A DNA stretch of 64,000 bases. It comes from Microbacterium testaceum. GTDB taxonomy: Bacteria; Actinomycetota; Actinomycetes; Actinomycetales; Microbacteriaceae. Below the pieces are notes generated by a model. It was not told the origin of the DNA. It made no database searches and saw only the letters and a list, made by a program, of their open reading frames with translations. The translations under genes and the position numbers were made by a program. The DNA is taken from NCBI RefSeq assembly GCF_029761935.1, contig NZ_CP121699.1, forward strand, positions 1,984,001-2,048,000. The letters run 5' to 3'. This document shows positions 1-64,000 of this stretch, piece by piece; the stretch's first letter is position 1, and the number at the start of each line of letters is the position of its first letter.

Positions 1-1796
1 CGCTGCGCATCACTCTCGTCGATCCGTTCCCCCCGGGGGCGGGGCGCATCTGGCGGCGCGAGCAGTCGCCCCTGTTGAAGCTCAACTCGATGGCGCGCGA
101 CGTGACCGTCTTCACCGACGAGTCCTGCACGATCGCGGGACCGATCCGTTCGGGACCGTCGCTCATCGAGTGGGCCGAGCGGGTGCGCGCGGGCACCCTC
201 CCCGACGTCGCGATCGACGATCCGGAGGTGGATGCCGAGCTGCGCAACCTCCGCCCCGACTCCTTCCCCACGCGACGACTGCAGAGCGCGTACCTCGACT
301 GGTTCTGGCGCCGCACGGTCGCGATCGCCCCGCCCGGGGTCGAGGTGCGGTGGCACGAGGGAACCGTGCAGTGGGTCGACGACACCCTCGACGGTTACGA
401 GGTCGCCCTCGCCGACGGCATCCGCCTGCCCGCCGACGTACTCGTCTACGCGATGGGCCACAACGCGCGCGAGCCCGAGGACGCGGTGGTCGCTCTGCGG
501 GACGCCGCCGTGGGCGCGGGGCTGGCCTACGTCCCGCCGGCGTTCACCGCCGACGCCGACCTCTCCGTCTTCGCCCCCGGCGACGACGTGATCGTCCGCG
601 GAATGGGATTGGCCGCTGTCGACGCCGTGGTGCTGCTCACCGCCGGCCGGGGCGGGGTCTTCACCCGGCGCGACGACGGGCGCCTGCACTACGAACCGTC
701 GGGACGCGAGCCGCGACTTCACCTCGGATCCCGCCGCGGCGTGCCCTATCGCTCGAAGGTGTCGTCGCAGTTGCAGGGCGACCCGCCCGTGCGCGAGGTG
801 CTGACCCCCGCCGCGGTCGCCGAACTGCTCGCGCGCCCCGGCAGCATCGACTTCCTCGACGACGTATGGCCTCTCATCGCGCGCGAGCTCGTGTGGGGCC
901 ATTACCGCGAGCTCTTCACGGGTCACCCCGAGCGCGTCACGACGACGTGGGAGGCCTTTCGTGAAACCCTTCGAGAAGTGGATGCCGACACCTCGGCCCT
1001 TCGTAGCGCCGCCGCCGCGGTGGTCCCCGATCCCCTCGACCGCTTCGACGTGCGCACGCTCGACGTGCCGCTGGGCGAGGAGACCTTCGCCCGTGCCACG
1101 GACGTGCACGAGCGGGTGCGTCGGCACATCGTCGACGACCTGCACCTGCGCACGAGCCAGGAGCGCAGCACCGCGCAGGCGCTGTTCCTGACGATCCTGA
1201 CGTCCTTCCTGGGCCTGTCCGACATCCCGACGGAGCGGTGGAGTGCGCGCTCCCGCGCGGTCGACCTGCCCGTGACCTGGCACGCGTTCTTCAGCTACGT
1301 CGCTTCGGGGCCGCCCGCGCACCGGCTGGAGGAGTTCCTGGCACTGGAAGAAGCGGAGATCGTCCGCTTCCTCGGGCCCGACGTCGCAGTGAGAGTGGAC
1401 GCCGATCGGGGCTTCGTCGCCTCCTCGCCGCGTACCGACGGTGAGGTGAGCGCTCGAGGGTTGATCGACGCGTGGCTTCCCGCCGCGACCGCCTCGGCGA
1501 GCGAGAACCCCGCGCTTCGCGAGCTCGCGAGCCGCCACGGCCGCGAGGTGCACGTGTCGGACGAGACGTTCACCGGCTCGCTGGGGCGCATCGACGTCGA
1601 CGCCGACGGCCGCGTCGTCGCACGGGACGGGCACGCGCGCGCGGCGATGTTCGCGATCGGACCCTTCACCTCGTCGATGGAGGCCGGGGCTTTCACCCGC
1701 CCGCGCTCCGACTCGCTGTCGCTGCGACAGACCGACCGGATCGCCGGGGCCGTCGCCGCCGCCCTCGCCGCGCGGGCGCCCGCCGGGGTGCGCTGA
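1..1796 (+). CDS. FAD/NAD(P)-binding protein, 5'-truncated by window edge
   Basis: The reading frame is open from the first bases (frame of base 3) and ends at a TGA at 1794-1796; the N-terminus, including the usual GxGxxG FAD-binding turn, lies outside the window. The visible start reads LVDPFPPGAGRIWR, followed by LKLNSMARDVTVF, a pattern typical of the large actinobacterial FAD/NAD(P)-binding family (NAD_binding_9-like). Further on come DVLVYAMGHNAR and a second nucleotide-binding-like stretch, VIVRGMGLAAVDAVVLL. About 598 residues are visible. Substrate unknown; probably a cytosolic flavoprotein. A TTG at 75 is not the real start, because homology-like sequence continues upstream of it. 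Family assignment is confident, function is not. Confidence 0.8.
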   Translation, partial: LRITLVDPFPPGAGRIWRREQSPLLKLNSMARDVTVFTDESCTIAGPIRSGPSLIEWAERVRAGTLPDVAIDDPEVDAELRNLRPDSFPTRRLQSAYLDWFWRRTVAIAPPGVEVRWHEGTVQWVDDTLDGYEVALADGIRLPADVLVYAMGHNAREPEDAVVALRDAAVGAGLAYVPPAFTADADLSVFAPGDDVIVRGMGLAAVDAVVLLTAGRGGVFTRRDDGRLHYEPSGREPRLHLGSRRGVPYRSKVSSQLQGDPPVREVLTPAAVAELLARPGSIDFLDDVWPLIARELVWGHYRELFTGHPERVTTTWEAFRETLREVDADTSALRSAAAAVVPDPLDRFDVRTLDVPLGEETFARATDVHERVRRHIVDDLHLRTSQERSTAQALFLTILTSFLGLSDIPTERWSARSRAVDLPVTWHAFFSYVASGPPAHRLEEFLALEEAEIVRFLGPDVAVRVDADRGFVASSPRTDGEVSARGLIDAWLPAATASASENPALRELASRHGREVHVSDETFTGSLGRIDVDADGRVVARDGHARAAMFAIGPFTSSMEAGAFTRPRSDSLSLRQTDRIAGAVAAALAARAPAGVR

Positions 1797-1856
1797 GGCC
1801 CCGCGGAATGCGCAGCGCCTGACGCTGTTGTCTTACGTGCACCTCCCCCAGAACGG

Positions 1857-2579
1857 ATGCCCATGACCACCACCTCCGCCCTCCCCGTTCCGCACGCCGA
1901 CGCCACCGTGCTCGACAACGCCGCGTGGCATGCCCTCGCCGGTCCGCACGCGCACTTCGCGATCGGCGGCGACCTCGTCAAGCGCTATCCCGAGGACGTC
2001 GCCCCCTTCGTGGCCGTACGCACCTGGGACGATCCGGACGTGTGGGAGGCCCTGCGCGACCTCGTCGGGCCCGGCGCCGACGTGGGCCTCTCGGGCTTCG
2101 AGGGCGAGATCCCGACCGGCTGGGAGTGGGTCGGTGGCGGCGAGGGTGTGCAGCTCGTCGAGACGGACGCCCTTCGCACCCGTCCCGACGATGAAGCGAT
2201 CGAGCTGGGAGCCGACGACGCCGCCGAGATGATCGACATCGTCGCGCGGAACCAGCCCGGCCCCTTCCGGCCCCGCACCTACGAGCTCGGCCGCTACATC
2301 GGCATCCGCCGCGAGGGTCGTCTCGTCGCGATGGCGGGCGAGCGCCTGCACCCCACCGGCTGGACCGAGATCAGCGCGGTCGCGGTCGACGCCGACCACC
2401 GCCGCCAGGGACTCGCCTCACGGCTCGTCCTCGACGTCGCGTTCCACATCCAGCAGCGCGGGGACCGCGCGATGATGCACGCCGCCGCGAGCAACGCCGG
2501 TGCGATCGCCGCGTACGAGCGTCTGGGCTTCGCCCTGCGTCGGCGCAACCGCTTCGCGGCGGTGCGCACGCCGGCGTGA
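1857..2579 (+). CDS. GNAT family N-acetyltransferase
   Basis: 240 residues. The C-terminal half carries the GNAT fold: an acetyl-CoA-binding motif A with VAVDADHRRQGLASRLV (R/Q-x-x-G-x-G/A type) and then NAGAIAAYERLGF, the usual motif B. The N-terminal ~110 residues are a less conserved substrate half, resembling the FR47-like subgroup. The substrate cannot be told from sequence. ATG codons at 1857 and 1863 are both possible starts; the second gives MTTTSALP. The gene is convergent with the PhzF-like gene, whose stop lies 6 bp downstream. Confidence 0.85.
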   Translation: MPMTTTSALPVPHADATVLDNAAWHALAGPHAHFAIGGDLVKRYPEDVAPFVAVRTWDDPDVWEALRDLVGPGADVGLSGFEGEIPTGWEWVGGGEGVQLVETDALRTRPDDEAIELGADDAAEMIDIVARNQPGPFRPRTYELGRYIGIRREGRLVAMAGERLHPTGWTEISAVAVDADHRRQGLASRLVLDVAFHIQQRGDRAMMHAAASNAGAIAAYERLGFALRRRNRFAAVRTPA

Positions 2580-2585
2580 TGGACG

Positions 2586-3443
2586 TCAGTGCTCGAGCGG
2601 CGTCGCCGTCCCGCTGACGCGCACGCCGCCGCTCGCCGGGACGTCGACGCGCAGTTCGCTCGGCCTTCCCACGTGCCGCCCCTGTCGGACGGTGAACGAG
2701 AAGGGCGCCGTGCGCCCCACGCGGTCGCGCAGGTACGCGCCGAGCGAGGCCGCCGCCGACCCCGTCGCCGGGTCCTCGGTGATATCGCCCACGGGGAACA
2801 GATTGCGGGCCTCGAACGCCTCGGCATCCGGGCTCTCCGCGTGCACGACCGTCACGGTGCCCGCCCATCCGCGTTCGTCCATCAGCGCCCGCAGGGCCGC
2901 CGGGTCGAAGTCGAACGAATCGAAGCGCTCGCGTGAGGCCACCGCCACGACCGGGTGCGTGTTGCCCGCGAAAGACTGCGCCAGCGGCAGGTGCACGTCG
3001 AGATCGCCCGCGGAGAGATTCAGGATGCCGAGCAGCCGCCGCCCCACCTCGGCATCGAGTTCGCTCTGCACCGGGTCGACGCTCGTAAAACCGGCCGTCA
3101 CGCGACCGTGGGCGTCGACGGCGGTCTCGAGGGCGATCTCGCCGGCCGCGGTGTCGAAGACGAAGGGACCGGGGCCCTCCGCCTCGGCCAGGGCCACGGC
3201 GGTGGCGATCGTCGCGTGCCCGCAGAACGGCACCTCGGCGCCGGGCGAGAAGTACCGCACCCGCGCGCGCCGATCGTCGCGCGCGGTGACGAAGGCCGTC
3301 TCGGGGTAGGCGAGGTCGGTCGCGATCCGCTGCATGCGCGGCTCGTCGAGGCCCGAGGCATCGAGGACGACTCCCGCCGGGTTGCCGCCGCCGGGCTCCG
3401 CGGCGAAGGCGAGCAGGTGCAGGATGCCGGGGCGGGTCGTCAT
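2586..3443 (-). CDS. PhzF family isomerase-like protein
   Basis: 285 residues, normal length for the PhzF/DapF-like fold with two similar halves. Hallmarks: GGGNPAGVV near the N-terminus, the YPETAFV segment containing the catalytic-type glutamate, PFCGHATIA in the first half, and EDPATGSAAASLGAYL in the second half, which is the family signature. In phenazine producers PhzF isomerises trans-2,3-dihydro-3-hydroxyanthranilate, but no other phenazine genes are present, so this is one of the many PhzF homologues of unknown substrate. ATG start at 3443. Downstream of apt on the same strand, separated by 166 bp that hold a palindromic repeat. Confidence 0.88.
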   Translation of the reverse strand: MTTRPGILHLLAFAAEPGGGNPAGVVLDASGLDEPRMQRIATDLAYPETAFVTARDDRRARVRYFSPGAEVPFCGHATIATAVALAEAEGPGPFVFDTAAGEIALETAVDAHGRVTAGFTSVDPVQSELDAEVGRRLLGILNLSAGDLDVHLPLAQSFAGNTHPVVAVASRERFDSFDFDPAALRALMDERGWAGTVTVVHAESPDAEAFEARNLFPVGDITEDPATGSAAASLGAYLRDRVGRTAPFSFTVRQGRHVGRPSELRVDVPASGGVRVSGTATPLEH

Positions 3444-3488
3444 GTGTCGATTCTGGTCGACGGCGGAGGCGGCCGGGACGCGGGGGCC

Positions 3489-3575
3489 GTGCCGAACTCC
3501 TGAGCAATCGGGCGGCGGGGCCGTTAGACAGTCGGCACGCGCTCGTTCTCGACCGAGAACTCAGGAGTTTCGCAC
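3489..3575. repeat. Dispersed intergenic palindrome, copy A1
   Basis: Imperfect inverted repeat between apt (stop) and the PhzF-like gene (start), both on the minus strand. Outer arms AACTCCTGAG (3495-3504) and CTCAGGAGTT (3560-3569) are exact complements; a 3-nt non-complementary spacer follows, then inner arms TCGG (3508-3511) and CCGA (3553-3556). Flanking GTGC/GCAC (3489-3492, 3572-3575) extend the symmetry. The central loop is about 41 nt. The same arm recurs at 32779 and 42275, so this is a dispersed element and not a one-off hairpin. Confidence 0.7.
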
Positions 3576-3609
3576 GCGCCGCGCCGCCAGGGCTCTCGCG
3601 GACGCCGCG

Positions 3610-4134
3610 TCAAACGTGAAAGACGGAGTGCAGGTCGCCGCCGAGCACCTCGCGGCCGCCCAGGCCGTCGATCTCGAGCAGCGTCGCGATGCCCACGACC
3701 TCGCTGCCCACGGCCTCGAGCAGCTCGCGACCCGCGCCGAGGGTTCCGCCGGTGGCGAGAACGTCGTCGAGCAGCAGCACGCGCGCGCCGTCCGCGGCGT
3801 CGTCGTGCATCTCGATCTGCGCCGAGCCGTACTCGAGGTCGTACGAGACGGTGGCCGCGGGGCGGGGCAGTTTGCCGGCCTTGCGGATCGGCATGAGCCC
3901 CACGTTCGCCACGATGGCCGCGGCTCCGGCGAGCAGGAAGCCGCGCGCCTCGACCCCGGCGACGGCGTCGAAGCGGCCGGCGAACGGCTCGATCAGCGCC
4001 TCGACCACGACGCGCAGCGCGGCGGCGTCGGCGAGCAGCGGCGTGATATCGCGGAACACGATCCCGGGCTTGGGGTAGTCGGGGATGCTCGTGATGAGCG
4101 ATTCAGCGCGGGCGAGGGCGGAGGCGTCGGGCAC
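3610..4134 (-). CDS. apt: Adenine phosphoribosyltransferase
   Basis: 174 residues, the usual length. Converts adenine and PRPP to AMP and pyrophosphate (purine salvage, cytosol). Diagnostic segments: PDYPKPGIVFRDITPLL near the N-terminus, VAGVEARGFLLAGA, the flexible loop PIRKAGKLP, YDLEYG, and the PRPP-binding loop VLLLDDVLATGGT. GTG start at 4134 is supported by a TAGGCT -10 element (complement of 4141-4146) exactly 6 nt upstream, which implies a leaderless mRNA. In many actinobacteria apt sits next to relA/secD; here it is beside a sugar locus. Confidence 0.95.
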   Translation of the reverse strand: MPDASALARAESLITSIPDYPKPGIVFRDITPLLADAAALRVVVEALIEPFAGRFDAVAGVEARGFLLAGAAAIVANVGLMPIRKAGKLPRPAATVSYDLEYGSAQIEMHDDAADGARVLLLDDVLATGGTLGAGRELLEAVGSEVVGIATLLEIDGLGGREVLGGDLHSVFHV

Positions 4135-4169
4135 CGACCCAGCCTAATCGCGGCCACTTCGTTCACCTC

Positions 4170-4192
4170 ACTGCAAGCGCTTGCAGTAAGGT
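4170..4192 (+). promoter_or_regulatory. LacI-type operator and -10 element of the GH13 gene
   Basis: A perfect 18-bp palindrome, ACTGCAAGCGCTTGCAGT, spans 4170-4187. Its core TGCAAGCGCTTGCA is a classic LacI-family operator with a central CG. It overlaps the first base of a TAAGGT hexamer at 4187-4192, 7 nt before the ATG at 4200, so a bound repressor would cover the core promoter. The LacI-family gene immediately downstream of the GH13 gene is the obvious candidate regulator. Confidence 0.85.
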
Positions 4193-4199
4193 CGACGCC

Positions 4200-5879
4200 A
4201 TGACTTTCACGCAGGAAGACGCGCGCGCCGATCTCGTCGCCGCTCCCGGCTCGGAGTGGTGGCGCACCGCCGTCATCTACCAGATCTACCCCCGCTCGTT
4301 CGCCGACGCCTCGGGCGACGGCCTCGGTGACCTGCCGGGCGTGACCGCCCACCTCGACGACCTGAAGGACCTGGGGGTGGATGCCATCTGGCTGAGCCCC
4401 TTCCAGCGCTCGCCGCAGAAGGACGCGGGCTACGACGTCGCCGACTACCGCGACGTCGACCCGATCTTCGGCACCTTGGCCGACTTCGACGCGATGCTCG
4501 CGGGTGCGCACGATCGCGGCATCCGGGTCATCGTCGACCTCGTCCCGAACCACTCCAGCGACCAGCACGTCTGGTTCCAGGAGGCGTTGAAGGCCGCTCC
4601 CGGCAGCCCCGAGCGGGCGCGGTACATCTTCCGCGACGGCACGGGTGAGAACGGCGAACTGCCCCCGAACAACTGGGAGAGCGTCTTCGGCGGCGGCATG
4701 TGGAAGCGCGTCACCGAGGCCGACGGCACGCCCGGCCAGTGGTACCTGCACATCTTCGACGAGACCCAGCCCGACTTCGACTGGACCAACGACGAGGTGC
4801 GCGCGGAGTTCCGCGACATCCTTCGCTTCTGGCTCGACCGCGGGGTCGACGGGTTCCGTGTCGACGTGGCCCACGGCCTCATCAAGGCCGAGGGTCTGCC
4901 CGACTTCACGCCCGACCCCGAGGGCGGCTCGATGGGCGGCGACGCCGAGGAGGTCCCGTACTGGGGCCAGCCCGGTGTGCACGAGGTGTGGCGCGAGTGG
5001 CACGAGGTGCTCGCCGCGTACGACGGTGACCGCGCGCTCTGCGCCGAGGCGTGGCTGCCCACCGTCGAGCAGACGGCGCTGTGGGTGCGGCCCGACGAGA
5101 TGCACCAGGCGTTCAACTTCCACTACCTCGAGACCGCCTGGGATGCCGCTGCCCTCCGCGACGTGATCACCGAGTCGCTGCGCGCGTACGGCGAGGTCGG
5201 CGCCCCCAGTACCTGGGTGCTCTCGAACCACGACGTCGTGCGCCACGCCTCGCGTCTCGCGCTGACCGCCGAGAACCCGCAGGGTGCCGGTATCGGCCCG
5301 AAGACGCCCGGCAAGCCCGACCCCGTGAAGGGGCTGCACCGTGCGCGCGCGGCGACGTCGATGATGCTCGCCCTGCCGGGCTCGTCGTACCTGTACCAGG
5401 GCGAGGAGCTCGGCCTGCCCGAGGTCATCGACCTGCCCGACGACGCACGTCAGGACCCGACCTGGTTCCGCACGAACGGCGAGCGGTACGGGCGCGACGG
5501 CTGCCGCGTGCCCATCCCGTGGACCGCCGACGCCCCCGCGTACGGCTTCAACACCACGGGTCAGTCGTGGCTGCCGCAGCCCGCGGAGTGGGCCGACCTC
5601 GCCCGCGACGCGCAGGTCGACGACCCCTCGTCGACGCTGACGCTGTACCGGTCGCTGCTCGCCGAGCGCCGCGCACGCAGTCTGGGCGCGGGAGACCTCG
5701 AGTGGCTCGACGGTTTCGGTGACGACGTGGTGGCGTTCCGCAACGGCTCGCTGCTGGTGATCGCCAACCTGGGCGACGCCGCGGTCGAGCTGCCCGAGGG
5801 CGAGGTGCTCATCGCGAGCGGCCCCCTCGACGGCGAGCGCCTGCCGACCGACACGACCGTCTGGATCGCGGCGGCCTGA
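4200..5879 (+). CDS. Alpha-glucosidase, glycoside hydrolase family 13
   Basis: 559 residues, the normal size for oligo-1,6-/alpha-glucosidases. A cytosolic retaining hydrolase, since no signal peptide is visible. The four GH13 blocks are present: DLVPNHSS (region I), GFRVDVAHG (region II; nucleophile Asp222), CAEAW (region III; acid/base Glu283) and LSNHDVVRH (region IV; Asp345). YQIYPRSFADASGDGLGDL near the N-terminus is typical of the oligo-1,6-glucosidase subfamily. Probable role: hydrolysis of imported malto- or isomalto-oligosaccharides, trehalulose or sucrose; the exact specificity cannot be read. Controlled by the palindrome just upstream and cotranscribed or adjacent to a LacI-type regulator 26 bp downstream. 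Confidence 0.93.
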   Translation: MTFTQEDARADLVAAPGSEWWRTAVIYQIYPRSFADASGDGLGDLPGVTAHLDDLKDLGVDAIWLSPFQRSPQKDAGYDVADYRDVDPIFGTLADFDAMLAGAHDRGIRVIVDLVPNHSSDQHVWFQEALKAAPGSPERARYIFRDGTGENGELPPNNWESVFGGGMWKRVTEADGTPGQWYLHIFDETQPDFDWTNDEVRAEFRDILRFWLDRGVDGFRVDVAHGLIKAEGLPDFTPDPEGGSMGGDAEEVPYWGQPGVHEVWREWHEVLAAYDGDRALCAEAWLPTVEQTALWVRPDEMHQAFNFHYLETAWDAAALRDVITESLRAYGEVGAPSTWVLSNHDVVRHASRLALTAENPQGAGIGPKTPGKPDPVKGLHRARAATSMMLALPGSSYLYQGEELGLPEVIDLPDDARQDPTWFRTNGERYGRDGCRVPIPWTADAPAYGFNTTGQSWLPQPAEWADLARDAQVDDPSSTLTLYRSLLAERRARSLGAGDLEWLDGFGDDVVAFRNGSLLVIANLGDAAVELPEGEVLIASGPLDGERLPTDTTVWIAAA

Positions 5880-5905
5880 GCCGCGGCATCCGGAATCGCG
5901 AGATC

Positions 5906-6967
5906 GTGGCCGGTATCGACGACGTCGCACACGCGGCGGGGGTGTCGACGGCCACGGTCTCGCGCGCGTTGAGCGGGCGCGGACCCGTCTCGACCGCCAC
6001 CCGCGACCGGGTGCTGGCCGCGGCCGACCGGCTCGGCTACGTCGTCTCGGCGGCGGCCTCGAGTCTGGCAACCGGGCGGGCGCGAGCGGTCGGGGTGGTG
6101 GTGCCGTTCCTCGATCGGTGGTTCTTCAGCACGGTCCTCGCGGGTATCTCCGACGCCCTCGTCCGCGAGGGCTACGACATCACGCTCTACAGCGTCAGCG
6201 CCGACCCCGCTGAGCGCAGACGCGTGTTCGACGACCACCTGCGCCGCCGCCGCATCGACGCCGTCATCACGGTCGCCCTCGAACTGGATGCCGAGGAGTC
6301 GGCGTCACTACGCGGCCTCGGCGTTCCGATCGTGGCGATCGCGGGCCCGAACCCGCTGCTGACGACCCTGACGGTCGACGATCTCGCCGTGGGCCGCGCG
6401 GCCACCGACCATCTGCTGGGGCTCGGCCATCACCGCCTGGCTCACATCGGAGCGGATGCTGCGACCGCCGCGGGCTCGACGGTGCCGGGGCTGCGGCGTC
6501 GAGGCTTCCTTGAGCAGCTGGCGGCGGCGGGCATCGCGGATGCCGTGGTGGAACCGGCCGACTTCACGATCGAGGGAGGCTCGGCGGCGGCGACCCGGCT
6601 GCTCACAGCAGAGCACCGGCCGACCGCGCTGTTCGCCGCGTCGGACGAGATGGCGATCGGTGCGATCCTCGCCGCCCGGGAGCTCGGCCTGCGGGTTCCC
6701 GACGACGTCTCGATCATCGGGGTTGACGGACACGAGCTGGGCCGATGGTTCTCGTTGACCACCATCGACCAGTTCGCGCGGGGTCAGGGGGCGCGTGCAG
6801 CTGAGGCCGTTCTCGCCGCTCTCGACGGCTCCGAGCCGGGGCGGGGCCTCGGCACCCTGCCGTTCGAGGTGGTCGACCGCGGTTCGACCGCGGCTCCGGG
6901 CCCTCGGGCCCGCGGGCCGTTCGAGGGCACCCCCGCCGCATCGGTCACGGATCGCTCTAGAGAGTGA
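5906..6967 (+). CDS. LacI family transcriptional regulator
   Basis: 353 residues. The N-terminal helix-turn-helix and hinge read IDDVAHAAGVSTATVSRALSGRG, the standard LacI DNA-binding motif, followed by a periplasmic-binding-protein-like sensor domain (ARAVGVVVPFLDRWFF onward; FAASDEMAIGAILAARELG; VSIIGVDGHE). GTG start at 5906, 26 bp after the alpha-glucosidase stop. By position it should bind the palindrome at 4170-4187 and release it on binding a sugar. The 3' end overlaps the next, convergent gene by 11 bp. Confidence 0.92.
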   Translation: MAGIDDVAHAAGVSTATVSRALSGRGPVSTATRDRVLAAADRLGYVVSAAASSLATGRARAVGVVVPFLDRWFFSTVLAGISDALVREGYDITLYSVSADPAERRRVFDDHLRRRRIDAVITVALELDAEESASLRGLGVPIVAIAGPNPLLTTLTVDDLAVGRAATDHLLGLGHHRLAHIGADAATAAGSTVPGLRRRGFLEQLAAAGIADAVVEPADFTIEGGSAAATRLLTAEHRPTALFAASDEMAIGAILAARELGLRVPDDVSIIGVDGHELGRWFSLTTIDQFARGQGARAAEAVLAALDGSEPGRGLGTLPFEVVDRGSTAAPGPRARGPFEGTPAASVTDRSRE

Positions 6968-7559
6968 GCAGGGCCACCACGGAGAGAACGAGGCCGAGGC
7001 CGAGCGAGACCGCCCATGCGACGGCGGCCGCGGTGTACCAGTTCTGCCGCTCCTGCCAGCGGAGACGCCGCGGGTCCTGACCGTCCAGGCGCCGGAGGGC
7101 ATATCCCGTCACGAGGAGCGCGGGAGCAGCCAGGAGCAGGCTCACGAGGGTGAGGATGAGCTGGAGCAGGATGCCGTCCTCTCGCGGGCCCACGGACACC
7201 GCGGCCCAGATGCCGATCACTGCTGCGACGACGTCGCGCGGAGCGCACAGAACCAGGATCCCGACGCTTCCGCAGATCACGATGAGCACTCGCAGAAGGC
7301 CGTCTCCTCGCGTCGGCGCCGGTGCCGGAACCGATTGGTCGCGGCGCCACAGCTCGCGCCGGAGCCGGCGGAGAGCGAGGGGCCACACGACGGTTCCGAT
7401 GAGGAGGGCGAGAAGCCCCGTGAAGATCTGCTCCGACGACACGGCGAGCCCGAGCCGATCGGCGAGCACGACCCCGCCGATCCACGCGAGCAGCGCGATC
7501 GGGACTCCCCCGGCGATCACCAGGACGGCGATGACTGCTCGCCAACGCGCACGGGACAC
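6957..7559 (-). CDS. Uncharacterised membrane protein, about five TM segments
   Basis: About 200 residues when started at GTG 7559 (VSRARWRAV), which has AGAAGG some 10 nt upstream. An in-frame ATG at 7634 would add 25 residues of unremarkable sequence. Hydrophobic segments include VIAVLVIAGGVPIALLAWI, IFTGLLALLIGTVVWPLAL, a VLIVICGSVGILVL segment, LILTLVSLLLAAPALLVTGY and a C-terminal AAVAWAVSLGLGLVLSVVALL. No family recognised. It is convergent with the LacI gene and overlaps its last 11 bp. Confidence 0.6.
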   Translation of the reverse strand: MSRARWRAVIAVLVIAGGVPIALLAWIGGVVLADRLGLAVSSEQIFTGLLALLIGTVVWPLALRRLRRELWRRDQSVPAPAPTRGDGLLRVLIVICGSVGILVLCAPRDVVAAVIGIWAAVSVGPREDGILLQLILTLVSLLLAAPALLVTGYALRRLDGQDPRRLRWQERQNWYTAAAVAWAVSLGLGLVLSVVALLTL

Positions 7560-7717
7560 TTCAGACGGATCCCTTCTGAGTCGGAGTGTTCCGGCCCCGA
7601 TGACGCAGCGGGCTCCCCCCTGCGTCGTCCGCATTCACCCGCGGGGCGCGACACGTCGGGTTTGGTCCGCCCGCACCGAGGGAGGGGACGGACCGAACCG
7701 GACGTGATGAGACGACC

Positions 7718-9802
7718 CTAGAGTCGACGCCGCCGTGCGCGCACCAGGGCCCCCGAGCCGGCGACGACGAGCATAAGCGCACCGCCGATGAGGACGGGGG
7801 CCATCGCGCCGTCGCCGCCGGTGACTGCGAGGTTGGCACGACCCGCTGACGTCGGAGTCGGAGACGCGGAGGGCTGAGGAACGGGGAGCGCCGCGATGCG
7901 TGCGACGGCGGTGGACGGGGCCGAGACCGTCTGGACGTTCCCCGGCGCGGTGCCCGACGCCGTCGCCGTATTCGAAACAGAACCCCTCGTCGCGTCCTCA
8001 CTCGTGGCGGTGTAGGTGGCGGTGAAGACGGTGCTCTCACCGGGGGCGAGCGTCGTCGTCCCGGACGGAGAGACAGCCCCCATCGTGCCCGTGCCCGTGA
8101 ACGCGCCCTCGGCCACCCCGACGCCGGTCACCGTCACGTTGCCGGTGTTGGTGACGGTGAAGCGGTACGAGATCTGATCGCCGACGTGGAACGCGCCGCC
8201 GGGTGCGGGGGCGGCGGTCTTGTCGAGAGCGAGGGACGGGGCGGCCGTCCCGGACAGAAGCGCCCGCGACGCCGCCGACGTCACGGGGATGCCCCGTGCG
8301 GTGCCGGTGGCCGTGGCGGTGTTCGACGTGGTGCCCCGATCGATGTCGCCCTGGGTGAGCGTGTAGGTCGCGGTGAACACCGTTGCCTCGCCGGGCGCGA
8401 GTGCCGCGACCGTGGTGGGAGTGGGGACGCTCATGACGCCACTCCCCGTGAACGCGTCCTCGCGGATCGCGACGTCCGTCACGGTGACGTTGCCCGTGTT
8501 GAGGACGTCGAAGGTGTAGGTGATGTTCTGGCCGACGGTGTAGAAGCCCACTCCCGCGGGAGATGCGCTCTTCCGCAGGAAGAGAGAGCCTGCCGCCTGG
8601 ATGGGAAGCGCCGCGGTCGATGGCTCCGAGGTGATGGTCGACCGCTGGGAGTACCTCGCGGTCGCCTCCGCGGTGTTCGAGACGACGCCGGCGTCGACGT
8701 CCGCCTGGGTGAGGACGTAGCTCGCGGTGAACGTCGTCGATGTTCCGGGCGCGAGCGAGCCCGAGGTGCTCGGGCTGATCGGACCGAGCTGGCCTGAGCC
8801 CGTGAAGGCCGTCTCATCGATGGCGACATCGCGAACGGGAATGGCCCCGGAGTTGGTGACGCGGAACGAGAAGGTGATTGCCTGCCCCGCGGCATAAGGT
8901 GCCGCCGTCGAGGGCGTCACCGTCTTCTCCAGCGTCAGACCGGCGCAGAGCCCGCTGTCCTGAGGGGACGTCGCTCCGTAGAAGAACAGCCCCGTGGATG
9001 CGATGACGTTCACGGAGATCGGCGCCGTGGACGCGGTGGTGGGCAAGTTGTCGACCGCGTAAATCTCACCGCTGCCGCTGGGGAGGTAGATGACGTTGCC
9101 CGATTGAGCCGCGCCGTAGGTGGCGGGGACCGTGCCCACCTCGATGACGGAGTCGTCGGGCTTGATGCGGAACAACGTGCTGACGTTCGGACCGGTGCCG
9201 ACGGCGAGGATGTCGCCGTCGTTCAGGCTGAGGAAGTCGCCGGCCGATCCGAAGCCCGGAGGGAAGGACGCGCGAAAAGGAGTGGCGACGCCCGTGATCG
9301 GGTTGATCTGGAAAATCTGAGTGGAGTTGCTCGTCCCGGTCAGGAGGTCGCCGGCGGGGAGGGCGCTCAAAGCGTTCGCCTCGTAGTTCGCGGGAAGCCC
9401 CGTGATGGGCGTGCCCGAGATCTCCTGCCCGGTCGTCGGGTCGATACGCCACAGGACGTTGGCGCGGACGCCGTACAGCGTGATCCCGTCGCCGAGGAAG
9501 GCAATGTCGTAGTAGTCCCGTGTGAGCGGCACGGAACTGAGGAGCGTCCCCGTCGTCGAGTACTCATTCAGCGCGAGCCGGCCGGTCCCCACGTTGGCGT
9601 AGATGCTCCCCGCGGCGCACGCCGTTGCCGCATGAGCGGCGGGGGCCGCCACCGCGGGGACGACGAGCCCCAACAGCCCCGCCAGAAGGGCTGCCGCGAG
9701 GATCCCGATGAAGCGCGCGAAACCGCCTGGACGCGTGTCAGCGCGAGGTGGCGAAGCTTCGGCGCGAAGAGCGCGCCCCGCAGAGAGGGAGTTCGGATTC
9801 AT
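7718..9802 (-). CDS. Secreted surface protein, propeller-like domain plus three repeated domains, LAVTG anchor
   Basis: 694 residues. The N-terminus has a basic stretch, a long hydrophobic signal segment (FIGILAAALLAGLLGLVV) and an AHA-A cleavage-like site. Residues about 60-290 resemble a beta-propeller reader domain (DUF6923-like: IYANVGTGRLALNEY, LYGVRANVLWRIDP, YEVN-type repeats). Then come three tandem ~115-residue DUF7507/DUF11-like beta-sandwich repeats, each with NTGNVTVT or similar, LAPG and a SNTATATG-type ending. A proline/serine linker leads to LAVTG, a hydrophobic segment and an RARRRRL tail, an LPXTG-like sortase signal of the actinobacterial LAXTG type. Start at 9802 has GGAGA 5-9 nt upstream. 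Likely cell-wall anchored; adhesion or matrix role is inference. Confidence 0.82.
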   Translation of the reverse strand: MNPNSLSAGRALRAEASPPRADTRPGGFARFIGILAAALLAGLLGLVVPAVAAPAAHAATACAAGSIYANVGTGRLALNEYSTTGTLLSSVPLTRDYYDIAFLGDGITLYGVRANVLWRIDPTTGQEISGTPITGLPANYEANALSALPAGDLLTGTSNSTQIFQINPITGVATPFRASFPPGFGSAGDFLSLNDGDILAVGTGPNVSTLFRIKPDDSVIEVGTVPATYGAAQSGNVIYLPSGSGEIYAVDNLPTTASTAPISVNVIASTGLFFYGATSPQDSGLCAGLTLEKTVTPSTAAPYAAGQAITFSFRVTNSGAIPVRDVAIDETAFTGSGQLGPISPSTSGSLAPGTSTTFTASYVLTQADVDAGVVSNTAEATARYSQRSTITSEPSTAALPIQAAGSLFLRKSASPAGVGFYTVGQNITYTFDVLNTGNVTVTDVAIREDAFTGSGVMSVPTPTTVAALAPGEATVFTATYTLTQGDIDRGTTSNTATATGTARGIPVTSAASRALLSGTAAPSLALDKTAAPAPGGAFHVGDQISYRFTVTNTGNVTVTGVGVAEGAFTGTGTMGAVSPSGTTTLAPGESTVFTATYTATSEDATRGSVSNTATASGTAPGNVQTVSAPSTAVARIAALPVPQPSASPTPTSAGRANLAVTGGDGAMAPVLIGGALMLVVAGSGALVRARRRRL

Positions 9803-9899
9803 GGTTTCTCCAATGACGGGCCTGCGGTCGGCGAACGGGTTCCGACGACGAGGAATGGTGAGCGCCGACGCCGACCGGGCCAGGTGAAGCGGAGTCGGA

Positions 9900-11888
9900 T
9901 CAGGACAGGTGGCGTCTGCGCGCGCGGATCAGAGTGACGGACCCGACGGCGAGCAACAGCAGCCCTCCGCCCGCGAGGGACGCCGCGAGTGCGCCGTCGC
10001 TACCGGTGACGGCGAGCTTGCTACTCCCCGTTCCCGCCGCCGTCGGCGTCGAAGACGGTGCCGGGGTCACCGGTGCGGCTGCGACCGCCAGCGTGTAGGC
10101 GCGCGCATCGGACCCGGCGGCATTGGTCGCGGTGATCGTGAAGGCGAAGGAACCCGAGACCGACGGCGTTCCGGAGATGACCCCGGTGGAGGCGTCGATC
10201 GTCAGACCGGTCGGCAGCGAGCCGGAGCTGACGGTGAAGGTGATCGGCCCGGAGCCCGATGCGGTGACGGTGTGCGAATAAGCCGCGCCGGCGGTCGCCG
10301 CCGGGGGCGTCGGGGAGGTGACGACCGGTGCCGCGAGGACCTGCATCGAGTAGTCGGCCGTATTCGTTCCGTCGGCATTCGTCGCCGTGACCTGGAAAGA
10401 AGACGACCCCGCGGCGGTCGGGGTGCCGCTGATCACACCGGTGGCCGCGTCGAGGGTCAGGCCCACCGGCAGCGCCCCGGAGCTGATGGCGTAGGAGATG
10501 GGGCCGTTGCCGGTGGCGGCGATCGTCGCGGTGTACGCCGTCCCGCTCGTGCCGTTCGGGACGGCGGTGGTCGTGATGACCGGCGGCTGGGCCACGTAGA
10601 CCGTGTACGCCTGCGAGTCCGTGCCGGCGACGTTTGTTGCCGTCACCGTGAAGGTGTGGGTCCCTCCCGCCGTGGGGGTGCCGGTGATCGCGCCGGTGGC
10701 GCTATTCAGTGTCAGGCCCGGGGGGAGCGCTCCGGCGGAGACCGCGAAGGTCCGCGGCAGCGAGCCGGCGGCATCGATCGTGGCGGTGTACGCAACGCCC
10801 GCTGACGCGGCCGGCACGGTGGTGGTGAGGATGTCGACGGCGGTAGCGAGGACGGTGACCTGATTGTTGGTGGTTCCGGCGTTGTAGATGTAGCCGTTGA
10901 CCTGGTCCACGGCGATTCCGCGGTTCAACCCGGTGGGAGCGGCGGTGAGCTGGGCCACGGTGCCGTCGTTGAGGTCGATCAGGCGGGGCTTGCTCGCGCT
11001 GAGGAAACTCACGACGAGGTAGTTGGAGCTGGTGATGTAAGACAGTGCCGCAGCCGAGACCGATCCGAGCGGATAGGTGGCCAGGGCCGCCAACGTGGAT
11101 GCGTCGAAGGCTGTTACCTCGCTGCTGCCACTGCCGGTGGTGACGAAGACCCGACCACCGGCACTGTCGATGGCCACACCATTCGAGTTGTTCCCCCCGG
11201 TGGCGAGGGTGGACGCCGTCGCAACGACGCTGAGGTCCGAGGTGCGGAGAGCTGTCAGCACCAGGCCGGCAGCAGAGCCCGCAGTGCCGTAGAGGAGTCC
11301 GCGCGTGGAGTCGACGGCGAGCTGTGTGTAGCCGGTTGGCGTCGAGTGCTGCGCGACGACGGCGCCCGAGGCAGGGTCGAGTTCGAGGATGGACGAGCCG
11401 GCACCGTCCGTAGCGGACACGAACAATTGACCCGTCGTCGGGTTGTATGCCGTGGAGTAGTAGCTGGTGCCGGCCGGGGCGGCCCAGAAGACCGACGGCG
11501 CGGACGGGTTCAGCACGTCGAGAACATCGATGCCCGCGGTTGATGTCGCGTAGAGCCGTGACCCGTCCGTGTTCTCGTCGAGCTCACGGTTGGTCCCGCC
11601 TTGACCTGCGCGCAGCACCCGCTGCGTGGTGGACGGCGGCGACGTCGACAGGTCGGTGACGTTGAGGTTGCCGCCGCCGCCGTTCGCCGAGTAGAGGACG
11701 TTGCCCGCGCTCGGCTTCAGAAGGAGGAAGGCGCCATTCGTGGTGGTGAACTGATTGACGACCACAGGGGGCGAGGAGACCGCCGACGCCTGCAATGCGG
11801 GCGCCACGACGAGCGCGCCGGAGAGCATCGCGGCGCCGAGAACCCGCGCGGACCAGCGCCGGGCCGATGAACGGGGAGAGGGAGTCAT
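9900..11888 (-). CDS. Secreted surface protein, YVTN-like propeller plus three Ig-like domains, LAVTG anchor
   Basis: 662 residues. Signal peptide MTPSPRSSARRW... to a cleavage site near LQASA. Residues about 40-345 form a repeat region with YNPTTGQLFVSATDG, VAIDSAGGRVFVTTG and IAVDQVNGYIYNAG, typical of YVTN-type beta-propellers. Three putative Ig domains (He_PIG family) follow, each with PPGLTLNSATGAITGTPTA-like sequence. A threonine/serine linker, LAVTGSDG, one hydrophobic segment and RARRRHLS complete an LAXTG sortase signal. Same orientation and same C-terminal design as both neighbours, so the three genes form a surface-protein set. No sortase gene is in the window. Confidence 0.82.
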   Translation of the reverse strand: MTPSPRSSARRWSARVLGAAMLSGALVVAPALQASAVSSPPVVVNQFTTTNGAFLLLKPSAGNVLYSANGGGGNLNVTDLSTSPPSTTQRVLRAGQGGTNRELDENTDGSRLYATSTAGIDVLDVLNPSAPSVFWAAPAGTSYYSTAYNPTTGQLFVSATDGAGSSILELDPASGAVVAQHSTPTGYTQLAVDSTRGLLYGTAGSAAGLVLTALRTSDLSVVATASTLATGGNNSNGVAIDSAGGRVFVTTGSGSSEVTAFDASTLAALATYPLGSVSAAALSYITSSNYLVVSFLSASKPRLIDLNDGTVAQLTAAPTGLNRGIAVDQVNGYIYNAGTTNNQVTVLATAVDILTTTVPAASAGVAYTATIDAAGSLPRTFAVSAGALPPGLTLNSATGAITGTPTAGGTHTFTVTATNVAGTDSQAYTVYVAQPPVITTTAVPNGTSGTAYTATIAATGNGPISYAISSGALPVGLTLDAATGVISGTPTAAGSSSFQVTATNADGTNTADYSMQVLAAPVVTSPTPPAATAGAAYSHTVTASGSGPITFTVSSGSLPTGLTIDASTGVISGTPSVSGSFAFTITATNAAGSDARAYTLAVAAAPVTPAPSSTPTAAGTGSSKLAVTGSDGALAASLAGGGLLLLAVGSVTLIRARRRHLS

Positions 11889-11959
11889 GGACGACTTCTT
11901 TCTGGGATGTCTACGTGGCGCGTTCGGGGAGGAAGATGTCGGCGTCCGCGATGAGGCGC

Positions 11960-13747
11960 TCAGGACTGCCGGCGTCCGTGTGCGCGGACGAGGGACCCGG
12001 CGCCGACGGCGAGGAGCAGCGCACCGCCGCCCGCGAGAAGCGGCGCGAGTGCTCCATCGATGCCGGTGACGGCGAGTGTGCTGCTACCTGCTCGTGCAGC
12101 TGGCGCCGACGTCGCGGAGGGGGTCGGGGTGACCGCTGCCGCCGCGACGGTCAACGTGTACGTGCGTGAGTCAGTGCCGGTGGCGTTCGTCGCGGTGACG
12201 GTGAACGCGAATGCTCCCGACGCTGTCGGCGTTCCGGAGATGACGCCGCTGACCGGGTCCAAGGTCAGCCCCGCGGGGAGGGCGGAGCCGCTGGCGAGGG
12301 CGAACGTGACGGGGCCGGTTCCCGTCGCCGTGATGGTCTGGGAGTAGGCGGCGCCTGCCGTCGCGCCGGGAATGCTCGTTGTGGTGATCGCCGGCGCGGC
12401 AGCGATCTCGAGGGCGTAGGTTCTGGTGTCGGCGCCCATGATGTTGGTGGCGCGGACCTGGAACGAGAACGACCCCGCCGTCGTGGGCGTGCCGCTGAGG
12501 ACGCCGGTCGCGGGATCCAAGGTGAGCCCGGCAGGCAGGGCCGTGCCGTTGGCGAGGGCGAAGGTGATGGGCCCTGTTCCGGATGCCGCGACTGTCTGCG
12601 CGTAGGGTGCCGCGACGGTCCCCCCGGGCAGGCTCGCGGTCGTGATTCGCGGCGCGACGGCAACCGCGAAGACGATCCGCGTCGAAGGCGCTTGGGTAGC
12701 TGATCCGTCTTGAGTGGTCTGGACGAAGGTCACCCCCGGAGAGCCCGGCTGCACCGTCGGGGTCGGCGAAAGCGCGGACCCGTTCGCCCCGGATGTGGGG
12801 GTGGGAATTCCTGTTCCAATGAGGGTGAGAGTGCCGGGGTTGCCGCCGCCGGACCACTGTGTCCCGATGGCGGCGCCCGCACCGGTACCGACTCCGTTGA
12901 GGGCGGCCGAGGCGGTGACGTCGCCACCGGAGATGGTGATGTTGGCACCGTTGCGGCCGCCGCCGATGCCCGCACCCTGGGTCGCCTTTGCGACGACGGC
13001 GCCTCCAGTGATGGTGACGGTCGCTTGGCCTGCCATGTCGGAACCGCCTCCGATTCCGGCGGCACCGCAGGATCCGGTCGCCGTGACGGTGCCGCCGTTG
13101 ATTGTGACGTTGATGACGGCGGAGGCATCAGCGTTATCGCCGGAGCCGATGCCGGGCCCGCAGTTGGTGGTGGAGGCGGTCACGTCGCCGCCGTTGATCG
13201 TCACCGATCCGGCGCTCGTCCCGTATTGTCCGCCGCCGATGCCGGCTCCGTCGTAGCCGGTGGAGGCGTTGATGGTGCCGCCGTTGATGATGATCGTCCC
13301 GGCGCCTTCGCCCTGAGAACCGCCGATGGCTGCAGCACCCGTTTCGGTGTAGACGGTGAGGGTTCCTCCGCCAGTTGCGTCGATGGTGAGCGTTTTACCG
13401 GAGCTGACATCGATCGCGGCCCACCCGTTCCCTATCTGGCTGCCGTCACCGACTCTCACGATGAGGCTGTGACCGTTGAGGTCAAAGGTCACGTTGGACC
13501 CCGCCGGAGAGATGAGGGGGTCGTTGAGGGAACCATCACCCAGATGAGTGATGTCAGCGCCAAGGCAGATCACCGCGCCGGTTGCGGGCGCAGTGGCGAA
13601 CGCGGCCTGCAGGTCCGGCCACGTCGTCGGCGTGACCGTGCAGGTCGCGGCCTGGGCGGGCGACGCTGCCAGCGCCCCGAGAGCAATCAGAGAGATGCTC
13701 ACTCCGAGCGCGGCCGCTCGGCGAGCGATGGAACGGGTCGAAGACAT
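11960..13747 (-). CDS. Secreted surface protein, glycine-rich beta-helix plus Ig-like domains, LAVTG anchor
   Basis: 595 residues from the ATG at 13747, chosen because GGGGGGA lies about 7 nt upstream and a signal peptide (MSSTRSIARRAAAL... ending SPAQAA) begins there. The mature N-terminal half has repeats of the kind VTINGGTV.A....G.GIGGG, about 20-25 residues each, as in secreted right-handed beta-helix or carbohydrate-binding-like proteins. Two He_PIG-like Ig domains follow (LPAGLTLDPATGVLSGTPTT and a second copy), then a Pro/Ser/Ala linker and LAVTGIDG with hydrophobic tail and RAHGRRQS. First gene downstream of the ECF sigma-factor gene, separated by 103 bp that contain a perfect inverted repeat. 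Confidence 0.8.
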   Translation of the reverse strand: MSSTRSIARRAAALGVSISLIALGALAASPAQAATCTVTPTTWPDLQAAFATAPATGAVICLGADITHLGDGSLNDPLISPAGSNVTFDLNGHSLIVRVGDGSQIGNGWAAIDVSSGKTLTIDATGGGTLTVYTETGAAAIGGSQGEGAGTIIINGGTINASTGYDGAGIGGGQYGTSAGSVTINGGDVTASTTNCGPGIGSGDNADASAVINVTINGGTVTATGSCGAAGIGGGSDMAGQATVTITGGAVVAKATQGAGIGGGRNGANITISGGDVTASAALNGVGTGAGAAIGTQWSGGGNPGTLTLIGTGIPTPTSGANGSALSPTPTVQPGSPGVTFVQTTQDGSATQAPSTRIVFAVAVAPRITTASLPGGTVAAPYAQTVAASGTGPITFALANGTALPAGLTLDPATGVLSGTPTTAGSFSFQVRATNIMGADTRTYALEIAAAPAITTTSIPGATAGAAYSQTITATGTGPVTFALASGSALPAGLTLDPVSGVISGTPTASGAFAFTVTATNATGTDSRTYTLTVAAAAVTPTPSATSAPAARAGSSTLAVTGIDGALAPLLAGGGALLLAVGAGSLVRAHGRRQS

Positions 13748-13770
13748 GTCGCGGTCCCCCCTAGGGCGCA

Positions 13771-13802
13771 CAGAGAACGTCGCCGGGCCGGGACGTTCTC
13801 TG
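13771..13802. promoter_or_regulatory. Perfect 11-bp inverted repeat upstream of surface protein gene
   Basis: CAGAGAACGTC (13771-13781) and GACGTTCTCTG (13792-13802) are exact complements separated by 10 nt of G+C. The repeat lies 24 nt upstream of the start at 13747 and 49 nt after the sigma-factor stop, so it could be an operator, a 5'-UTR hairpin or a terminator of the sigma gene. There is no U-tract, which argues against a simple terminator. Confidence 0.55.
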
Positions 13803-13850
13803 GAACGTAGAGGGGGACACATACACATGCCTCACCCCGCGTAGCGGTTG

Positions 13851-15146
13851 TCAACTTTCGGTGACAAATGCGGCGCCGTGTGGAAAGTCCCCGGTGGCGG
13901 TCCCCTCGAAATCGAACTGACCCGCCCGTGCGTGAACCACGACGCGGTAGGCGGGTGAGGCCGCCGTGCCGTCGGGGATGACGGTGAGGACGACGTCGAT
14001 CGGTCCCGGGCCGGGGTCGCACACCACAGTGTCGGCGCGCGTCTCACACCTCCATGCGGGAGGCACCTCGCCGAGGCGCCCGCCCTCGATCGTGAGGGCG
14101 ATCGAGTCGGCCCGCCAGGTCTCCGCGTCGACGGCGAACGAGAGCGACAGGGTGGTCGATGAGATCGCCTCGGCGGTGAAGTGCGCGGGGGGTTCGGCGG
14201 CGGAGGTGAGGAAGAGCGTGACGAGTCCGACCGCGGCCAAGGTTGAGCCGGCAGCGACGGACAGCGCGCCCGGCGTGAGCCACGGGAGCGCCCGCGAGCT
14301 CACGCTCCTCCCGCGCTCCACCACCTGGTGACGACTCCTCTTTTGAGCGGGCGAGAGAGCCGCGGCAGCAGGGGGCTCGCTCACGGATGACACGACGAGG
14401 ACGGTCGTGACGCCGAGCGCCGACGTCAGGGTCGCCCACCGCCGCCAGTTGTCTTGGCACGTGCGGCAGCCGCCGATGTGCGCCAGCCCCGGCGCATCGG
14501 GTTCGTGCGCCCGCCACTCCGGCTGCGGAGTCCGCGGAATGTGCGCGGCGTTGGCGGCGCAGTCGGCGTGCCCCCGGCGCAGTGTCGACACGAGAGTGGC
14601 ACGGCGGAGGGCGAGTTTGGCTCGTCGGAGCAGATTCGAGACGGCGGCGGCGTTTCGACCGAGTTCGTTGGTCAGCTCGGAGGGCTTCCGTCCATGAACG
14701 GTGACGGCGTCGAGAACCTTCCTCTGGTCCTCGGGGAGGCTGCGGAAGGCTTCCCGGATGAGCGTGAACTCGCCATCCAGCTCGATCTCGCGCAACGAAG
14801 AGTCGACCGATTCGTCCGTGGGCATCCCCTCGAGGCCGAGGGGAACATCTCGGGAACGCGACGCTCGGTATTCGTCGACGACGATGTTCCGCATCGTTCG
14901 GATGACATACGTGTGCGCGTGCGATCGGGGTCCGGTGCCCTGGTTCCACTTCTGCAGAAGCCGCGAAAGGGCTTCGCTGAGGACGTCGTCGGGGTCGAGG
15001 GGCGCCGAGGTGACATGGTTCGCCATCCGTCTCAGGTAGGGAAGCACACTCTGCAAGTACCGGGCTACCGCGGCTCGGTCTCCGGCTGCGGCGCGAGCGG
15101 CGAGGCAATCCACGTCTTCCGCCGTCGTACTCTCCTCAGCTCTCAT
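13851..15146 (-). CDS. ECF sigma factor fused to zinc-finger anti-sigma-like and membrane domains
   Basis: 431 residues from ATG 15146, chosen over ATG 15152 because GAGGGG then sits 6 nt upstream. Residues about 20-100 are sigma region 2 (DPDDVLSEALSRLLQKW; HTYVIRTMRNIVVDEYR) and about 120-185 region 4 (SLPEDQRKVLDAVTVHGRKPSEL; NAAAVSNLLRRAKLALR). The chain does not stop there. At 223-230 it carries HIGGCRTC, the H-x3-C-x2-C signature of ZAS anti-sigma domains. Hydrophobic segments at about 239-254 and 292-314 follow, then ~110 residues predicted to be outside the cell. ECF groups with such fused anti-sigma/membrane extensions are known in actinobacteria. Likely a membrane-tethered sigma factor released by an external signal; the adjacent surface-protein genes are candidate targets. 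Confidence 0.85.
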   Translation of the reverse strand: MRAEESTTAEDVDCLAARAAAGDRAAVARYLQSVLPYLRRMANHVTSAPLDPDDVLSEALSRLLQKWNQGTGPRSHAHTYVIRTMRNIVVDEYRASRSRDVPLGLEGMPTDESVDSSLREIELDGEFTLIREAFRSLPEDQRKVLDAVTVHGRKPSELTNELGRNAAAVSNLLRRAKLALRRATLVSTLRRGHADCAANAAHIPRTPQPEWRAHEPDAPGLAHIGGCRTCQDNWRRWATLTSALGVTTVLVVSSVSEPPAAAALSPAQKRSRHQVVERGRSVSSRALPWLTPGALSVAAGSTLAAVGLVTLFLTSAAEPPAHFTAEAISSTTLSLSFAVDAETWRADSIALTIEGGRLGEVPPAWRCETRADTVVCDPGPGPIDVVLTVIPDGTAASPAYRVVVHARAGQFDFEGTATGDFPHGAAFVTES

Positions 15147-15281
15147 CGGCATCCCCTCGAAAGAGCGGAATTCGCGCGCTCGGGTCGGCGATAGATTCCT
15201 CCGCCCCGGGCGTCAACCGACGGAAGGAGTTTCGTTTCCCGCGCTGTCTCATGCGCGGGGCCCGCACATGAAGGAGTCCCG

Positions 15282-15707
15282 ATGAACATCTCCCCCTCCA
15301 CTCCCGCCGACAGAGGGCCGGCCGTGCAACCCCTGCGGCGCGCGGTGCACGATGCTCTCACCGGGCCGCACCGTGTCGTGATCGTCACGGGAGCGACGAA
15401 ACGCCTGCGATCGACCATCGTCGCGGATGCCGTGGAGCAGACGTCCGAGTGGATACGACTGACGGCCCCGACAGCGACCGCCGTCCGCACGGCACTGGAT
15501 CTGATCCCGTCCGGTGTGGTGTTCGCTGACGATGTCGCCCTGGTCGACCTGTGGGACGTGCTGGCGGAAGCATCGCGCGTCGCGCGAAACGACACCCAGC
15601 GCGTCATCATCACCTGGCGGTTCCACCCCGAGATCGCCCAGCTGGCGGCGGCGACCAGCGGAGCACATCACCTCGGTCTCCCACATCATGGCGCTACCTC
15701 TCGCTAG
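15282..15707 (+). CDS. Uncharacterised protein resembling a degenerate ATPase domain
   Basis: 141 residues. A strong ribosome-binding site (AAGGAG, 5 nt spacing) precedes the ATG at 15282, so it is probably translated. HRVVIVTGATKRLRSTIV looks like a beta-strand/P-loop segment but lacks the GK[S/T] of a true Walker A. GVVFADDV resembles a Walker B strand and RVIITWRFHPEIA a sensor strand. It may be a relic or non-hydrolysing relative of the ATPase domain in LuxR/STAND regulators; this is inference. Divergent from the ECF sigma gene (135 bp apart). The 233 bp after it, to 15940, show no convincing gene. Confidence 0.5.
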   Translation: MNISPSTPADRGPAVQPLRRAVHDALTGPHRVVIVTGATKRLRSTIVADAVEQTSEWIRLTAPTATAVRTALDLIPSGVVFADDVALVDLWDVLAEASRVARNDTQRVIITWRFHPEIAQLAAATSGAHHLGLPHHGATSR

Positions 15708-15940
15708 CCCGATGCCATCGTGTTCTTCATCGGCGCGGCCCAGCTCGCGCTCGATCTGGCGAGCAGCGGACGAGTCCGCCCCTCTCCCCCGGGGAGCGCC
15801 TGCTGCGCGACGCGCGGTGCGATCGGTGGTCAGAAGTTGACAAACGGCGTCGGCGCGCGCCGGGGTCGAGGTGGGCGTTCCTACAGTGATGCGATCACCG
15901 GGCATCCCGGGCCCGGCGACCTGATCCCGAGGTGATCGCG

Positions 15941-16177
15941 ATGCCGACATTCTTCGCCCCCGCCGCGCTCAGCGCGTCTCAACGCTCCGCCGGAGCACCC
16001 CCTCACCCGCGACGATCGGACGACCCGCCCGGCGACCCGTCGGCGAGTGCCAACGGCCGCGACGCGGGCCGGGCCGAGTCGCTGTCGTTCTTCCGAGGGA
16101 CTCTCGTCGCCGCTCTTCTCGTCATCCCCGTGTGGGGCGTTGTGATTGCCGTCGTGGCCCTCGCCCTCTCGCGGTAG
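15941..16177 (+). CDS. Small single-pass membrane protein
   Basis: 78 residues from ATG 15941, with GAGGTGA about 6 nt upstream; an in-frame GTG at 15932 is less likely. The first 50 residues are Pro/Ser/Arg-rich and probably disordered. The C-terminus is one hydrophobic helix (FFRGTLVAALLVIPVWGVVI onward) with a short SR tail. No family recognised. It converges with lsr2, 39 bp downstream. Confidence 0.5.
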   Translation: MPTFFAPAALSASQRSAGAPPHPRRSDDPPGDPSASANGRDAGRAESLSFFRGTLVAALLVIPVWGVVIAVVALALSR

Positions 16178-16216
16178 GCGAACGGCGAGCGCGCCTGTCG
16201 TCGGGCGGAGGAACGC

Positions 16217-16555
16217 TCAGTCCCGGGACGAGGAGTGATTCGCCGCCCGGTAGGCCTCGAGGACGGTGTTCGACATCCTGCCCTTGTCACTGACCGCGAA
16301 GCCGTTCGCGGTCGCCCATCTCCGGATGGCCTCGACGTCACGGGTCGACGCCGCGCGTCGCGTGCGAGCGGGACCCCCGGAGCGGCGGCCAGCGGCCACG
16401 TAAGGGGCGAGAAGGTCACGAAGGGTCTGGGCGTTCCGTCTCGAGAGATCCACCTCATACACACGACCGTCGATCGAGAAGTGGACGGTCTCGCCGTCTT
16501 CGATGACTGCCCCGTCGAGGTCGTCGACCATCTGAATAATTTTCCGCTGCGCCAC
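16217..16555 (-). CDS. lsr2: Lsr2 family nucleoid-associated protein
   Basis: 112 residues, the standard Lsr2 length. N-terminal dimerisation domain: QRKIIQMVDDLDG, then ETVHFSIDGRVYEVDLS. C-terminal AT-hook-like DNA-binding domain: DVEAIRRWATANGFAVSDKGRMSNTVLEAYRAAN, where the usual RGR is replaced by DKGRM/VSDKGR. It bridges DNA and silences AT-rich, often horizontally acquired genes. GTG start at 16555 with AAAGG upstream. Its location beside surface and signalling genes may be chance. Confidence 0.93.
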   Translation of the reverse strand: MAQRKIIQMVDDLDGAVIEDGETVHFSIDGRVYEVDLSRRNAQTLRDLLAPYVAAGRRSGGPARTRRAASTRDVEAIRRWATANGFAVSDKGRMSNTVLEAYRAANHSSSRD

Positions 16556-16682
16556 GTGGGAGGCCTTTCGTCTTCTCCGGATGCGGCGACAGACGCCGCA
16601 ATGCGTGCGAATCTAACGACCCGCTGACACGGCTGCGGAGCAATCCCGGTGGGAGATCAACTTTCGGCCACGAGAGCGCGCA

Positions 16683-17915
16683 CTATTCCTCGGAATGTCC
16701 CGACCGGTGGGCTGCGTCCGTCATTTGGTGACCACCGACTTCTTCTAAATCGACGGGCAACATGAGAGTCAAGTACGCACGGGCGTCGTCTGTTGCGAAG
16801 GTCACCACTCCCCCGACGGGAACGGCATCTGTCTGGAGGCTTCGGATGCCATTCCCGCTCGAGATCGGGTGTCCCGCCTCCTGTTCTTCTGCGCGTGGAC
16901 TCGCGATGGTGAAGGTCACCGTCGCCGATCGCTCGTCGAACGCGGAAGTGACGTCCGCCCGAGCGGGCCGGGCATATTTCACGGCGTTCGTCAGTCCTTC
17001 GCGGACGGTGCGTACGACGAAGTCGGAATGAGCACCGCTGAGCGGGAGGTCGTCGACGATGTCGATCGACACGGCGAGCCCCGCGCGCTCGACTTCGCGG
17101 ACGATATCGGCGAGCCTGTCTTCCAGCACAGCCGTGCTCGACGTGGACGTGAGGTCGGTGACGGTGTTCGCGAGCGCCCGCGCAGCCGCCCGGTTCTGAT
17201 CGCGGATGGTGCTGAGCGCTTCTCTGATCTCGCTGTCGGTCAGCCGGGCGGTCTCGATGCTGCTGACGAAAAGGTTGATGAGCACCAGATTGTGACCGAG
17301 TTCGTCGTGGAGCAGGCGGGCGATGCGTGAGCGCTCCGCCTGCGTCGCCTGCTCGGAGATACGAGGCGCCTGCTTCATCGCGTCCAGGAAGAGATCGGTC
17401 ACCTCGGCGTTCCGCCGACGCTGGTGGCCGGCAACGATTCCCGCGAAGCCGGCGCCGGCGGTGGTGAGGATCGAGAACACCGCGATGAGAGCGGCAAGGC
17501 CGGCGTTGGAGGTATTCGCCCAGCGAATGAGATACAGCACGAAAAGACCGGCGCTCGATGTCATCCCCGCGATGACGAAGCAGATGGTCACCCGTGGGGT
17601 GTACCGGAGCCCGAGGAGGAACATCATCGCCCACCCGGCGGGGGCGGCGATGGGTGTCAGGGCGGCGGTGGCGAGGACGATCCCGGCCACGAGACGCGTT
17701 CGCTTGTGATTCCAGAGGAGAGCTGTCACGCCGATGGACCCGATCGCGAGGGTGACGAGCAGATTCCACAATTGCAGAGGCGGGGCGGCTAAGGCGAAGA
17801 GCGCCAACCCGATCGCTCCCGCACCCGCAGCGAGTAGTGCGTTTCGCTGATACGACCTGAAGTAGTCGAGGTTGTCTTTCACCAATGCGTCCTCCGCACG
17901 GGTCGGGCGCTGCAT
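16683..17915 (-). CDS. Sensor histidine kinase, NarL-partner type
   Basis: 410 residues from ATG 17915 (MQRPTRAED). The frame stays open 381 bp further upstream, but that part overlaps the divergent response regulator. Four to five hydrophobic segments occupy residues about 25-160 (e.g. NLLVTLAIGSIGVTALLW, VTICFVIAGM, AGLAALIAVFSILT). The HisKA_3 dimerisation box is ERSRIARLLHDELGHNL with the phospho-acceptor His203. The ATPase region has REGLTNAVKYARPA (N box), but its glycine loop is short (SSGNGIRSL). It presumably phosphorylates the adjacent divergent LuxR-type regulator; the signal is unknown and is sensed in or at the membrane. Confidence 0.88.
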   Translation of the reverse strand: MQRPTRAEDALVKDNLDYFRSYQRNALLAAGAGAIGLALFALAAPPLQLWNLLVTLAIGSIGVTALLWNHKRTRLVAGIVLATAALTPIAAPAGWAMMFLLGLRYTPRVTICFVIAGMTSSAGLFVLYLIRWANTSNAGLAALIAVFSILTTAGAGFAGIVAGHQRRRNAEVTDLFLDAMKQAPRISEQATQAERSRIARLLHDELGHNLVLINLFVSSIETARLTDSEIREALSTIRDQNRAAARALANTVTDLTSTSSTAVLEDRLADIVREVERAGLAVSIDIVDDLPLSGAHSDFVVRTVREGLTNAVKYARPARADVTSAFDERSATVTFTIASPRAEEQEAGHPISSGNGIRSLQTDAVPVGGVVTFATDDARAYLTLMLPVDLEEVGGHQMTDAAHRSGHSEE

Positions 17916-18137
17916 CGCGACACGACGAATAGTCCGCCTAGCGCTGATCGGGTGCAACGTGAGTGCGTTTTCCGTCTCCCGACGGATTGGAGACCGACAG
18001 TACCGGATACCGCGCTCTGTCGGGATGCTCCGTGTAAACCGATGTTGATGGTTGGGCTGCATCTCGCCCGGGGAGGGCGGAGGTCGGGTGATACGTTTCG
18101 TCTCCGGCGCCTGGGGGTGCTCGCGAGGGAGAATTCG

Positions 18138-18755
18138 ATGAACGTTTCTATCAAGCCGGCTCGCGTGCTGGTGATCGATGACGATCCGCTGGTGCGCACC
18201 GGCATCAGGCTCCTGTTGCGCGGGAATACGAGCGTCTCGATCGTGGGTGAGTTCGCCGGCCATCGGGGGCTCCTGGAGGCCGTGAAAGATCTGCAACCCG
18301 ACGTTCTTCTCATGGACCTCTTCATGCCCGAGGAATCAGGCCTCTCCGTCGCGCGCCGGATCCGTCTCATGTACCCGGACCTGCGCATGGTCCTCATGTC
18401 GTCGATCGACAACCCGGCGCTGTATGCGGACGCACGCAACGTCGGTGTCAACGCATTCGTCGCCAAGACGGCTCCCGCAGCCGAATTCATCACGGCGCTC
18501 GTCGGCGCAGACTTCCCATCGAAGACCAGCACCACAGTGCTCTCCGACAGAGAGATCCAAGTCGTCGAATTGCTGGCGATGGGGGCGAGCAACGAAGAGA
18601 TCTCCGCGGCCCTGCATTTGAGTCAGAACACGGTCAAGACGTACGTTTCTCGCGCGATGGACAAAACCGACACCACGAACAGAGTGCAGTTGTCGAATTG
18701 GTTCCACGGGCTCGCCGAGTCGCATCTGCTCGGTGATCGGGTGGATACGCCATAA
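18138..18755 (+). CDS. Response regulator with LuxR-type DNA-binding domain
   Basis: 205 residues from ATG 18138; GAGGGAGA lies about 8 nt upstream, and upstream in-frame sequence is not homologous in character. Receiver domain: VLVIDDDPLVR (acidic pocket), phospho-acceptor Asp60 in LLMDLFMPE, MSS switch residue and the FVAKTA lysine. C-terminal GerE/LuxR helix-turn-helix: LSDREIQVVELLAMGASNEEISAALHLSQNTVKTYVSRAMDK. Divergent from its kinase across 222 bp, so both may be autoregulated from that spacer. Confidence 0.92.
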   Translation: MNVSIKPARVLVIDDDPLVRTGIRLLLRGNTSVSIVGEFAGHRGLLEAVKDLQPDVLLMDLFMPEESGLSVARRIRLMYPDLRMVLMSSIDNPALYADARNVGVNAFVAKTAPAAEFITALVGADFPSKTSTTVLSDREIQVVELLAMGASNEEISAALHLSQNTVKTYVSRAMDKTDTTNRVQLSNWFHGLAESHLLGDRVDTP

Positions 18756-19201
18756 CTGCGCAAGCGTCACCTGAAGTGGACAAATTCGCGCTCAGCCCTC
18801 CTGGCGGGCGGGCACACGGTCAGGATGTTGTCCGCGCGAGATAGCTCCTCGCGTGGTCAGAGCCTGTGGTGGGCCGCTCGGGGCGGGTGTGGAAGTTCGA
18901 GATTCACGCCCGCCTCATCCCACCTTCGACTTGAGCAACCTGTTCTCCCCCTAGAGACTCCCCCGGTTGCTCAAGCGCCGAATGTACCCGATTCGGCGTC
19001 GGGCGGGGGGACGCGGCCCACTCTGCGTCTCCCCGCTCACCCCTCCGTGTGTTCCTCCGCCGGTGGGCACGAGCCCACTGTCAGGACACAGACGAATCTC
19101 ATGGCGCCGTCGGCGAACTCACCACCGTCGCACCCGTCGCGAGGCACCTCCCGCCCCGCGCGCCACGCAGCGCCTCGCATGGACGCCGTTCGCGCCCGGC
19201 G
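18756..19201. other. Gene-free interval with a perfect 11-bp inverted repeat
   Basis: No convincing gene in 446 bp between two convergent genes. The clearest structure is CTTGAGCAACC (18930-18940) paired exactly with GGTTGCTCAAG (18965-18975) around a C-rich 24-nt loop. The loop and lack of a U-tract do not look like an ordinary intrinsic terminator. Open frames on the plus strand here are low-complexity arginine/proline sequences and were not accepted. Confidence 0.5.
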
Positions 19202-20455
19202 TCAGCGCGCCGAGCCGGCCAACGATCCGGTCGTCTCCTCGACGGCGGGGTCGTAGAGCAGGCACGAGATCTCGCGATCGCCGTCGGCCCACGTGCTCTC
19301 GGTCGGAGCGACGAACTGGTAGTTCAGCGCCGACTGGTCGAAGGGGATGCCGACGAACGAGGGGAACGCGGCATCGCAGCCTTCCTGGGCTGCGGACGCG
19401 ATCGCGTCGTCGCCCGGGAACGCCCCTTCGGGCAGGAAGAAGCTGCTGAATACCTCGTACGTGTGCGGGACAGCACAGTCGACGAGGTTGGACGAACTGA
19501 TGAAACCGCCAGGGACGTCGTCGAGGCAGGCGCCGACCGTCAGAGTGAACGTGTCGCCGTCGCCGGGGGCCGCCTCGCTCGGGCCCACGGTGACTCCACC
19601 ATCCTGCGGGAAATCGGGGATGTCGAAGGGATCGGCCGAGGATGCCTTCGAGCCGACCGTGAAGGAGAAGATGAGCAGACCGATGACGGCGATGATCGTC
19701 AGAACGCTGATGACCGCACCCGCGATGATTCCGGTGATGGCGAGACCTCGTCCCTTCTCGCCGGTGCGCTTGATCTGGGCGAGAGCGACCGCACCCGCGA
19801 TGATGCCGCCGATGGGGAACACGAAGCCGAGGATGATCGCGAGGATCGAGATGCCGTTGGTGCGGCCCGAAGCCGCCGTCGCGGTCCCATAGGAGGACCC
19901 AACGTACGCGGGGGCGCCCGTCTGCTGGCCTCCCGCCGTCGCGCCGTAAGCCGGGGCAGGACTCGAGCCGTCGGCCTCGGTGACTGGCGCGCCCGGGTAC
20001 CCGGGCGGTGCGGGCGGGACCGGAGGCGCCCAGGCCGGGCCCGCCGCGTCCGGCTGCGGTGCGGCACCCGCATCGGACGGAGACGCGGGCACGCTGCCGA
20101 TGAGAACGCCCTGCTGAGCGAGGCGAGCCCCCGCGCGGTGGGCTGCCTCACGCACGACGTCGCCGACCTTGGCGGCTCCGATCGCCCCGCCCTTGAAGAA
20201 GCCGCCCAGGGTGGAGTGTTCGAACGACGCGAGCGTGCCTTCAGCCGTCTCGGCGAAGTGCACGTCGAAACGGACGTGCATGTCCTGCCCGGCGAACGCG
20301 CCGGCGACGAGCGTGGTGCCCATGCTGCCGCGCGAGACGTCGAGGGAGCCGGATGCCGTCGGTTGCACCGAGAAGCCCTGCTCGGCGAGGGCGTAGCCGA
20401 CCGCGTCGCGGGCTCGATCGACGGGGACGGACAATCGGAGTTCAGCGGTGGCCAT
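19202..20455 (-). CDS. DUF4190 / septum-formation-like membrane protein
   Basis: 417 residues. Residues 1-115 form a soluble N-terminal domain (MATAELRLSVPVDRAR...). A Pro/Gly/Ala-rich linker (about 120-200) follows, then two hydrophobic segments in DUF4190 style (ISILAIILGFVFPIGGIIAGAVAL; GLAITGIIAGAVISVLTIIAVIGLLIF). The extracytoplasmic C-terminus has paired cysteines in the pattern GACLDDV...LVDCAVPHTYEVF...EGCDAAF...ISCLLYDP, which matches the Septum_form domain of actinobacterial membrane proteins. Role in envelope or division is family-level knowledge only. Confidence 0.75.
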   Translation of the reverse strand: MATAELRLSVPVDRARDAVGYALAEQGFSVQPTASGSLDVSRGSMGTTLVAGAFAGQDMHVRFDVHFAETAEGTLASFEHSTLGGFFKGGAIGAAKVGDVVREAAHRAGARLAQQGVLIGSVPASPSDAGAAPQPDAAGPAWAPPVPPAPPGYPGAPVTEADGSSPAPAYGATAGGQQTGAPAYVGSSYGTATAASGRTNGISILAIILGFVFPIGGIIAGAVALAQIKRTGEKGRGLAITGIIAGAVISVLTIIAVIGLLIFSFTVGSKASSADPFDIPDFPQDGGVTVGPSEAAPGDGDTFTLTVGACLDDVPGGFISSSNLVDCAVPHTYEVFSSFFLPEGAFPGDDAIASAAQEGCDAAFPSFVGIPFDQSALNYQFVAPTESTWADGDREISCLLYDPAVEETTGSLAGSAR

Positions 20456-20594
20456 CGGGCGCTCCTGGGGGTCTCTCGCGCCGAAGACTGTCAGCGCGCG
20501 TCCAGGTTAGTGCCGCGGGGCCCTCCGCACGAGCGCGGGGCCCGGCGCACGGCGAGTGGCGAGGCCGTTCGCACCTCACGCCTCGCCCGCACCG

Positions 20595-21788
20595 TCAGCG
20601 GATTCGCCCGACGAGGTCTTCGCGCGTCAGGGTGTCCGCCTCGGCGAGCACCGAGCGGGCGGCATCCCGCGCCTCTTCGACGTTCCAGAGCAGGACGCCG
20701 ACCACCCGGTCGTCGTCGAGGTAGTAGACGACGCCGCGCTCGGTGTCGATCCAGTCCTCGACCGTCTCGAGAGACGAGTCGAGAGTTCCGACCGCCTCGT
20801 ACCGGATGCCGAAGACCGCCGAGTAGTAGTACGGCGTGTGCGTGTAGGGCGCGGCGGCGCCCGCGAGATTGCGTCCGGCCGCCCTGCCCTGCTCGTTGGC
20901 GTTGTCGACGTGCTCGACGCGGCGGCGCCCGAGCAGGCGGTCGGGGTAGCTGGCGACGTCGCCCGCGGCGTACACGTCGTCGGCCGACGCCCGCAGCTGC
21001 GCGTCGACGTGCACGCCGTCGTCCACCGTCAGCCCGGCGTCCTCCGCCAGGTCGGTGGCGACCTCGATACCGAGACCGCTCACGACGGCATCCGCGCGGA
21101 CCTCATCACCGTTCTCGAGGTCGAGGCGGGCGCCCGCGGCATCCACTTCTCCTCCCGAGACCTTCGAACCGGCGACGATCTCGACGCCGGCATCACGGAA
21201 GAGCTTCTCGAACCGCTCCGCGAGCGCCGGCGGGAACACCGCGTCACCGAGCACCGCACCGGTGTGGATCAGCACGGTCTCGACGTCGTTCTGCACGAGG
21301 GCTGCGGCGAGCTCCGAGCCGATGTATCCCCCGCCGACCACGGCGATGCGATCGACGTCCTTCGCGAGGGCGCGCAGGCGGCGGTAGTCCTCGGCCGTGC
21401 GGAAGGTCAGTGCGCGCTCTCCGTTCGAGCGGTCGTCGACGGGGAGGGGGACCGGCTTGCCGCCGGTGGCGAGCAGGAGCTTGCCGTACGAGAACGTCTG
21501 GTCTCCGGCATCCACTTCGTGCTCGTCGGGGCGGATCGCCGTGGCGCGCGTGCGCAGCCGGATGTCGGCGCCGGTGTCGTCGGCGGTGCCGAGGGGCACC
21601 TTCTCCCATGTGAACTCGTCATCGGTCCACAGCTTCTTGCTCAGGGCGGGGCGCGTGTACGGCTCGTCGACGTCGTCGCTCAGGATCCCGATGGATCCGT
21701 CGGCGTCGATCTCGCGGATGCCGCGGGCGGCGGTGTCGGCGACCATTCCGCCGCCGACGATGAGGTAGTCGAAGTGTGTGGTGGTCAT
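20595..21788 (-). CDS. FAD-dependent pyridine nucleotide-disulphide oxidoreductase (ferredoxin reductase-like)
   Basis: 397 residues from ATG 21788; the open frame continues ~1 kb upstream only as the antisense of the M20 gene. FAD-binding DYLIVGGGMVADTAARG at the N-terminus, NAD(P)H-binding VVGGGYIGSELAAALV in the middle, and the second FAD motif VYAAGDVASYP. PYTRPALSK resembles the ferredoxin/rubredoxin reductase group. No catalytic CxxxxC disulphide is seen. The C-terminal domain carries YYLDDDRVVGVLLWN, as in reductases of Rieske or AIF-like systems. Electron partner unknown; no ferredoxin gene adjacent. Confidence 0.88.
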   Translation of the reverse strand: MTTTHFDYLIVGGGMVADTAARGIREIDADGSIGILSDDVDEPYTRPALSKKLWTDDEFTWEKVPLGTADDTGADIRLRTRATAIRPDEHEVDAGDQTFSYGKLLLATGGKPVPLPVDDRSNGERALTFRTAEDYRRLRALAKDVDRIAVVGGGYIGSELAAALVQNDVETVLIHTGAVLGDAVFPPALAERFEKLFRDAGVEIVAGSKVSGGEVDAAGARLDLENGDEVRADAVVSGLGIEVATDLAEDAGLTVDDGVHVDAQLRASADDVYAAGDVASYPDRLLGRRRVEHVDNANEQGRAAGRNLAGAAAPYTHTPYYYSAVFGIRYEAVGTLDSSLETVEDWIDTERGVVYYLDDDRVVGVLLWNVEEARDAARSVLAEADTLTREDLVGRIR

Positions 21789-21866
21789 GGCGCCAGCGTC
21801 GTCGCTCAACCTGACCGAAGCGGATGGGTTGCGGGGGTGAGCGGCATCCGGTAGCGCCCCGCTGAC

Positions 21867-21872
21867 TAGGCT
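21867..21872 (+). promoter_or_regulatory. TAGGCT -10 element of the M20 gene
   Basis: TAGGCT followed by exactly 6 nt and the ATG at 21879. No Shine-Dalgarno sequence fits between, so the transcript is probably leaderless. Confidence 0.6.
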
Positions 21873-21878
21873 CGGGGC

Positions 21879-23093
21879 ATGAGCGTCGACCTCGAAAGCC
21901 TCTACACCGACCTGCACGCCCACCCCGAGCTGTCGTTCCAGGAGACGCGGACGGCGGGTGTCATCGCCCGCCACCTCGCGGATCTCGGGCTCGACATCGA
22001 AGAGGGCGTCGGCCGCACCGGCCTCGTCACGACCATCGCCAACGGCGAGGGTCCCGTCGTATGGCTGCGCGCCGACATGGACGGTCTTCCCGTCGAGGAG
22101 CAGACGGGCCTCGCCTACGCCAGCACCGCGCGCGGCACCGACCCGGCCGGCAACGCCGTCCCCGTGATGCACGCGTGCGGCCACGACATGCACGTCACCG
22201 CCCTGATCGGCGCCCTCGAGCGTCTCGTCGCCACCCGCGACGAGTGGGCGGGGACGGTCGTCGCCGTCTTCCAGCCCGCCGAGGAGTACGGAGCGGGCTC
22301 GAAGGCGATGATCGCCGACGGCGTGCTCGACCGGTACCCGAAGCCCGACATCGTGCTCGGCCAGCACGTCACGCCCCTTCCCGCCGGCATGATCGGCGTG
22401 CGACCGGGCACGCAGATGGCGGCATCCGACGGCCTCACCGTCGTGCTCCACGGCCGCGGGGGTCACGGTTCGCGCCCGCACTCCACGATCGACCCCGTCG
22501 TCATGGCCGCCGCCACCGTCATGCGCCTGCAGACCGTCGTCTCGCGCGAGGTCGACCCCCGCGACGTCGCCGTCGTGACCGTCGGATCGATCCACGCCGG
22601 GCTGAAGAACAACATCATCCCCGCCGAGGCCAGGCTCGAGCTGAGCCTGCGCTACCCCGACGACGCCGCGCGCGAGCGCGTGATGACGAAGGTCGAGCGC
22701 ATCATCCGCGCCGAGGCCGAGGCCTCGGGGGCCGAGCAGACGCCCACCATCACCACCGATCACACCCTGCCGCCGACCATCAACGACACGGATGCCACGG
22801 CCCGCCTCACCGCGGCGTTCCAGCGCTCGTTCGGTGAGGGCTCGGTCGTCGACCCCGGCATGTTCACCGGGAGCGAGGACGTGTCGTGGTTCGCGCGTGA
22901 GTCAGGCGCTCCTCTCGTGTTCTGGTTCTGGGGCGGTGTCGACCCCGAGACCTTCCAGAGGGCCTTCGCGGGAGGCACGATCGAGCGCGACATCCCGACG
23001 AACCACTCGCCGTACTTCGCCCCGGTGATGCAGCCGACGATCGACCGCGGCGTGGAGAATCTCGTCGTGGCGGCGCGGGAGTTCTTGGGCTGA
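21879..23093 (+). CDS. M20 family amidohydrolase
   Basis: 404 residues. A dinuclear-metal amidohydrolase of the hippurate hydrolase / IAA-amino-acid hydrolase branch. Visible ligands and motifs: LHAHPELSFQE, WLRADMDGLPV, HACGHDMHV (Cys and His metal ligands), VFQPAEEYGAGSKAM (catalytic/ligand Glu), LGQHVTPLPAG and GRGGHGSRPH in the dimerisation domain, and a final NHSPYFAP with the last His. It removes an acyl group from an amino-acid conjugate; the substrate cannot be read. Divergent from the FAD oxidoreductase (90 bp). Confidence 0.9.
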   Translation: MSVDLESLYTDLHAHPELSFQETRTAGVIARHLADLGLDIEEGVGRTGLVTTIANGEGPVVWLRADMDGLPVEEQTGLAYASTARGTDPAGNAVPVMHACGHDMHVTALIGALERLVATRDEWAGTVVAVFQPAEEYGAGSKAMIADGVLDRYPKPDIVLGQHVTPLPAGMIGVRPGTQMAASDGLTVVLHGRGGHGSRPHSTIDPVVMAAATVMRLQTVVSREVDPRDVAVVTVGSIHAGLKNNIIPAEARLELSLRYPDDAARERVMTKVERIIRAEAEASGAEQTPTITTDHTLPPTINDTDATARLTAAFQRSFGEGSVVDPGMFTGSEDVSWFARESGAPLVFWFWGGVDPETFQRAFAGGTIERDIPTNHSPYFAPVMQPTIDRGVENLVVAAREFLG

Positions 23094-23098
23094 GGGCG

Positions 23099-23115
23099 TC
23101 CTGCCTCCGGCAGGA
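23099..23115 (+). terminator. Short hairpin after M20 gene
   Basis: TCCTGCC, loop TCC, GGCAGGA immediately after the stop. Seven perfect pairs with no U-tract; a plausible actinobacterial I-shaped terminator. Confidence 0.5.
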
Positions 23116-23193
23116 ACCGCGAGGCCGGTAGCCCTCGCGCCGCGCCGCGATCCGTGTGAGGGTGGGATCTCGCCCCTTCCCCCGGAGGACGCT

Positions 23194-23688
23194 GTGACCA
23201 CGACAGAGAACACGACGCCGCTCCTTCCCGGAGCGGCGCTCCTCGTCGGCATCCGCTCCCTGCTCGTCTGGGCCATCGTCGCGTCGGCCGTGTCGGCGAT
23301 GTTCCTCCGCGGCACGCACCAGAGCTGCTCGGGCGGCCTCGCCGCGAACGGACAGGGGTTCATCGATGCCGGGGGCGCTCCGACCGCCATCGAGCCGCGG
23401 TGCGGGTTGATCGAGTTGAGTCCGAGCCCACTCCTTTTCGCCCTCCTCGCGGTGGTCGTGATCGGAACGATCACCCGCATCCTCCGCCGAGCCGGTGACG
23501 AAGATCACGCCTTCCGCATGCTGAACAACGCGCGGATGGCGATCGTCGTCCTCACGCTGGTGGCCCTGGCCGTCGGCTGGATCGCGATCATGACAGTGCA
23601 CGTCGACGACTGGAGCTCGTTCTCGCTGCACTCGCCGTTGCCCTTCGGGCAGTTCGACATCGAGACGTGGCCGATCACACAGCGGTAA
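23194..23688 (+). CDS. Uncharacterised membrane protein, three to four TM segments
   Basis: 164 residues from GTG 23194 with GGAGGA 8 nt upstream. Hydrophobic stretches: LLVGIRSLLVWAIVASAVSAMF, LLFALLAVVVIGTITRIL and MAIVVLTLVALAVGWIAIM. Between the first two lies an outside-facing loop with two cysteines (SCSGG...RCGL). The domain arrangement recalls DUF2975-like proteins, but I do not assign it firmly. No operon partner is evident. Confidence 0.6.
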   Translation: MTTTENTTPLLPGAALLVGIRSLLVWAIVASAVSAMFLRGTHQSCSGGLAANGQGFIDAGGAPTAIEPRCGLIELSPSPLLFALLAVVVIGTITRILRRAGDEDHAFRMLNNARMAIVVLTLVALAVGWIAIMTVHVDDWSSFSLHSPLPFGQFDIETWPITQR

Positions 23689-23815
23689 CCGGGGACGGGA
23701 CACAGAGCAGAGTCACACCGCGGGGTGTGCCGACGGACGACGCCGACGCGAACCCCTCCCTCACGCGAAGTCCAGCCCCTCGGCGACGGTCCGGTCGGCG
23801 CGTAGCGTGACCGCC

Positions 23816-24688
23816 GTGACGTTCAACGACAATGCCCGCGTCGGCGGCAACTCGGCCAAGCGCCGAGGGGGAACCGTGGCGGCCGTCGGCGGTGGGGCCG
23901 TGGGCCTCGGCGCCGTGGTGGTGCTGCTCATCTCGATGTTCACCGGGACCGACCTCACCGGCCTGCTCGGCTCGGGTGGCGGCGCGGCCCCCGGCAGCGG
24001 CGGCGAACAGGTCGCGAGCTGCGAGACGGGCCGGGATGCCAACAGCGACGACGCCTGCCGCTTGGCCGCGGCATCGCTCGACATCGACCAGTTCTGGGCG
24101 GAACGCCTCGACGGCTATCGCAAGCCCCAGCTCGTCATCGTCGACCAGCAGACGGGAAGCTCGTGCGGCACGGCCTCGAACGCGACCGGTCCGTTCTACT
24201 GCCCGCCCGACGAGACGGTGTTCGTCGACCCGACCTTCTTCTCGATCCTTCGCGCGCAGTACGACACCACCGCGGGCCCCCTCGCCCAGCTCTACGTGCT
24301 CGCGCACGAGTACGGCCACCACGTCCAGAACCTCACCGGCGTGATGGAGCAGTACCCGAACAACGGCACCGGCGCCGACAGCAACGGCGTCCGCACCGAA
24401 TTGCAGGCGGACTGCTTCGCGGGGGCCTGGGTAGCCGCGGCCTCCGAGCAGGTGGACGAGAACGGCACCCCCTACCTGCAGCCTCCGACCGAGCAGCAGA
24501 TCCTCGACGCCCTGTCGGCCGCGTCCGCCGTGGGCGACGACCACATCCAGGCCGAGGCGGGTCAGATCTCGAACCCCGACAGCTTCACGCACGGATCGAG
24601 CGCGCAGCGCACCCGGTGGTTCGACGAGGGCCGCCAGGGCGGCGTCAACGCCTGCGACACGTTCTCGGTGCCCGGCGGCAGCCTCTAG
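23816..24688 (+). CDS. Neutral zinc metallopeptidase, YpfJ family
   Basis: 290 residues from GTG 23816 (MTFNDNARVGG, the conserved family N-terminus). A TAGCGT hexamer ends 7 nt before it, suggesting leaderless transcription; an in-frame GTG at 23807 would lie inside that promoter. One N-terminal TM helix (VAAVGGGAVGLGAVVVLLI). Then an extracytoplasmic domain with CPPDETVFVDPTFF and the HEYGH zinc site in LAHEYGHHVQNL, plus the downstream ELQADCFAGAWV with the third ligand glutamate. C-terminal SHGSSAQRTRWFDEG-like segment is typical. Target proteins are unknown. Confidence 0.9.
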   Translation: MTFNDNARVGGNSAKRRGGTVAAVGGGAVGLGAVVVLLISMFTGTDLTGLLGSGGGAAPGSGGEQVASCETGRDANSDDACRLAAASLDIDQFWAERLDGYRKPQLVIVDQQTGSSCGTASNATGPFYCPPDETVFVDPTFFSILRAQYDTTAGPLAQLYVLAHEYGHHVQNLTGVMEQYPNNGTGADSNGVRTELQADCFAGAWVAAASEQVDENGTPYLQPPTEQQILDALSAASAVGDDHIQAEAGQISNPDSFTHGSSAQRTRWFDEGRQGGVNACDTFSVPGGSL

Positions 24689-24841
24689 TCTTCCGGCGAC
24701 GTCCCCTCGCGAGAGTCGATCAGCGTCGTCCCCCGCCTCCCAGGACTGCCCGTTCGACTCGGGATGCCGAAACCCGGCGCACCCACCTCGACCCCGCGGA
24801 ACGGGACTCGGTGTGGACGCGCCGGGTCATGGCATCCGGAA

Positions 24842-25450
24842 TCACTCGGTGTCGGACGACTCCTGCTCCTCGCGGGGACGGCGGCTGAGAATCACGACGA
24901 CGATCACGCCGACGAGCACGACCGCCCCACCGCCCACGAGCAGGCCCACGGTCAGGCCCGACATCCCGCCCGAGGTCGAGGGTGCGGCCACCGGGGTCTC
25001 CGCCGGGACGGCGCCTTGAGCGCTCGCGCACGGGGAGGCGTCGGCACCGGGCGACACGCTCTCACCCGTGTACGTGAACGGGATCTCACCCGAGACGGGA
25101 TGCCCGTCGGACGAGACCGCTCGCCACTCGACCGTGTACCCGCCGGGCGCCCCGAGAGCGACCGGGAGGGTCAGGGTCGGCCCCGCGAGGGCCACGCACT
25201 CGCTCTCGTAGTGCTTGCCGTCGGGTCCGACCACGATGACGATGTTGCCGCCGTCGTAGCCGAGCAGATTGGCGCTGAAATCGAGGGTGACCTCCGACAG
25301 CGACGAGACGCTCTCACCCTCGGCGGGCGTCGACGACACGAGGCTGTCGTGCGCAGAGGCCGCCGACGCCCCGCCGAGAGCGGCGGTCATCGCCGCAGCG
25401 ACGACCACCGCCCCGACCAGGGCCCGGCGCAGAGCGTTCCGGGAGCCCAT
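24842..25450 (-). CDS. CopC-domain copper-resistance-like protein
   Basis: 202 residues. Signal peptide, then mature protein starting AHDSLVSSTPAEGESV, the copper-binding N-terminal His of CopC/YobA proteins. The beta-sandwich includes YTVEWRAVSSDGHPVSGEIPFTY, the family signature with the second histidine. A Pro/Ala linker and C-terminal TM helix (LTVGLLVGGGAVVLVGVIVVVIL) anchor it. Start ATG 25450 lies 2 nt after the ycnI stop, so the two are translationally coupled. Probably holds or delivers copper outside the membrane. Confidence 0.9.
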   Translation of the reverse strand: MGSRNALRRALVGAVVVAAAMTAALGGASAASAHDSLVSSTPAEGESVSSLSEVTLDFSANLLGYDGGNIVIVVGPDGKHYESECVALAGPTLTLPVALGAPGGYTVEWRAVSSDGHPVSGEIPFTYTGESVSPGADASPCASAQGAVPAETPVAAPSTSGGMSGLTVGLLVGGGAVVLVGVIVVVILSRRPREEQESSDTE

Positions 25451-25452
25451 GC

Positions 25453-26196
25453 TCAGCTGCGCTTCGGGCGACGCGACACGGCGATGGCGCCGAGAACGGC
25501 ACCGGCGATCGCGATCACGAGAGCGGCGATGCTGAGACCCAGCGACAGTCCCGAGGAGTCGCTCGTCTGAGCCGCGGCCTCCATCGAGTGGTCGTCCATC
25601 GTCGGCGCGGCCGATGCCCCACCGTGACCGCCGTGGCCGCTCGCGGGCGGGGTGTCGTTGATGTACAGCACGGGCGCGGGCTCGAGCGTGTCGTCTGCCG
25701 CGACCTGCTCGGGGGTGTTCGTCCAGTCGACGACCGAGCCGTCCGAGTACGTCTGCACGGCGGGGAGCACGAGGTGACCCGTGTCGGGGATCGGCCCGAG
25801 GACCGCCGAGAAGATCTGGAACTGGTCCTGCCCGATGCCCACACCGGGGTCGGCCTGCCACACGATCTTGAGCGGGCCGTCCGAGATGGTGTTGCCGTCG
25901 ACCTCGACGGGGGCGGGCAGCGCCCCCTTCTCGACGGTGGCGGTCCAGCCCGGGACGGGCTCGACGAGGACCGAGGTCAGCGGGGTGTCGGTCGGCAGCG
26001 TCACCTCGACCTTCACGGTGGACGCGGTCTCCGACTCGGTGGGAACGCGGAAGTTCACGGTGGCGTAGCTGCCGGCCGTGGCGGTGTTGGGATTGACGGT
26101 GACGTGGGCCGACGCCGCGAGGGGCACGGCGATCGCCAGGGCCGCGCCGGCGGCGAGGCCGACGAGGGCCCGGCGAAGAGTGGTCTTTCGAGACAT
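25453..26196 (-). CDS. ycnI: YcnI family copper-binding protein (DUF1775)
   Basis: 247 residues. Signal peptide ending ASAHVTVNP, giving the conserved mature N-terminal histidine that binds Cu(II). Domain signatures: NFRVPTESETASTVKVEV and a PVPGWTATVEKG segment with the family tryptophan; IVWQADPGVGIGQDQFQIF. Then a His/Gly/Met-rich stretch (SGHGGHGGASAAP, MDDHSM) that could add metal sites, and one C-terminal TM helix. Forms an operon with copC downstream and probably with the histidine-containing membrane protein upstream. Confidence 0.9.
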   Translation of the reverse strand: MSRKTTLRRALVGLAAGAALAIAVPLAASAHVTVNPNTATAGSYATVNFRVPTESETASTVKVEVTLPTDTPLTSVLVEPVPGWTATVEKGALPAPVEVDGNTISDGPLKIVWQADPGVGIGQDQFQIFSAVLGPIPDTGHLVLPAVQTYSDGSVVDWTNTPEQVAADDTLEPAPVLYINDTPPASGHGGHGGASAAPTMDDHSMEAAAQTSDSSGLSLGLSIAALVIAIAGAVLGAIAVSRRPKRS

Positions 26197-26265
26197 GGTG
26201 CTGCTTTCTGAGAAGTGCGCACGCCGATGAGGCGCTTCTTTCGCGCGAGAAATGAGAGGTCGGGA

Positions 26266-26856
26266 TCAGGCCGCGAGCGGCGGACCCCGGTGCCTCATCG
26301 ACGACAGCACGGTCATCGCCGTCGTCAGCAGCAGCGGCTCGGGCGCCGAGAGAACGGCATCCGTCCGCGGAGGAAGACCACGCACGGGGCGCAGCACGGA
26401 GAGCACCGCGACGAAGAACCGGGCGATCGCCTGCACCGCTCGCTCGCCACGGCCGAGCGCGACGACCGTCACGAGAGCGGCGACGGCGTGTGCCGCCCAC
26501 ATCCATGGTGACTCCGTGCCGTGAGCGGATGCGCTGTGCGCTCCGGCCGCACTGAAGACGGATGCCGCGCCGTGGTGAGCGGCCGGGACGAACCCGCCCT
26601 GCAGATCGAGCACGAGCACCGCGTGGAACAGCGCCTGGCTGAGCACGACCGCGAGCGACAGACGCGTCCACGACAGCGCGCGACCCGCGAGCATGACGCA
26701 GACGGGAGCCGCGAGACACAGGGCCAGCACGATGTTGACGAGGGGCGGCCGCTCAGCCGAGACGGCCGAGTGCGACAGGGTCGCCACGAACGTCGCGACC
26801 GCGGCTGCGGCCATGCCGCGCCCCGCCCGCTGCGCGCGCCCTGCTCTCGACGACAT
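26266..26856 (-). CDS. Copper-locus membrane protein, function unknown
   Basis: 196 residues, about four TM segments (e.g. GMAAAAVATFVATLSH, LVNIVLALCLAAPVCVMLAG, LSLAVVLSQALFHAVLVLDL, AAHAVAALVTVVALG). Histidines cluster in and near the membrane (LSH, FHAV, AAHHGAAS, GAHSASAHG), which suits metal handling. First gene of the ycnI-copC group, with GAGGAG about 4-9 nt upstream of its ATG and a TAGGCT further upstream. Membership in the copper operon is inferred from spacing (69 bp) and orientation. Confidence 0.65.
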   Translation of the reverse strand: MSSRAGRAQRAGRGMAAAAVATFVATLSHSAVSAERPPLVNIVLALCLAAPVCVMLAGRALSWTRLSLAVVLSQALFHAVLVLDLQGGFVPAAHHGAASVFSAAGAHSASAHGTESPWMWAAHAVAALVTVVALGRGERAVQAIARFFVAVLSVLRPVRGLPPRTDAVLSAPEPLLLTTAMTVLSSMRHRGPPLAA

Positions 26857-26936
26857 CTCACTCCTCGCGTCCAGCCTAGGCGGCGGGGCCGCCGAGGGCG
26901 GCGAGGGGTGGTCCGCCGTCGAGACACCCGTGGGTC

Positions 26937-27335
26937 GTGCGCGAGCACATGCGGGGCGTTCGCCGCAACGACTCCCCCGGCGGGGCGGGCTTCAGCATCG
27001 ACGACGAGACCGGGCAGCTCATCGGTCACGCCACGATGTGGGGAGCCGCCCTCCCGGCCCGCATCGCGACCTTCGCGATCATCCTCGGCCCCGACGCCGT
27101 CGGCCGCGGATACGGCGCGGATGCCACGCGCACCATGCTGCGGTTCGCCTTCGACGAGCTCGGGGTGCACAAGGTCGAGCTCCGCGTCTGGGTCTTCAAC
27201 GACCGCGCCATCCGGGCCTACGAGAAGGCCGAATTCGTGCGCGAGGGCGTGCGACGCGCGGTGGCGTTCCACGGCGGGCGGTTCCACGACGAGGTCCTCA
27301 TGGGCGTGCTCGCCGAGGAGTTCCGCGCGGGCTGA
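26937..27335 (+). CDS. Short GNAT acetyltransferase, N-terminus probably missing
   Basis: 132 residues from GTG 26937. It contains the C-terminal two thirds of a RimJ/RimL-like GNAT fold: GFSIDDETGQLIGHATMWG, ILGPDAVGRGYGADATRTMLRFAF, VELRVWVFNDRAIRAYEKAEFVREG. Typical relatives have about 50 more residues at the N-terminus. An in-frame TAG at 26877 and the lack of a ribosome-binding site near 26937 suggest a 5'-truncated, perhaps decaying gene. It ends 8 bp from the convergent toxin gene. Confidence 0.65.
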   Translation: MREHMRGVRRNDSPGGAGFSIDDETGQLIGHATMWGAALPARIATFAIILGPDAVGRGYGADATRTMLRFAFDELGVHKVELRVWVFNDRAIRAYEKAEFVREGVRRAVAFHGGRFHDEVLMGVLAEEFRAG

Positions 27336-27343
27336 CCGGCCCC

Positions 27344-27658
27344 TCAGTCGGCGAAGACGCGTCCCACATCGCGGCGCGCGTGCAGCACGCGGTGGACCCG
27401 GACGACATCGTCATCGTTCGTGTACAGGAGCTGATACGGGAACCTCTCGACCGCCAGACTGCGGAGTCCCGGGATTCCGGTGAGGGCTTCGGCCGACACC
27501 GATCCCGCCGAGGGCAAGGCCGCGATGCGGCGAACGCACTGTTCGATCGCGTCGACGAACCGCTCGGCCGTCGCCGCGTCGGCGGTCTGTCGGTAGACCT
27601 CCACGGCGCCGGCGAGGTCATCGTCGGCGCCGTGGGAGGAGACGACGCGGCGCGTCAT
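27344..27658 (-). CDS. ParE/RelE-family toxin
   Basis: 104 residues of the RelE/ParE fold: DDLAGAVEVYRQTADAATAERFVDAIEQCVRRIAALPSAG, then LRSLAVERFPYQLLYTNDDDVVRVHRVLHARRDVGRVF. The RxxPYxLxY and VVRVHRVLHARRD strands are typical. Members either poison gyrase (ParE) or cut mRNA (RelE); sequence alone does not decide. Its start overlaps the antitoxin stop by 4 bp, the usual arrangement with antitoxin first. Confidence 0.87.
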   Translation of the reverse strand: MTRRVVSSHGADDDLAGAVEVYRQTADAATAERFVDAIEQCVRRIAALPSAGSVSAEALTGIPGLRSLAVERFPYQLLYTNDDDVVRVHRVLHARRDVGRVFAD

Positions 27659-27888
27659 CGCGATTCGGTGGCGCGCGCCCGCAGTCGATCGAAGTAGGCG
27701 GCATCCATTTCCGAACCGTCGCCCGAACGGATGCCGTCGAGGACGGCATCGCGGAGGCGCACGTTGTCACGGTCGCGGCGGATGAGTTCGCGTACGTATT
27801 CACTGCTCGACGCGTAGAGGTGCAAGTTCACCTGCTCGTCGGCGAACGCACGCAGTTCATCCGGGAGGGAGATGTTCATCGTGGCCAT
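27655..27888 (-). CDS. ParD-like antitoxin
   Basis: 77 residues. N-terminal ribbon-helix-helix: MNISLPDELRAFADEQVNLHLYASSSEYVRELIRRDRD, the ParD/CopG pattern; the acidic C-terminus should wrap the toxin. A TAGGCT hexamer (complement of 27895-27900) sits exactly 6 nt upstream of the ATG, so the operon is probably leaderless and autorepressed there. Confidence 0.87.
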   Translation of the reverse strand: MATMNISLPDELRAFADEQVNLHLYASSSEYVRELIRRDRDNVRLRDAVLDGIRSGDGSEMDAAYFDRLRARATESR

Positions 27889-27970
27889 GAGAGAAGCCTA
27901 CGCGTCGATGGCAAACCTTGTCATCGAGTCGAAGCGCCCCGGCGCACCGGTCGGGCACGGGCTGCGGAGG

Positions 27971-28324
27971 TCAGCGGCCGCTGTAGAGAAGTCCGGTGCC
28001 GAGGACGCCGGCGAAGCCGAGGAGAAGGAAGAGGCCGATGGCGATGGCACCGACGAGCACGAGACCGTTCAGGATGATGCCCGCGATGGCCATGCCGTGT
28101 CCGGCGGGCTCCTTTCGGAAACCGACGAATCCGAGGATGAGACCGGTGAGGGGGACGATGAACGTGAAGCCGAAGAAGATCGACACGATGCCCAGGACCA
28201 TGCTGGCGACGCTGAGCCCGCGCGGGGGCGCGGGCTCATATCCGACGACGTACCCCTGCGTGGGCGGCGTCCCGGAGGGCTGCGCGGGGGCGTGGTCACG
28301 GTAGGGCTGCTGCGGGTTGGTCAT
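27971..28324 (-). CDS. Small DUF4190-type membrane protein
   Basis: 117 residues from ATG 28324 (MTNPQQPYRDH). A proline/glutamine-rich cytoplasmic N-terminus precedes two or three hydrophobic segments: GLSVASMVLGIVSIFFGFTFIVPLTGLILGFVGF and MAIAGIILNGLVLVGAIAIGLFLLLGFAG. The GMAIAGIILN segment is a DUF4190 hallmark. No biochemical role is known. Confidence 0.8.
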   Translation of the reverse strand: MTNPQQPYRDHAPAQPSGTPPTQGYVVGYEPAPPRGLSVASMVLGIVSIFFGFTFIVPLTGLILGFVGFRKEPAGHGMAIAGIILNGLVLVGAIAIGLFLLLGFAGVLGTGLLYSGR

Positions 28325-28534
28325 GACGGTGTCGCTTTCACTGACGAGACGAGGATCCCCCGATCTGCGGGAGTCTTCCTCGGTCGGGGCTGGCTTGGCT
28401 CCACCGTAGCGAGGGCCCGATGGCGGAGATGACACCCAGAGTGGACGGTGCGAGCTGACCTGCTCACCCGCGAACGCCCGCGGCGCATTCGGCTCGTGGC
28501 CACGAGCGAAGATCACTCCCTCCGGCAGGCCGTG

Positions 28535-29626
28535 TCATCGAGCTCGAGCGCCCCGGTCCACCGTCGGGCTGACCACCCCCGCACGGTCGTCGACCAGGCG
28601 GCGCCGGCCGATCCACCCGGTGAGCCCGCGACCGTCGGACCACGCGAGCAGAAGGGCCGCGGTGGCCAGCGCCAGGAGGAACGCCGTCAGCGACCACGGC
28701 GTCGGAAGCTCGGCGAGGACCGTGTACATCCCGGCTCCGGTCGCGAAGCGCAGGGGTCGTGCGACCCAGGCCGGCAACACGCCGTTCGTGAACCGCACGC
28801 GCGTGGCGAGGTCGCCGATCGAGCGACCCGTCGCCAGGATCACCGCGAGCCAGAGCCCCGCCGCCGCGACCACGCCCGCGAGCGAGGCGACGCGATCGGT
28901 CGAGAACGACGAGGTCTCGCGAACGAGCAGCACGAGCACGGCCTGCACCACCACGGCGACGGCGAAGCCGACCAGCCAGACGCCCACGACGTCGCACACC
29001 AGCCCGAGCAGGCGGCGGCGACGGGTCACCGGGCGCGGGGTCTCGGCATCCGGAGCTCTCTCCACACCCCGGTGCTGCGCCGGAACGACGAACGCGAGGA
29101 TCGAGCCGAGGAGCGCCCCGCCGGTGTTCGCGATGAGATCGTCGACGTCGAACACGCGGTACGCGCAGGGGAAGAGGCCCCACACACCCGTGAGCTGGGT
29201 GGTCTCGATGATCCCCGAGGTCGCGAAGCCGACGAGGCCCGCGATCAGGATGCCGCGGCCCCCGAGCACCCGCAGGAAGAACCCGAGCGGGGCGAACAGC
29301 AGCACGTTCAACGCCACCTGCAGGACCACGGGATCGGTGAGGTAGCGCCCCGACACGGCGACGGCGGCGCGGACCTCGTCGACGAAGGCGAAGGGGTGGA
29401 GGTTGACCCCCGCGCAGCGGTAGACCTCGGAATCGGGCACGGGGATGAGCGTGTACGTCCAGATCGCCCAGAAGTACACGGCCGCCCCGGCCCACAGGAG
29501 GGAGCGCCCCAGCGTGAGATGACCGCGGCGACGGTAGCTGACCGCGACGAACGGCACGAACGCGAGGACGGCGACCACCGCCCCCGCGACGACGGCCAGC
29601 AGCCCCGAGCCCACGATGTTGTCCAC
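28535..29626 (-). CDS. VanZ-like / RDD membrane protein
   Basis: 363 residues from GTG 29626, with TAGGCT (complement of 29633-29638) 6 nt upstream, indicating a leaderless start. The N-terminal half is VanZ-like: YTLIPVP, HPFAFVDEV, NVLLFAPLGFFLRVL, SGIIETTQL, RVFDVDDLIANTGGALLGSILA. After a charged linker the C-terminal half is RDD-like, with GLVCDVVGVWLVGFA and a LATGRSIGDLATRVRF segment. VanZ relatives alter resistance to lipoglycopeptides in some Firmicutes; no van cluster is present. Divergent from the serine hydrolase with only 44 bp between starts. Confidence 0.85.
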   Translation of the reverse strand: MDNIVGSGLLAVVAGAVVAVLAFVPFVAVSYRRRGHLTLGRSLLWAGAAVYFWAIWTYTLIPVPDSEVYRCAGVNLHPFAFVDEVRAAVAVSGRYLTDPVVLQVALNVLLFAPLGFFLRVLGGRGILIAGLVGFATSGIIETTQLTGVWGLFPCAYRVFDVDDLIANTGGALLGSILAFVVPAQHRGVERAPDAETPRPVTRRRRLLGLVCDVVGVWLVGFAVAVVVQAVLVLLVRETSSFSTDRVASLAGVVAAAGLWLAVILATGRSIGDLATRVRFTNGVLPAWVARPLRFATGAGMYTVLAELPTPWSLTAFLLALATAALLLAWSDGRGLTGWIGRRRLVDDRAGVVSPTVDRGARAR

Positions 29627-29632
29627 CCCGAG

Positions 29633-29664
29633 AGCCTAGGCAGGATCGGCGGGCGACGTAGCCT
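29633..29664. promoter_or_regulatory. Divergent promoter pair, TAGGCT and TAGCCT
   Basis: AGCCTA at 29633-29638 is the minus-strand TAGGCT for the gene starting at 29626; TAGCCT at 29659-29664 serves the gene starting at 29671. Both are exactly 6 nt from their start codons, so the two divergent promoters share a 44-bp spacer and each -35 region overlaps the other gene's -10 region. Confidence 0.6.
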
Positions 29665-29670
29665 GGGCGG

Positions 29671-30519
29671 ATGACCCGCGCCGACGACCTTCGCGATGCG
29701 CTCGTCGCCCGCATCGACGACACCGGCTTCGCCGCGCACGGCCTCCACGTGCGCGTGGGTGACGATGTCGCGATGCACCGGTGGACGCCCGATGAGCGGG
29801 AGGAGATCCACTCCGTCGCGAAGGCTGTGGCGGTGCTCGCCGCGGGCATCGCCGTCGACGAGGGGCTGGTGTCGCTCGACGAGCCGGTCCGCACGGTGCT
29901 CCCCGCCGCGGCTCAGGTGACCCTCCGGGATCTGCTCTCGATGTCGAGCGGCATCGACCTGCCCTGGTCCGAGACGATGATGACCGACTGGCCCGACCTG
30001 GCCGCCGAATTCCTGTCGCGCCCCTCGCGCGGTCGGATCTTCCAGTACTCGAATGCGAGCACGTACACGGCGATGGCCGCGCTGTCGCAGCGGACCGGCG
30101 ACATCGAAGAATTTCTTCGCCCTCGCCTGTTCGCCCCGTTGGGGTGGGCTGACCTCTCGTGGCGGCGCTCCCCGAGTGGCCGCGTCCTCGGCGGAGAGGG
30201 CCTCGAGCTGCGCACCGACGAGCTGGCTCGGCTCGGGTTGCTCATCCGCGACCGCGGCATCGTCGCCGGTCGCCGCGTGGTGTCGCCGGGAATCGTGGAT
30301 GCCATGCACTCGGGCTGGATCGAGACGGGCAGCGTCGGCGACGGGTACCGCCGCTACGCCCTGTCGGGGTGGGACGGACCGGGAGATGCGTGGCGCCTGC
30401 ACGGTGCCCACGGTCAGCTCATCGTCTTCGCCGGCGAGGCCGTCGTGACGGTGACCGCGCACGATCACGGTGGGGCCGACGCCGTCGCGGAATTCATCGG
30501 GAATATCGCCGCGACGTGA
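29671..30519 (+). CDS. Serine hydrolase, class C beta-lactamase-like
   Basis: 282 residues. SxxK motif in HSVAKAVAVLAAG (Ser-Val-Ala-Lys), YxN motif in FQYSNASTYTAM, and a late HGAHGQLI in place of the KTG/HxG triad. LRDLLSMSSGIDLPW and LFAPLGW are typical of the beta-lactamase/esterase EstB family. No signal peptide is visible, so it may act in the cytosol as an esterase or amidase and not as a resistance enzyme. Confidence 0.87.
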   Translation: MTRADDLRDALVARIDDTGFAAHGLHVRVGDDVAMHRWTPDEREEIHSVAKAVAVLAAGIAVDEGLVSLDEPVRTVLPAAAQVTLRDLLSMSSGIDLPWSETMMTDWPDLAAEFLSRPSRGRIFQYSNASTYTAMAALSQRTGDIEEFLRPRLFAPLGWADLSWRRSPSGRVLGGEGLELRTDELARLGLLIRDRGIVAGRRVVSPGIVDAMHSGWIETGSVGDGYRRYALSGWDGPGDAWRLHGAHGQLIVFAGEAVVTVTAHDHGGADAVAEFIGNIAAT

Positions 30520-30523
30520 GCGT

Positions 30524-30571
30524 TTCCTGCTCTGCAGGAATGCGCGGGAAGATCACGGTCCGGCGACCGTG
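30524..30571 (+). terminator. Two short hairpins after the serine hydrolase
   Basis: TTCCTGC-TCT-GCAGGAA at 30524-30540 starts 4 nt after the stop; CACGGTC-CGGC-GACCGTG at 30554-30571 follows. The first is probably the terminator, resembling the hairpin after the M20 gene; the second lies just upstream of the permease promoter. Confidence 0.5.
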
Positions 30572-30594
30572 CGCTGAACGGTGTGCGCGTCAGA

Positions 30595-30623
30595 TTGCGC
30601 ATGGCGTCCAGTGCGCGTAATGT
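30595..30623 (+). promoter_or_regulatory. Promoter of the KimA-like permease
   Basis: TTGCGC (30595-30600), 17-nt spacer, TAATGT (30618-30623), then 8 nt to GTG 30632. The spacing fits a housekeeping sigma-A-type promoter with transcription starting at or near the start codon. This leaves no room for a 5'-UTR riboswitch. Confidence 0.7.
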
Positions 30624-30631
30624 CGCGCGCC

Positions 30632-32713
30632 GTGACTGACGAAAGTCGCGTTGACGGCGAAGAGACGCCGATCGCGAAACGCATCCTGATCGGCGAGCCC
30701 CTCACGTCGGAGAAACTCGACGAGCAGCTCCTCCCGAAGAAGATGGCGCTGCCGATCTTCGCCTCCGACGCGCTCTCCTCCGTGGCGTATGCGCCGCAGG
30801 AGCTGCTGATGATCCTGCTCATCGGCGGAACGGCCCTGCTGACCCTCAGTCCGTGGGTCGCGGTCGCGGTCGTGACACTCCTGGTCGTGGTCGTGCTCAG
30901 CTACCGCCAGCTCATCAAGGCGTACCCCTCGGGCGGCGGTGACTACGAGGTCGCGAGCAAGAACCTGGGCGAGGTGCCCGGGGTGGTCGTCGCCGCAGCT
31001 CTCTTGGTGGACTACGTGCTCACGGTCGCCGTGTCGGTGGCATCCGGAGTCGACAACATCATCTCGGCATTGCCCGAACTGAATCCTTTCCGCGTCGAGA
31101 TCGCGGTCGGGTTCGTGATCCTCATCGTGATCGTCAATCTCCGCGGCGTGCGCGAGGCCTCGAGCGTCTTCGCGATCCCGACGTACCTCTTCATCGGCTC
31201 GGTCGGGGTCATGATCGTCGTGGGCCTCGGGCGCACGCTCCTCGGCGATGCCCCCGTCGCCGAGAGCGCCCAGTACGCCGTACAGGCCGAGTCGCTCACG
31301 CAAGCGGCGCTCATCCTGCTCGTGCTGCGCGCCTTCTCGAGCGGCTGCTCGGCCCTCACGGGCGTCGAGGCCGTGTCCAACGGCGTGCCCGCGTTCCGCA
31401 TGCCGAAGATTCGCAACGCGCAGACGACGCTCACCATGATGGGCGGCATCGCCATCGTGCTGTTCGCCGGTCTGACGATCCTCGCCCTCATCTCGGGCGT
31501 GCACTACGCCGAGAACCCCTGCCACCTGATCGGCTTCGACTGCGCCAACAACCCGCAGCCGAGCCTCATGGCCCAGGTCGCCGCCGCCACCTTCGGCATG
31601 GGAAGCATCCCGTTCTTCATCATCCAGGCCGCCACCGCGTGCGTGCTGCTGCTGGCCGCCAACACCGCCTTCAACGGCTTCCCCCTGCTGGGTGCCGTGC
31701 TCGCCCGCGACGGCTACGCCCCCAAGGCGCTCAACACCCGCGGCGATCGGCTGGTCTACTCGAACGGCATGATCATCCTCGGCATCGTCGCCATCGGCGT
31801 GCTGATCGTCTACCAGGCCAACCTCACGACGCTGATCCAGCTCTACATCATCGGTGTATTCGTCTCGTTCTCGCTCGGTCAGATCGGCATGGTCAGGCAC
31901 TGGCGCCGCGCACTGCGCGGGCTGAAGGACCTGCCGCCCGAGGCGGCGAAGCAGCAGTCGGCCGCGATCGAGCGCCGCTCGGCGATCTCGGGCCTGTGGA
32001 TCAACTCCGTCGGCGCGGCGATGACCGTCCTCGTGCTGCTGATCGTCACGATCACGAAGTTCACCCACGGCGCGTGGCTCGTGTTCATCGCGATCCCGAT
32101 CCTCGCGGTGCTGATGATCGGCGTGAACCGCTACTACCGCGACGTCGAGCACGAGATCCGCATGGACGAGACCGTGCACTTCGGCTCGTCGGGGGACGTC
32201 GCGATCGTCCTCGTGAACCGCCTCCAGAAGCCCGTCATGAAGGCGATCGACTACGCCCTCGCGGCCAACCATCAGAAGACCCTCGCGGTCCACGTCGCCA
32301 TCACCGACGAAGACGCGGCGAAGCTGCAGAAGGAATGGGCCGACCACGACATGCCCATTCCGCTGGTCATCATCGACTCGCCGTACCGCACGTACACCTC
32401 GCCGGTTTCGGCCTTTATCAAGAAGTACCGCGAGAACAACGGCTCCGCCGTCGTGACCGTCTACCTCCCCCAGTTCATCGTCGGTCACTGGTGGGAGTCG
32501 ATCCTGCACAACCGTCGATCGCGCCGCCTCGCGCACCAGCTGATGCTCGTGCACGGCGTCTCGATCACCCTCGTGCCCTGGCTGCTCGACTCGTCCGAGG
32601 TCATCTACGGCCGCCGGTCGCGTCCGCTCCCCGGTCAGCAGCGCGGTGGTCAGCCCGTGGCCGAGGCCCCGGCGCACAAGGCGCGGAAGACGCCCACCGA
32701 CTCGGCATCCTGA
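30632..32713 (+). CDS. APC-family permease, KimA-like potassium importer
   Basis: 693 residues from GTG 30632, picked because the promoter lies immediately upstream; an in-frame ATG at 30620 falls inside the -10 element. The N-terminal signature KMALPIFASDALSSVAYAPQELL and YPSGGGDYEVASKNLGEVPG are typical of the YdaO/KimA group of high-affinity K+/H+ symporters. About 12 TM helices are followed by a ~150-residue cytosolic C-terminus (DVAIVLVNRLQKPVMKAIDYALAANHQ). In Bacillus subtilis KimA is controlled by cyclic-di-AMP at protein and riboswitch level. Its closeness to kdpFABC supports a potassium role. Confidence 0.82.
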   Translation: MTDESRVDGEETPIAKRILIGEPLTSEKLDEQLLPKKMALPIFASDALSSVAYAPQELLMILLIGGTALLTLSPWVAVAVVTLLVVVVLSYRQLIKAYPSGGGDYEVASKNLGEVPGVVVAAALLVDYVLTVAVSVASGVDNIISALPELNPFRVEIAVGFVILIVIVNLRGVREASSVFAIPTYLFIGSVGVMIVVGLGRTLLGDAPVAESAQYAVQAESLTQAALILLVLRAFSSGCSALTGVEAVSNGVPAFRMPKIRNAQTTLTMMGGIAIVLFAGLTILALISGVHYAENPCHLIGFDCANNPQPSLMAQVAAATFGMGSIPFFIIQAATACVLLLAANTAFNGFPLLGAVLARDGYAPKALNTRGDRLVYSNGMIILGIVAIGVLIVYQANLTTLIQLYIIGVFVSFSLGQIGMVRHWRRALRGLKDLPPEAAKQQSAAIERRSAISGLWINSVGAAMTVLVLLIVTITKFTHGAWLVFIAIPILAVLMIGVNRYYRDVEHEIRMDETVHFGSSGDVAIVLVNRLQKPVMKAIDYALAANHQKTLAVHVAITDEDAAKLQKEWADHDMPIPLVIIDSPYRTYTSPVSAFIKKYRENNGSAVVTVYLPQFIVGHWWESILHNRRSRRLAHQLMLVHGVSITLVPWLLDSSEVIYGRRSRPLPGQQRGGQPVAEAPAHKARKTPTDSAS

Positions 32714-32720
32714 GCCCCTC

Positions 32721-32755
32721 CCGAACGCCCCCGCCCCTCCGGCGGGGGCGTTCGG
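32721..32755 (+). terminator. Strong terminator of the permease gene
   Basis: Two perfect 15-nt arms, CCGAACGCCCCCGCC and GGCGGGGGCGTTCGG, with a 5-nt loop CCTCC; CGTTT follows. Starts 8 nt after the stop codon. Confidence 0.85.
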
Positions 32756-32778
32756 CGTTTCGGCGCGCGACCGGCGCC

Positions 32779-32864
32779 GGGCAGAACTCCTAAGAAACGC
32801 GAGCCGCTGCCGCTGGAATCAGCCCCGGAGGCGCCGTGCGCACGAAAAGTCAGGAGTTCGGCCC
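32779..32864. repeat. Dispersed intergenic palindrome, copy A2
   Basis: GGGC-ag-AACTCCT (32779-32791) and AGGAGTT-cg-GCCC (32852-32864) form the arms, followed on the inside by short imperfect matches (AAGAAACG against CGAAAAGTC). Located after the permease terminator and before a small membrane-protein gene, both on the plus strand, so it is not itself needed as a terminator. Shares AACTCCT(G)A with copies at 3489 and 42275. Confidence 0.65.
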
Positions 32865-32916
32865 GCTCGCGAAGCAGCGGTGGACGCCGCCGGGAGTCTC
32901 CGCCAGGGTGGATGCC

Positions 32917-33282
32917 ATGCCCGTCCTCGCCCTGCTGACCCTCGTCGTGATGGTGATAGCCCTCATCGACGCCATCACCCGCCGCGAGGACCAGGTGAAG
33001 CACCTGCCGAAGTTCGCGTGGATCTTCTTCATCGTGCTTTTGCCGCTCATCGGGTCGATCCTGTGGTTCACGCTCGGCCGCGAGTACGAGCAACGGTCGA
33101 CCCCGATGTCGTTCGGCGACCCGCGGCGCTGGCAGAAGGACGCGCAGTCCGCTCCCCCGCCCGCCCCGCGCGAGAGCCGCACCACCGAGCAGCAGATCGC
33201 CGACCTCGAGCGTGAGATGCACCTCGCCGATCTCGAAGAGCAGGTGCGCCGCCGCCGGGCCGAGGGCGGCGCGACCAGCTGA
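32917..33282 (+). CDS. PLD-nuclease-N-terminal-domain membrane protein
   Basis: 121 residues from ATG 32917 (MPVLALLTLVVM). Two TM helices in the PLDc_N pattern: ALLTLVVMVIALIDAI, then FAWIFFIVLLPLIGSILWFTLGRE. A charged C-terminus with a predicted coiled coil (TTEQQIADLEREMHLADLEEQVRRRR) follows. The catalytic phospholipase domains that give the family its name are absent, as in the many small stand-alone actinobacterial versions. Convergent with arfB; a bidirectional hairpin lies between. Confidence 0.8.
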   Translation: MPVLALLTLVVMVIALIDAITRREDQVKHLPKFAWIFFIVLLPLIGSILWFTLGREYEQRSTPMSFGDPRRWQKDAQSAPPPAPRESRTTEQQIADLEREMHLADLEEQVRRRRAEGGATS

Positions 33283-33302
33283 CTCCGGTCGCCCCCTCGA
33301 GC

Positions 33303-33349
33303 GTCCAAGACACCCGGACGTTTTTCGGAAGCGTCCGGGTGTTTTGGAC
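33303..33349. terminator. Bidirectional terminator between convergent genes
   Basis: GTCCAAGACACCCGGACG pairs with CGTCCGGGTGTTTTGGAC with one mismatch, around a loop starting TTTTTCGG. It lies between the stops at 33282 and 33386 and can serve both strands. Confidence 0.8.
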
Positions 33350-33385
33350 ACTCACCGCAGGATGACGGGACCGGACGGGCCCGCG

Positions 33386-33814
33386 TCAATCGGTCGGGCG
33401 CCGGCGCATCTGCTTCACGTCGGTGCGGCGCTGCTTGGCCTGCAGGCGGCGTTCCTTCGACCCGCGCGTGGGTTTCGTCGCCCGGCGCGGCGGGGCGGGC
33501 GGGCGAACCGCCTCGGCGACGAGGGCCGCGAGACGGGCGCGCGCGGCGTCGCGATTGCGCAGCTGGGCCCGATGCTCTGAGGCCGCGATCGTCAGCACCC
33601 CGTCGACCAGCCGATCGCCGAGCCGCTCGAGCACGCGCTCACGCTGAACCCGTGACAGAACGGTGGATGCCGCGGCATCCCACATCATCTCCACCCGGGA
33701 GTCGGCGGTGTTCACGCCCTGACCGCCCGGGCCCGACGAGCGTGAGAACCGCCACGACAGCTCGGCCGCCGGGATGGTGAGCCCCGCGGTCACGCGCACG
33801 TCCATGTCGGCCAT
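33386..33814 (-). CDS. arfB: Alternative ribosome-rescue factor, ArfB
   Basis: 142 residues, the standard length. GGQ motif in SRSSGPGGQGVNTADSRVEM, the peptidyl-tRNA hydrolysis loop shared with release factor 1/2 domain 3. The basic tail RGSKERRLQAKQRRTDVKQMRRR inserts into the empty mRNA channel of stalled ribosomes. Codon-recognition domains of true release factors are absent. It releases nascent chains from ribosomes on non-stop mRNA. Confidence 0.93.
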   Translation of the reverse strand: MADMDVRVTAGLTIPAAELSWRFSRSSGPGGQGVNTADSRVEMMWDAAASTVLSRVQRERVLERLGDRLVDGVLTIAASEHRAQLRNRDAARARLAALVAEAVRPPAPPRRATKPTRGSKERRLQAKQRRTDVKQMRRRPTD

Positions 33815-33859
33815 GCCTCCATCATGCGTCGGTGGGCCCTGTGAAGAGGTAGCCCACGT

Positions 33860-33943
33860 GACACAACGCAGGACATTCGGCCCTTACGGTCCCGATCCCG
33901 CACGGCCGACGGCATCCGACGGCCGATACTCCTGCGTTGTGTC
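33860..33943. repeat. Dispersed intergenic palindrome, type B
   Basis: Outer arms GACACAACGCAGGA (33860-33873) and TCCTGCGTTGTGTC (33930-33943) are exact complements; then 3 unpaired nt on each side; then TCGGCC (33877-33882) and GGCCGA (33921-33926). This is the same architecture as copy A1 (arm, 3 nt, TCGG), but with a different outer arm. It lies in the divergent spacer between arfB and the kdp operon, where a terminator makes no sense. Confidence 0.65.
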
Positions 33944-34016
33944 GTCCCCTCCGCGGTGAACCATCCCGGACGGCTCCGGCATCCGGGACAGCGCTCCGGC
34001 TCCGTTGCGTCCACCT

Positions 34017-34075
34017 CACCCCGTACGAGTAAGCACCCCGTGCGCGTGAGAGCTCCTTCCCCGTAAGCACCCCGT
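34017..34075 (+). promoter_or_regulatory. Direct-repeat array upstream of the kdp operon
   Basis: CACCCCGT occurs at 34017, 34034 and 34068; the longer form GTAAGCACCCCGT occurs at 34029 and 34063, 34 nt apart. A further CCCCGTAAG at 34059 and ACCCGTAGG at about 34090 fit the pattern. The array lies ~140-190 bp before the first kdp reading frame. A response-regulator site (KdpE or another OmpR-type protein binding direct repeats) is a reasonable inference. The rest of 33815-34210 contains only the type B palindrome. Confidence 0.5.
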
Positions 34076-34210
34076 ATGTGTCCGTCAGCGACCCGTAGGG
34101 AAAGCGTTAGGACGCCGGGATGCCGCGGGCTCGAGGAGTTGTATCGACAGACGTGCCGCCCCGCGGCGCCCGCGGCCTTCCCGCGGTACAGACCCGAATC
34201 TGGAGTCGTC

Positions 34211-34351
34211 GTGCTCGATGTCGTCTTCCTCGCCGTGACCGTCGCGTTGTTCGCGCTGGTCGCGCTCGTCGCCAAGGGGGTCGAGAAGCTGGGCCCCGAG
34301 GCCCGCCCCTCCTCCGCCCGCCCCACCGGTCGAGGCGGTGAGCGCTCGTGA
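34211..34351 (+). CDS. Small membrane protein leading the kdp operon
   Basis: 46 residues (MLDVVFLAVTVALFALVALVAKGVEKLG...). GTG start at 34211 with GGAG 6 nt upstream. One TM helix of ~20 residues, then a polar tail. Its TGA overlaps the kdpF GTG (GTGA), so it is translationally coupled to kdpF. Similar small single-pass proteins precede kdpF in related actinobacteria, to my recollection; function unknown. Confidence 0.72.
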   Translation: MLDVVFLAVTVALFALVALVAKGVEKLGPEARPSSARPTGRGGERS

Positions 34352-34437
34352 TCTTCTTCTCGATCCTGGCCGCCGTGCTCGCGGTCGCCGCCGTCGTGTA
34401 CCTCGTGGTCGCGCTCGTCCGACCGGAGAAGTTCTGA
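34348..34437 (+). CDS. kdpF: KdpF, small stabilising subunit of the Kdp K+ pump
   Basis: 29 residues: VIFFSILAAVLAVAAVVYLV followed by VALVRPEKF, one TM helix and the YLxxALxRPExF ending that defines KdpF. GTG start overlaps the preceding stop, and kdpA begins 3 bp after its TGA. It stabilises the KdpABC complex in the membrane. Confidence 0.9.
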   Translation: MIFFSILAAVLAVAAVVYLVVALVRPEKF

Positions 34438-34440
34438 CCC

Positions 34441-36126
34441 ATGGATAGCGGAATCGTCTGGTCCATTGTCCTGACCAGCCTCACCCTCGTCGTCGCCCTG
34501 GGCCTGGCCTACCGCCCCCTCGGCGACTACATCGCCCGCATCTACACCGGCGAGCGCGATCTCGCCGTCGAGCGCGGCACCTACCGCCTGATCGGCGTCG
34601 ACCCCCGCAGCGCCCAGACCTGGCAGGCCTACCTGCGCTCGGTGCTGCTGTTCTCGTTCGTCGGCGTCGTGTTCGTGTACGCGATCATGCGCCTGCAGGC
34701 GGTGCTGCCGCTGTCGCTCGGCTTCGATTCCCCCGGCGAGGCTCTGTCGTTCAACACGGCGGTGTCGTTCGTGACGAACACCAACTGGCAGTCGTACTCG
34801 GGTGAGCTGACCCTCGGGTACACCGTGCAGTTCGCCGCCCTCACCGTGCAGAACTTCGTGTCGGCCGCCGTCGGCATCGCCGTCGCCGTGGCCCTCGTGC
34901 GCGGCTTCGCCTACCGCCGCAGCGGCGTGATCGGCAACTTCTGGGTCGACCTCGTACGCGGCACCTACCGTCTGCTGCTGCCCTTCGCGGTCGTCGCCGC
35001 GATCGTGCTGCTCGCCGGCGGCGTCATCCAGAACCTCTCGGGATTCACGGATGCCACCACGGTGGCGGGAGCAGCCCAGTCGATCCCCGGCGGCCCGGTC
35101 GCCTCGCAGGAGGCCATCAAGCTGCTCGGCACCAACGGTGGCGGCATCTTCAACACCAACTCCGCGCACCCGTTCGAGAACCCCACGCCCTGGACGAACC
35201 TGTTCTCGATCTTCCTGATGCTGGTGATCCCGTTCTCGCTGCCCCGCGCCTTCGGCCGCATCGTCGGCGACGACCGCCAGGGCTACACGATCCTCGGCGT
35301 GATGGGGGCCATCTTCGTGGCATCCACCGCCCTGCTCACCTGGGCCGAGACGGCCGCAGGCGGCACGGCTCCGATGCTCGCGGGCGGTGCGATGGAGGGC
35401 AAAGAGGTGCGCTTCGGCATCTTCGGTTCGACCCTCTTCGGCACCACCAGCACGCTCACCTCGACCGGTGCCGTCAACTCGATGCACGACAGCTACACGG
35501 CTCTCGGCGGCATGATGCCGATGATCAACATGATGCTCGGCGAGATCGCCCCCGGCGGTGTCGGATCGGGCCTCTACGGCATTCTGATCCTCGCCGTGAT
35601 CGCGGTCTTCGTCGGTGGCCTGCTGATCGGCCGGACGCCCGAGTACCTCGGCAAGAAGATCGGGCCGAAGGAGATCAAGCTCGCGAGCCTGTACATCCTC
35701 GTCACCCCGACCCTCGTGCTGGCCGGCACCGCGCTGAGCTTCGGCGTCCCCGCGATCCGTTCCGACGTCGAGACCACCTCGATCTGGAACCCGGGCGTCC
35801 ACGGCCTGAGCGAGGTGCTCTACGCCTTCACCTCGGCTGCGAACAACAACGGTTCGGCGTTCGCGGGCCTCACCGCCAACACCCCGTGGTTCAACACCGC
35901 GCTCGGTGTGGCGATGCTGCTCGGCCGGTTCCTGCCGATCGTGTTCGTTCTGGCCCTCGCCGGTTCGCTCGCGGCTCAGGATGCCGTGCCCTCCACCGCC
36001 GGCACCCTGCCGACGCACCGCCCGCAATTCGCCGGCCTCCTGGGCGGCGTGGCCGTGATCGTGACGGCTCTCACCTATTTCCCGGTCCTCACCCTCGGAC
36101 CCCTCGCTGAAGGACTGACCCGCTGA
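34441..36126 (+). CDS. kdpA: Potassium-transporting ATPase subunit A
   Basis: 561 residues, full length. Polytopic channel-like subunit that selects and moves K+. Selectivity-filter-type segments are visible: [54 protein letters not shown] and [13 protein letters not shown], four repeats as in the KtrB/TrkH/KdpA superfamily. The stop overlaps the kdpB start by one base (TGATG). Confidence 0.97.
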
Positions 36127-38264
36127 TGTCCACCCTCACCCACGCCCCGGCCCCCGAAGCCGAACCGGCTTCGACCGCCCCTCGTCGCGCGTTCAGCGCC
36201 GCGCAGGTCGTGGCCGCCCTGCCGGGCGCGGCCAAGAAGCTCAACCCCGCCGCGCAGTGGCGCAATCCCGTGATGTTCCTCGTCTGGGTGGGCGCCGCCT
36301 TGACGACGCTCATCGCGATCGCCGAGCCTTTCCTCGGCGGCAGCGACGACAGCCTCCCCTTCGGCTTCACCTGGGGTATCGCGATCTGGCTGTGGCTGAC
36401 GGTGTTCTTCGCGAACATCGCCGAGTCGGTCGCCGAGGGCCGCGGCAAGGCGCAGGCGGCGACGCTTCGCAAGACGCGCACGACGACCTCGGCCCGCCGC
36501 GTCGTCTCGTACGACGAGAAGGCCGACCCCTCGGCATCCGGTGCCGCCACCGAAGACGTCCCCTCGGGCGACCTCCGCGTCGGCGACATCGTGCTGGTCG
36601 AGACCGGCGAACTCATCCCCGGCGACGGCGACATCGTGTCGGGCATCGCGACGGTCGACGAGTCGGCCATCACGGGCGAGTCCGCCCCGGTCGTGCGCGA
36701 ATCGGGTGGTGACCGCAGCGCGGTCACCGGCGGCACGCGCGTGCTCAGCGACCGCATCGTGGTGAAGATCACCTCGAAGCCGGGCGAGACCTTCGTCGAC
36801 CGCATGATCGCCCTGGTCGAGGGCGCGTCGCGTCAGCGCACGCCCAACGAGATCGCGCTGAACATCCTGCTCGCGAGCCTGTCGATCGTCTTCGTCGTCG
36901 TGGTGCTCGTGCTGAACCCGATCGCCTCGTATGCGGCATCGCCGGTGTCGATCCCGGTCCTGGTCGCGCTGCTGGTCTGCCTGATCCCCACGACCATCGG
37001 TGCTCTGCTGAGCGCGATCGGCATCGCGGGCATGGACCGTCTCGTGCAGCGCAACGTGCTCGCGATGTCGGGTCGCGCGGTCGAGGCCGCGGGAGACGTC
37101 ACCACCCTGCTGTTGGATAAGACCGGCACCATCACCTACGGCAACCGTCGCGCGTCGGCCTTCGTGCCGATGAAGGGCGTCGGGAGCCCCGAGCTCGCCG
37201 AGTACGCCTCGCTGTCGTCGCAGGCCGACCCCACGCCCGAGGGCGTCTCGGTGGTCGAGCTGGCCGCAGCTCAAGGCATCGTCGCCGACATGCCCCGCGG
37301 TGCGGAGCCCGTACCCTTCACCGCCCAGACCCGCATGAGCGGCCTCGACCTGGTCGACGGCACGCAGGTGCGCAAGGGCGCGAGCTCGGCCGTGCTCGCG
37401 TGGCTCGAGGCCTCGGGCAGCCCGGTCGCCCCGGCGTTGCGCGCGCAGCTGATGAGCGAGACGGATGCCATCGCCCAGTCCGGCGGCACGCCCCTGGTGG
37501 TCGCGACCCTGTCGAAGGGCGTGGGGCAGGTGCTCGGCGTCATCCACCTCAAGGACGTCGTCAAAGACGGACTGCGCGAGCGCTTCGGCGAGCTGCGCGC
37601 GATGGGCATCCGTACCGTGATGATCACGGGCGACAACCCCCTCACCGCCAAGGCGATCGCCGCCGAGGCGGGCGTCGACGACTTCCTCGCCGAGGCCACG
37701 CCCGAGGACAAGCTCGCCCTCATCCAGCGCGAGCAGGAAGGCGGCAACCTCGTCGCGATGACCGGTGACGGCACGAACGACGCCCCCGCCCTGGCGCAGG
37801 CCGACGTGGGTGTCGCGATGAACACGGGCACCTCGGCCGCGAAAGAGGCCGGCAACATGGTCGACCTCGACTCCGATCCGACCAAGCTCATCGACATCGT
37901 CCGCATCGGCAAGCAGCTGCTCATCACGCGCGGCGCCCTGACCACGTTCTCGCTCGCCAACGACATCGCGAAGTACTTCGCGATCATCCCGGCGATGTTC
38001 ATGGGCGTGTTCCCGGGCCTCGCGGCGCTGAACATCATGGGTCTGCACTCCCCGGCATCCGCCGTCACGAGCGCGATCATCTTCAACGCGATCGTGATCA
38101 TCGTGCTCATCCCCCTCGCGCTGCGGGGCGTGAAATACCGCGCCGCGAGCGCGTCGAGCATCCTCAGCCGCAACCTGCTCGTCTACGGGCTCGGCGGCGT
38201 CATCGTCCCCTTCATCGGCATCAAGCTCATCGACCTCGTCGTGAGCCTGCTCCCCGGTTTCTGA
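36126..38264 (+). CDS. kdpB: Potassium-transporting P-type ATPase subunit B
   Basis: 712 residues. Catalytic subunit: phosphorylation site DKTGTIT at Asp331, TGES in [11 protein letters not shown] of the actuator domain, [16 protein letters not shown] and [25 protein letters not shown] of the hinge region. N-terminal cytosolic extension, 7 TM helices. Couples ATP hydrolysis to K+ import with KdpA. Confidence 0.97.
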
Positions 38265-38275
38265 AAGGCCCCGTC

Positions 38276-38866
38276 ATGCGCACCACCCTGCGTACCACCG
38301 CCGTCGCCGTCCGCGCGATGGTCGTCTTCACCCTTCTCCTCGGCGTGGCATACATGCTGCTGATCACCGCGGTCGGCCAGGTCGCCCTGCCGTTCCAAGC
38401 GAACGGTTCGCTCATCAAGACCGCCGACGGGCAGGTCTCGGGCTCGCAGCTGATCGGGCAGTCCTTCACGGATGCCGATGGCAACGCGCTCCCGCAGTAC
38501 TTCCAGTCCCGTCCCTCGGCCGCGGGCGACGGCTACGACTCCACCGCGTCGAGCGGATCGAACTGGGGCCCTGAGAACGAAGACCTGATCGCCGCGATCG
38601 AGGAGCGCAAGGCCGCCTCGGTCGAGCTCGACGGGTCGGGTCAGATCCCGGCCGATGCCCTGACCGCCTCGGCCTCCGGTCTCGACCCCGACATCTCGGT
38701 CGCAGGCGCCGAGCGACAGGTCGCCCGCGTCGCCGAGGCCCGGGGCCTCTCGGCATCTGAGGTCGAATCCCTCGTCAGCGCGCACACGATCCCGCGCGAC
38801 CTGGGGTACCTCGGCGACCCGCGCGTGAACGTGGTCGAACTCAATCGCGCGCTCGACGCCCTCTGA
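38276..38866 (+). CDS. kdpC: Potassium-transporting ATPase subunit C
   Basis: 196 residues. One N-terminal TM helix (VFTLLLGVAYMLLITAVGQ), then the extracytoplasmic domain with QLIGQSF, PQYFQSRPSAAGDGYDSTASSGSNWGPEN and a C-terminal RDLGYLGDPRVNVVELNRALD. All are standard KdpC features. ATG 11 bp after kdpB. Confidence 0.96.
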   Translation: MRTTLRTTAVAVRAMVVFTLLLGVAYMLLITAVGQVALPFQANGSLIKTADGQVSGSQLIGQSFTDADGNALPQYFQSRPSAAGDGYDSTASSGSNWGPENEDLIAAIEERKAASVELDGSGQIPADALTASASGLDPDISVAGAERQVARVAEARGLSASEVESLVSAHTIPRDLGYLGDPRVNVVELNRALDAL

Positions 38867-38898
38867 GAGACGAGAATCAGGGACATGCATCTCTCACC

Positions 38899-38931
38899 CG
38901 CCGCCGCCGCGCCTCTCGCGCGGCGGCGGCG
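38899..38931 (+). terminator. GC-rich perfect hairpin between kdpC and kdpD
   Basis: Two exact 14-nt arms, CGCCGCCGCCGCGC (38899-38912) and GCGCGGCGGCGGCG (38918-38931), with a 5-nt loop. No U-tract. It could attenuate read-through from the abundant kdpFABC transcript into the sensor genes. Confidence 0.65.
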
Positions 38932-38949
38932 CCGTGCGTTCGAGCGAGC

Positions 38950-39004
38950 GGTCGCTGAGCCCGTCGAGGCGTTCGCGCGGGTCCCTTCGACATGCGCAGC
39001 GACC
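38950..39004. repeat. Imperfect palindrome overlapping the kdpD 5' end
   Basis: GGTCGCTG (38950-38957) and CAGCGACC (38997-39004) are complementary, and the interior contains CCGTCGAGGC and GGGTCCCTTCGAC. The GGTCCCTTCGACA style resembles dispersed palindromes I associate with Microbacteriaceae genomes. The ATG at 38992 lies inside this element, which argues against its use as the kdpD start. Confidence 0.45.
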
Positions 39005-39024
39005 TGGGCTCCGAGGTGCGCCTC

Positions 39025-41547
39025 GTGAAGCGCGGGCGCTTGCGCGTGCTGCTGGGCATGGCGCCCGGTGTCGGCAAGACGTACGAGATGCTCGAAGAGG
39101 GCCGGCGCCTGCGCGACGAGGGCCATGACGTCGTCATCGCGATCGTCGAGACCCACGGCCGCGTCGCGACCGCAGCGCAAGCCGAGGGCCTCGAGGTGAT
39201 CCCCCGCCGCGCCGTCGCCCACCGCGGGGTCGCGCTCGACGAGATGGACCTCGATGCGGTGCTCGAACGGCATCCGCGCATCGCGCTCGTCGACGAACTG
39301 GCGCACACGAACGTCCCGGGCTCGCGCAACGAGAAGCGCTGGACCGATGTCGAAGAATTGCTCGACGCCGGCATCGACGTGATCACGACCGTGAACGTGC
39401 AGCACATCGAATCTCTCAACGACGTGGTCGAGAAGATCACCGGCGTCGTTCAGCGGGAGACGGTTCCGGATGCCGTCGTCCGCTCCGCCGATCAGATCGA
39501 GGTCGTCGACCTGGCACCGCAGTCTCTGCGTGATCGCCTCGCCGCAGGTTCGGTGTACCCCGCCGAGCGCATCGACGCCGCCCTGTCGAACTACTTCCGC
39601 CTCGGCAACCTGACGGCGCTGCGCGAGCTCGCTCTGCTGTGGCTGGCCGACGAGGTCGACTCGGCCCTGCAGCGCTACCGCACCGAGCACGGCATCGAGG
39701 GTTCGTGGCAGGCGCGCGAGCGCGTGGTCGTCGCCCTCACCGGCGGCCCCGAGGGCGAGACGCTCCTGCGCCGCGGAGCCCGGATCGCGGCCCGCTCGGC
39801 CGGCGGCGAGCTGCTCGCCGTGCACGTGTCGAGCCAGGACGGCCTGCGCACGAGCGCCCCGGCCACCCTCGCCGAGCAGCGCGCCCTCGTCGAGTCGCTG
39901 GGCGGCTCGTACCACCAGGTGGTGGGCGACGATCCCGCCACCGCCCTCGTCGACTTCGCGCGATCGGTCAACGCCTCGCAGCTGGTCATCGGCGTGAGCC
40001 GTCGCGGCCGCCTGGCCGCCGCCCTCACCGGCCCTGGCATCGGTGCCACTGTCATCCGCCTCTCGGGCGACATCGACGTGCACATCGTCAGCCACGCGCG
40101 CGCGGGCGGACGCTTCGCCCTCCCCCGCCTCAGCGGCCCCGCGCTGAGCGCGAAGCGCCGCCTCCTGGGCTTCGTCGTCGCCGTCCTCGGGGGACCGCTG
40201 ATCTCGCTGCTGCTGATCTCGACGGGCTCCGACGACTCCATCGCCGCCGACGTGCTCGTGTACCAGCTGCTCGTCGTGGTCGTGGCGCTGATCGGGGGGA
40301 TCTGGCCGGCCCTGTTCGCTGCGGTGCTGTCGGGCTTCACGCTCAACTTCCTCTTCATCGAACCGCTGTACACCGTGACCATCAGCAATCCCGCGAACAC
40401 GATCGCGCTGGTGTTGTACGTGGTCATCGCGATGCTCGTGAGCACCGTCGTCGACCAGGCAGCCCGTCGGGCCCGCTCCGCCCGCCGCGCCACGGCCGAG
40501 GCCGAGCTGCTCGCCACGGTCGCGGGCAGCGTGCTCCGCGGCGAGAGCACGGTGCCCGCCCTGGTCACCCGTGCCCGAGAGGCCTTCGGCCTGGCCGGGG
40601 TGCGTCTCGTCGCCGCGGACGGCACGGTTCTCGCCACCGATGGCGAGCCCGTGCGCGACGGTCGCTCGGTCTCGGTCCCGGTCGGCGACGGTCGCGCGAC
40701 CCTCGAGCTGCACGGCGGCGATCTCGACGCCTCGGAGCGTCGCCTGCTCGACGTCGTCGTCGCGCAGCTCGCGGCCGCCCTCGAGCGCACCGATCTCGCC
40801 GAGACGGCCGCCGAGGCCGACGCCCTCGCCGAGACCGACCAGGTGCGCAGCGCCCTGCTGTCGGCGGTCAGCCACGACCTGCGCCGCCCCCTCGCCGCTG
40901 CCGTCGCCTCGCTCGGGGGCCTTCGCGCCGCGGGAGACCAGCTCTCCGACGATGACCGCCGCGAGCTGCTTGAGACCGCCGACGAGAGCCTCGCGACCCT
41001 GTCGGTGCTCGTCACCGACCTGCTCGACGTGAGCCGCGTGCAGGCGGGGGTGCTCGCCGTCTCGCTCACGCCGACCGATGCCGCGGGAGTGGTGCTCATG
41101 GCCCTCGACGAGCTCGACCTCGGCCCCGACGACGTCCACCTCGCCCTCGACCCCGACCTGCCCTCGCTGAGCGCCGACCCGGTGCTGCTGCAGCGCGTTC
41201 TCGTCAACGTGCTCACCAACGCCCAGCGGTACACACCCGACGGCGAGCGTGTGCGCATCGCCACGAGCCGCCTCGGCAGCACCGCCGAGATCCGCGTGAT
41301 CGATCACGGTCCGGGCATCGCCGCCGAGCGTCGCGAAGACATGTTCTCGCCATTCCAACGCCTCGGCGACACCGACAACACCGCTGGTCTCGGCCTCGGG
41401 CTCGCGCTCTCGCGCGGCTTCGCCGAGGGCATGGGCGGCACCCTCACCCCCGAAGACACCCCCGGCGGCGGGCTCACCATGGTCGTGGCGCTTCCCGTCG
41501 CGGGCGCGGATGCCGTGGCATCCGGAATCTCCAGGAGGACGCCGTGA
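39025..41547 (+). CDS. kdpD: Sensor histidine kinase KdpD
   Basis: 840 residues from GTG 39025, preferred because GAGG lies 8 nt upstream and the protein then starts VKRGRLRVLLGMAPGVGKTYEML, like other KdpD N-termini; ATG 38992 is an alternative inside a palindrome. Domains in order: KdpD N-domain with Walker A GMAPGVGKT and VDELAHTNVPGSRNEKRW; a Usp-like domain (ERVVVALTGGPEGETLL); four TM helices (about residues 385-495); a GAF-like domain; HisKA with SAVSHDLRRPLAAAVASL (phospho-His); and HATPase with NVLTNAQRYTPDG and GLGLGLALSRGF. Senses low K+ or turgor and phosphorylates KdpE. Confidence 0.95.
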   Translation: MKRGRLRVLLGMAPGVGKTYEMLEEGRRLRDEGHDVVIAIVETHGRVATAAQAEGLEVIPRRAVAHRGVALDEMDLDAVLERHPRIALVDELAHTNVPGSRNEKRWTDVEELLDAGIDVITTVNVQHIESLNDVVEKITGVVQRETVPDAVVRSADQIEVVDLAPQSLRDRLAAGSVYPAERIDAALSNYFRLGNLTALRELALLWLADEVDSALQRYRTEHGIEGSWQARERVVVALTGGPEGETLLRRGARIAARSAGGELLAVHVSSQDGLRTSAPATLAEQRALVESLGGSYHQVVGDDPATALVDFARSVNASQLVIGVSRRGRLAAALTGPGIGATVIRLSGDIDVHIVSHARAGGRFALPRLSGPALSAKRRLLGFVVAVLGGPLISLLLISTGSDDSIAADVLVYQLLVVVVALIGGIWPALFAAVLSGFTLNFLFIEPLYTVTISNPANTIALVLYVVIAMLVSTVVDQAARRARSARRATAEAELLATVAGSVLRGESTVPALVTRAREAFGLAGVRLVAADGTVLATDGEPVRDGRSVSVPVGDGRATLELHGGDLDASERRLLDVVVAQLAAALERTDLAETAAEADALAETDQVRSALLSAVSHDLRRPLAAAVASLGGLRAAGDQLSDDDRRELLETADESLATLSVLVTDLLDVSRVQAGVLAVSLTPTDAAGVVLMALDELDLGPDDVHLALDPDLPSLSADPVLLQRVLVNVLTNAQRYTPDGERVRIATSRLGSTAEIRVIDHGPGIAAERREDMFSPFQRLGDTDNTAGLGLGLALSRGFAEGMGGTLTPEDTPGGGLTMVVALPVAGADAVASGISRRTP

Positions 41548-42215
41548 AGGTACTCATCGCCGACGACGACCCGCAGCTGGTGCGCGCTCTGCGGATCACG
41601 CTCGCAGCCCACGGCTACGACGTGGTGGCCGCGGCCGACGGCGCCGCAGCGATCACGCTCGCCGCTCAAGCGCACCCCGACATCGTGCTGTTGGATCTCG
41701 GGATGCCGCACCTCGACGGCGTGCAGGTCATCCACGCGTTGCGCGGGTGGACGACCGCGCCGATCATCGTCGTCTCGGGCCGCACGGGTTCCGCCGACAA
41801 GGTGGAGGCGCTCGATGCCGGCGCCGACGACTTCGTGACCAAGCCCTTCCAGATCGACGAGCTGCTCGCGCGTCTGCGCGTGCACGCCCGACGTTCGGTG
41901 CCCTCGGCGGGCGACGCCGTCGTGCGCTTCGGCGACGTCGAGGTCGACCTGTCAGCCAAGGCCGTGCTGCGCGCGGGCACCCGCGTGCACCTCACCCCGA
42001 CCGAGTGGCGGATGCTCGAATTCCTCGCCCGCAACCCCGGCTCGCTCGTCACGCGCCAGACCCTGCTGAAGGAGATCTGGGCGAGCGAGCAGGTCGCTGA
42101 CAGCGGCTACCTGCGGCTGTACATGTCGCAGCTGCGCAAGAAGCTCGAGGCGGACCCGTCGAACCCCGTGCACCTGCTGACGGAGCAGGGGATGGGGTAT
42201 CGGCTGGTCGTGTGA
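41544..42215 (+). CDS. kdpE: Response regulator KdpE
   Basis: 223 residues. Receiver domain: VLIADDDPQLVRALRITLAAHG, phospho-acceptor in DIVLLDLGMPHLDG, and DDFVTKPF. OmpR-type winged helix at the C-terminus: VHLTPTEWRMLEFLARNPGSLVTRQTLLKEIW and LRLYMSQLRKKLEADPSNPVHLLTEQGMGYRL. GTG start overlaps the kdpD stop (GTGA). Activates kdpFABC on K+ limitation. Confidence 0.96.
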   Translation: MKVLIADDDPQLVRALRITLAAHGYDVVAAADGAAAITLAAQAHPDIVLLDLGMPHLDGVQVIHALRGWTTAPIIVVSGRTGSADKVEALDAGADDFVTKPFQIDELLARLRVHARRSVPSAGDAVVRFGDVEVDLSAKAVLRAGTRVHLTPTEWRMLEFLARNPGSLVTRQTLLKEIWASEQVADSGYLRLYMSQLRKKLEADPSNPVHLLTEQGMGYRLVV

Positions 42216-42274
42216 TCGGCCCTCGGCGTGCAGAGTCCCCAGCGCGGCGACCCGACGGTCCGCGGGCGAGCGGG

Positions 42275-42375
42275 CGAAACTCCTGTCATTTCGCACGGCC
42301 TCGGCTTGCCCGCCGGCCGCGTGCCCGCGGGGACGCGGGAGCACGAGAGCACGCCTCCGAAAGTCAGGAGTTTCG
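42275..42375. repeat. Dispersed intergenic palindrome, copy A3
   Basis: CGAAACTCCTG (42275-42285) pairs exactly with CAGGAGTTTCG (42365-42375); inside it, TTTCG (42289-42293) pairs with CGAAA (42358-42362), leaving a 2-3 nt bulge between arms. Between convergent kdpE and a short minus-strand frame whose last codons lie in the right arm. Same AACTCCTG core as A1 and A2. Confidence 0.7.
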
Positions 42376-42477
42376 TACGTCCCGGCCGTCCGCCGGCTCA
42401 TCCTCGGCCTCCGCCGCCAGGAACTCCGCCTGCACGCGGGCGCAGCGCGAAGCGAAGACGATCGAGTGGAGCAGCAT
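42364..42477 (-). CDS. Putative 37-residue protein coupled to upstream gene
   Basis: Short frame MLLHSIVFASRCARVQAEFLAAEAEDEPADGRDVRNS-stop, within which no known motif is seen. Its ATG overlaps the upstream gene's TGA by one base (TGATG), the same junction used by proven operons in this window, which is the main support. The last codons fall in the A3 palindrome. It may be a real small protein or chance. Confidence 0.4.
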   Translation of the reverse strand: MLLHSIVFASRCARVQAEFLAAEAEDEPADGRDVRNS

Positions 42478-42953
42478 CAGCGGACCTCCCCGACCGTGTG
42501 GCATCCGGGGCACGGGAAGGCGATGCGGTCACCCGCGTGGACGTCACCGGGGAGCACGACGGTTGCGCACGACTCCTCCCCGTGGGCGTCGACGACGTCG
42601 AACGGTTCGTCGTACGCGTGCGAGACGCGGCCGATGAGCCGCGCCTCGCGCCAGACAGCCTCGAGTCCGGCGACGCAGGCGTCGAGGCGCAAGGTGTCGG
42701 GCGTGGCCTCGGTCACCGTCGCGATCACCACTGTCGTCGACAGCGTCGCGGATGCCATCCCCCCCGACGCCGGGATCACCGCGGGGCCCGTGCAGACGCA
42801 GGGCGTGCCGCAGAGGTCGGCGTAGCGACCGACCGACACCGCCCGCACCGTGACGTCGTCGAGCGTCGGCGCGGAGCCGGCGGGCCACGCCGCGGCGTCG
42901 AAGGGCGCCGGGATGCTGGCGCGGAGGGTGGGGAGCAGGGCCGTGAGGGTCAT
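42477..42953 (-). CDS. Uncharacterised protein with C-terminal CxxC
   Basis: 158 residues from ATG 42953 (MTLTALLPTLRASIPAPF). Segments such as VRAVSVGRYADLCGTPCVCTGPAVIP, TTVVIATVTEATPDTLRLDACV and CATVVLPGDVHAGDRIAFPCPGCHTVGEVR point to a compact beta-rich domain with several cysteines; the final PCPGC might bind a metal. No TM helix or signal peptide. Family not recognised. Divergent from sufS across 261 bp containing a type C palindrome. Confidence 0.6.
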   Translation of the reverse strand: MTLTALLPTLRASIPAPFDAAAWPAGSAPTLDDVTVRAVSVGRYADLCGTPCVCTGPAVIPASGGMASATLSTTVVIATVTEATPDTLRLDACVAGLEAVWREARLIGRVSHAYDEPFDVVDAHGEESCATVVLPGDVHAGDRIAFPCPGCHTVGEVR

Positions 42954-43058
42954 GGCATCCGGTCTACGCGGCATCGGGCGGCGGATCCGCGGCCCTGACG
43001 ATTCGCGAACGGGGGCGGGCGATTTCCTCACTCTTCGCTCGCGAGGGGGGTGGCGCGT

Positions 43059-43126
43059 CGAGACTGCATCTCGCTGACATGTCCGTTGCAGGATGACGCG
43101 CGGGTTGTCAACGAGATGCAGTCTCG
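43059..43126. repeat. Intergenic palindrome, type C
   Basis: CGAGACTGCATCTCG (43059-43073) and CGAGATGCAGTCTCG (43112-43126) are exact 15-nt complements; after one mismatch TGACA (43075-43079) and TGTCA (43106-43110) continue the stem. Central loop ~26 nt. Sits in the divergent spacer upstream of sufS. Similar in size and layout to types A and B. Confidence 0.65.
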
Positions 43127-43214
43127 CGGCCCCAGGGGCGTCTCACGACCGGCCACGAGGACCCCGAGCCGGCCGCACGGCACCCACCCACCCGGCGCGA
43201 CGTAGCCTGGAGGG

Positions 43215-44456
43215 GTGAGCCTCCCCTTCGACGTCGCCGCCGTGCGCGCCGACTTCCCGATCCTCGAGACCGAGATCGACGGTCGCCCCCTCGTGTACCT
43301 CGACTCCGGAGCGACGAGCCAGAAGCCTCGTGCCGTGCTCGACGCCGAACGTGAGTTCCTCGAGCGGGCGAACTCCGCCGTGCACCGCGGTGCCCACACC
43401 CTCGCGGCCGAGGCCACCGAGCTGTTCGAAGACGCGCGCGTCACGGTTGCCGAGTTCGTGGGCGCCGAGCCCGAACAGCTCGTCTGGACCAGCGGCGCGA
43501 CGGCCGGCCTCAATCTCGTCGCGGGTTCGCTCGGGTACGCCGGGCGCCTCCGCGCGGGCGACGAGATCGCCGTGACCGAGGCCGAACACCACGCCAACCT
43601 CATCCCCTGGCAGGAGCTCGCTGCCCGCACCGGGGCGCGCCTGCGCCACATCCCCGTGCTCGACGACGGCATGCTCGACCTGCACGCCGCAGCCGACCTC
43701 ATCGGCGAGCGCACCAAGGTCGTCGCCTTCCCGCACGTTTCGAACGTGCTCGGCATCGTGAACCCCGTCGCGAAGCTCGCCACCCTCGCCCGCGGTGTCG
43801 GCGCGCTGACCGTGCTCGACGCGTGCCAGTCGGCACCTCATCTGCGCCTCGACCTGCCGGCATCCGGGGTCGACCTCGCCGTCTTCTCGGGCCACAAGGT
43901 CTACGGGCCCTACGGCATCGGAGCGCTCTGGGGTCGCGACGAGGTGCTCGAGGCGCTCCCGCCCTTCACCACGGGCGGGTCGATGATCACCACCGTCACG
44001 CTCGACACGGCCGAGTACCTGCCCCCGCCGCAGCGCTTCGAGCCCGGCACGCAGCCGGTGTCGCAGGCCGTCGCCCTCGCCGCCGCCGTCCGCTGGCTCG
44101 GCGAGCACGACCTGGACGCCGCGCACGCGCACGAAGCTGCGATCGAGAAGCGCATGCGCGAGGGTCTCCGCTCGATCGACGGCATCCGTCTTCTCGGAGA
44201 CACGGATGACGCCGAGCGCGTCGCCCTGCAGGCCTTCGAGGTGCAGGGCGTGCACGCGCACGACGTGGGCCAGTTCCTCGACTCGCGCGGCGTCGCCGTG
44301 CGGGTCGGACACCACTGCGCGCAGCCCCTGCACCGCCGCTTCGGGATGACGGCGTCGGTGCGCGCGAGCGCCGCGATCCACACCACGGAGGACGAGATCG
44401 ACACCTTCCTCGACGCCGTCTCGGGCGTGCGCGGCTTCTTCGGAGCGGGCGCATGA
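43215..44456 (+). CDS. sufS: Cysteine desulfurase, SufS type
   Basis: 413 residues. PLP enzyme taking sulfur from cysteine for Fe-S assembly. Landmarks: LVYLDSGATSQKPRAVLDA, VHRGAHTLAAEAT, TEAEHHANLIPW, the PLP lysine in FSGHKVYGPYGIG, and the persulfide cysteine in VRVGHHCAQPLHRRFG. The GTG start at 43215 has TAGCCT 6 nt upstream, so it is probably leaderless. sufU overlaps by 4 bp; the SufBCD scaffold genes are elsewhere. Confidence 0.94.
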   Translation: MSLPFDVAAVRADFPILETEIDGRPLVYLDSGATSQKPRAVLDAEREFLERANSAVHRGAHTLAAEATELFEDARVTVAEFVGAEPEQLVWTSGATAGLNLVAGSLGYAGRLRAGDEIAVTEAEHHANLIPWQELAARTGARLRHIPVLDDGMLDLHAAADLIGERTKVVAFPHVSNVLGIVNPVAKLATLARGVGALTVLDACQSAPHLRLDLPASGVDLAVFSGHKVYGPYGIGALWGRDEVLEALPPFTTGGSMITTVTLDTAEYLPPPQRFEPGTQPVSQAVALAAAVRWLGEHDLDAAHAHEAAIEKRMREGLRSIDGIRLLGDTDDAERVALQAFEVQGVHAHDVGQFLDSRGVAVRVGHHCAQPLHRRFGMTASVRASAAIHTTEDEIDTFLDAVSGVRGFFGAGA

Positions 44457-44908
44457 GCGGGCTCGAGTCGCTGTACCAGGAGCTCATCCTCGACCACGCG
44501 AAGAACCGCCGCGGCTTCGGCCTGGCCGACCCCGGCGCACGCAGCGCCACCGTGCACCAGCGCAACCCCATCTGCGGTGACGAGATCACCCTTCGGGTCT
44601 CCATCGACGGTGACCGCGTCAGCTCCGTCACCTGGGAGGGAGCGGGCTGCTCGATCTCGCAGGCCTCGGCGTCGATGCTGGTGGCCCTCTTGCAGGAGGA
44701 CGGGGGCGACGAGGGGATGCCGCGCGCCGACGCCGACGCCCTGATCGCGCGGTTCCGCGAGGCGCTACGCTCCCGCGGCAAGATCCCCCTCGACGAGGAG
44801 ACCTTCGCCGACGCCGCCGCCCTCTCCGGGGTTTCGAAGTTCACCGCGCGCGTGAAGTGCGCAATGCTCGCGTGGGTCGCGCTCGAAGAGGGGCTGCGGC
44901 AGGCCTGA
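44453..44908 (+). CDS. sufU: SufU zinc-dependent sulfurtransferase
   Basis: 151 residues. Conserved zinc/sulfur cysteines in NPICGDEI, GAGCSISQASASML and RVKCAMLAW; LYQELILDHAKNRRGFG at the N-terminus. SufU accepts sulfur from SufS and passes it to the SufBCD scaffold. ATG overlaps the sufS stop (ATGA). Confidence 0.93.
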   Translation: MSGLESLYQELILDHAKNRRGFGLADPGARSATVHQRNPICGDEITLRVSIDGDRVSSVTWEGAGCSISQASASMLVALLQEDGGDEGMPRADADALIARFREALRSRGKIPLDEETFADAAALSGVSKFTARVKCAMLAWVALEEGLRQA

Positions 44909-44936
44909 GCGCCTCGGCGCACAAGCTCGGCGATAC

Positions 44937-44980
44937 GCGCAAGCTCAGTCGGCATCCGCCGATTCGGGCTGAGAATGCGC
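44937..44980 (+). terminator. Compound hairpin after sufU
   Basis: GCGC-aag-CTCAG outer arm (44937-44948) and CTGAG-aat-GCGC (44970-44980), with inner TCGGC-atcc-GCCGA (44949-44962). Several unpaired bases; no U-tract. Possible terminator, or a relative of the dispersed palindromes because of its TCGG inner arm. Confidence 0.4.
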
Positions 44981-45049
44981 GGATCGCGGAGGATACGACC
45001 GGGCCGACGCGCGCTAGCCTTCCGTCAGACGAACGAGAGGGCGGATGCC

Positions 45050-45493
45050 ATGGCCACCGGCGGAGCAGGATTCAGCGACGAAGAACGCGCGGCGATGAAG
45101 CAGCGCGCCGAAGAGCTCAAAGCCATGAAGGGCCTGAAGGGCGCGGCGAAGCTCGAGAAGGAGAACGAGGCCTGCCTCGAGGCGATCGACAAGCTCGAGG
45201 GCGTCGACCGCGCGGTCGCCGAGCGCCTGCACGTCATCGTGCTCGAAGAGGCCGCGCACCTGAACCCGAAGACGTACTACGGCTTCCCGGCGTACGCGAA
45301 AGACGGCAAGGTCGTCGTCTTCTACCAGCCGGCGTCGAAGTTCAAGACGCGCTACGGCACGGTGAGCTTCGACGACAGCGCGCAGCTCGACGACGGCGCC
45401 ATGTGGCCGGTGTCGTTCGCGGTCGTCGAGGTGACGGACACGGTCGAGCAGCGCATTCGCGAGGCCGTGCGCCGGGCGGCGCCCGCCGCCTGA
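45050..45493 (+). CDS. DUF1801-like (iron-chaperone-like) protein
   Basis: 147 residues from ATG 45050; GAGAGG lies 9 nt upstream and a TAGCCT element about 30 nt upstream. N-terminal helical region with lysine/glutamate repeats (KQRAEELKAMKGLKGAAKLEKENEACLEAIDKL), then AERLHVIVLEEAAHLNPKTYYGFPAYAKDGKVVVFYQPASKFKTRYGTVSF, the DUF1801/YdhG fold pattern. Members include YdhG and frataxin-like candidates, but a role in iron is not shown here. Next to sufSU, which makes an iron-sulfur link worth noting. Confidence 0.72.
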   Translation: MATGGAGFSDEERAAMKQRAEELKAMKGLKGAAKLEKENEACLEAIDKLEGVDRAVAERLHVIVLEEAAHLNPKTYYGFPAYAKDGKVVVFYQPASKFKTRYGTVSFDDSAQLDDGAMWPVSFAVVEVTDTVEQRIREAVRRAAPAA

Positions 45494-45513
45494 GCCGGCG
45501 CCACCCGCCCCCC

Positions 45514-46491
45514 TCACCCGAGGACGACCCGCTCCATCCGCCGGAAGCTCTGCTCCATCCCCTCGACCATCCCCGTGGCGAGCACGGCGTCGCGGGTCTC
45601 GGCATCCGGATACTCGATCAGCAGGGTGACCAGCGTCGCCCCGTCCTCTTCGTAGAGGGACAGGTCGTTGATCGTCGAGGGGTAGTCGGTGCCGGTCATG
45701 TGCTCGGTCTGCACCATGCGGCGCGGCTCGTCGAGCAGCAGGATCTCGCCGTCGAATCCGAAGGGCTCCCCCTCGGTGCCGGGTTCGGGCTCCCACGCGA
45801 TGCGGTACGCGCCGCCCTCGCGCCGGTCGACCTCGCGGTGGGTCATGCGCCATCCGTCGGGCCCGAGCATCCACTGTCGCATCAGCTCGGGGTCGACGTG
45901 GGCCCGCCAGACGAGCTCGCGCGGCCCGTCGATGAGCCGCGTGATGCGTACGTGCTGGTCGTCGAGGATCTCGAGCTGCGTGCCTTTGCCCTGCGCGAAA
46001 TCCCGTAGCCCCTGCAGCACGGCGTCGAGCTGGTTGATGGCGAGGGTCGACCCCTCGACGGCGCCCATGGCGAGCACCGTTTCGAGACCCTCGAGGGAGT
46101 CGAAGTACGTCACGTTCGTCAGCCGCGAGCCGCCCTCGGTCTCGTCGAACGCGAAGGTCATGCGCATCGCGGGCATGCCGGGGATCGCCTCGCCGTTCTC
46201 GTCGACGAACGAGTCGACGACCTCGAAGCCGCGCGGAGCGTCGATGCCGAGGAACTCCCAGCTCCCGCGTGCGATCTCGCCGCTCGCGCTGGCCATCGCG
46301 TATCGGGCGCGACCGCCGACCTCGAAGGCGAACGATGCGAACGTCGCCGGCCATCCGGGGGGACCCCAGAAGCGTTCGAGCTGCCGCGGGTCGGTGAAGA
46401 CCGTCCATAACCGTTCGGCGCCCACGGGGAAGTCGGCGACCAGGGTCATGGTGAGCGCTTCGGCGTCGCTCTCGACGGATGTGACGGACAT
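45514..46491 (-). CDS. Tandem SRPBCC (AHSA1-like) protein
   Basis: 325 residues containing two AHSA1/START-fold domains. First: VGAERLWTVFTDPRQLERFWGPPGWPAT; second: IDGPRELVWRAHVDPELMRQWMLGPDGWRMT. Such domains bind small hydrophobic ligands or act as Hsp90 activators; most bacterial stand-alone copies are uncharacterised. Downstream of an ArsR-type regulator (18 bp gap), the common ArsR-SRPBCC pairing. Confidence 0.88.
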   Translation of the reverse strand: MSVTSVESDAEALTMTLVADFPVGAERLWTVFTDPRQLERFWGPPGWPATFASFAFEVGGRARYAMASASGEIARGSWEFLGIDAPRGFEVVDSFVDENGEAIPGMPAMRMTFAFDETEGGSRLTNVTYFDSLEGLETVLAMGAVEGSTLAINQLDAVLQGLRDFAQGKGTQLEILDDQHVRITRLIDGPRELVWRAHVDPELMRQWMLGPDGWRMTHREVDRREGGAYRIAWEPEPGTEGEPFGFDGEILLLDEPRRMVQTEHMTGTDYPSTINDLSLYEEDGATLVTLLIEYPDAETRDAVLATGMVEGMEQSFRRMERVVLG

Positions 46492-46509
46492 GACGACTCC
46501 TTCGTCGGT

Positions 46510-46884
46510 TCAGTTCTCGGCGGGTTCGGAGGGCGGGAGGGATGCCGGCACCCTGGCGTCTTCGAGCAGGATCGCGTCGAGTCGGTCGATGCGTCCCCGC
46601 CAGAGGTCTTCGTACGAGCGCAGCAGGTCCTGCGCCCGGGCGAGCGCGGTGGGGTCGGCGGACACGAGTCGCACCCTCCCCTCCGCGCGTTTGGTGATGA
46701 GCCGCGCGTCGGCGAGCACGGCGATGTGCTTCGACACGGCGGCGAACGACATCGCGTAGGCCGCGGCGAGCTGCGTCACCGACTGTTCGGAGACGAGCGT
46801 GCGCCGCATGATGTCGCGACGGGTCGCGTCGGCGAGGGCGTGGAAGACCCGGTCGATGTCGGCGTCGCTCTGTTGTTCAACCAT
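46510..46884 (-). CDS. ArsR-family regulator of SRPBCC operon
   Basis: 124 residues. Winged helix: VFHALADATRRDIMRRTL, SVTQLAAAYAMSFAAVSKHIAVLADARLI, KRAEGRVRLVSA. The metal-binding ELCVCDL motif of arsenic sensors is absent, so it belongs to the subgroup paired with SRPBCC proteins. Probably autoregulated through the palindrome that covers its own start codon. Confidence 0.9.
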   Translation of the reverse strand: MVEQQSDADIDRVFHALADATRRDIMRRTLVSEQSVTQLAAAYAMSFAAVSKHIAVLADARLITKRAEGRVRLVSADPTALARAQDLLRSYEDLWRGRIDRLDAILLEDARVPASLPPSEPAEN

Positions 46885-46921
46885 TTGGTTGCACGTTAGC
46901 GCGGAGGGCCGTGACCCGCAA
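46878..46921 (-). promoter_or_regulatory. Leaderless promoter and operator of the ArsR gene
   Basis: On the minus strand: TTGCGG (complement of 46916-46921), 17 nt, TAACGT (complement of 46893-46898), 8 nt, then ATG at 46884. CAACCA-TT-TGGTTG (46878-46891) is a near palindrome that contains the start codon. A repressor bound there would block transcription initiation. Confidence 0.72.
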
Positions 46922-46926
46922 GGGCG

Positions 46927-47199
46927 TCAGCCGCGCAACGCCTGCAGCAACGCGCCGACCGGGTGGTCGCTCTCGATCGGATGACGCAGCGGCAGGTCTT
47001 CGACGCACTCGTAGCGGTTGCGTCGACCCTCCTTCTCACGCTTGAGATAGCCGGCATCGACGAGGTCGGCCAGGATGCCGTGCGCCGTGCGCTCGGTGAT
47101 GCCCACGGCATCCGCAATCTCGCGCACGCGGGCGCCCGGGTCGCGGGAGACGTAGATGAACACGTGGGCGTGATTCGTGAGGAACGTCCAGGTGGTCAT
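46927..47199 (-). CDS. Winged-helix regulator beside the dab operon
   Basis: 90 residues from ATG 47199 (MTTWTFLTNHAHVFIYV), with TATGCT 6 nt upstream. MarR/ArsR-like winged helix: DPGARVREIADAVGITERTAHGILADLVDAGYLKREKEGRRNRYEC. The opening TTWTFLTNHAHVFIYVSRDP matches a family of short actinobacterial transcription regulators. Divergent from dabB with 98 bp between starts, so it is the prime candidate for controlling the dab operon. Confidence 0.85.
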   Translation of the reverse strand: MTTWTFLTNHAHVFIYVSRDPGARVREIADAVGITERTAHGILADLVDAGYLKREKEGRRNRYECVEDLPLRHPIESDHPVGALLQALRG

Positions 47200-47205
47200 C
47201 GCCAC

Positions 47206-47290
47206 AGCATAGTGACCCGAGGTACCGGAATCCAAGTACCGGTTATTCATTACCTGCGTTTTGACACACGCAATTTGTTGCATGTAACGT
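47206..47290. promoter_or_regulatory. Divergent promoters of the winged-helix gene and the dab operon
   Basis: Minus strand: TTGGAT (complement of 47230-47235), 18 nt, TATGCT (complement of 47206-47211), 6 nt to ATG 47199. Plus strand: TTGACA (47261-47266), 18 nt, TAACGT (47285-47290), 7 nt to ATG 47298. Candidate regulator sites: direct repeats GTACCGG at 47222 and 47236, around the minus-strand -35, and GCAA-tttg-TTGC inside the plus-strand spacer. Confidence 0.75.
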
Positions 47291-47297
47291 GCCGCGC

Positions 47298-48773
47298 ATG
47301 TCGCTTCTCGCCCCGCTCACGATCGCCGCGCTGCTCGCCGCGGTCGTCGCCGCCCTCCTCCCGGATGTCGCGCGTCGGCGCACCCCGGGCTCTCTCGCCG
47401 TGTGGCCCGCCGGCGCCGCCACGGTCCTCGCCACGGTCGCTCTGGCCTCGACCCTCGCCGCCGGCGACGACGTGGCAGGTGCCGCGCTGTCGCTGCTCGT
47501 GGTCGCCCTCACCGTGGTCGTGCAGTCCTACGCCAGCCGCAACCTGCGCGGCGACCCGCGTTCGCGCAGCTTCTTCGCGTTATCGTCGCTCGCGGCCGTC
47601 GGGACGACCACCGCCATTGCGGCCGGGGACGTCGTCTTCCTCGCCGCGGGGTGGACGCTCGGCACGGTCAGCATGATCGCGCTCATCGGCACGGGCGGCG
47701 CGGGTCCGCAGACGCGCGTTGCCGTGTCGCGGAGCGCGGTGGCCCTGCTGCTCGGAGACGCGGCGCTCTGGACGGCCGTCATCATCGCGGTCGCCTCGAC
47801 CGGATCGGTGTCGCTGGCCGCTCTCGGGAGCGTCGACGCGATCTCGGCGGCGGTGGTGAGCGCGCTCGTCGCCCTCGCGGCGGTCGCCCGCGCCGGCGCC
47901 TTCCCCCTGCACGGGTGGCTCCCCGCCACCGCGGCCACGACCACTCCCGTGTCGGCCCTGCTGCACGCGGGCTTCGTGAACGCCGGCGCCCTGCTCCTCC
48001 TCCGTTACGCGGCCGTCCCCTCCGTCGTGGGCCCCTGGATCGTGGCCGCCGCCGGTGCGATCACGATGATCGTCGCGGGGCTCGCGATGCTCACGCGCCC
48101 CGACGTGAAGGGCCGCCTCGTGCAGTCCACGGCCGCGCAGATGGGCTTCCTCCTCCTGGCCTGCGGTCTCGGCGCCTTCGGCGTCGCCCTGGTCCACGCG
48201 ATCGGTCACGCGCTCTACAAGGCGAGCCTCTTCCTCGGCGCCGGCTCCGCGGTCGAGCACGCGCTGAAGGCGCGGGGCGTCGCGCACCCGGCTCGGTCGA
48301 CCACGGGAGCGATCGTGGGCGCGGTGATCATCCTCCTGACCGGGGTCGCGGCGATCGCGGCATCCGGCGCGTGGGAGCACAGCGCGGCAGTCCTCCTGCT
48401 CTTCGCCGGGGCCACCGCGGTGGTCGCCGGGGCGCGGATCGGCGCAAGCTCCCGGTCGGTCGCCGCGCGCGCGGCCCAGCTCGCGGGCCTGGCCGCCCTC
48501 ACGGCCGTCTACCTCGCGGTGGTCTTCCCCGCGGCCGAGGCCCTCGCGCCGGTCACGGCGGCAGACCCGGTCCCCGCCGTGTTCGCGGTGGCCGTCTTCG
48601 TCCTCGCCGCCGCCTCGGGCCTGCCCGCCCGCGGCTCCGGTCCCGTCGCGGATCGACTGTTCGCCTTCGCCTTCTCGTGGGGCCGACCGCCCCTCCCTCC
48701 GACCGCATCCCGCATCGACACGCCCTGGACCCCGGCACCCGCCGACGGCCCCCTCGAGTACCGGAGATTCTGA
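47298..48773 (+). CDS. dabB: DabB-type subunit of inorganic-carbon transporter (ND5-like)
   Basis: 491 residues from ATG 47298 (MSLLAPLTIAALL), fixed by the promoter 7 nt upstream. A polytopic member of the proton-conducting NuoL/MrpA family, about 13 TM helices; FPLHGWLPATAATTTPVSALLHAGFVNAGALLLLR and KGRLVQSTAAQMGFLLLACGLG are family hallmarks. It is shorter than respiratory NuoL, lacking the long C-terminal lateral helix. DabB is thought to couple cation flow to CO2 hydration by DabA (MpsA in staphylococci). TGA overlaps the dabA ATG. Confidence 0.9.
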   Translation: MSLLAPLTIAALLAAVVAALLPDVARRRTPGSLAVWPAGAATVLATVALASTLAAGDDVAGAALSLLVVALTVVVQSYASRNLRGDPRSRSFFALSSLAAVGTTTAIAAGDVVFLAAGWTLGTVSMIALIGTGGAGPQTRVAVSRSAVALLLGDAALWTAVIIAVASTGSVSLAALGSVDAISAAVVSALVALAAVARAGAFPLHGWLPATAATTTPVSALLHAGFVNAGALLLLRYAAVPSVVGPWIVAAAGAITMIVAGLAMLTRPDVKGRLVQSTAAQMGFLLLACGLGAFGVALVHAIGHALYKASLFLGAGSAVEHALKARGVAHPARSTTGAIVGAVIILLTGVAAIAASGAWEHSAAVLLLFAGATAVVAGARIGASSRSVAARAAQLAGLAALTAVYLAVVFPAAEALAPVTAADPVPAVFAVAVFVLAAASGLPARGSGPVADRLFAFAFSWGRPPLPPTASRIDTPWTPAPADGPLEYRRF

Positions 48774-51319
48774 TGACCACCCCCGCCTCCCCTCCCTCTC
48801 CCGCCGTCATCCGGGGCTGGATCGCCGCCGCCGGCCGCGCCATCTCGCCCCACTTCCCCCTCGAGACCTTCATCGCACGCAACCCCGTCGCCGGGTACGA
48901 GAACCTCGACTGGGAAGAGGCGATCGGACTGATCGCCCGGGATCACGGCATCCTGCTCTCCCTTCCGGAACAGCGCTTCCGCGACCTGTACGCACAGGGG
49001 CGGATCAGCCCCGCCGACCTGCAGGCGGCCCTGCGGTTCACCGTGCCCGAGGCGGGCGCCCCGCGCTCTCTCGACATCGGCGGCACGCGCGTCACCGTGG
49101 GCGAGATCCTCGGCCACGACCTGCTCGTCGCTCCCCCGCTGACCGCGGCCGCGCCCGAACCCACCCCCGCCGCACGGCTGTCGCCGCGGATCCACGCGCG
49201 CATCGACGACCTCACCGCACGCTGGATCGCCGCATCGCTCGGGAGCGCACCGTGGTCGCCGACGAACGACGAGAGCATCTGGGTGGCGTGGCGGCGCCTG
49301 ACCGCGCTCGACCCGACCCTGTCGCGGAAGGTGCGCAGCGGCATCCGGCATTCCTCCGACGACCCGGCCGCGGCGATCGGCGACGCGCTCGCCCGGTGGG
49401 AGCTCGACGGGCCGGCCGCGGAATCGTTCCTCCGCGCCCACGTGCTCGCGTTGCCGGGGTGGGCGGCGCTCGTCCGGCACACGGCCGCGAGCGGCGTCGA
49501 TCTGACCTCGCTCGTCGCGATCCGCGCGACGCTCGAACGGCTCCTGCTGCCCGCCGACGTCGCCCTGCCGGCAGCGTCCCCGACCGAAAAGGGCCCGGCC
49601 GATGAGGTCGCGCGGATCGGCACGGTCGCCCTCGCTCTCGGCGTCGACCCCGCCGACGCGGCGGTGCGGACCGCCCTTCGCCCCGTCCTCTCGCTGATCG
49701 ACCCGGCCGCACGCCTCGCGGTCTGGCAGGAGGCGTACGAACGGGGGATCGCGCGCGAGCTCGCCCCCGCGACCGCCCCGGTGCTCCGCGCGAGCACGGC
49801 GCCGCAGCGGCCACTCGCGCAGGCGGTGTTCTGCATCGACACGCGGTCCGAGAGCTTCCGCCGGCACCTCGAGGACGCCGGAGCCGTCGAGACCCTCGGT
49901 TTCGCGGGATTCTTCGCGGCGCCCATCTCGTTCCGGCCCGCCGACGGGTCGGCCGAGGTCGCCTCGTGCCCGGTGCTGCTCACGCCCCGCGTGGCGATCA
50001 CCGAGTCGTCCGTGGAGCGCGACGCGATCGCGCGCTGGAAGCGGCAGCACGAGACGAGTGTGGAGCGGGATGCCACCATCGATTCCCTCAAAAAGTCCGC
50101 TGTGGCCCCCTACGCCTTCGCCGAGACCGCCGGATGGGTGCTGGGAGCGGTGAGCGCCGCGCGGACGCTCGCGCCGGAGGGCTGGCGAGCGACGGTGTCG
50201 CGCATGCGGCCGAGCAAGCCGTCCACGCACGTCGATGCGAACGTCGTCTTCACGCTCGAGGAGCGCGTGCTGTACGCCGAGACCGCGCTGCGAATGATGG
50301 GCCTGGTCGAGGGATTCGCCCCGATCGTGCTGCTGTGCGGTCACGGCGCCACTGTCGCCAACAACCCCTTCGCATCGTCGCTGCAGTGCGGCGCGTGCGG
50401 CGGCCACGAGGGCGAACCGAACGCGCGGGCGGCGGCGATGATCTTCAACGACCCCGAGACGCGCGACGCCCTCGCCGGACGGGGCATCTCCATCCCCGCC
50501 GACACGCTCTTCGTCGCGGCGCGGATGGACACCGTCACCGACGAGGTCACCCTGCTCGAGCCCTGGGCCATTCCGGCGACGCACGAAACCGTCGCGCTCG
50601 AGGTGACCCGGCTGCTCGAGACCGCGCGCGCGGCGAACGCCGCCGAGCGCAGCGCGAGCCTGCCCGGGTCGGGAGGGCGGCACGGCGCCGTCCGCGACAC
50701 CGAGCGCCGGTCCGCGGACTGGGCCGAGTCGTACGCGGAGTGGGGTCTCGTCGGCAACGCCGCGTTCATCGTGGGTCCGCGCTCGATCACCGCGGGCACC
50801 GACCTCGGTCGCCGCGCCTTCCTGCACAGCTACGACGCCGCCGCCGACCCCGACGGCGCGGGTCTCGAGACGATCCTGACCGCGCCGATGATCGTGGCGC
50901 AGTGGATCAACGCGCAGTACTCGGCCTCGACCGTCGCCCCCGACCGGTTGGGCGCCGGCCCCAAGCCCCTGCACAACGTGGTCGGCACCGTCGGCGTGCT
51001 GTCGGGCTACGGCGGCGACCTGCGGCTTGGCCTGCCCTGGCAGTCCGTGGGCGTCGGCCGCGCGAGTCGGCACGAACCGATCCGGCTGCAGGTGTTCGTC
51101 GAGGCCCCGCTCGCGCGGGTGAACGACATCATCGACGCTTCCGAGGCCGTCCGCACCCTGGTCGCCAACCGGTGGATCTCCCTCCGCGTCCGCGAGCACG
51201 ACAGCGCCCGCTGGATGCGGTGGGGACGCTACGGCTGGCAGGCCGACGACCTGGACACCCCCGCCCCCACCGGCGTCCCTACCGCCACCGAAGAATCCAC
51301 CACGAAGGAGATCCGCTGA
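48773..51319 (+). CDS. dabA: DabA-type subunit of inorganic-carbon transporter (DUF2309)
   Basis: 848 residues. PF10070/UPF0753 family. The beta-carbonic-anhydrase-like zinc site is intact: Cys354 and Asp356 in VFCIDTRSESFRRHLE, His524 in LLCGHGATVANNPF and Cys539 in SLQCGACGGHEG; from memory the Halothiobacillus residues are C351, D353, H524 and C539. N-terminal FPLETFIARNPVAGYENLDWEEAI and HNVVGTVGVLSGYGGDLRLGLPWQSV near the C-terminus are also typical. Works with DabB at the membrane to trap CO2 as bicarbonate. Downstream PII-like gene overlaps by one base. Confidence 0.95.
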   Translation: MTTPASPPSPAVIRGWIAAAGRAISPHFPLETFIARNPVAGYENLDWEEAIGLIARDHGILLSLPEQRFRDLYAQGRISPADLQAALRFTVPEAGAPRSLDIGGTRVTVGEILGHDLLVAPPLTAAAPEPTPAARLSPRIHARIDDLTARWIAASLGSAPWSPTNDESIWVAWRRLTALDPTLSRKVRSGIRHSSDDPAAAIGDALARWELDGPAAESFLRAHVLALPGWAALVRHTAASGVDLTSLVAIRATLERLLLPADVALPAASPTEKGPADEVARIGTVALALGVDPADAAVRTALRPVLSLIDPAARLAVWQEAYERGIARELAPATAPVLRASTAPQRPLAQAVFCIDTRSESFRRHLEDAGAVETLGFAGFFAAPISFRPADGSAEVASCPVLLTPRVAITESSVERDAIARWKRQHETSVERDATIDSLKKSAVAPYAFAETAGWVLGAVSAARTLAPEGWRATVSRMRPSKPSTHVDANVVFTLEERVLYAETALRMMGLVEGFAPIVLLCGHGATVANNPFASSLQCGACGGHEGEPNARAAAMIFNDPETRDALAGRGISIPADTLFVAARMDTVTDEVTLLEPWAIPATHETVALEVTRLLETARAANAAERSASLPGSGGRHGAVRDTERRSADWAESYAEWGLVGNAAFIVGPRSITAGTDLGRRAFLHSYDAAADPDGAGLETILTAPMIVAQWINAQYSASTVAPDRLGAGPKPLHNVVGTVGVLSGYGGDLRLGLPWQSVGVGRASRHEPIRLQVFVEAPLARVNDIIDASEAVRTLVANRWISLRVREHDSARWMRWGRYGWQADDLDTPAPTGVPTATEESTTKEIR

Positions 51320-51642
51320 TGAGCCTGTCCGAACTGACCCCGATGACCAAGATCGAGGTGGTCGTCGCGAGCGACGACGTCGCCGAGGTGTCCGCCCTCA
51401 TGCAATCGCTCGGCGCGCGCGGGTACACCGCGATCACCGGCGTGGCCGGGGTGGGTCACCACGGCCCCCGTGGCGGCCGCCTGCTCTTCAACGACCACGA
51501 CACCCTGACTCTCCTCGTCACGGTCGTGGCGCCCGAGAAGGCCGATGCGATCATCGCCGGCATCCGTCCGGTCCTCGACCACGCCTCGGGCGTGATGTTC
51601 GTCTCGCCGACCTCGGTCAGCCGCGCGGACTACTTCGCCTGA
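51319..51642 (+). CDS. PII-like signalling protein of the dab operon
   Basis: 107 residues. PII/CutA-type ferredoxin-like fold: MTKIEVVVASDDVAEVSALMQSLGARGYTAI, then a short T-loop-like GHHGPRGGRLLFNDHDTL and LVTVVAPEKADAIIAGIRPVL. The canonical GlnB T-loop uridylylation Tyr51 is absent. By analogy with SbtB or CPII, which sit beside bicarbonate transporters, it may gate DabAB in response to a nucleotide. Start and stop both overlap neighbours by one base (TGATG). Confidence 0.85.
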   Translation: MSLSELTPMTKIEVVVASDDVAEVSALMQSLGARGYTAITGVAGVGHHGPRGGRLLFNDHDTLTLLVTVVAPEKADAIIAGIRPVLDHASGVMFVSPTSVSRADYFA

Positions 51643-52475
51643 TGCGCGCCGCGACCAGTCACCGGGGGGCGCCGTACGCCGGCGAGACGATCGCCGTCGG
51701 CACCCTGCACGGCAAGGAGTCCGCGTTCGCCCCGGCCTTCGCCCGATGGCTCGACGCGGGCGTCGCGCCGACGGCGCAGCTCGACACAGACTCCCTCGGC
51801 ACGTTCACCCGAGACGTGCCGAGGGCGGGCACCGCCGAGCACGCGGCCACGGCCAAGGCCCGGGGGGCGGCGCTCGAGTTGGGGACGGCCACCGGTCTGG
51901 CCACCGAAGCGTCGTACGCCCCGGCGCTGGGCGGCTTCGGACCCATGGTGCACGAGGAGCTCGCCGTCTTCATCGACCTCGAGCGCGGCATCCGCGTGCG
52001 TCACGGCATCCGCCGGTACACGCACGTCGCCCCGGCCCGCACCGTGCGCACGTCGGCAGAAGCGCGGCGCTACCTCGCCCGCGCCGGATTTCCGCACCAC
52101 GGCGTCGTCGCCCGCACCGCCGACGGGTTGCAGAAGGGCATCCAGGATGCCGCGGTCATCGACGCCCTGCTGCGCCGCGGCCCCGTCGAGCTCGAGCCCG
52201 ACCTCCGCGCGCACATGAACCCCACCCGGCGGCGGGTCCTGCGCCGCCTGTCGTGGCTGCTCGCCGCCCGACTCACCCAGCTGTGCCCGGGGTGCGGATG
52301 TCCGGGTTTCGGGGCGGTGGGCGTGGTGCGGGGTCTCCCGTGCGCAGCGTGCGGCAACGCGACCTCGCAGGTGCGTCTCGACGTCGACGGCTGCCCCGCC
52401 TGCGACGAGCAGCGCGAGCGCCCGCGGCCCGAGCGGCAGGCCGACCCGGCGACGTGTGACGCCTGCAACCCGTAG
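51642..52475 (+). CDS. DUF6671-like protein with C-terminal zinc ribbons
   Basis: 277 residues. N-terminal ~205 residues resemble what I recall as DUF6671: GETIAVGTLHGKESAFAPAF, TDSLGTFTRDVPRAGT, KARGAALELGTATGLATEASYAP and MVHEELAVFIDLERGIRVRHG. The C-terminal 70 residues carry four CxxC knuckles: CPGCGCPG, CAACG, CPACD and CDAC, so one or two zinc ribbons. Function unknown. It overlaps the PII-like gene by one base, making it a full member of the dab operon. TGTHGKE- and TEASYAP-like segments suggest a catalytic or ligand-binding pocket; that is inference. The following 230 bp (52476-52705) show no gene. Confidence 0.75.
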   Translation: MRAATSHRGAPYAGETIAVGTLHGKESAFAPAFARWLDAGVAPTAQLDTDSLGTFTRDVPRAGTAEHAATAKARGAALELGTATGLATEASYAPALGGFGPMVHEELAVFIDLERGIRVRHGIRRYTHVAPARTVRTSAEARRYLARAGFPHHGVVARTADGLQKGIQDAAVIDALLRRGPVELEPDLRAHMNPTRRRVLRRLSWLLAARLTQLCPGCGCPGFGAVGVVRGLPCAACGNATSQVRLDVDGCPACDEQRERPRPERQADPATCDACNP

Positions 52476-52705
52476 CGGATGTCGCGAGGCCGGCGGGAGG
52501 GGAAAGGGACGCAGCGCGGTTGTCTCGCCGTCTCAGCCGACCGTGACGCGTCGGCCTCAGCCTGGACGCGACACGATCCGCCTGAACTTTTTCGCCGCGA
52601 CCGAACGGGTGATTTTCACGCACCACCGGGGTGAAAAAACCCCAAGAGGCCGCCCTGTCAAGGCAAGCTGGCGGCTGTTCACGGACCGTCACCGAGGGGG
52701 TAGTC

Positions 52706-52969
52706 ATGTCGACCTTCTGCGTGGAACCCGAAGCGCTGCGCGTCGCAGCGGCACGGCTGAGGGGCGCTCGGCAGTCTGAATCGGAGCCACGGTGGCCGAC
52801 GCTGCCGAACTTCGGGGAGCAGGTCCTCCAGGCTGCCGCCCGAGCCTTCGCTCAGAATGTCGCCGCGGTGTGGTCAGCCCGAGCGGAAGAGTTCGACGAA
52901 CTTGTGGAGCGATTGCGGGCGTCTGCCGACGCCTACGAACAAGCGGATCTCGACGGGGTTCCTCGATGA
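52706..52969 (+). CDS. WXG100-like type VII secretion partner
   Basis: 87 residues from ATG 52706, with GAGGGGG 7-8 nt upstream. Predicted all-helical: VEPEALRVAAARLRGARQSE and an AFAQNVAAVWSARAEEFDELVERLRASADAYEQAD helix; the helix-turn-helix hairpin with VAAVWSAR in place of WxG is like ESX secretion-associated proteins. Overlaps the effector start by 4 bp (ATGA), the usual partner arrangement. Confidence 0.7.
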   Translation: MSTFCVEPEALRVAAARLRGARQSESEPRWPTLPNFGEQVLQAAARAFAQNVAAVWSARAEEFDELVERLRASADAYEQADLDGVPR

Positions 52970-54749
52970 CGGAACTCGGCTCGACGCACGACCCCGTCGC
53001 ATTGATTCCAGGATCGCCCGATGGCATCGCAGATGCAGTGGCGGCGTGGCGCACTGCCGGCCAGAGCGCGTCGCGGCTCAGCGACGCGGTTTTTAGAGTT
53101 TCCGCTGCGGGCTCTTGGGCGGGGTCGTCGGCGGAAGCGTTCGAGCACCGCCGAACGACCATCGCCGACAGCTGGTCCGCGATGGGGGAAGCACTCGCTC
53201 TGAGCGCTGCAGCGTGCGACGCCTACGAGGCCACGCTGCGGTGGGCGCAACAACAGGCGGCCGAGGCGATCCGCCTCTGGAACGAAGGCCAGGCCTCCAC
53301 GCGGAACGCGCAGATCGCTCATCGCGAGCAAGAGAGGTCAGCGGGAGGGCTGTCCATCGTGCCGACGTTCGTCGACCCGGGCGACGCCGCTCGGATCGCA
53401 GCCGCCGAGGTCCTGGAGACGGCGCGCGCGGCGGCGGAAGAGGCCGCAGCCGAGGCGGCGATGCAGCTGCGCACCGCACACGAGGCGACTCCGGAGAAAG
53501 GGCTCTGGGGCGTCTTGCTGACCGGAGGACCAGCGCTTTCTCTCACCGATAAGACGCCACGAGCCGTATCCGACCAACTGATCTTGTCGATCCTCAAGCG
53601 CTTGTCGCGCTCCGACGAGGAACAAGTCGCAGAACTCATGAAGCTCCACCCCGAATGGCTCTCACTGCTCAAAGATCATCAACCCGCCCCCGAGGTCCTT
53701 GCGAAGTGGTGGAGCGAGCAGGACCCAACCGTGCAGCACGCTTTGCTGTCCTCCGCCCCCGGAATACTGGGCTCGCTCGGCGGCCTCCCTCCTGCTATCC
53801 GCGTGGCCGCGAACAGATCGAACGCGGCCGCTCGATCGACGTCATCGACAGCGCTCTCGAGGCCTCGAACGTCACCGGCGACGACCGTGCCACGCTGGAA
53901 CGGGAGCGCCGCTACCTCAAGGCCGCCGTCGATGGAGAGGTGCAGCTATACCTGCACGACCCCGAACGCGGAGACATGATCGAGATGGTCGGTCAGCCCT
54001 CGGACACGACATCAGCCACCGTGACGTACGTCCCGGGGACCTTCACCACCACGGACAGTTTCTACGGGAATGAGGTGCAATCGGTGGCCCGGTGGCTGCA
54101 TGGACGCGATCCGAACATCGTGGCATTCGTGTGGAAGGAGGGCACATTCCCTGGGGAGGTCGCCAAGTCGCCCTATGGGTCGGGAGTCCTCATCGAAGTA
54201 CCTGCTGCGACCGGGTTCATGGAGGCGAACGATCCGAAGCTCGCGGATGCGCAGGCCGAGCTGCTCTCCGGTTTCGAGAAGGAGATGAGGGCCTCCGACC
54301 CGCGACTTTCCGGCGCTGAGCAGATCGGTATGGGGCACTCGTGGGGGCTCGTCCCGATCACCGGCTCCGAAACTGACGGTGTTCACTACGATCAGGTGCA
54401 CTCGTTGGCCGGTGCCGGAATGCCTCCGGGCTGGGCACCCGCTCCCGGCACTTCCTACAGTCATTGGGGCTATACGGACGCACTGAGTATGGCGCAGCAG
54501 CTGGGCGTGGTGTGGGATGGGCAGAACCCGAACACGAACGCAGCATTCGACTCCCATGTGTACGCGAGAGAAGGGGACTTCGAGGTGCCGATCGGAGACC
54601 CGGAGGTCCCGCAGGTGTACGGAATGGGGACAGAACAGCCGACGTTCCGCGGCTCTCTTTCGCCGGTGGAGAATCACAATCTCATCGCGAGCGACAGGGC
54701 AGAAAATCTGCAGGCCCTCGAAGACATCCTCCGAAAGGTGAATCAGTGA
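52966..54749 (+). pseudogene. Type VII effector with DUF1023 alpha/beta-hydrolase domain, frameshifted
   Basis: One gene read in two frames. Frame 1 (52966 to about 53830) encodes a helical WXG/LXG-like N-terminus (SWAGSSAEAFEHRR) and linker to LPPAIRVAANRSNAA. Frame 3 (about 53832 to 54749) continues with SIDVIDSALEASN, VQLYLHDPERGDMIEMV, TYVPGTF and the nucleophile elbow GMGHSWGLVP, ending with SPVENHNLIAS that holds a candidate catalytic His. A +1 base restores one ~595-residue protein with the DUF1023 order of related T7SS hydrolases. The break is at GCGGCCGC (53824-53831). Either an inactivating mutation or a sequence error; flanking regions otherwise look under selection. Confidence 0.75.
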
Positions 54750-55252
54750 AGCGAGGACTCTGCGCGGTGCTCGTGGCCACGGCCCTCATCGGAGCGCTCG
54801 GTGGCTGCTCGACGACGACGAATGGGGGCACGGTGGACGAGACTTTGGACGTGCATGGCGCGAAGGCGGTTGCACAATCGATGGAGAACGAATTGGCCGA
54901 CTACGTGCCTGCCAGCGGTGTGTCTTCAGTGGAGCAGCTCGACAAAGGCGTCCTCATCACCTGTGGACTTGACGGCGTGTTCCAGTGGACGGGACACAAG
55001 TATTTGACCCTTTCCCGTCCGGTGGATGTGCGGCAGACGGTCGACGAGATCGAGCAGAGGTTCGCCAAGAGATCGCCTTTCGCGTCGCGAGTCGAGATGA
55101 CGCAAGACGGTGTACCTCGGGCACGGGTGGTCGGCCCGGCGGGCTCTTCGTATTCGCTCACTCTCAGCGTCGATCGCTCGCGCATCGAGATCTTCTCCTT
55201 CTCACCGTGCTTCCGGCTGCCCGACGACATGAGCCCGTTCGCGGCGTATTGA
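54746..55252 (+). CDS. Lipoprotein, putative immunity protein, copy 1
   Basis: 168 residues from GTG 54746, overlapping the effector stop; AAAGGTGA lies 5-6 nt upstream. Signal peptide with lipobox LGGC. Mature domain: VDETLDVHGAKAVAQSMENELADYVPAS, GHKYLTLSRPVDV, VVGPAGSSYSLTLSVDRSRIEIFSFSPCFRLPDDMSPF. Two cysteines (ITCGL, SPCFR) could form a disulphide. Placement after a secreted effector suggests it protects the outer face of the membrane; this is inference. Confidence 0.75.
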   Translation: MKRGLCAVLVATALIGALGGCSTTTNGGTVDETLDVHGAKAVAQSMENELADYVPASGVSSVEQLDKGVLITCGLDGVFQWTGHKYLTLSRPVDVRQTVDEIEQRFAKRSPFASRVEMTQDGVPRARVVGPAGSSYSLTLSVDRSRIEIFSFSPCFRLPDDMSPFAAY

Positions 55253-55262
55253 AAGGGAGAGA

Positions 55263-55553
55263 ATGCTCATGCAGATCAAGCTCGACCCCGCGAAGCACCT
55301 GTCATTTCTCGACGAGATCAACGCGAGCATCTCGGCGATAGACGGTGAGTTGAACCGCCTCGATACTTCCGTGAAGACGCTGCAGTCGGCCTGGTCCGGA
55401 GAAGCGCGCGACGCCTATCGCATCGCGCAGTCGGAGTGGTCCCGTTCAATGCGCGAGGTTCGCGCGGTGCTCGATCGTGCACGCGAGGGGGCGGCGGACG
55501 CGGGACGTAAGGTGCGGGCCGCCGACGACGGTGTTCGCGGACTCTGGGACTGA
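55263..55553 (+). CDS. WXG100 family protein
   Basis: 96 residues. Clear WXG100 hairpin: VKTLQSAWSGEARDAYRIAQSEW with W-S-G between two helices; DAGRKVRAADDGVRGLWD at the end. ATG 55263 or ATG 55269 could start it; GGGAGAGA is upstream. Typically secreted as a dimer by type VII systems. Lies between two lipoprotein paralogues. Confidence 0.85.
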   Translation: MLMQIKLDPAKHLSFLDEINASISAIDGELNRLDTSVKTLQSAWSGEARDAYRIAQSEWSRSMREVRAVLDRAREGAADAGRKVRAADDGVRGLWD

Positions 55554-55600
55554 CGCATCAGCCAGCAGGCCCCGAAAGACGCGTTTCGAAAGGTGATTCA

Positions 55601-56107
55601 GTGAGACGAGGACTCAGCCCCCTGATCCTGGCTCTGGTCCTCATCGGTGCGCTCAGCGGGTGCGCAACAGCGGCGAGTGGGGCCGCGGTGGACGAGACCT
55701 TGGACGTGTACGGCGCGAAGGCGGTCGCGCAGTCGATGGAGAACGAGCTAGCGGGCTACGTCCCTGCGAGCAGCGTGGCCTCGTCAGAGCAACTCGATGA
55801 GGGCATCCTCTGGAGCTGCGGCGCTGAAAGCATCTATCAATGGACCGGACACAACTACGTGACCCTCTCCGCCCCGGTCGACGACAAGAAAATCGTGGAC
55901 GAGGTGGTGGCACGATTCGCTGACAGGCCCCCATTCATGGCGCTGGCCGACACGACTCACGACGGCGCACCCTCCGCGGTTGTCGTCGGGCCCGCAGGCT
56001 CGTCTTACTCGCTTACCCTCAGCTTCGATCGCTCCCGCATCGAGATCTTGTCCTTCTCACCATGCTTCCGACTGCCCGATGACATGAGCCCGTTCGCAGA
56101 TTATTGA
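55601..56107 (+). CDS. Lipoprotein, putative immunity protein, copy 2
   Basis: 168 residues from GTG 55601, lipobox LSGC. Close paralogue of the lipoprotein at 54746: same length, shared ETLD.hypothetical core AKAVAQSMENELA, VVVGPAGSSYSLTLSFDRSRIEI and the same C-terminus FRLPDDMSPFADY. Even the ribosome-binding region (CGAAAGGTGA.TCAGTG) is preserved, so the duplication included the 5' region. Confidence 0.75.
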   Translation: MRRGLSPLILALVLIGALSGCATAASGAAVDETLDVYGAKAVAQSMENELAGYVPASSVASSEQLDEGILWSCGAESIYQWTGHNYVTLSAPVDDKKIVDEVVARFADRPPFMALADTTHDGAPSAVVVGPAGSSYSLTLSFDRSRIEILSFSPCFRLPDDMSPFADY

Positions 56108-56232
56108 GTGGGCAGGTTCTCGGAGGCTCTGCGACGAAGCCCTCAGCCTCGGCACCCTCACTCCACCCTGCCCCGAGGACCACACACTGACGGCCGCGCA
56201 GAGCGCCCACCCGCAGGATCACGGCCCTGATG

Positions 56233-57306
56233 TCACAGGTGCCGCCAGTTCCCCTCGTCATCCGCGGTGACGAGCACCAGGAAGTCGACGACGAGCTGGG
56301 CGACCGCACCCGTCTCGTCGAGCCCCCAGTACACCGGGTACTGACCGTCGCCGTACCCGGACTCCGCGACGATCCCCACGTCGCGGGAGCCGAGCGCGAC
56401 CTCCTGCACGCTCGGTGACGGCGCGTACATGTAGTCCGTGAACGCCGCCGCCTTGGCCCGGCGGCTCATCGTCGCGTACGCGGGCAGGTCGACGATGCAG
56501 ACGGAGCCGGCGTCGACGCCGAAGAAGTGCCCCGGTCCGGACGGCAGATCGGCGGGATGCCAGGTCACCGGCATCCGTTCGCTGAAGCGCACCCGCAGGG
56601 CGGCGTTGCGACCGAACCCGGTCACCCGCTCGACCGGGTATGAGCCCGGGGCCACGCTGCGGGCGAGGGGGCGCGCGTCGTCGTTGTCGTAGCCGAAGTC
56701 GAGCACCGCGAGCACACCCGATGAGGTGACGAGTGTTCCCGCCGGCGAGACGCGCACCTCTGATGGTTCCTGGCTGCGCCGGTGGACGACCGTGCGCTCG
56801 GTGAAGTTGCGGACCTCGTCGAGGCCGCTCTGCTCGACGGGCACGTCGTCGAGGCGAGCGTCCGGCGTCGCGTCGGCGGCGAGGGCGTGTGCCTGCTCCG
56901 CACCCGAGAACGGGGTCCGCGGATCGTCGAAGTGCTGCTCGATCGCGGTGATCTTCCACCCGCGCCCGTCGCGCTCGAGAACGTACTCGTGCTTCTTGCG
57001 CGTCTGCGATTCGAACACCTCGGTCAGCACGAACGCGCGGTCGCCCTCGACCTCCGACCGCACGATCCGTTCGACGGCCACCCCGTACTGCGGCGGCGTC
57101 CCGAATGACGAGTCCAGGCGAACGCGGTCTCCCCCGACGTGATCTCGCATCAAAGGAATCGTGAGATCCCGCCACTCGGCGAACGCATCACGCCTCGTGG
57201 CACGGTCCTCGAAAGCGGGCGCCGCCCGCCGCCACTGCGCGTCGTAGTCCTCGAGAAAGCGCTGCACGCGCTTCTCGGCCGCCTTCGCTCCGCGATCGCC
57301 CCACAT
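56233..57306 (-). CDS. NTF2-like plus DUF4241-like protein, possible immunity protein
   Basis: 357 residues from ATG 57306; TAGGCT (complement of 57313-57318) is 6 nt upstream and overlaps the 3' end of the DUF429 gene. N-terminal half looks NTF2-like (VQRFLEDYDAQWRRAAPAFEDR, FVLTEVFESQTRKKHEYVLERDGRGWKITAIE). C-terminal half resembles DUF4241 (LDFGYDNDDARPLARSVAPGSYPVERV, SGYGDGQYPVYWGLDETGAVAQLVVDFLVLV). Both families occur as immunity proteins in polymorphic-toxin loci; its position between two effector islands fits. Confidence 0.68.
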   Translation of the reverse strand: MWGDRGAKAAEKRVQRFLEDYDAQWRRAAPAFEDRATRRDAFAEWRDLTIPLMRDHVGGDRVRLDSSFGTPPQYGVAVERIVRSEVEGDRAFVLTEVFESQTRKKHEYVLERDGRGWKITAIEQHFDDPRTPFSGAEQAHALAADATPDARLDDVPVEQSGLDEVRNFTERTVVHRRSQEPSEVRVSPAGTLVTSSGVLAVLDFGYDNDDARPLARSVAPGSYPVERVTGFGRNAALRVRFSERMPVTWHPADLPSGPGHFFGVDAGSVCIVDLPAYATMSRRAKAAAFTDYMYAPSPSVQEVALGSRDVGIVAESGYGDGQYPVYWGLDETGAVAQLVVDFLVLVTADDEGNWRHL

Positions 57307-57315
57307 GCCGCCAGC

Positions 57316-58065
57316 CTAGATCGACGCCAGGGCCTCGAACGGTCCGTCCGGCAACACGACCCACCCCTCGCGTCGGGCGACGGAGAGCTTCTCGGATGCC
57401 GGTCGCTCGAAGGCCCCGAGAGCCCCGGCGCGCGTGGCGAGAGCGGCGATGACGGCGTCGAAAGCGTCGGCCTTCGCGATGGCGAGGTCGTCGAACGCTC
57501 CGAGGTCGAGCCACGGCGCGCGCCGGGTCAGTGCGTCGAGCAGGACGGCCCGGCGGGTGGCATCCACTCGGTATCCGGTCGTGTCGAAGCCCCACAGGCG
57601 CAGCGACCCACCGGGGTAGACCTCGAACAGGCGCCCCTCGCCGGCGCGGTCGACGGGAAATCCCGCTGCGGCCAGGCGGCGCAGCAGGCCCGCGCCACGC
57701 AGAGCGGTGACCCCCAACCGGTCGGTCGAGACGCTCAGCGGCCAGCGGCCGATGCGCTCGCGCACGACGTGGTCGGTGTGGCGGTAGACAAGCGTGCGGC
57801 GCCAGTCGGCTCCCCCGTCGACCGGCCCGAGCCGCGGGTCGACGTCGGAGTGGTGGGCCTGCACGAAATCGACGAACGCGTCGGGCCAACCGAGCGGGCA
57901 ATCGACGCCGAGCCAGGCCTCGCCGGCCGAGACGGACGCCACGATGTCGGCATCCTGCATCCCGATCTCGAGCCGCGTCAGCCGCGCCGTACCGCCCGAC
58001 CAGACGATCTCGGCGAGAGCGGTGCCGGGGGCTCCCGCGGCGAGGTCGACTCCGACGGTTCTCAC
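57316..58065 (-). CDS. DUF429 family protein
   Basis: 249 residues from GTG 58065, with TAGGCT (complement of 58072-58077) exactly 6 nt upstream. N-terminal TVGVDLAAGAPGTALAEI is an RNase-H-like strand, followed by AWLGVDCPLGWP and YRHTDHVVRERIG; LFEVYPGGSLRLWGF and DDLAIAKADAFDAVIAALATRAGALG are typical of DUF429. A nuclease-like fold is suggested for the family, without known substrate. Confidence 0.82.
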   Translation of the reverse strand: MRTVGVDLAAGAPGTALAEIVWSGGTARLTRLEIGMQDADIVASVSAGEAWLGVDCPLGWPDAFVDFVQAHHSDVDPRLGPVDGGADWRRTLVYRHTDHVVRERIGRWPLSVSTDRLGVTALRGAGLLRRLAAAGFPVDRAGEGRLFEVYPGGSLRLWGFDTTGYRVDATRRAVLLDALTRRAPWLDLGAFDDLAIAKADAFDAVIAALATRAGALGAFERPASEKLSVARREGWVVLPDGPFEALASI

Positions 58066-58146
58066 CCCACGAGCCTAGGTGTCGTGGCGGGACGCGCGGC
58101 CCGTCAAGACCTGCCGAATGCAGCCGCGACCTGGGAGGATCGAGGC

Positions 58147-58518
58147 ATGGCAGATGACGACCTCCCCGATTCGCTCGAACCGGCCGTCGACATCCCGCCG
58201 CGCGAAGAGCCGCCGGCACCCCCGACGCCGAAGGGCGATCTCCGCGCCGTGTCGATCGTCGCGATCGTCACCGGCGTGATCGTCATCGCCTGGTACCTCT
58301 TCATCGCCACGGCGAGCGCGATCGCCGAAATCGACAACCTCCCGTTCATCCAGATCGGCATGTGGGTGCTCGCGGTGGTCTCGTTCGTGTGCGGAATCCT
58401 GAGCCTGAACGCGCGCATGGCGCGCGAGCTCGCCGCCGCGGGGTTCATCGCCGGGGTCGCCGCGGGTCTGCTGTCGGTGACGATCGGTCTGTTCAGCGGT
58501 CTCGAGCTGCTGGGCTGA
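58147..58518 (+). CDS. DUF4190-like membrane protein
   Basis: 123 residues. Acidic, proline-rich N-terminus (DDDLPDSLEPAVDIPPREE), then three hydrophobic segments: LRAVSIVAIVTGVIVIAWYLFIATAS, IGMWVLAVVSFVCGILSL and AAAGFIAGVAAGLLSVTIGLFSG. GGGAGGA precedes the ATG. Role unknown. Convergent with the citrate synthase gene, 4 bp apart. Confidence 0.7.
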   Translation: MADDDLPDSLEPAVDIPPREEPPAPPTPKGDLRAVSIVAIVTGVIVIAWYLFIATASAIAEIDNLPFIQIGMWVLAVVSFVCGILSLNARMARELAAAGFIAGVAAGLLSVTIGLFSGLELLG

Positions 58519-58522
58519 CGGC

Positions 58523-59605
58523 TCAGCCCCTGAACGATGGCCCCACGTACCGCGCCGCCGGGCGGATGATCTTCGGGTCGGCCGCCTGCTCGAGCACGTG
58601 CGCGGTCCAGCCGATCGTGCGGGCGAGGGCGAAGGTGGGCGTGAACATCGCGCGCGGGATGCCGCACTGCTCCATCACCACGGCCGCGTAGAACTCGACG
58701 TTGGCGTGCAGCGGGCGCTCGGGGCGTCGCTCCGCGAGTTGCCGCTCCGCCTCGCGTTGGAAAGCGAGCGCCTGGGCGACGCGATCTCCTCCGAGTCGTT
58801 CGGCAACGCCGCGGAGCAGCTCGGAGCGCGGGTCGCTCGTGCGGTACACCGCGTGCCCGAAGCCCATCAGACGCCGTCCCTCGGCGAGCTCCCCCGCGAT
58901 CCAGGCGGTCGGGTCGTCGCCCGCGCGGTCGAGGCTGTCGAGGGCGCGGGCCGGAGCCCCGCCGTGCAGGGGCCCCGCCAGCGCCCCGAGCGCGCCGGAC
59001 AGGCATGAGGCCATGTCGGCCCCGGTCGAGGCGATCACGCGGGCCGTGAAGGTCGAGGCGTTGAAACCGTGGTCCATCGCCGCGACGAGGTAGGCCGACA
59101 GTGCGCGCACGTGCTCCTCGTCGGGCTCGCGGCCGGTCACCCGCTCGAGGTAGTCGGCGACGACCCCCCGGCCGCTCGGACTCCCGGGAGCCAGCGCGAG
59201 CGGCGTCATCGCGGCGAACGTGATCGCCTCGTCGAGCCGCGCGGCGGGAGCGAGGTCGTACAGCGGCGCGGAGGAGCGGGCGGATGCCGTGAGCGTCCAC
59301 ACCGCGCGCAGCGCCGCGAGGGGCTGGTCGGTGCGGGCCGTAACCGCGGCGACCAGATCGGGCAGGGCCGGATCGGACTGGGCGGATGAGACGCGCGCGG
59401 CGAAGGCGGCCCGGGTCGCGGCATCCGGGAGCTCTCCGACAACCAGTAGGTGCCAGACATCCTCGAACGACCGGGTGCGCGCGAGGTCGACGGCGGAGAG
59501 GCCTCGGTAGTGGTAGACGCCGGCGTCGCCGTCGACATCGCTGATGGTCGTCTCGGCCGCGACGACGCCGTTCAGGCCGCGGGGCACATCGATCAGGTCG
59601 CTCAT
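58523..59605 (-). CDS. Citrate synthase (CitA-like / 2-methylcitrate synthase family)
   Basis: 360 residues from ATG 59605. Active-site segments: [31 protein letters not shown], and [23 protein letters not shown], where Glu replaces the usual catalytic-region Asp, as in some actinobacterial CitA proteins. Condenses an acyl-CoA with oxaloacetate. No prpB/prpD-type genes are close, so a methylcitrate role is not indicated. Divergent from an HTH-fused paralogue. Confidence 0.88.
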
Positions 59606-59637
59606 GCGCTCAGTGTGCGAACATGACGACGATAGCG

Positions 59638-59656
59638 TCAACGTTGATCGGATCAA
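59638..59656. promoter_or_regulatory. Candidate operator between the two citrate synthase genes
   Basis: TCAACGTTGA (59638-59647) is a perfect palindrome and overlaps TTGATC-g-GATCAA (59644-59656), which ends 1 nt before the ATG at 59658. The 52-bp spacer must regulate both divergent genes. Autoregulation by the HTH-fused product is a testable inference. Confidence 0.5.
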
Positions 59657-59657
59657 G

Positions 59658-60839
59658 ATGAGCGCGCCTCTCCCCCGTCTCTCCGCCGCTCAGGTGGCCG
59701 CCCGCCTCGGCGTCAAACCCGAGACCGTGTACGCCTACGTGTCGCGGGGCCTCCTTCCCCGCGAGCGCGACGCCCGCGGCTCGACCTTCGACGCACTCGA
59801 GGTGGAGGCCTTCGCCGCCGGTCGCCGTCGCGCGGCCGTCCGGACGCCCACCCACCCCACGACCGGCATGCCCCTCGGGGTCGTGCAGACCGACGTGGCC
59901 GATATCGAAGACGACGAGCTGCTCTACCGGGGGCGGCGTACCCGCGACCTGATCCCTCAGCCGTTCGCCGAGGTCGTCGCCTGGCTGTGGAACGCGGAGC
60001 GCATCGACGCCCCCGACCCCGCGATCGGCAGCGCCCGCGCGATGGTCGAGGCGCTCCCGTTCCCGGCCGGATCGATGGATCGTCTACGCGCCGCTCTCAC
60101 CGGATTCGCCGCCGACGACCCCCTGCGTTACGACGCCTCGGCGGGCACCGCCCACCGCATCGGCTGGACCCTTCTCACGGGCCTGCCCATCGCCCTCGGC
60201 GGGCGCCCGCACGCCGATCTCGCGCGTTCGCTCACGAGCACGTGGACCGCGACCGCCGACGACGCGACGATCACCGCCGTCAACGCCGCGCTGGTCCTCG
60301 CCATCGACCACGACCTGGCGGTCTCGACGTTCGCCGCGCGTGTCGCGGCCTCGGCGCGCGCCGACGGCTACGCCGCCGTCAGCGCTGCGCTCGGCGCGGC
60401 CGATTCCCCGCTGCACATCTCCGCCGCGACCCGCACAGCGCGACTGCTCACGCGGGTGAACCGCGGTCAGGAACCCGAGCGGGCACTGACCGACGCGCTT
60501 CAGGAGGGCAACGGCATCCCGGGCTTCGGCCATCCGCTCTACACCGGGGGCGACGACCGGGCCGCGGCACTGTTCCCCCTTCTGGCCGGGTTGCCCGACG
60601 GAGACCGGACGATGGATGCCGTGCGCCGGTTGTCCGAGGTCGTCGCCGCCCGGACGGGGTTGCTGCCCAACGTGGACCTCGCGCTGGCGGCGCTGGTTTC
60701 GGGCGCCCGCCTGCCCGACGATGCCGCGAGCACGATCTTCGTGCTGGGGCGGATCGCGGGATGGATCGCGCACATCGCCGCGGAGTACGCCGAACCCGCG
60801 ATGCGACTGCGCCCGCGCGGGGAGTACGTGGGGCCGTGA
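59658..60839 (+). CDS. Citrate-synthase-like protein with N-terminal helix-turn-helix
   Basis: 393 residues from ATG 59658. Residues 1-55 are a MerR/excisionase-like DNA-binding domain: [46 protein letters not shown]. The rest is a citrate synthase fold: [65 protein letters not shown]. The glycine after the first active-site His (HG in the paralogue) is missing (HIS). Probably a metabolite-sensing regulator or a DNA-binding enzyme. Confidence 0.85.
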
Positions 60840-60912
60840 GTCTTGAATCTGGCTATGTGCCTGGCTAGCTTCCCCCCATGATGTACGACGTCCTGGAGGC
60901 GCGGAACGGGGC

Positions 60913-61176
60913 GCGAGCGGCGTCGGACCCTCGACGTACTGGGTCGACGTGATCGCGGTCATGCCGGAGTCCGAGATCGACGTGTATCGATCGACCGCGG
61001 ACCTCGTCACGGTCGATCCGCCCGCCCTCGTCGGAGACCTCGCGCCGAGACTTCCGACCGGCCCGTTCGAAGGGGGGCCGGGGCTCGACGACCTGTTCTC
61101 GTCGGGCGGCCACGGGGCGACCGTGGCCATCGACCCGCAGACGCGCACGGTGGTGCTGTCGGGGGTCTTCGGCTGA
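60913..61176 (+). pseudogene. 3' remnant of a lipoprotein/immunity-like gene
   Basis: An 87-codon C-terminal fragment, GVGPSTYWVDVIAVMPESE...GPFEGGPGLDDLFSSGGHGATVAIDPQTRTVVLSGVFG, clearly related to the end of the intact lipoprotein at 63043. No start, signal peptide or lipobox: upstream in-frame codons lose similarity at about 60913. The fragment therefore looks like debris of an older copy of the cassette. Confidence 0.72.
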
Positions 61177-61297
61177 CCCTCAGTCCCTCGCCGCACCGAC
61201 GAGCCGGGAAGACGCTGCTCAACCCCTCGGGCGTCCCCGGCCAGTGGCGCTCGATGGCCGGCATCCCGGGCATGACGGATGGCGAAGCCCAGCGCGA
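61126..61297 (+). repeat. ~172-bp direct repeat, left copy
   Basis: Matches 63570-63741 at a constant offset of 2,444 bp with one mismatch (61287). It contains the last codons of the lipoprotein remnant and, on the other strand, the 3' end of a DUF1232 gene. Confidence 0.9.
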
Positions 61298-61552
61298 CCA
61301 GGACATCCAAAGCAAGACGGGCACACCACTGGTGTCCGATATTCGCCGCGACGTTGTCGTCGACGTACGTCATCAAGACATCGCCCGTCGACGATCCTTC
61401 CGTTTCGCTCCCACCACAGCGTCAGCCTCCGGAGATCGGATCTGTCACCCGTGAGACTTTCAATTTCACCCTGTAGAGAACCTCCTATGTGGCGAGTCGA
61501 CGGGGATACAGTTGGTTCCAAATCCGCGTGATCAAAGCCAGGGGGGCTGGAA
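61177..61552. other. Gene-free interval with DUF1232 3' fragment
   Basis: The first ~120 bp is the repeated 3' end of a DUF1232 gene on the minus strand (encoding AIERHWPGTPEGLSSVF in one frame). It loses similarity to the intact copy near 61300. The remaining ~250 bp are noticeably less GC-rich, show no gene, and presumably hold the promoter of the island (e.g. around the AT-rich 61440-61520). ACACCA-c-TGGTGT near 61325 is a small palindrome. Confidence 0.55.
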
Positions 61553-61861
61553 ATGATCTCAGTAGACGCCGATCGGGTGATGCACGTCGTCAATCAGACA
61601 CGGGCGGTCGGGGAAGACTTGACGCCTATGGCGTTCGCCGAGCGGCCCCGGAGGAGTGCGCTGGCAGCCACCTTCGATCGAGCTCAGTCACAGGCAGAGC
61701 GAGCCGCGCACCGGGCTATGAAGCTGTCTTCGAGCCTTTCCGAACAGCTGGCCGGCAATTTGCTTTCGGCGGCCACGGATATCGCAGGATTCGACGACCA
61801 GTCGGCTCAAACCATTCGCGCCATCCATGCAGACCATCTCGAGATCGGCAAGACCCTGTGA
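61553..61861 (+). CDS. WXG100-like protein of second effector island
   Basis: 102 residues from ATG 61553, GGGGGG a few bases upstream. Helical: ISVDADRVMHVVNQTRAVGEDL and RSALAATFDRAQSQAERAAHRAMKLSSSLSEQLAGNLLSAATDIAGFDDQSAQTIRAI. No WxG is present, but the position, size and coupled overlap (GTGA) with the next large gene are those of a type VII partner. Confidence 0.62.
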   Translation: MISVDADRVMHVVNQTRAVGEDLTPMAFAERPRRSALAATFDRAQSQAERAAHRAMKLSSSLSEQLAGNLLSAATDIAGFDDQSAQTIRAIHADHLEIGKTL

Positions 61862-63042
61862 CCGGACACTGGGAGCAACTCCTCACCGAGTTCGCCGAGA
61901 GCTCCTCGTATGCCGGTCACGACGCGTTCGGCGCCTACTCTTCGCTGTGGGAGAACGCTGCGGGCGTTCATCGGGCGTGTGTCGGCGATCCCGGCATTCG
62001 AGGGGTTTCTGGCGACGCTGCCGCGGCGGCCATGAGCAATTTTTCGCAGTTCTCCTCCTCGCTATCGGCTGCAGCGAAGCGCGCTTCGGGGTTGCTGTCC
62101 GAGGCGGAGGATGTCAGATCCAGCGCGCTGAGGGCACTGGATCTGCTCCCGTCAGCGACCCCGCCAGACGCCCTGCGAGACGCCGCTGCATCTGCGGGAC
62201 TCGACAGTGTCCTTGCCGACGCGTTCGCGATGCGGCGCGAATGGGCTGCCAAACACTCTGCCCAAGACGCGTCGGCACAGCTCACCACTCTGGGATCGCA
62301 AATGTCCGAGGTTGCAGCGATCTTCGCCGATTCGCCTGACGGCGATGGGTCGGCCGCGGGGACAGTGACATCTGATGGAAGGTTTCGGATCGGTCCACCC
62401 CAGCAGCCGAGCTACACGTGGGATGAAGACTTTATCTACGGCTCGGAGAGCGCGGACTTTGATGATTTTTTGAGCTCGGAGAAATGGAAAACCAAACTGG
62501 CGGGGGCTCGACTGCTCCGGCCAGACCTTTCGGACGCAACCGAGGCGTACTCCCACTATTGGAGCAACACGGGCGACGATTGGCAATTCGATTACGAGAA
62601 GGCGTACCTAGACGACAGCGGCGTACGGGCAGATGTTGACCAGCAGATTGCGGCTGCGCGGCAAGCGGCCGAAGAACTCATCGGAAGCGGGAACTCTTCC
62701 TTCTCTTTCACGGGGCAGCCCAGCGTAACCGCTCATTACCCCACCACCGAGAACTGGCAAAAGGCAATCGGCGGTCATCAGCAGTGGCCAAGCGGCGATG
62801 TCGTGGTCAATGGCAACACCGCCACAATGACAGTCACGGTGCACGCCGATGACCACTACAACTTCAACCGAGGTCAGGCAGACATAGCGTCGGATGCCCC
62901 GGATGACGAGAACGGTCGATTCACAGAGATTGGCTGGGCGAAACCCTTCGACAGCAGCGGTAGCGTCACAAGAACCGTCACCTGGACGGTCGGCGACCCC
63001 TCGACCGTGACCGTTTCACCATCACCAAACGAAGGTCGATAA
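61858..63042 (+). CDS. Putative type VII effector with unknown C-terminal domain
   Basis: 394 residues from GTG 61858. The first ~160 residues are helical, like an LXG/WXG domain (ENAAGVHRACVGDPGIRGVSGDAAAAAMSNF). After a short linker (about 175-195) the C-terminal ~200 residues contain IAAARQAAEELIGSG, HYPTTENWQKAIGGHQQW, ATMTVTVHADDHYNFNRGQADIAS, DDENGRFTEIGWAKPF and SVTRTVTWTVG. The H-Y-N-F-N-R-G-Q...D-D-E-N-G-R-F pattern feels familiar from small bacteriocin/Rhs C-termini, but I cannot name it. No signal peptide; lower GC than surroundings. Lipoprotein gene follows without a gap. Confidence 0.68.
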   Translation: MTGHWEQLLTEFAESSSYAGHDAFGAYSSLWENAAGVHRACVGDPGIRGVSGDAAAAAMSNFSQFSSSLSAAAKRASGLLSEAEDVRSSALRALDLLPSATPPDALRDAAASAGLDSVLADAFAMRREWAAKHSAQDASAQLTTLGSQMSEVAAIFADSPDGDGSAAGTVTSDGRFRIGPPQQPSYTWDEDFIYGSESADFDDFLSSEKWKTKLAGARLLRPDLSDATEAYSHYWSNTGDDWQFDYEKAYLDDSGVRADVDQQIAAARQAAEELIGSGNSSFSFTGQPSVTAHYPTTENWQKAIGGHQQWPSGDVVVNGNTATMTVTVHADDHYNFNRGQADIASDAPDDENGRFTEIGWAKPFDSSGSVTRTVTWTVGDPSTVTVSPSPNEGR

Positions 63043-63528
63043 ATGATGCGTCGATACGTCGCCGCCGTTATTCTCGCGGTCACACTCGCGAGCGCGACGG
63101 GCTGTGCGCCTACGTCACACCAACCCAGGGGGAACGACATGACAAGCCGCTCAGCGGAAAAGCAGGGCGATGGCACCCTGCGCACCGACCTCGAGCCAAT
63201 CGCAAAGCGCTACCCGCAGCTCGCGGCGGCAGAGTCCATCAAATGGATGGGCGGCACGACAGGCTCGTCTGACGTCGGGCCGACGACATATTGGGTCGAC
63301 GTTGTTGCAGTCATTCCGCAATCCGAGGTTGAGGCGCTGCGAGCACTGGGCGATCTCAGCTCAGTTCCTGCTCCAGAGGTTGTCTCAGGGATGCGGGCCG
63401 AGCTACCGGCCGGCCCCTTCGAAGGTGGCCCCGCGCTCGACGAGCTCTTCTCCGCGTCGGGCCACAACGCAACGGTCGCTCTGGACCCCCGCGCTCGGAC
63501 AATCGTGCTGTCCGGGCTTTTCGAGTGA
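63043..63528 (+). CDS. Lipoprotein, putative immunity protein of second island
   Basis: 161 residues starting directly after the effector TAA. Signal peptide and lipobox ATGC; mature domain ends with YWVDVVAVIPQSEVEAL, MRAELPAGPFEGGPALDELFSASGHNATVALDPRARTIVLSGLFE. No similarity to the lipoproteins of the first island. The remnant at 60913 belongs to the same family. An immunity role is inferred from position only. Confidence 0.72.
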   Translation: MMRRYVAAVILAVTLASATGCAPTSHQPRGNDMTSRSAEKQGDGTLRTDLEPIAKRYPQLAAAESIKWMGGTTGSSDVGPTTYWVDVVAVIPQSEVEALRALGDLSSVPAPEVVSGMRAELPAGPFEGGPALDELFSASGHNATVALDPRARTIVLSGLFE

Positions 63529-63569
63529 CAGTAAACAATTTTCGACGGGAGACACCCCACCCGGGAGCC

Positions 63570-63741
63570 GCCATCGACCCGCAGACGCGCACGGTGGTGC
63601 TGTCGGGGGTCTTCGGCTGACCCTCAGTCCCTCGCCGCACCGACGAGCCGGGAAGACGCTGCTCAACCCCTCGGGCGTCCCCGGCCAGTGGCGCTCGATG
63701 GCCGGCATCCCGGGCATGACGGATGGCGAATCCCAGCGCGA
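63570..63741 (+). repeat. ~172-bp direct repeat, right copy
   Basis: Second copy of 61126-61297, beginning sharply at GCCATCGACCC in the gap after the lipoprotein gene. Here the DUF1232 gene on the minus strand continues intact to the window edge, so this copy marks the ancestral junction and the left copy the duplicated end. Confidence 0.9.
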
Positions 63742-64000
63742 TCGCGACCACGACCGCGTCGTCGGCGTAGCCGATCATCGGCAGGAAGTCGGGCACGAGG
63801 TCGATCGGCGAGAGCAGGTAGGCGAGTAATCCGATGAGCCACCATCGCGTCGCCCGCGGCACGGCCGGATCGACGGCGAGGCGGCGCACCAGGCGGATCA
63901 CATCGGGCGCCAGGCGCAGCACGGCCCGCCGGTCGATGTCGCCACCCGAGCGTCGTTGCTGCCACCACAGCACGGCGATGAGCGCTACCCACACGAGCGC
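63620..64000 (-). pseudogene. DUF1232 (YkvA-like) membrane protein, frameshifted near 3' end, 5' end outside window
   Basis: Minus strand, running off the right edge. Visible: ALIAVLWWQQRR (end of a TM helix), a DUF1232 core RATRWWLIGLLAYLLSPIDLVPDFLPMIGYADDAVVVAIALGFAIRHA, then the frame changes: the expected GMPAIERHWPGTPEGLSSVF is one frame away. One extra base in CCCGGG (63709-63714) explains it. The left repeat copy carries the same extra base. The 3' boundary is uncertain because both frames stay open; the end given is approximate. Confidence 0.6.

Follow-up and report, generated by a model that had tools for sequence, protein, structure and literature searches.

Four genes on the forward strand of the window (the whole 64,000-nucleotide stretch of Microbacterium testaceum DNA that was analysed) encode the two subunits of a DAB inorganic-carbon (Ci) complex, a PII-like protein and a DUF6671 protein, and a small winged-helix (wHTH) gene is divergently oriented beside them (Table 1). 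Profile matches to all five genes confirm that this layout, originally predicted from the sequence, is real. The three TGATG junctions are also present, the overlaps beginning at 48771, 51317 and 51640, and the positions first given (48773, 51319 and 51642) being those of the ATG codons. The consensus-like leaderless promoter that had been proposed is only partly borne out; a TTGACA hexamer is found at 47261, but a sigma-70 scan detected no promoter-like site in 46880-52800. The wHTH gene, dabB, dabA and PII gene keep the same order in 9/9 Microbacteriaceae dab operons with both flanks examined (a tenth dabA copy, G066:C69, stops at a contig end and is outside this count), and because all nine share the arrangement, gene order is more than chance.

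Table 1. Features of the dab locus, numbered by position in the window.
Feature	Position	Strand	Description and evidence
Small winged-helix regulator, 90 aa, divergent	46927-47199	-	MarR_2 31.0 bits; AF2 pLDDT 92.5
Operator-like inverted repeat ATTAC-N16-GCAAT between divergent genes	47249-47274		Weak lead only
dabB	47298-48773	+	NuoL/Mrp-type membrane subunit of DAB inorganic-carbon complex; PF00361 1.6e-25
dabA	48773-51319	+	Beta-carbonic-anhydrase-like zinc subunit; PF10070 2.4e-213; PDB 9rd0 E 9.3e-105
PII-like gene, CPII type by sequence	51319-51642	+	PF00543 8.6e-18; 5d4n/5d4l 1.2e-25
DUF6671	51642-52475	+	PF20376 1.3e-25; predicted HAM1/YjjX-like domain (residues 14-214), then cysteine-rich tail
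Cys-rich tail of DUF6671	52284-52466	+	C215, C218, C234, C237, C251, C254, C272, C275; putative zinc ribbons

The DAB complex and its PII-like companion

DabA is full length, covering positions 1-747 of the 747 in the PF10070 profile (711 bits), and its predicted zinc site is intact, since C354, D356, H524 and C539 are all present, as is R358; in the solved DAB2 (PDB 9rd0) C354, D356, R358, H524 and C539 correspond to C351, D353, R355, H524 and C539. NuoL-like DabB adjoins it through the first of the overlaps. These observations support an operon for inorganic-carbon uptake in which the PII-like and DUF6671 proteins are recurrent members, being present in 9/9 and 7/9 respectively of the Microbacteriaceae dab operons whose 3' end is visible (DUF6671 is missing from G074 and G084). 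The proteins nearest to those of the window are named Microbacterium, and an M. testaceum locus, L052, has this operon as well. DAB standing in for an absent carbonic anhydrase was ruled out, and the need for DAB is unexplained, because beta-carbonic anhydrase is encoded in 51 of 52 Microbacteriaceae genomes (the nine with dabA, all of them positive, and 43 others chosen by handle number), a point that counts against the bicarbonate module proposed below.

CPII proteins bind bicarbonate and an adenine nucleotide. In profile searches the best match of the PII-like protein was to 5d4n/5d4l (1.2e-25 over 105 aligned residues), ahead of the next-best other PII chain (7.3e-06) and of SbtB (6mm2, 0.0057), and by sequence it is of CPII type, nearer to CPII than to GlnB/GlnK or SbtB. 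We take PDB entries 5d4l and 5d4n to be the CPII of Wheatley 2016, a carboxysome-associated PII-like protein. That bicarbonate regulates CPII is stated in the title of that paper, as cited in PMC6458275. PII has no mention in the main text of the DAB2 paper, but nuoL-ybcC (dabB-dabA) operons with a PII gene (COG0347) at the 3' end are described as clade B in a section of the COGNAT study of 2017 (PMC5700660). The original view that PII and DUF6671 in a Dab operon were uncharacterised must therefore give up the PII gene, although the remainder looks new.

Predicted fold of DUF6671

DUF6671 is predicted to adopt the fold of the HAM1/YjjX nucleotide pyrophosphatases, followed by a Cys-rich tail; the HAM1/YjjX-like domain was recovered in the fold comparison, which barely probed the tail. 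T21, G24-K25 and K72-A73-R74 align with T8, G12-K13 and K53-A54-R55 of RdgB (the T..GK and KAR motifs). The ADDSG motif, also seen in RdgB, carries the catalytic acid in HAM1-type enzymes. The invariant E89 of DUF6671 lies at the expected place of this acid by eye and was left unaligned by the profile alignment. Against a HAM1-type assignment, the HAM1 profile match falls to a probability of 16 when forced across the whole domain. A profile match to E. coli YjjX failed (probability 0.4, the alignment being too shallow). Seven of the eight tail cysteines are invariant among 77 rows and C254 is conserved at 99%. L124 alone is counted as a DUF6671 fusion, because the long frames L114, L117, L082 and L078 show no recognised N-terminal domain.

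A search of the PDB by sequence found no relative of DUF6671, the best match (E 0.094) covering the ribbons only. The ribbons bear a weak likeness to Rpb12 (this same match), ribosomal eL37 (0.44) and zinc-ribbon RNA-binding proteins (3.4 and 4.2), as might be expected of a translation or RNA factor whose Cys ribbons bind RNA in the service of the bicarbonate-using Sua5 (t6A) step. Sua5 lies near DUF6671 in 5/24 non-cyanobacterial loci against 0/15 controls, and beside it on a Nocardia plasmid, yet the ribbon matches are at chance level and Sua5 is a minority neighbour; we regard such a role as very unlikely.

Genomic company of DUF6671

Rates were taken from an unselected sample, from which the window's genome and three other centre genomes chosen as gene carriers (those of Pseudomonas L098, Bradyrhizobium L082 and Microcystis L083, taxon names of sampled genomes being inferred) were dropped before counting, together with three matches that were fragmentary or broken (G702, G674, G955); family-sample loci L181-L183 were uncounted. 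A further 80 loci, selected for highest similarity to the window's protein from at least 583 relatives, were kept out of the rates. The 29 control regions came from non-cyanobacterial (15) and cyanobacterial (14) genomes. Where a locus was unannotated, the longest frame was taken as the gene; contig ends truncate several of the regions, and Fisher values are indicative, as loci share descent.

DAB or SbtA lies within 10 kb of DUF6671 in 14/24 non-cyanobacterial loci compared to 0/15 matched control regions. Three more loci have only icd or sua5 (L140, L154, L178), and seven have no scored gene, among them all four matches in which the Cys tail is partly or wholly missing (L150-L153). In Cyanobacteria dabA or sbtA was found in 0/21 loci, where the neighbours include HemJ (5) and SelO (2), and PurE/PurK, SulP and carbonic anhydrase were found in 0/45 unselected loci overall; these absences, and the seven empty loci, weigh against a bicarbonate module. 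RaiA was seen in 3/80 loci. The control regions (29) hold NuoL/Mrp-like frames in two cases and a RuBisCO motif in one. Among plasmid records carrying DUF6671, 10/12 have DAB or SbtA within 8 kb, and 8/12 are typed as conjugative or mobilizable.

The PII-like and DUF6671 proteins were first envisaged as additional subunits with a sensing or gating role towards DabAB. The four-gene overlap in the window, the constancy of PII in the family and the placing of dabA and DUF6671 frames on the same strand within 150 bases (overlaps included) in 7/12 unselected dabA-linked loci all favour such an arrangement, and for PII alone it stands. DUF6671, on the other hand, also occurs beside SbtA (L141, L144; plasmid records H1, H4, H7), occurs beside icd or sua5 without any transporter, and is absent from two dab operons whose 3' ends can be seen, so that its fixed membership of the Dab operon does not hold. 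The pairing of dabA with DUF6671 is seen again in other phyla, but DUF6671 is near dabA in only 4/21 dabA-bearing genomes of the phylum sample. Since DUF6671 accompanies two unrelated kinds of Ci uptake (DAB and SbtA), and neither in the 21 cyanobacterial loci, it is no fixed Dab subunit, and the neighbourhood counts and plasmid regions led us to reject that candidate. Taken for both proteins together, the original prediction is unlikely.

Accessory genes may also pile up on mobile elements without any functional link, and recombinases and IS elements do flank several plasmid islands. We consider mere hitch-hiking highly improbable: the same small gene set returns in varied order and strand, and dabA, sbtA, carbonic anhydrase, icd, purE and purK were found in 0/49 control regions. 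On a DabA tree of 53 rows (fragments and four repeats omitted; G000 and 10 of the 21 dabA genomes in the phylum sample included), the distribution of DUF6671 needs at least eight changes, possibly inflated by one through L010, which was labelled DUF6671-less though its contig ends there. Shuffled labels average 10.1 changes, and 22/500 shuffles gave as few as eight.

The winged-helix regulator

The winged-helix gene, treated as accessory in the original prediction, may be the most informative part of the locus. Besides MarR_2 (cut-off 27), IclR and TrmB models score above their own cut-offs, and the AF2 model shows a winged-helix fold for which Foldseek matches AspA, MarR and ArsR proteins. 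The protein belongs to a distinct subfamily with the motif WTFLTNHxHVL...GITERA...GRRNxY...LRHP, which adjoins all nine of the Microbacteriaceae dab operons for which both flanks were examined. Of 56 places with this subfamily, 48 were examined, comprising eight next to dabA or DUF6671 and 40 others; among the latter, SbtA, carbonic anhydrase, isocitrate dehydrogenase (IDH) or PurE/PurK is a neighbour in 10/40, compared to 0/20 controls (p 0.023). The other 30/40 have no scored gene, which again weighs against a bicarbonate module. SulP is a neighbour in a few places, a CBS gene in 1/40, and one relative lies on a viral contig. A universal stress protein showed no recurrence. Sites resembling AATAC-N16-GTATT reach a mean best score of 7.0/10 in 34 upstream regions compared to 6.09 (sd 0.11) in shuffles, the motif having been picked by eye from the same regions and spacings of 7 and 14 being raised too; the candidate in the window scores just 7.

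The island might instead respond to alkaline pH, Na+ or metal stress, with Ci uptake merely one arm. TerC/Alx occurs on plasmid islands, a Mrp-type antiporter lies by one wHTH gene, NuoL/Mrp-like frames are found in 5/40 wHTH places, NhaR-like LysR genes in 11/80 similarity-selected (from at least 583 relatives) and 3/24 unselected DUF6671 loci, and Na/H exchangers make up 2/136 wHTH neighbours. Such an island would account for the TerC, Mrp and NhaR-like genes equally well, to the detriment of a bicarbonate module. However, TerC is present in 4/12 plasmid regions but just 1/24 unselected loci (p 0.33) and was rejected as a regular member, the control regions hold NuoL/Mrp-like frames too, and SbtA, DAB, CPII, carbonic anhydrase and PurEK all indicate bicarbonate. 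An alkaline or ion-stress island seems to us quite improbable.

A proposed module for bicarbonate supply

DUF6671 and the winged-helix gene turn up repeatedly by genes for carbon uptake or linked to bicarbonate, both in distantly related bacteria and on plasmids. This recurrence points to a shared low-CO2 response, and the companions Sua5, PyrC, IlvD and IDH suggest a mobile low-CO2 island; IlvD, PyrC and IDH share no direct need for bicarbonate, which speaks against the module. On balance we lean, by a little, towards regarding the locus as one form of a widespread, sometimes plasmid-borne module for bicarbonate supply under scarce CO2. From context and fold, the most likely division of labour is control of bicarbonate supply by the winged helix, gating of the transporter by CPII and some step on a nucleotide by DUF6671. 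DabAB would use an ion gradient to hydrate intracellular CO2 to bicarbonate, as proposed for its homologues. CPII may sense bicarbonate and an adenine nucleotide and gate the transporter as SbtB does SbtA, and the divergent winged helix is probably a local repressor of Ci-supply genes, relieved at low CO2 or bicarbonate. DUF6671, as a soluble protein of predicted HAM1 fold with Cys ribbons, might bind or hydrolyse a nucleotide in the low-CO2 response, serving whichever Ci transporter is present and not as a structural DAB subunit. Additional copies of bicarbonate-using or otherwise linked enzymes (Sua5, PurE/K, PyrC, IlvD, IDH) would travel with it or with the regulator.

More tentatively, DUF6671 and the WTFLTNH winged helix could form the core of a transporter-independent, partly mobile low-CO2 response, the winged helix responding to CO2 or bicarbonate and controlling whatever the cell has by way of Ci transporter, carbonic anhydrase, isocitrate dehydrogenase or enzymes that use bicarbonate. 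DUF6671 could then be a nucleotide enzyme of HAM1 fold, producing or removing a signal nucleotide read by PII proteins of CPII or SbtB type.

The locus bears on the means by which heterotrophic bacteria detect a shortage of CO2 and respond to it, to our knowledge an open question, and it provides two specific genes to test. DUF6671 is linked through its gene neighbourhood with DAB and SbtA, on plasmids as well as in several phyla; the regulator subfamily is linked with DAB and SbtA and, less often, with carbonic anhydrase, SulP, IDH and PurEK. Our literature search found no paper on the DUF6671 family, for which a predicted fold is now given; this fold, the company of DUF6671 with Ci uptake and the linkage of the wHTH subfamily look new. 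The companion enzymes may list the carbon-limited steps of the cell, and, as eight of the twelve DUF6671 plasmids are typed conjugative or mobilizable, low-CO2 fitness may be transferable.

Comparison with known systems

DUF6671 resembles the ITP/XTP pyrophosphatases HAM1/RdgB and YjjX in predicted fold and in its N-terminal T..GK and KAR motifs, and departs from them in its conserved DxRxHxNPTR stretch and eight-Cys tail. Known CPII is carboxysome-associated, whereas the CPII-type gene of Microbacterium, CPII-like by sequence alone, sits in a dab operon. SbtA-SbtB is described in an excerpt of PMC8438413 as a Ci transporter under the control of a PII-like partner, a pairing that the Microbacterium operon would share in kind, although the transporter is unrelated and SbtB only a distant relative of its PII (E 0.0057). 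COGNAT clade B (PMC5700660) shares the dabB-dabA-PII order; its section on these operons, with a divergent LysR gene in clade A, makes no mention of DUF6671 or the winged-helix gene. DAB2 of Halothiobacillus neapolitanus (DabA2-DabB2, PDB 9rd0) and MpsAB of Staphylococcus are alike in the DabA/DabB pair, the full-length PF10070 domain, the zinc ligands and the Asp-Arg dyad, to which the Microbacterium operon adds a CPII-type protein, DUF6671 and a dedicated wHTH gene.

Operon structure and the DabA zinc site

The genome containing the window is a single contig of 3.38 Mb. Microbacterium supplies the closest named proteins, so family and phylum below mean Microbacteriaceae and Actinomycetota. 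Pfam agrees with the original prediction on each gene of a dabB-dabA-PII-DUF6671 operon with a divergent winged-helix gene, and TGATG overlaps, which start at 48771, 51317 and 51640, join the four operon genes.

Genes of the dab operon and its divergent neighbour in the window
Feature	Position	Strand	Basis
dabB	47298-48773	+	Pfam
dabA	48773-51319	+	Pfam
PII-like gene	51319-51642	+	Pfam
DUF6671 gene	51642-52475	+	Pfam
winged-helix gene, 90 aa	46927-47199	opposite to operon	Pfam

The zinc site claimed for DabA is intact, with C354, D356, R358, H524 and C539 present, and the protein matches DabA2 of PDB 9rd0 at 9.3e-105. A Leptospirillum DUF2309 (DabA) gene has been read (PMC9080137) as encoding a thiol/disulfide protein in chromate tolerance; its CXXC may belong to the zinc-site region of DabA, where the window's protein has C539 and C542. 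By eye, the flanks hold an ArsR-like regulator gene overlapping or adjoining a gene for an SRPBCC/AHSA1-looking protein (45514-46884) and, 3' of the operon, a short gene of WXG100/ESX-type resemblance (52707-52969).

Genomic context of DUF6671

Among 150 Microbacteriaceae genomes, dabA and DUF6671 each occur in nine and are adjacent in seven of the nine dabA genomes; across 346 Actinomycetota genomes, with dabA in 21 and DUF6671 in seven, they are neighbours in only four of the 21, and one genome (G229) has both, apart.

For an unselected sample, genomes were drawn evenly from four groups and their DUF6671 matches taken: the Gammaproteobacteria, as the class of a Pseudomonas genome (DUF6671 in 11 of 229 genomes); the Cyanobacteria, as the phylum of a Microcystis genome (22 of 98); the Alphaproteobacteria, as the class of a Bradyrhizobium genome (11 of 240); and the window's phylum, Actinomycetota. 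Three broken matches and the centre genomes, which had been chosen as carriers, were left out. The resulting 45 loci were taken with up to 20 kb around them, and 29 other regions of those genomes served as controls. DabA lies at 12 of the 45 and sbtA, for an unrelated inorganic-carbon (Ci) transporter, at two, every one within the 24 non-cyanobacterial loci; neither was found in the 29 controls. Enrichment of Ci uptake near DUF6671 stays clear against matched non-cyanobacterial controls (14 of 24 versus 0 of 15, p 1.4e-4). The same 24 loci hold Sua5 (5), ilvD (3), icd (2) and pyrC (2), with none in controls, and PurE, PurK, SulP and carbonic anhydrase were found at none of the 45.

Neither DAB (the DabA/DabB complex) nor SbtA was found at the 21 cyanobacterial loci, two of which have icd; HemJ (UPF0093) is the commonest scanned neighbour there, and an NrtC/CmpC-type ABC gene set lies next to DUF6671 at one locus (L164) and farther away in another. 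In some Cyanobacteria (loci L158, L163 and others) DUF6671 directly follows hemJ, with no scored carbon-uptake genes nearby. By Pfam, the 94 immediate neighbours of 48 DUF6671 loci are most often DabA (7), then UPF0093 (5), with Iso_dh, Sua5 and some sensor-kinase families at 3 each. In two Mesorhizobium plasmids dabA and DUF6671 are separated by a gene with the annotation cysD, for the small subunit of ATP sulfurylase (L355:7057-7953, L358:7072-7977), homologues of which occur at 6 of 80 selected loci, 1 of 24 unselected loci and 0 of 49 controls.

The PII-like and winged-helix proteins

A 37-row PII profile best matched chains 5d4n/5d4l (1.2e-25), which we take to be CPII, a PII-like type; no other PII protein did better than 7.3e-06, and SbtB gave 0.0057. 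The place 3' of CPII that DUF6671 holds in the window is taken by a carbonic-anhydrase gene in a relative (G187). The PII-like protein had been put forward as an uncharacterised Dab-operon member; here the claim has a precedent, since a 2017 report (PMC5700660) already has PII 3' in nuoL-ybcC operons.

Relatives of the winged-helix protein form a tight subfamily with 15 invariant columns across 33 rows. The gene is divergent to dabB at all nine family dab loci fetched with both flanks, including those of G074 and G084, which lack DUF6671; it stands at five of six actinobacterial DUF6671 loci in the unselected sample and also adjoins icd-DUF6671 pairs without DAB. The 346-genome sample has it in 50 genomes at 56 places, of which 48 were examined: eight adjoining dabA or DUF6671, and 40 others. 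Among the 40 are places with sbtA (5), carbonic anhydrase (2), SulP (1), icd (2) and purE with purK (2); scored Ci-uptake or bicarbonate-linked genes lie at 10 of 40 versus 0 of 20 controls from the same sample (p 0.023), leaving 30 neighbourhoods that they do not explain, and a NuoL/Mrp-like frame lies at 5 of 40 and 0 of 20. An Mrp-type antiporter gene lies next to a gene of the subfamily at locus L305, and NuoL/Mrp-like frames do so at L311, L312 and L320. One phylum-sample cluster (L297) comprises monomeric IDH, ilvD, the winged helix, purE, purK and sbtA, which brings the linked IDH families to two. Many proteobacterial islands have an NhaR-type LysR gene instead (11 of 80 selected loci, 3 of 24 unselected, 0 of 49 controls).

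Plasmids, phylogeny and gene fusion

In PLSDB, an independent plasmid collection annotated by others, DUF6671 was detected in 12 of 72,556 records at the sensitivity used. Seven have DAB (DUF2309 and a NuoL-like gene) within 8 kb (H3, H6, H8, H9, H10, H11, H12) and three have SbtA within 8 kb (H1, H4, H7); H2 has pyrC and TerC, and H5 has ilvD, pyrC and an acyl-CoA carboxylase subunit. Four of the 12 typed as conjugative, four as mobilizable and four as neither. TerC-family membrane protein genes were seen within or beside plasmid islands L348, L349, L351 and L352.

Gene order and strand vary among dabA-DUF6671 loci. On a 53-row DabA tree, with 42 rows DUF6671-linked and most chosen through DUF6671, the link needs at least eight gains or losses, in both halves of the tree; hence it has been made or broken repeatedly. 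A single metagenome case, a Desulforudis MAG (L124:5756-7840), has one open frame of 695 aa with complete PurK domains followed by DUF6671.

Proposed mechanism and relation to known systems

Some companion enzymes use bicarbonate directly, PurK among them. For Sua5, its relative YRDC makes t6A from threonine, ATP and CO2/bicarbonate, and t6A is termed CO2-sensitive (PMC5951830). IlvD, PyrC and IDH fit direct bicarbonate use less simply, which keeps alive the alternative that the DUF6671/winged-helix island is an ion- or alkali-stress response. On the favoured reading, in which the island serves a Ci circuit, DabAB would couple CO2 hydration to membrane potential, CPII would gate DabAB, the winged helix would repress or activate the module according to CO2 status, and DUF6671 would turn over a nucleotide.

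Full-text search, with most subscription papers outside its reach, found no paper on DUF6671 and none joining DabA, a winged helix and inorganic carbon; DabA, DabB and PII together appear in two reviews. A known Ci-uptake complex sits within a module whose other members are undescribed in the literature so covered. For DabAB homologues, coupling of CO2 hydration to membrane potential has been proposed from structures and mutants, and MpsAB has been argued to be a Na+/bicarbonate symporter (both in PMC13144422); the same source gives the DAB2 zinc site as C351, D353, R355, H524 and C539, to which C354, D356, R358, H524 and C539 of the window's DabA correspond. SbtA-SbtB is reported to be a Ci transporter under the control of a PII-like partner (PMC8438413), and dab operons of COGNAT clade A, as reported in PMC5700660, have a LysR gene just as many proteobacterial DUF6671 islands do.
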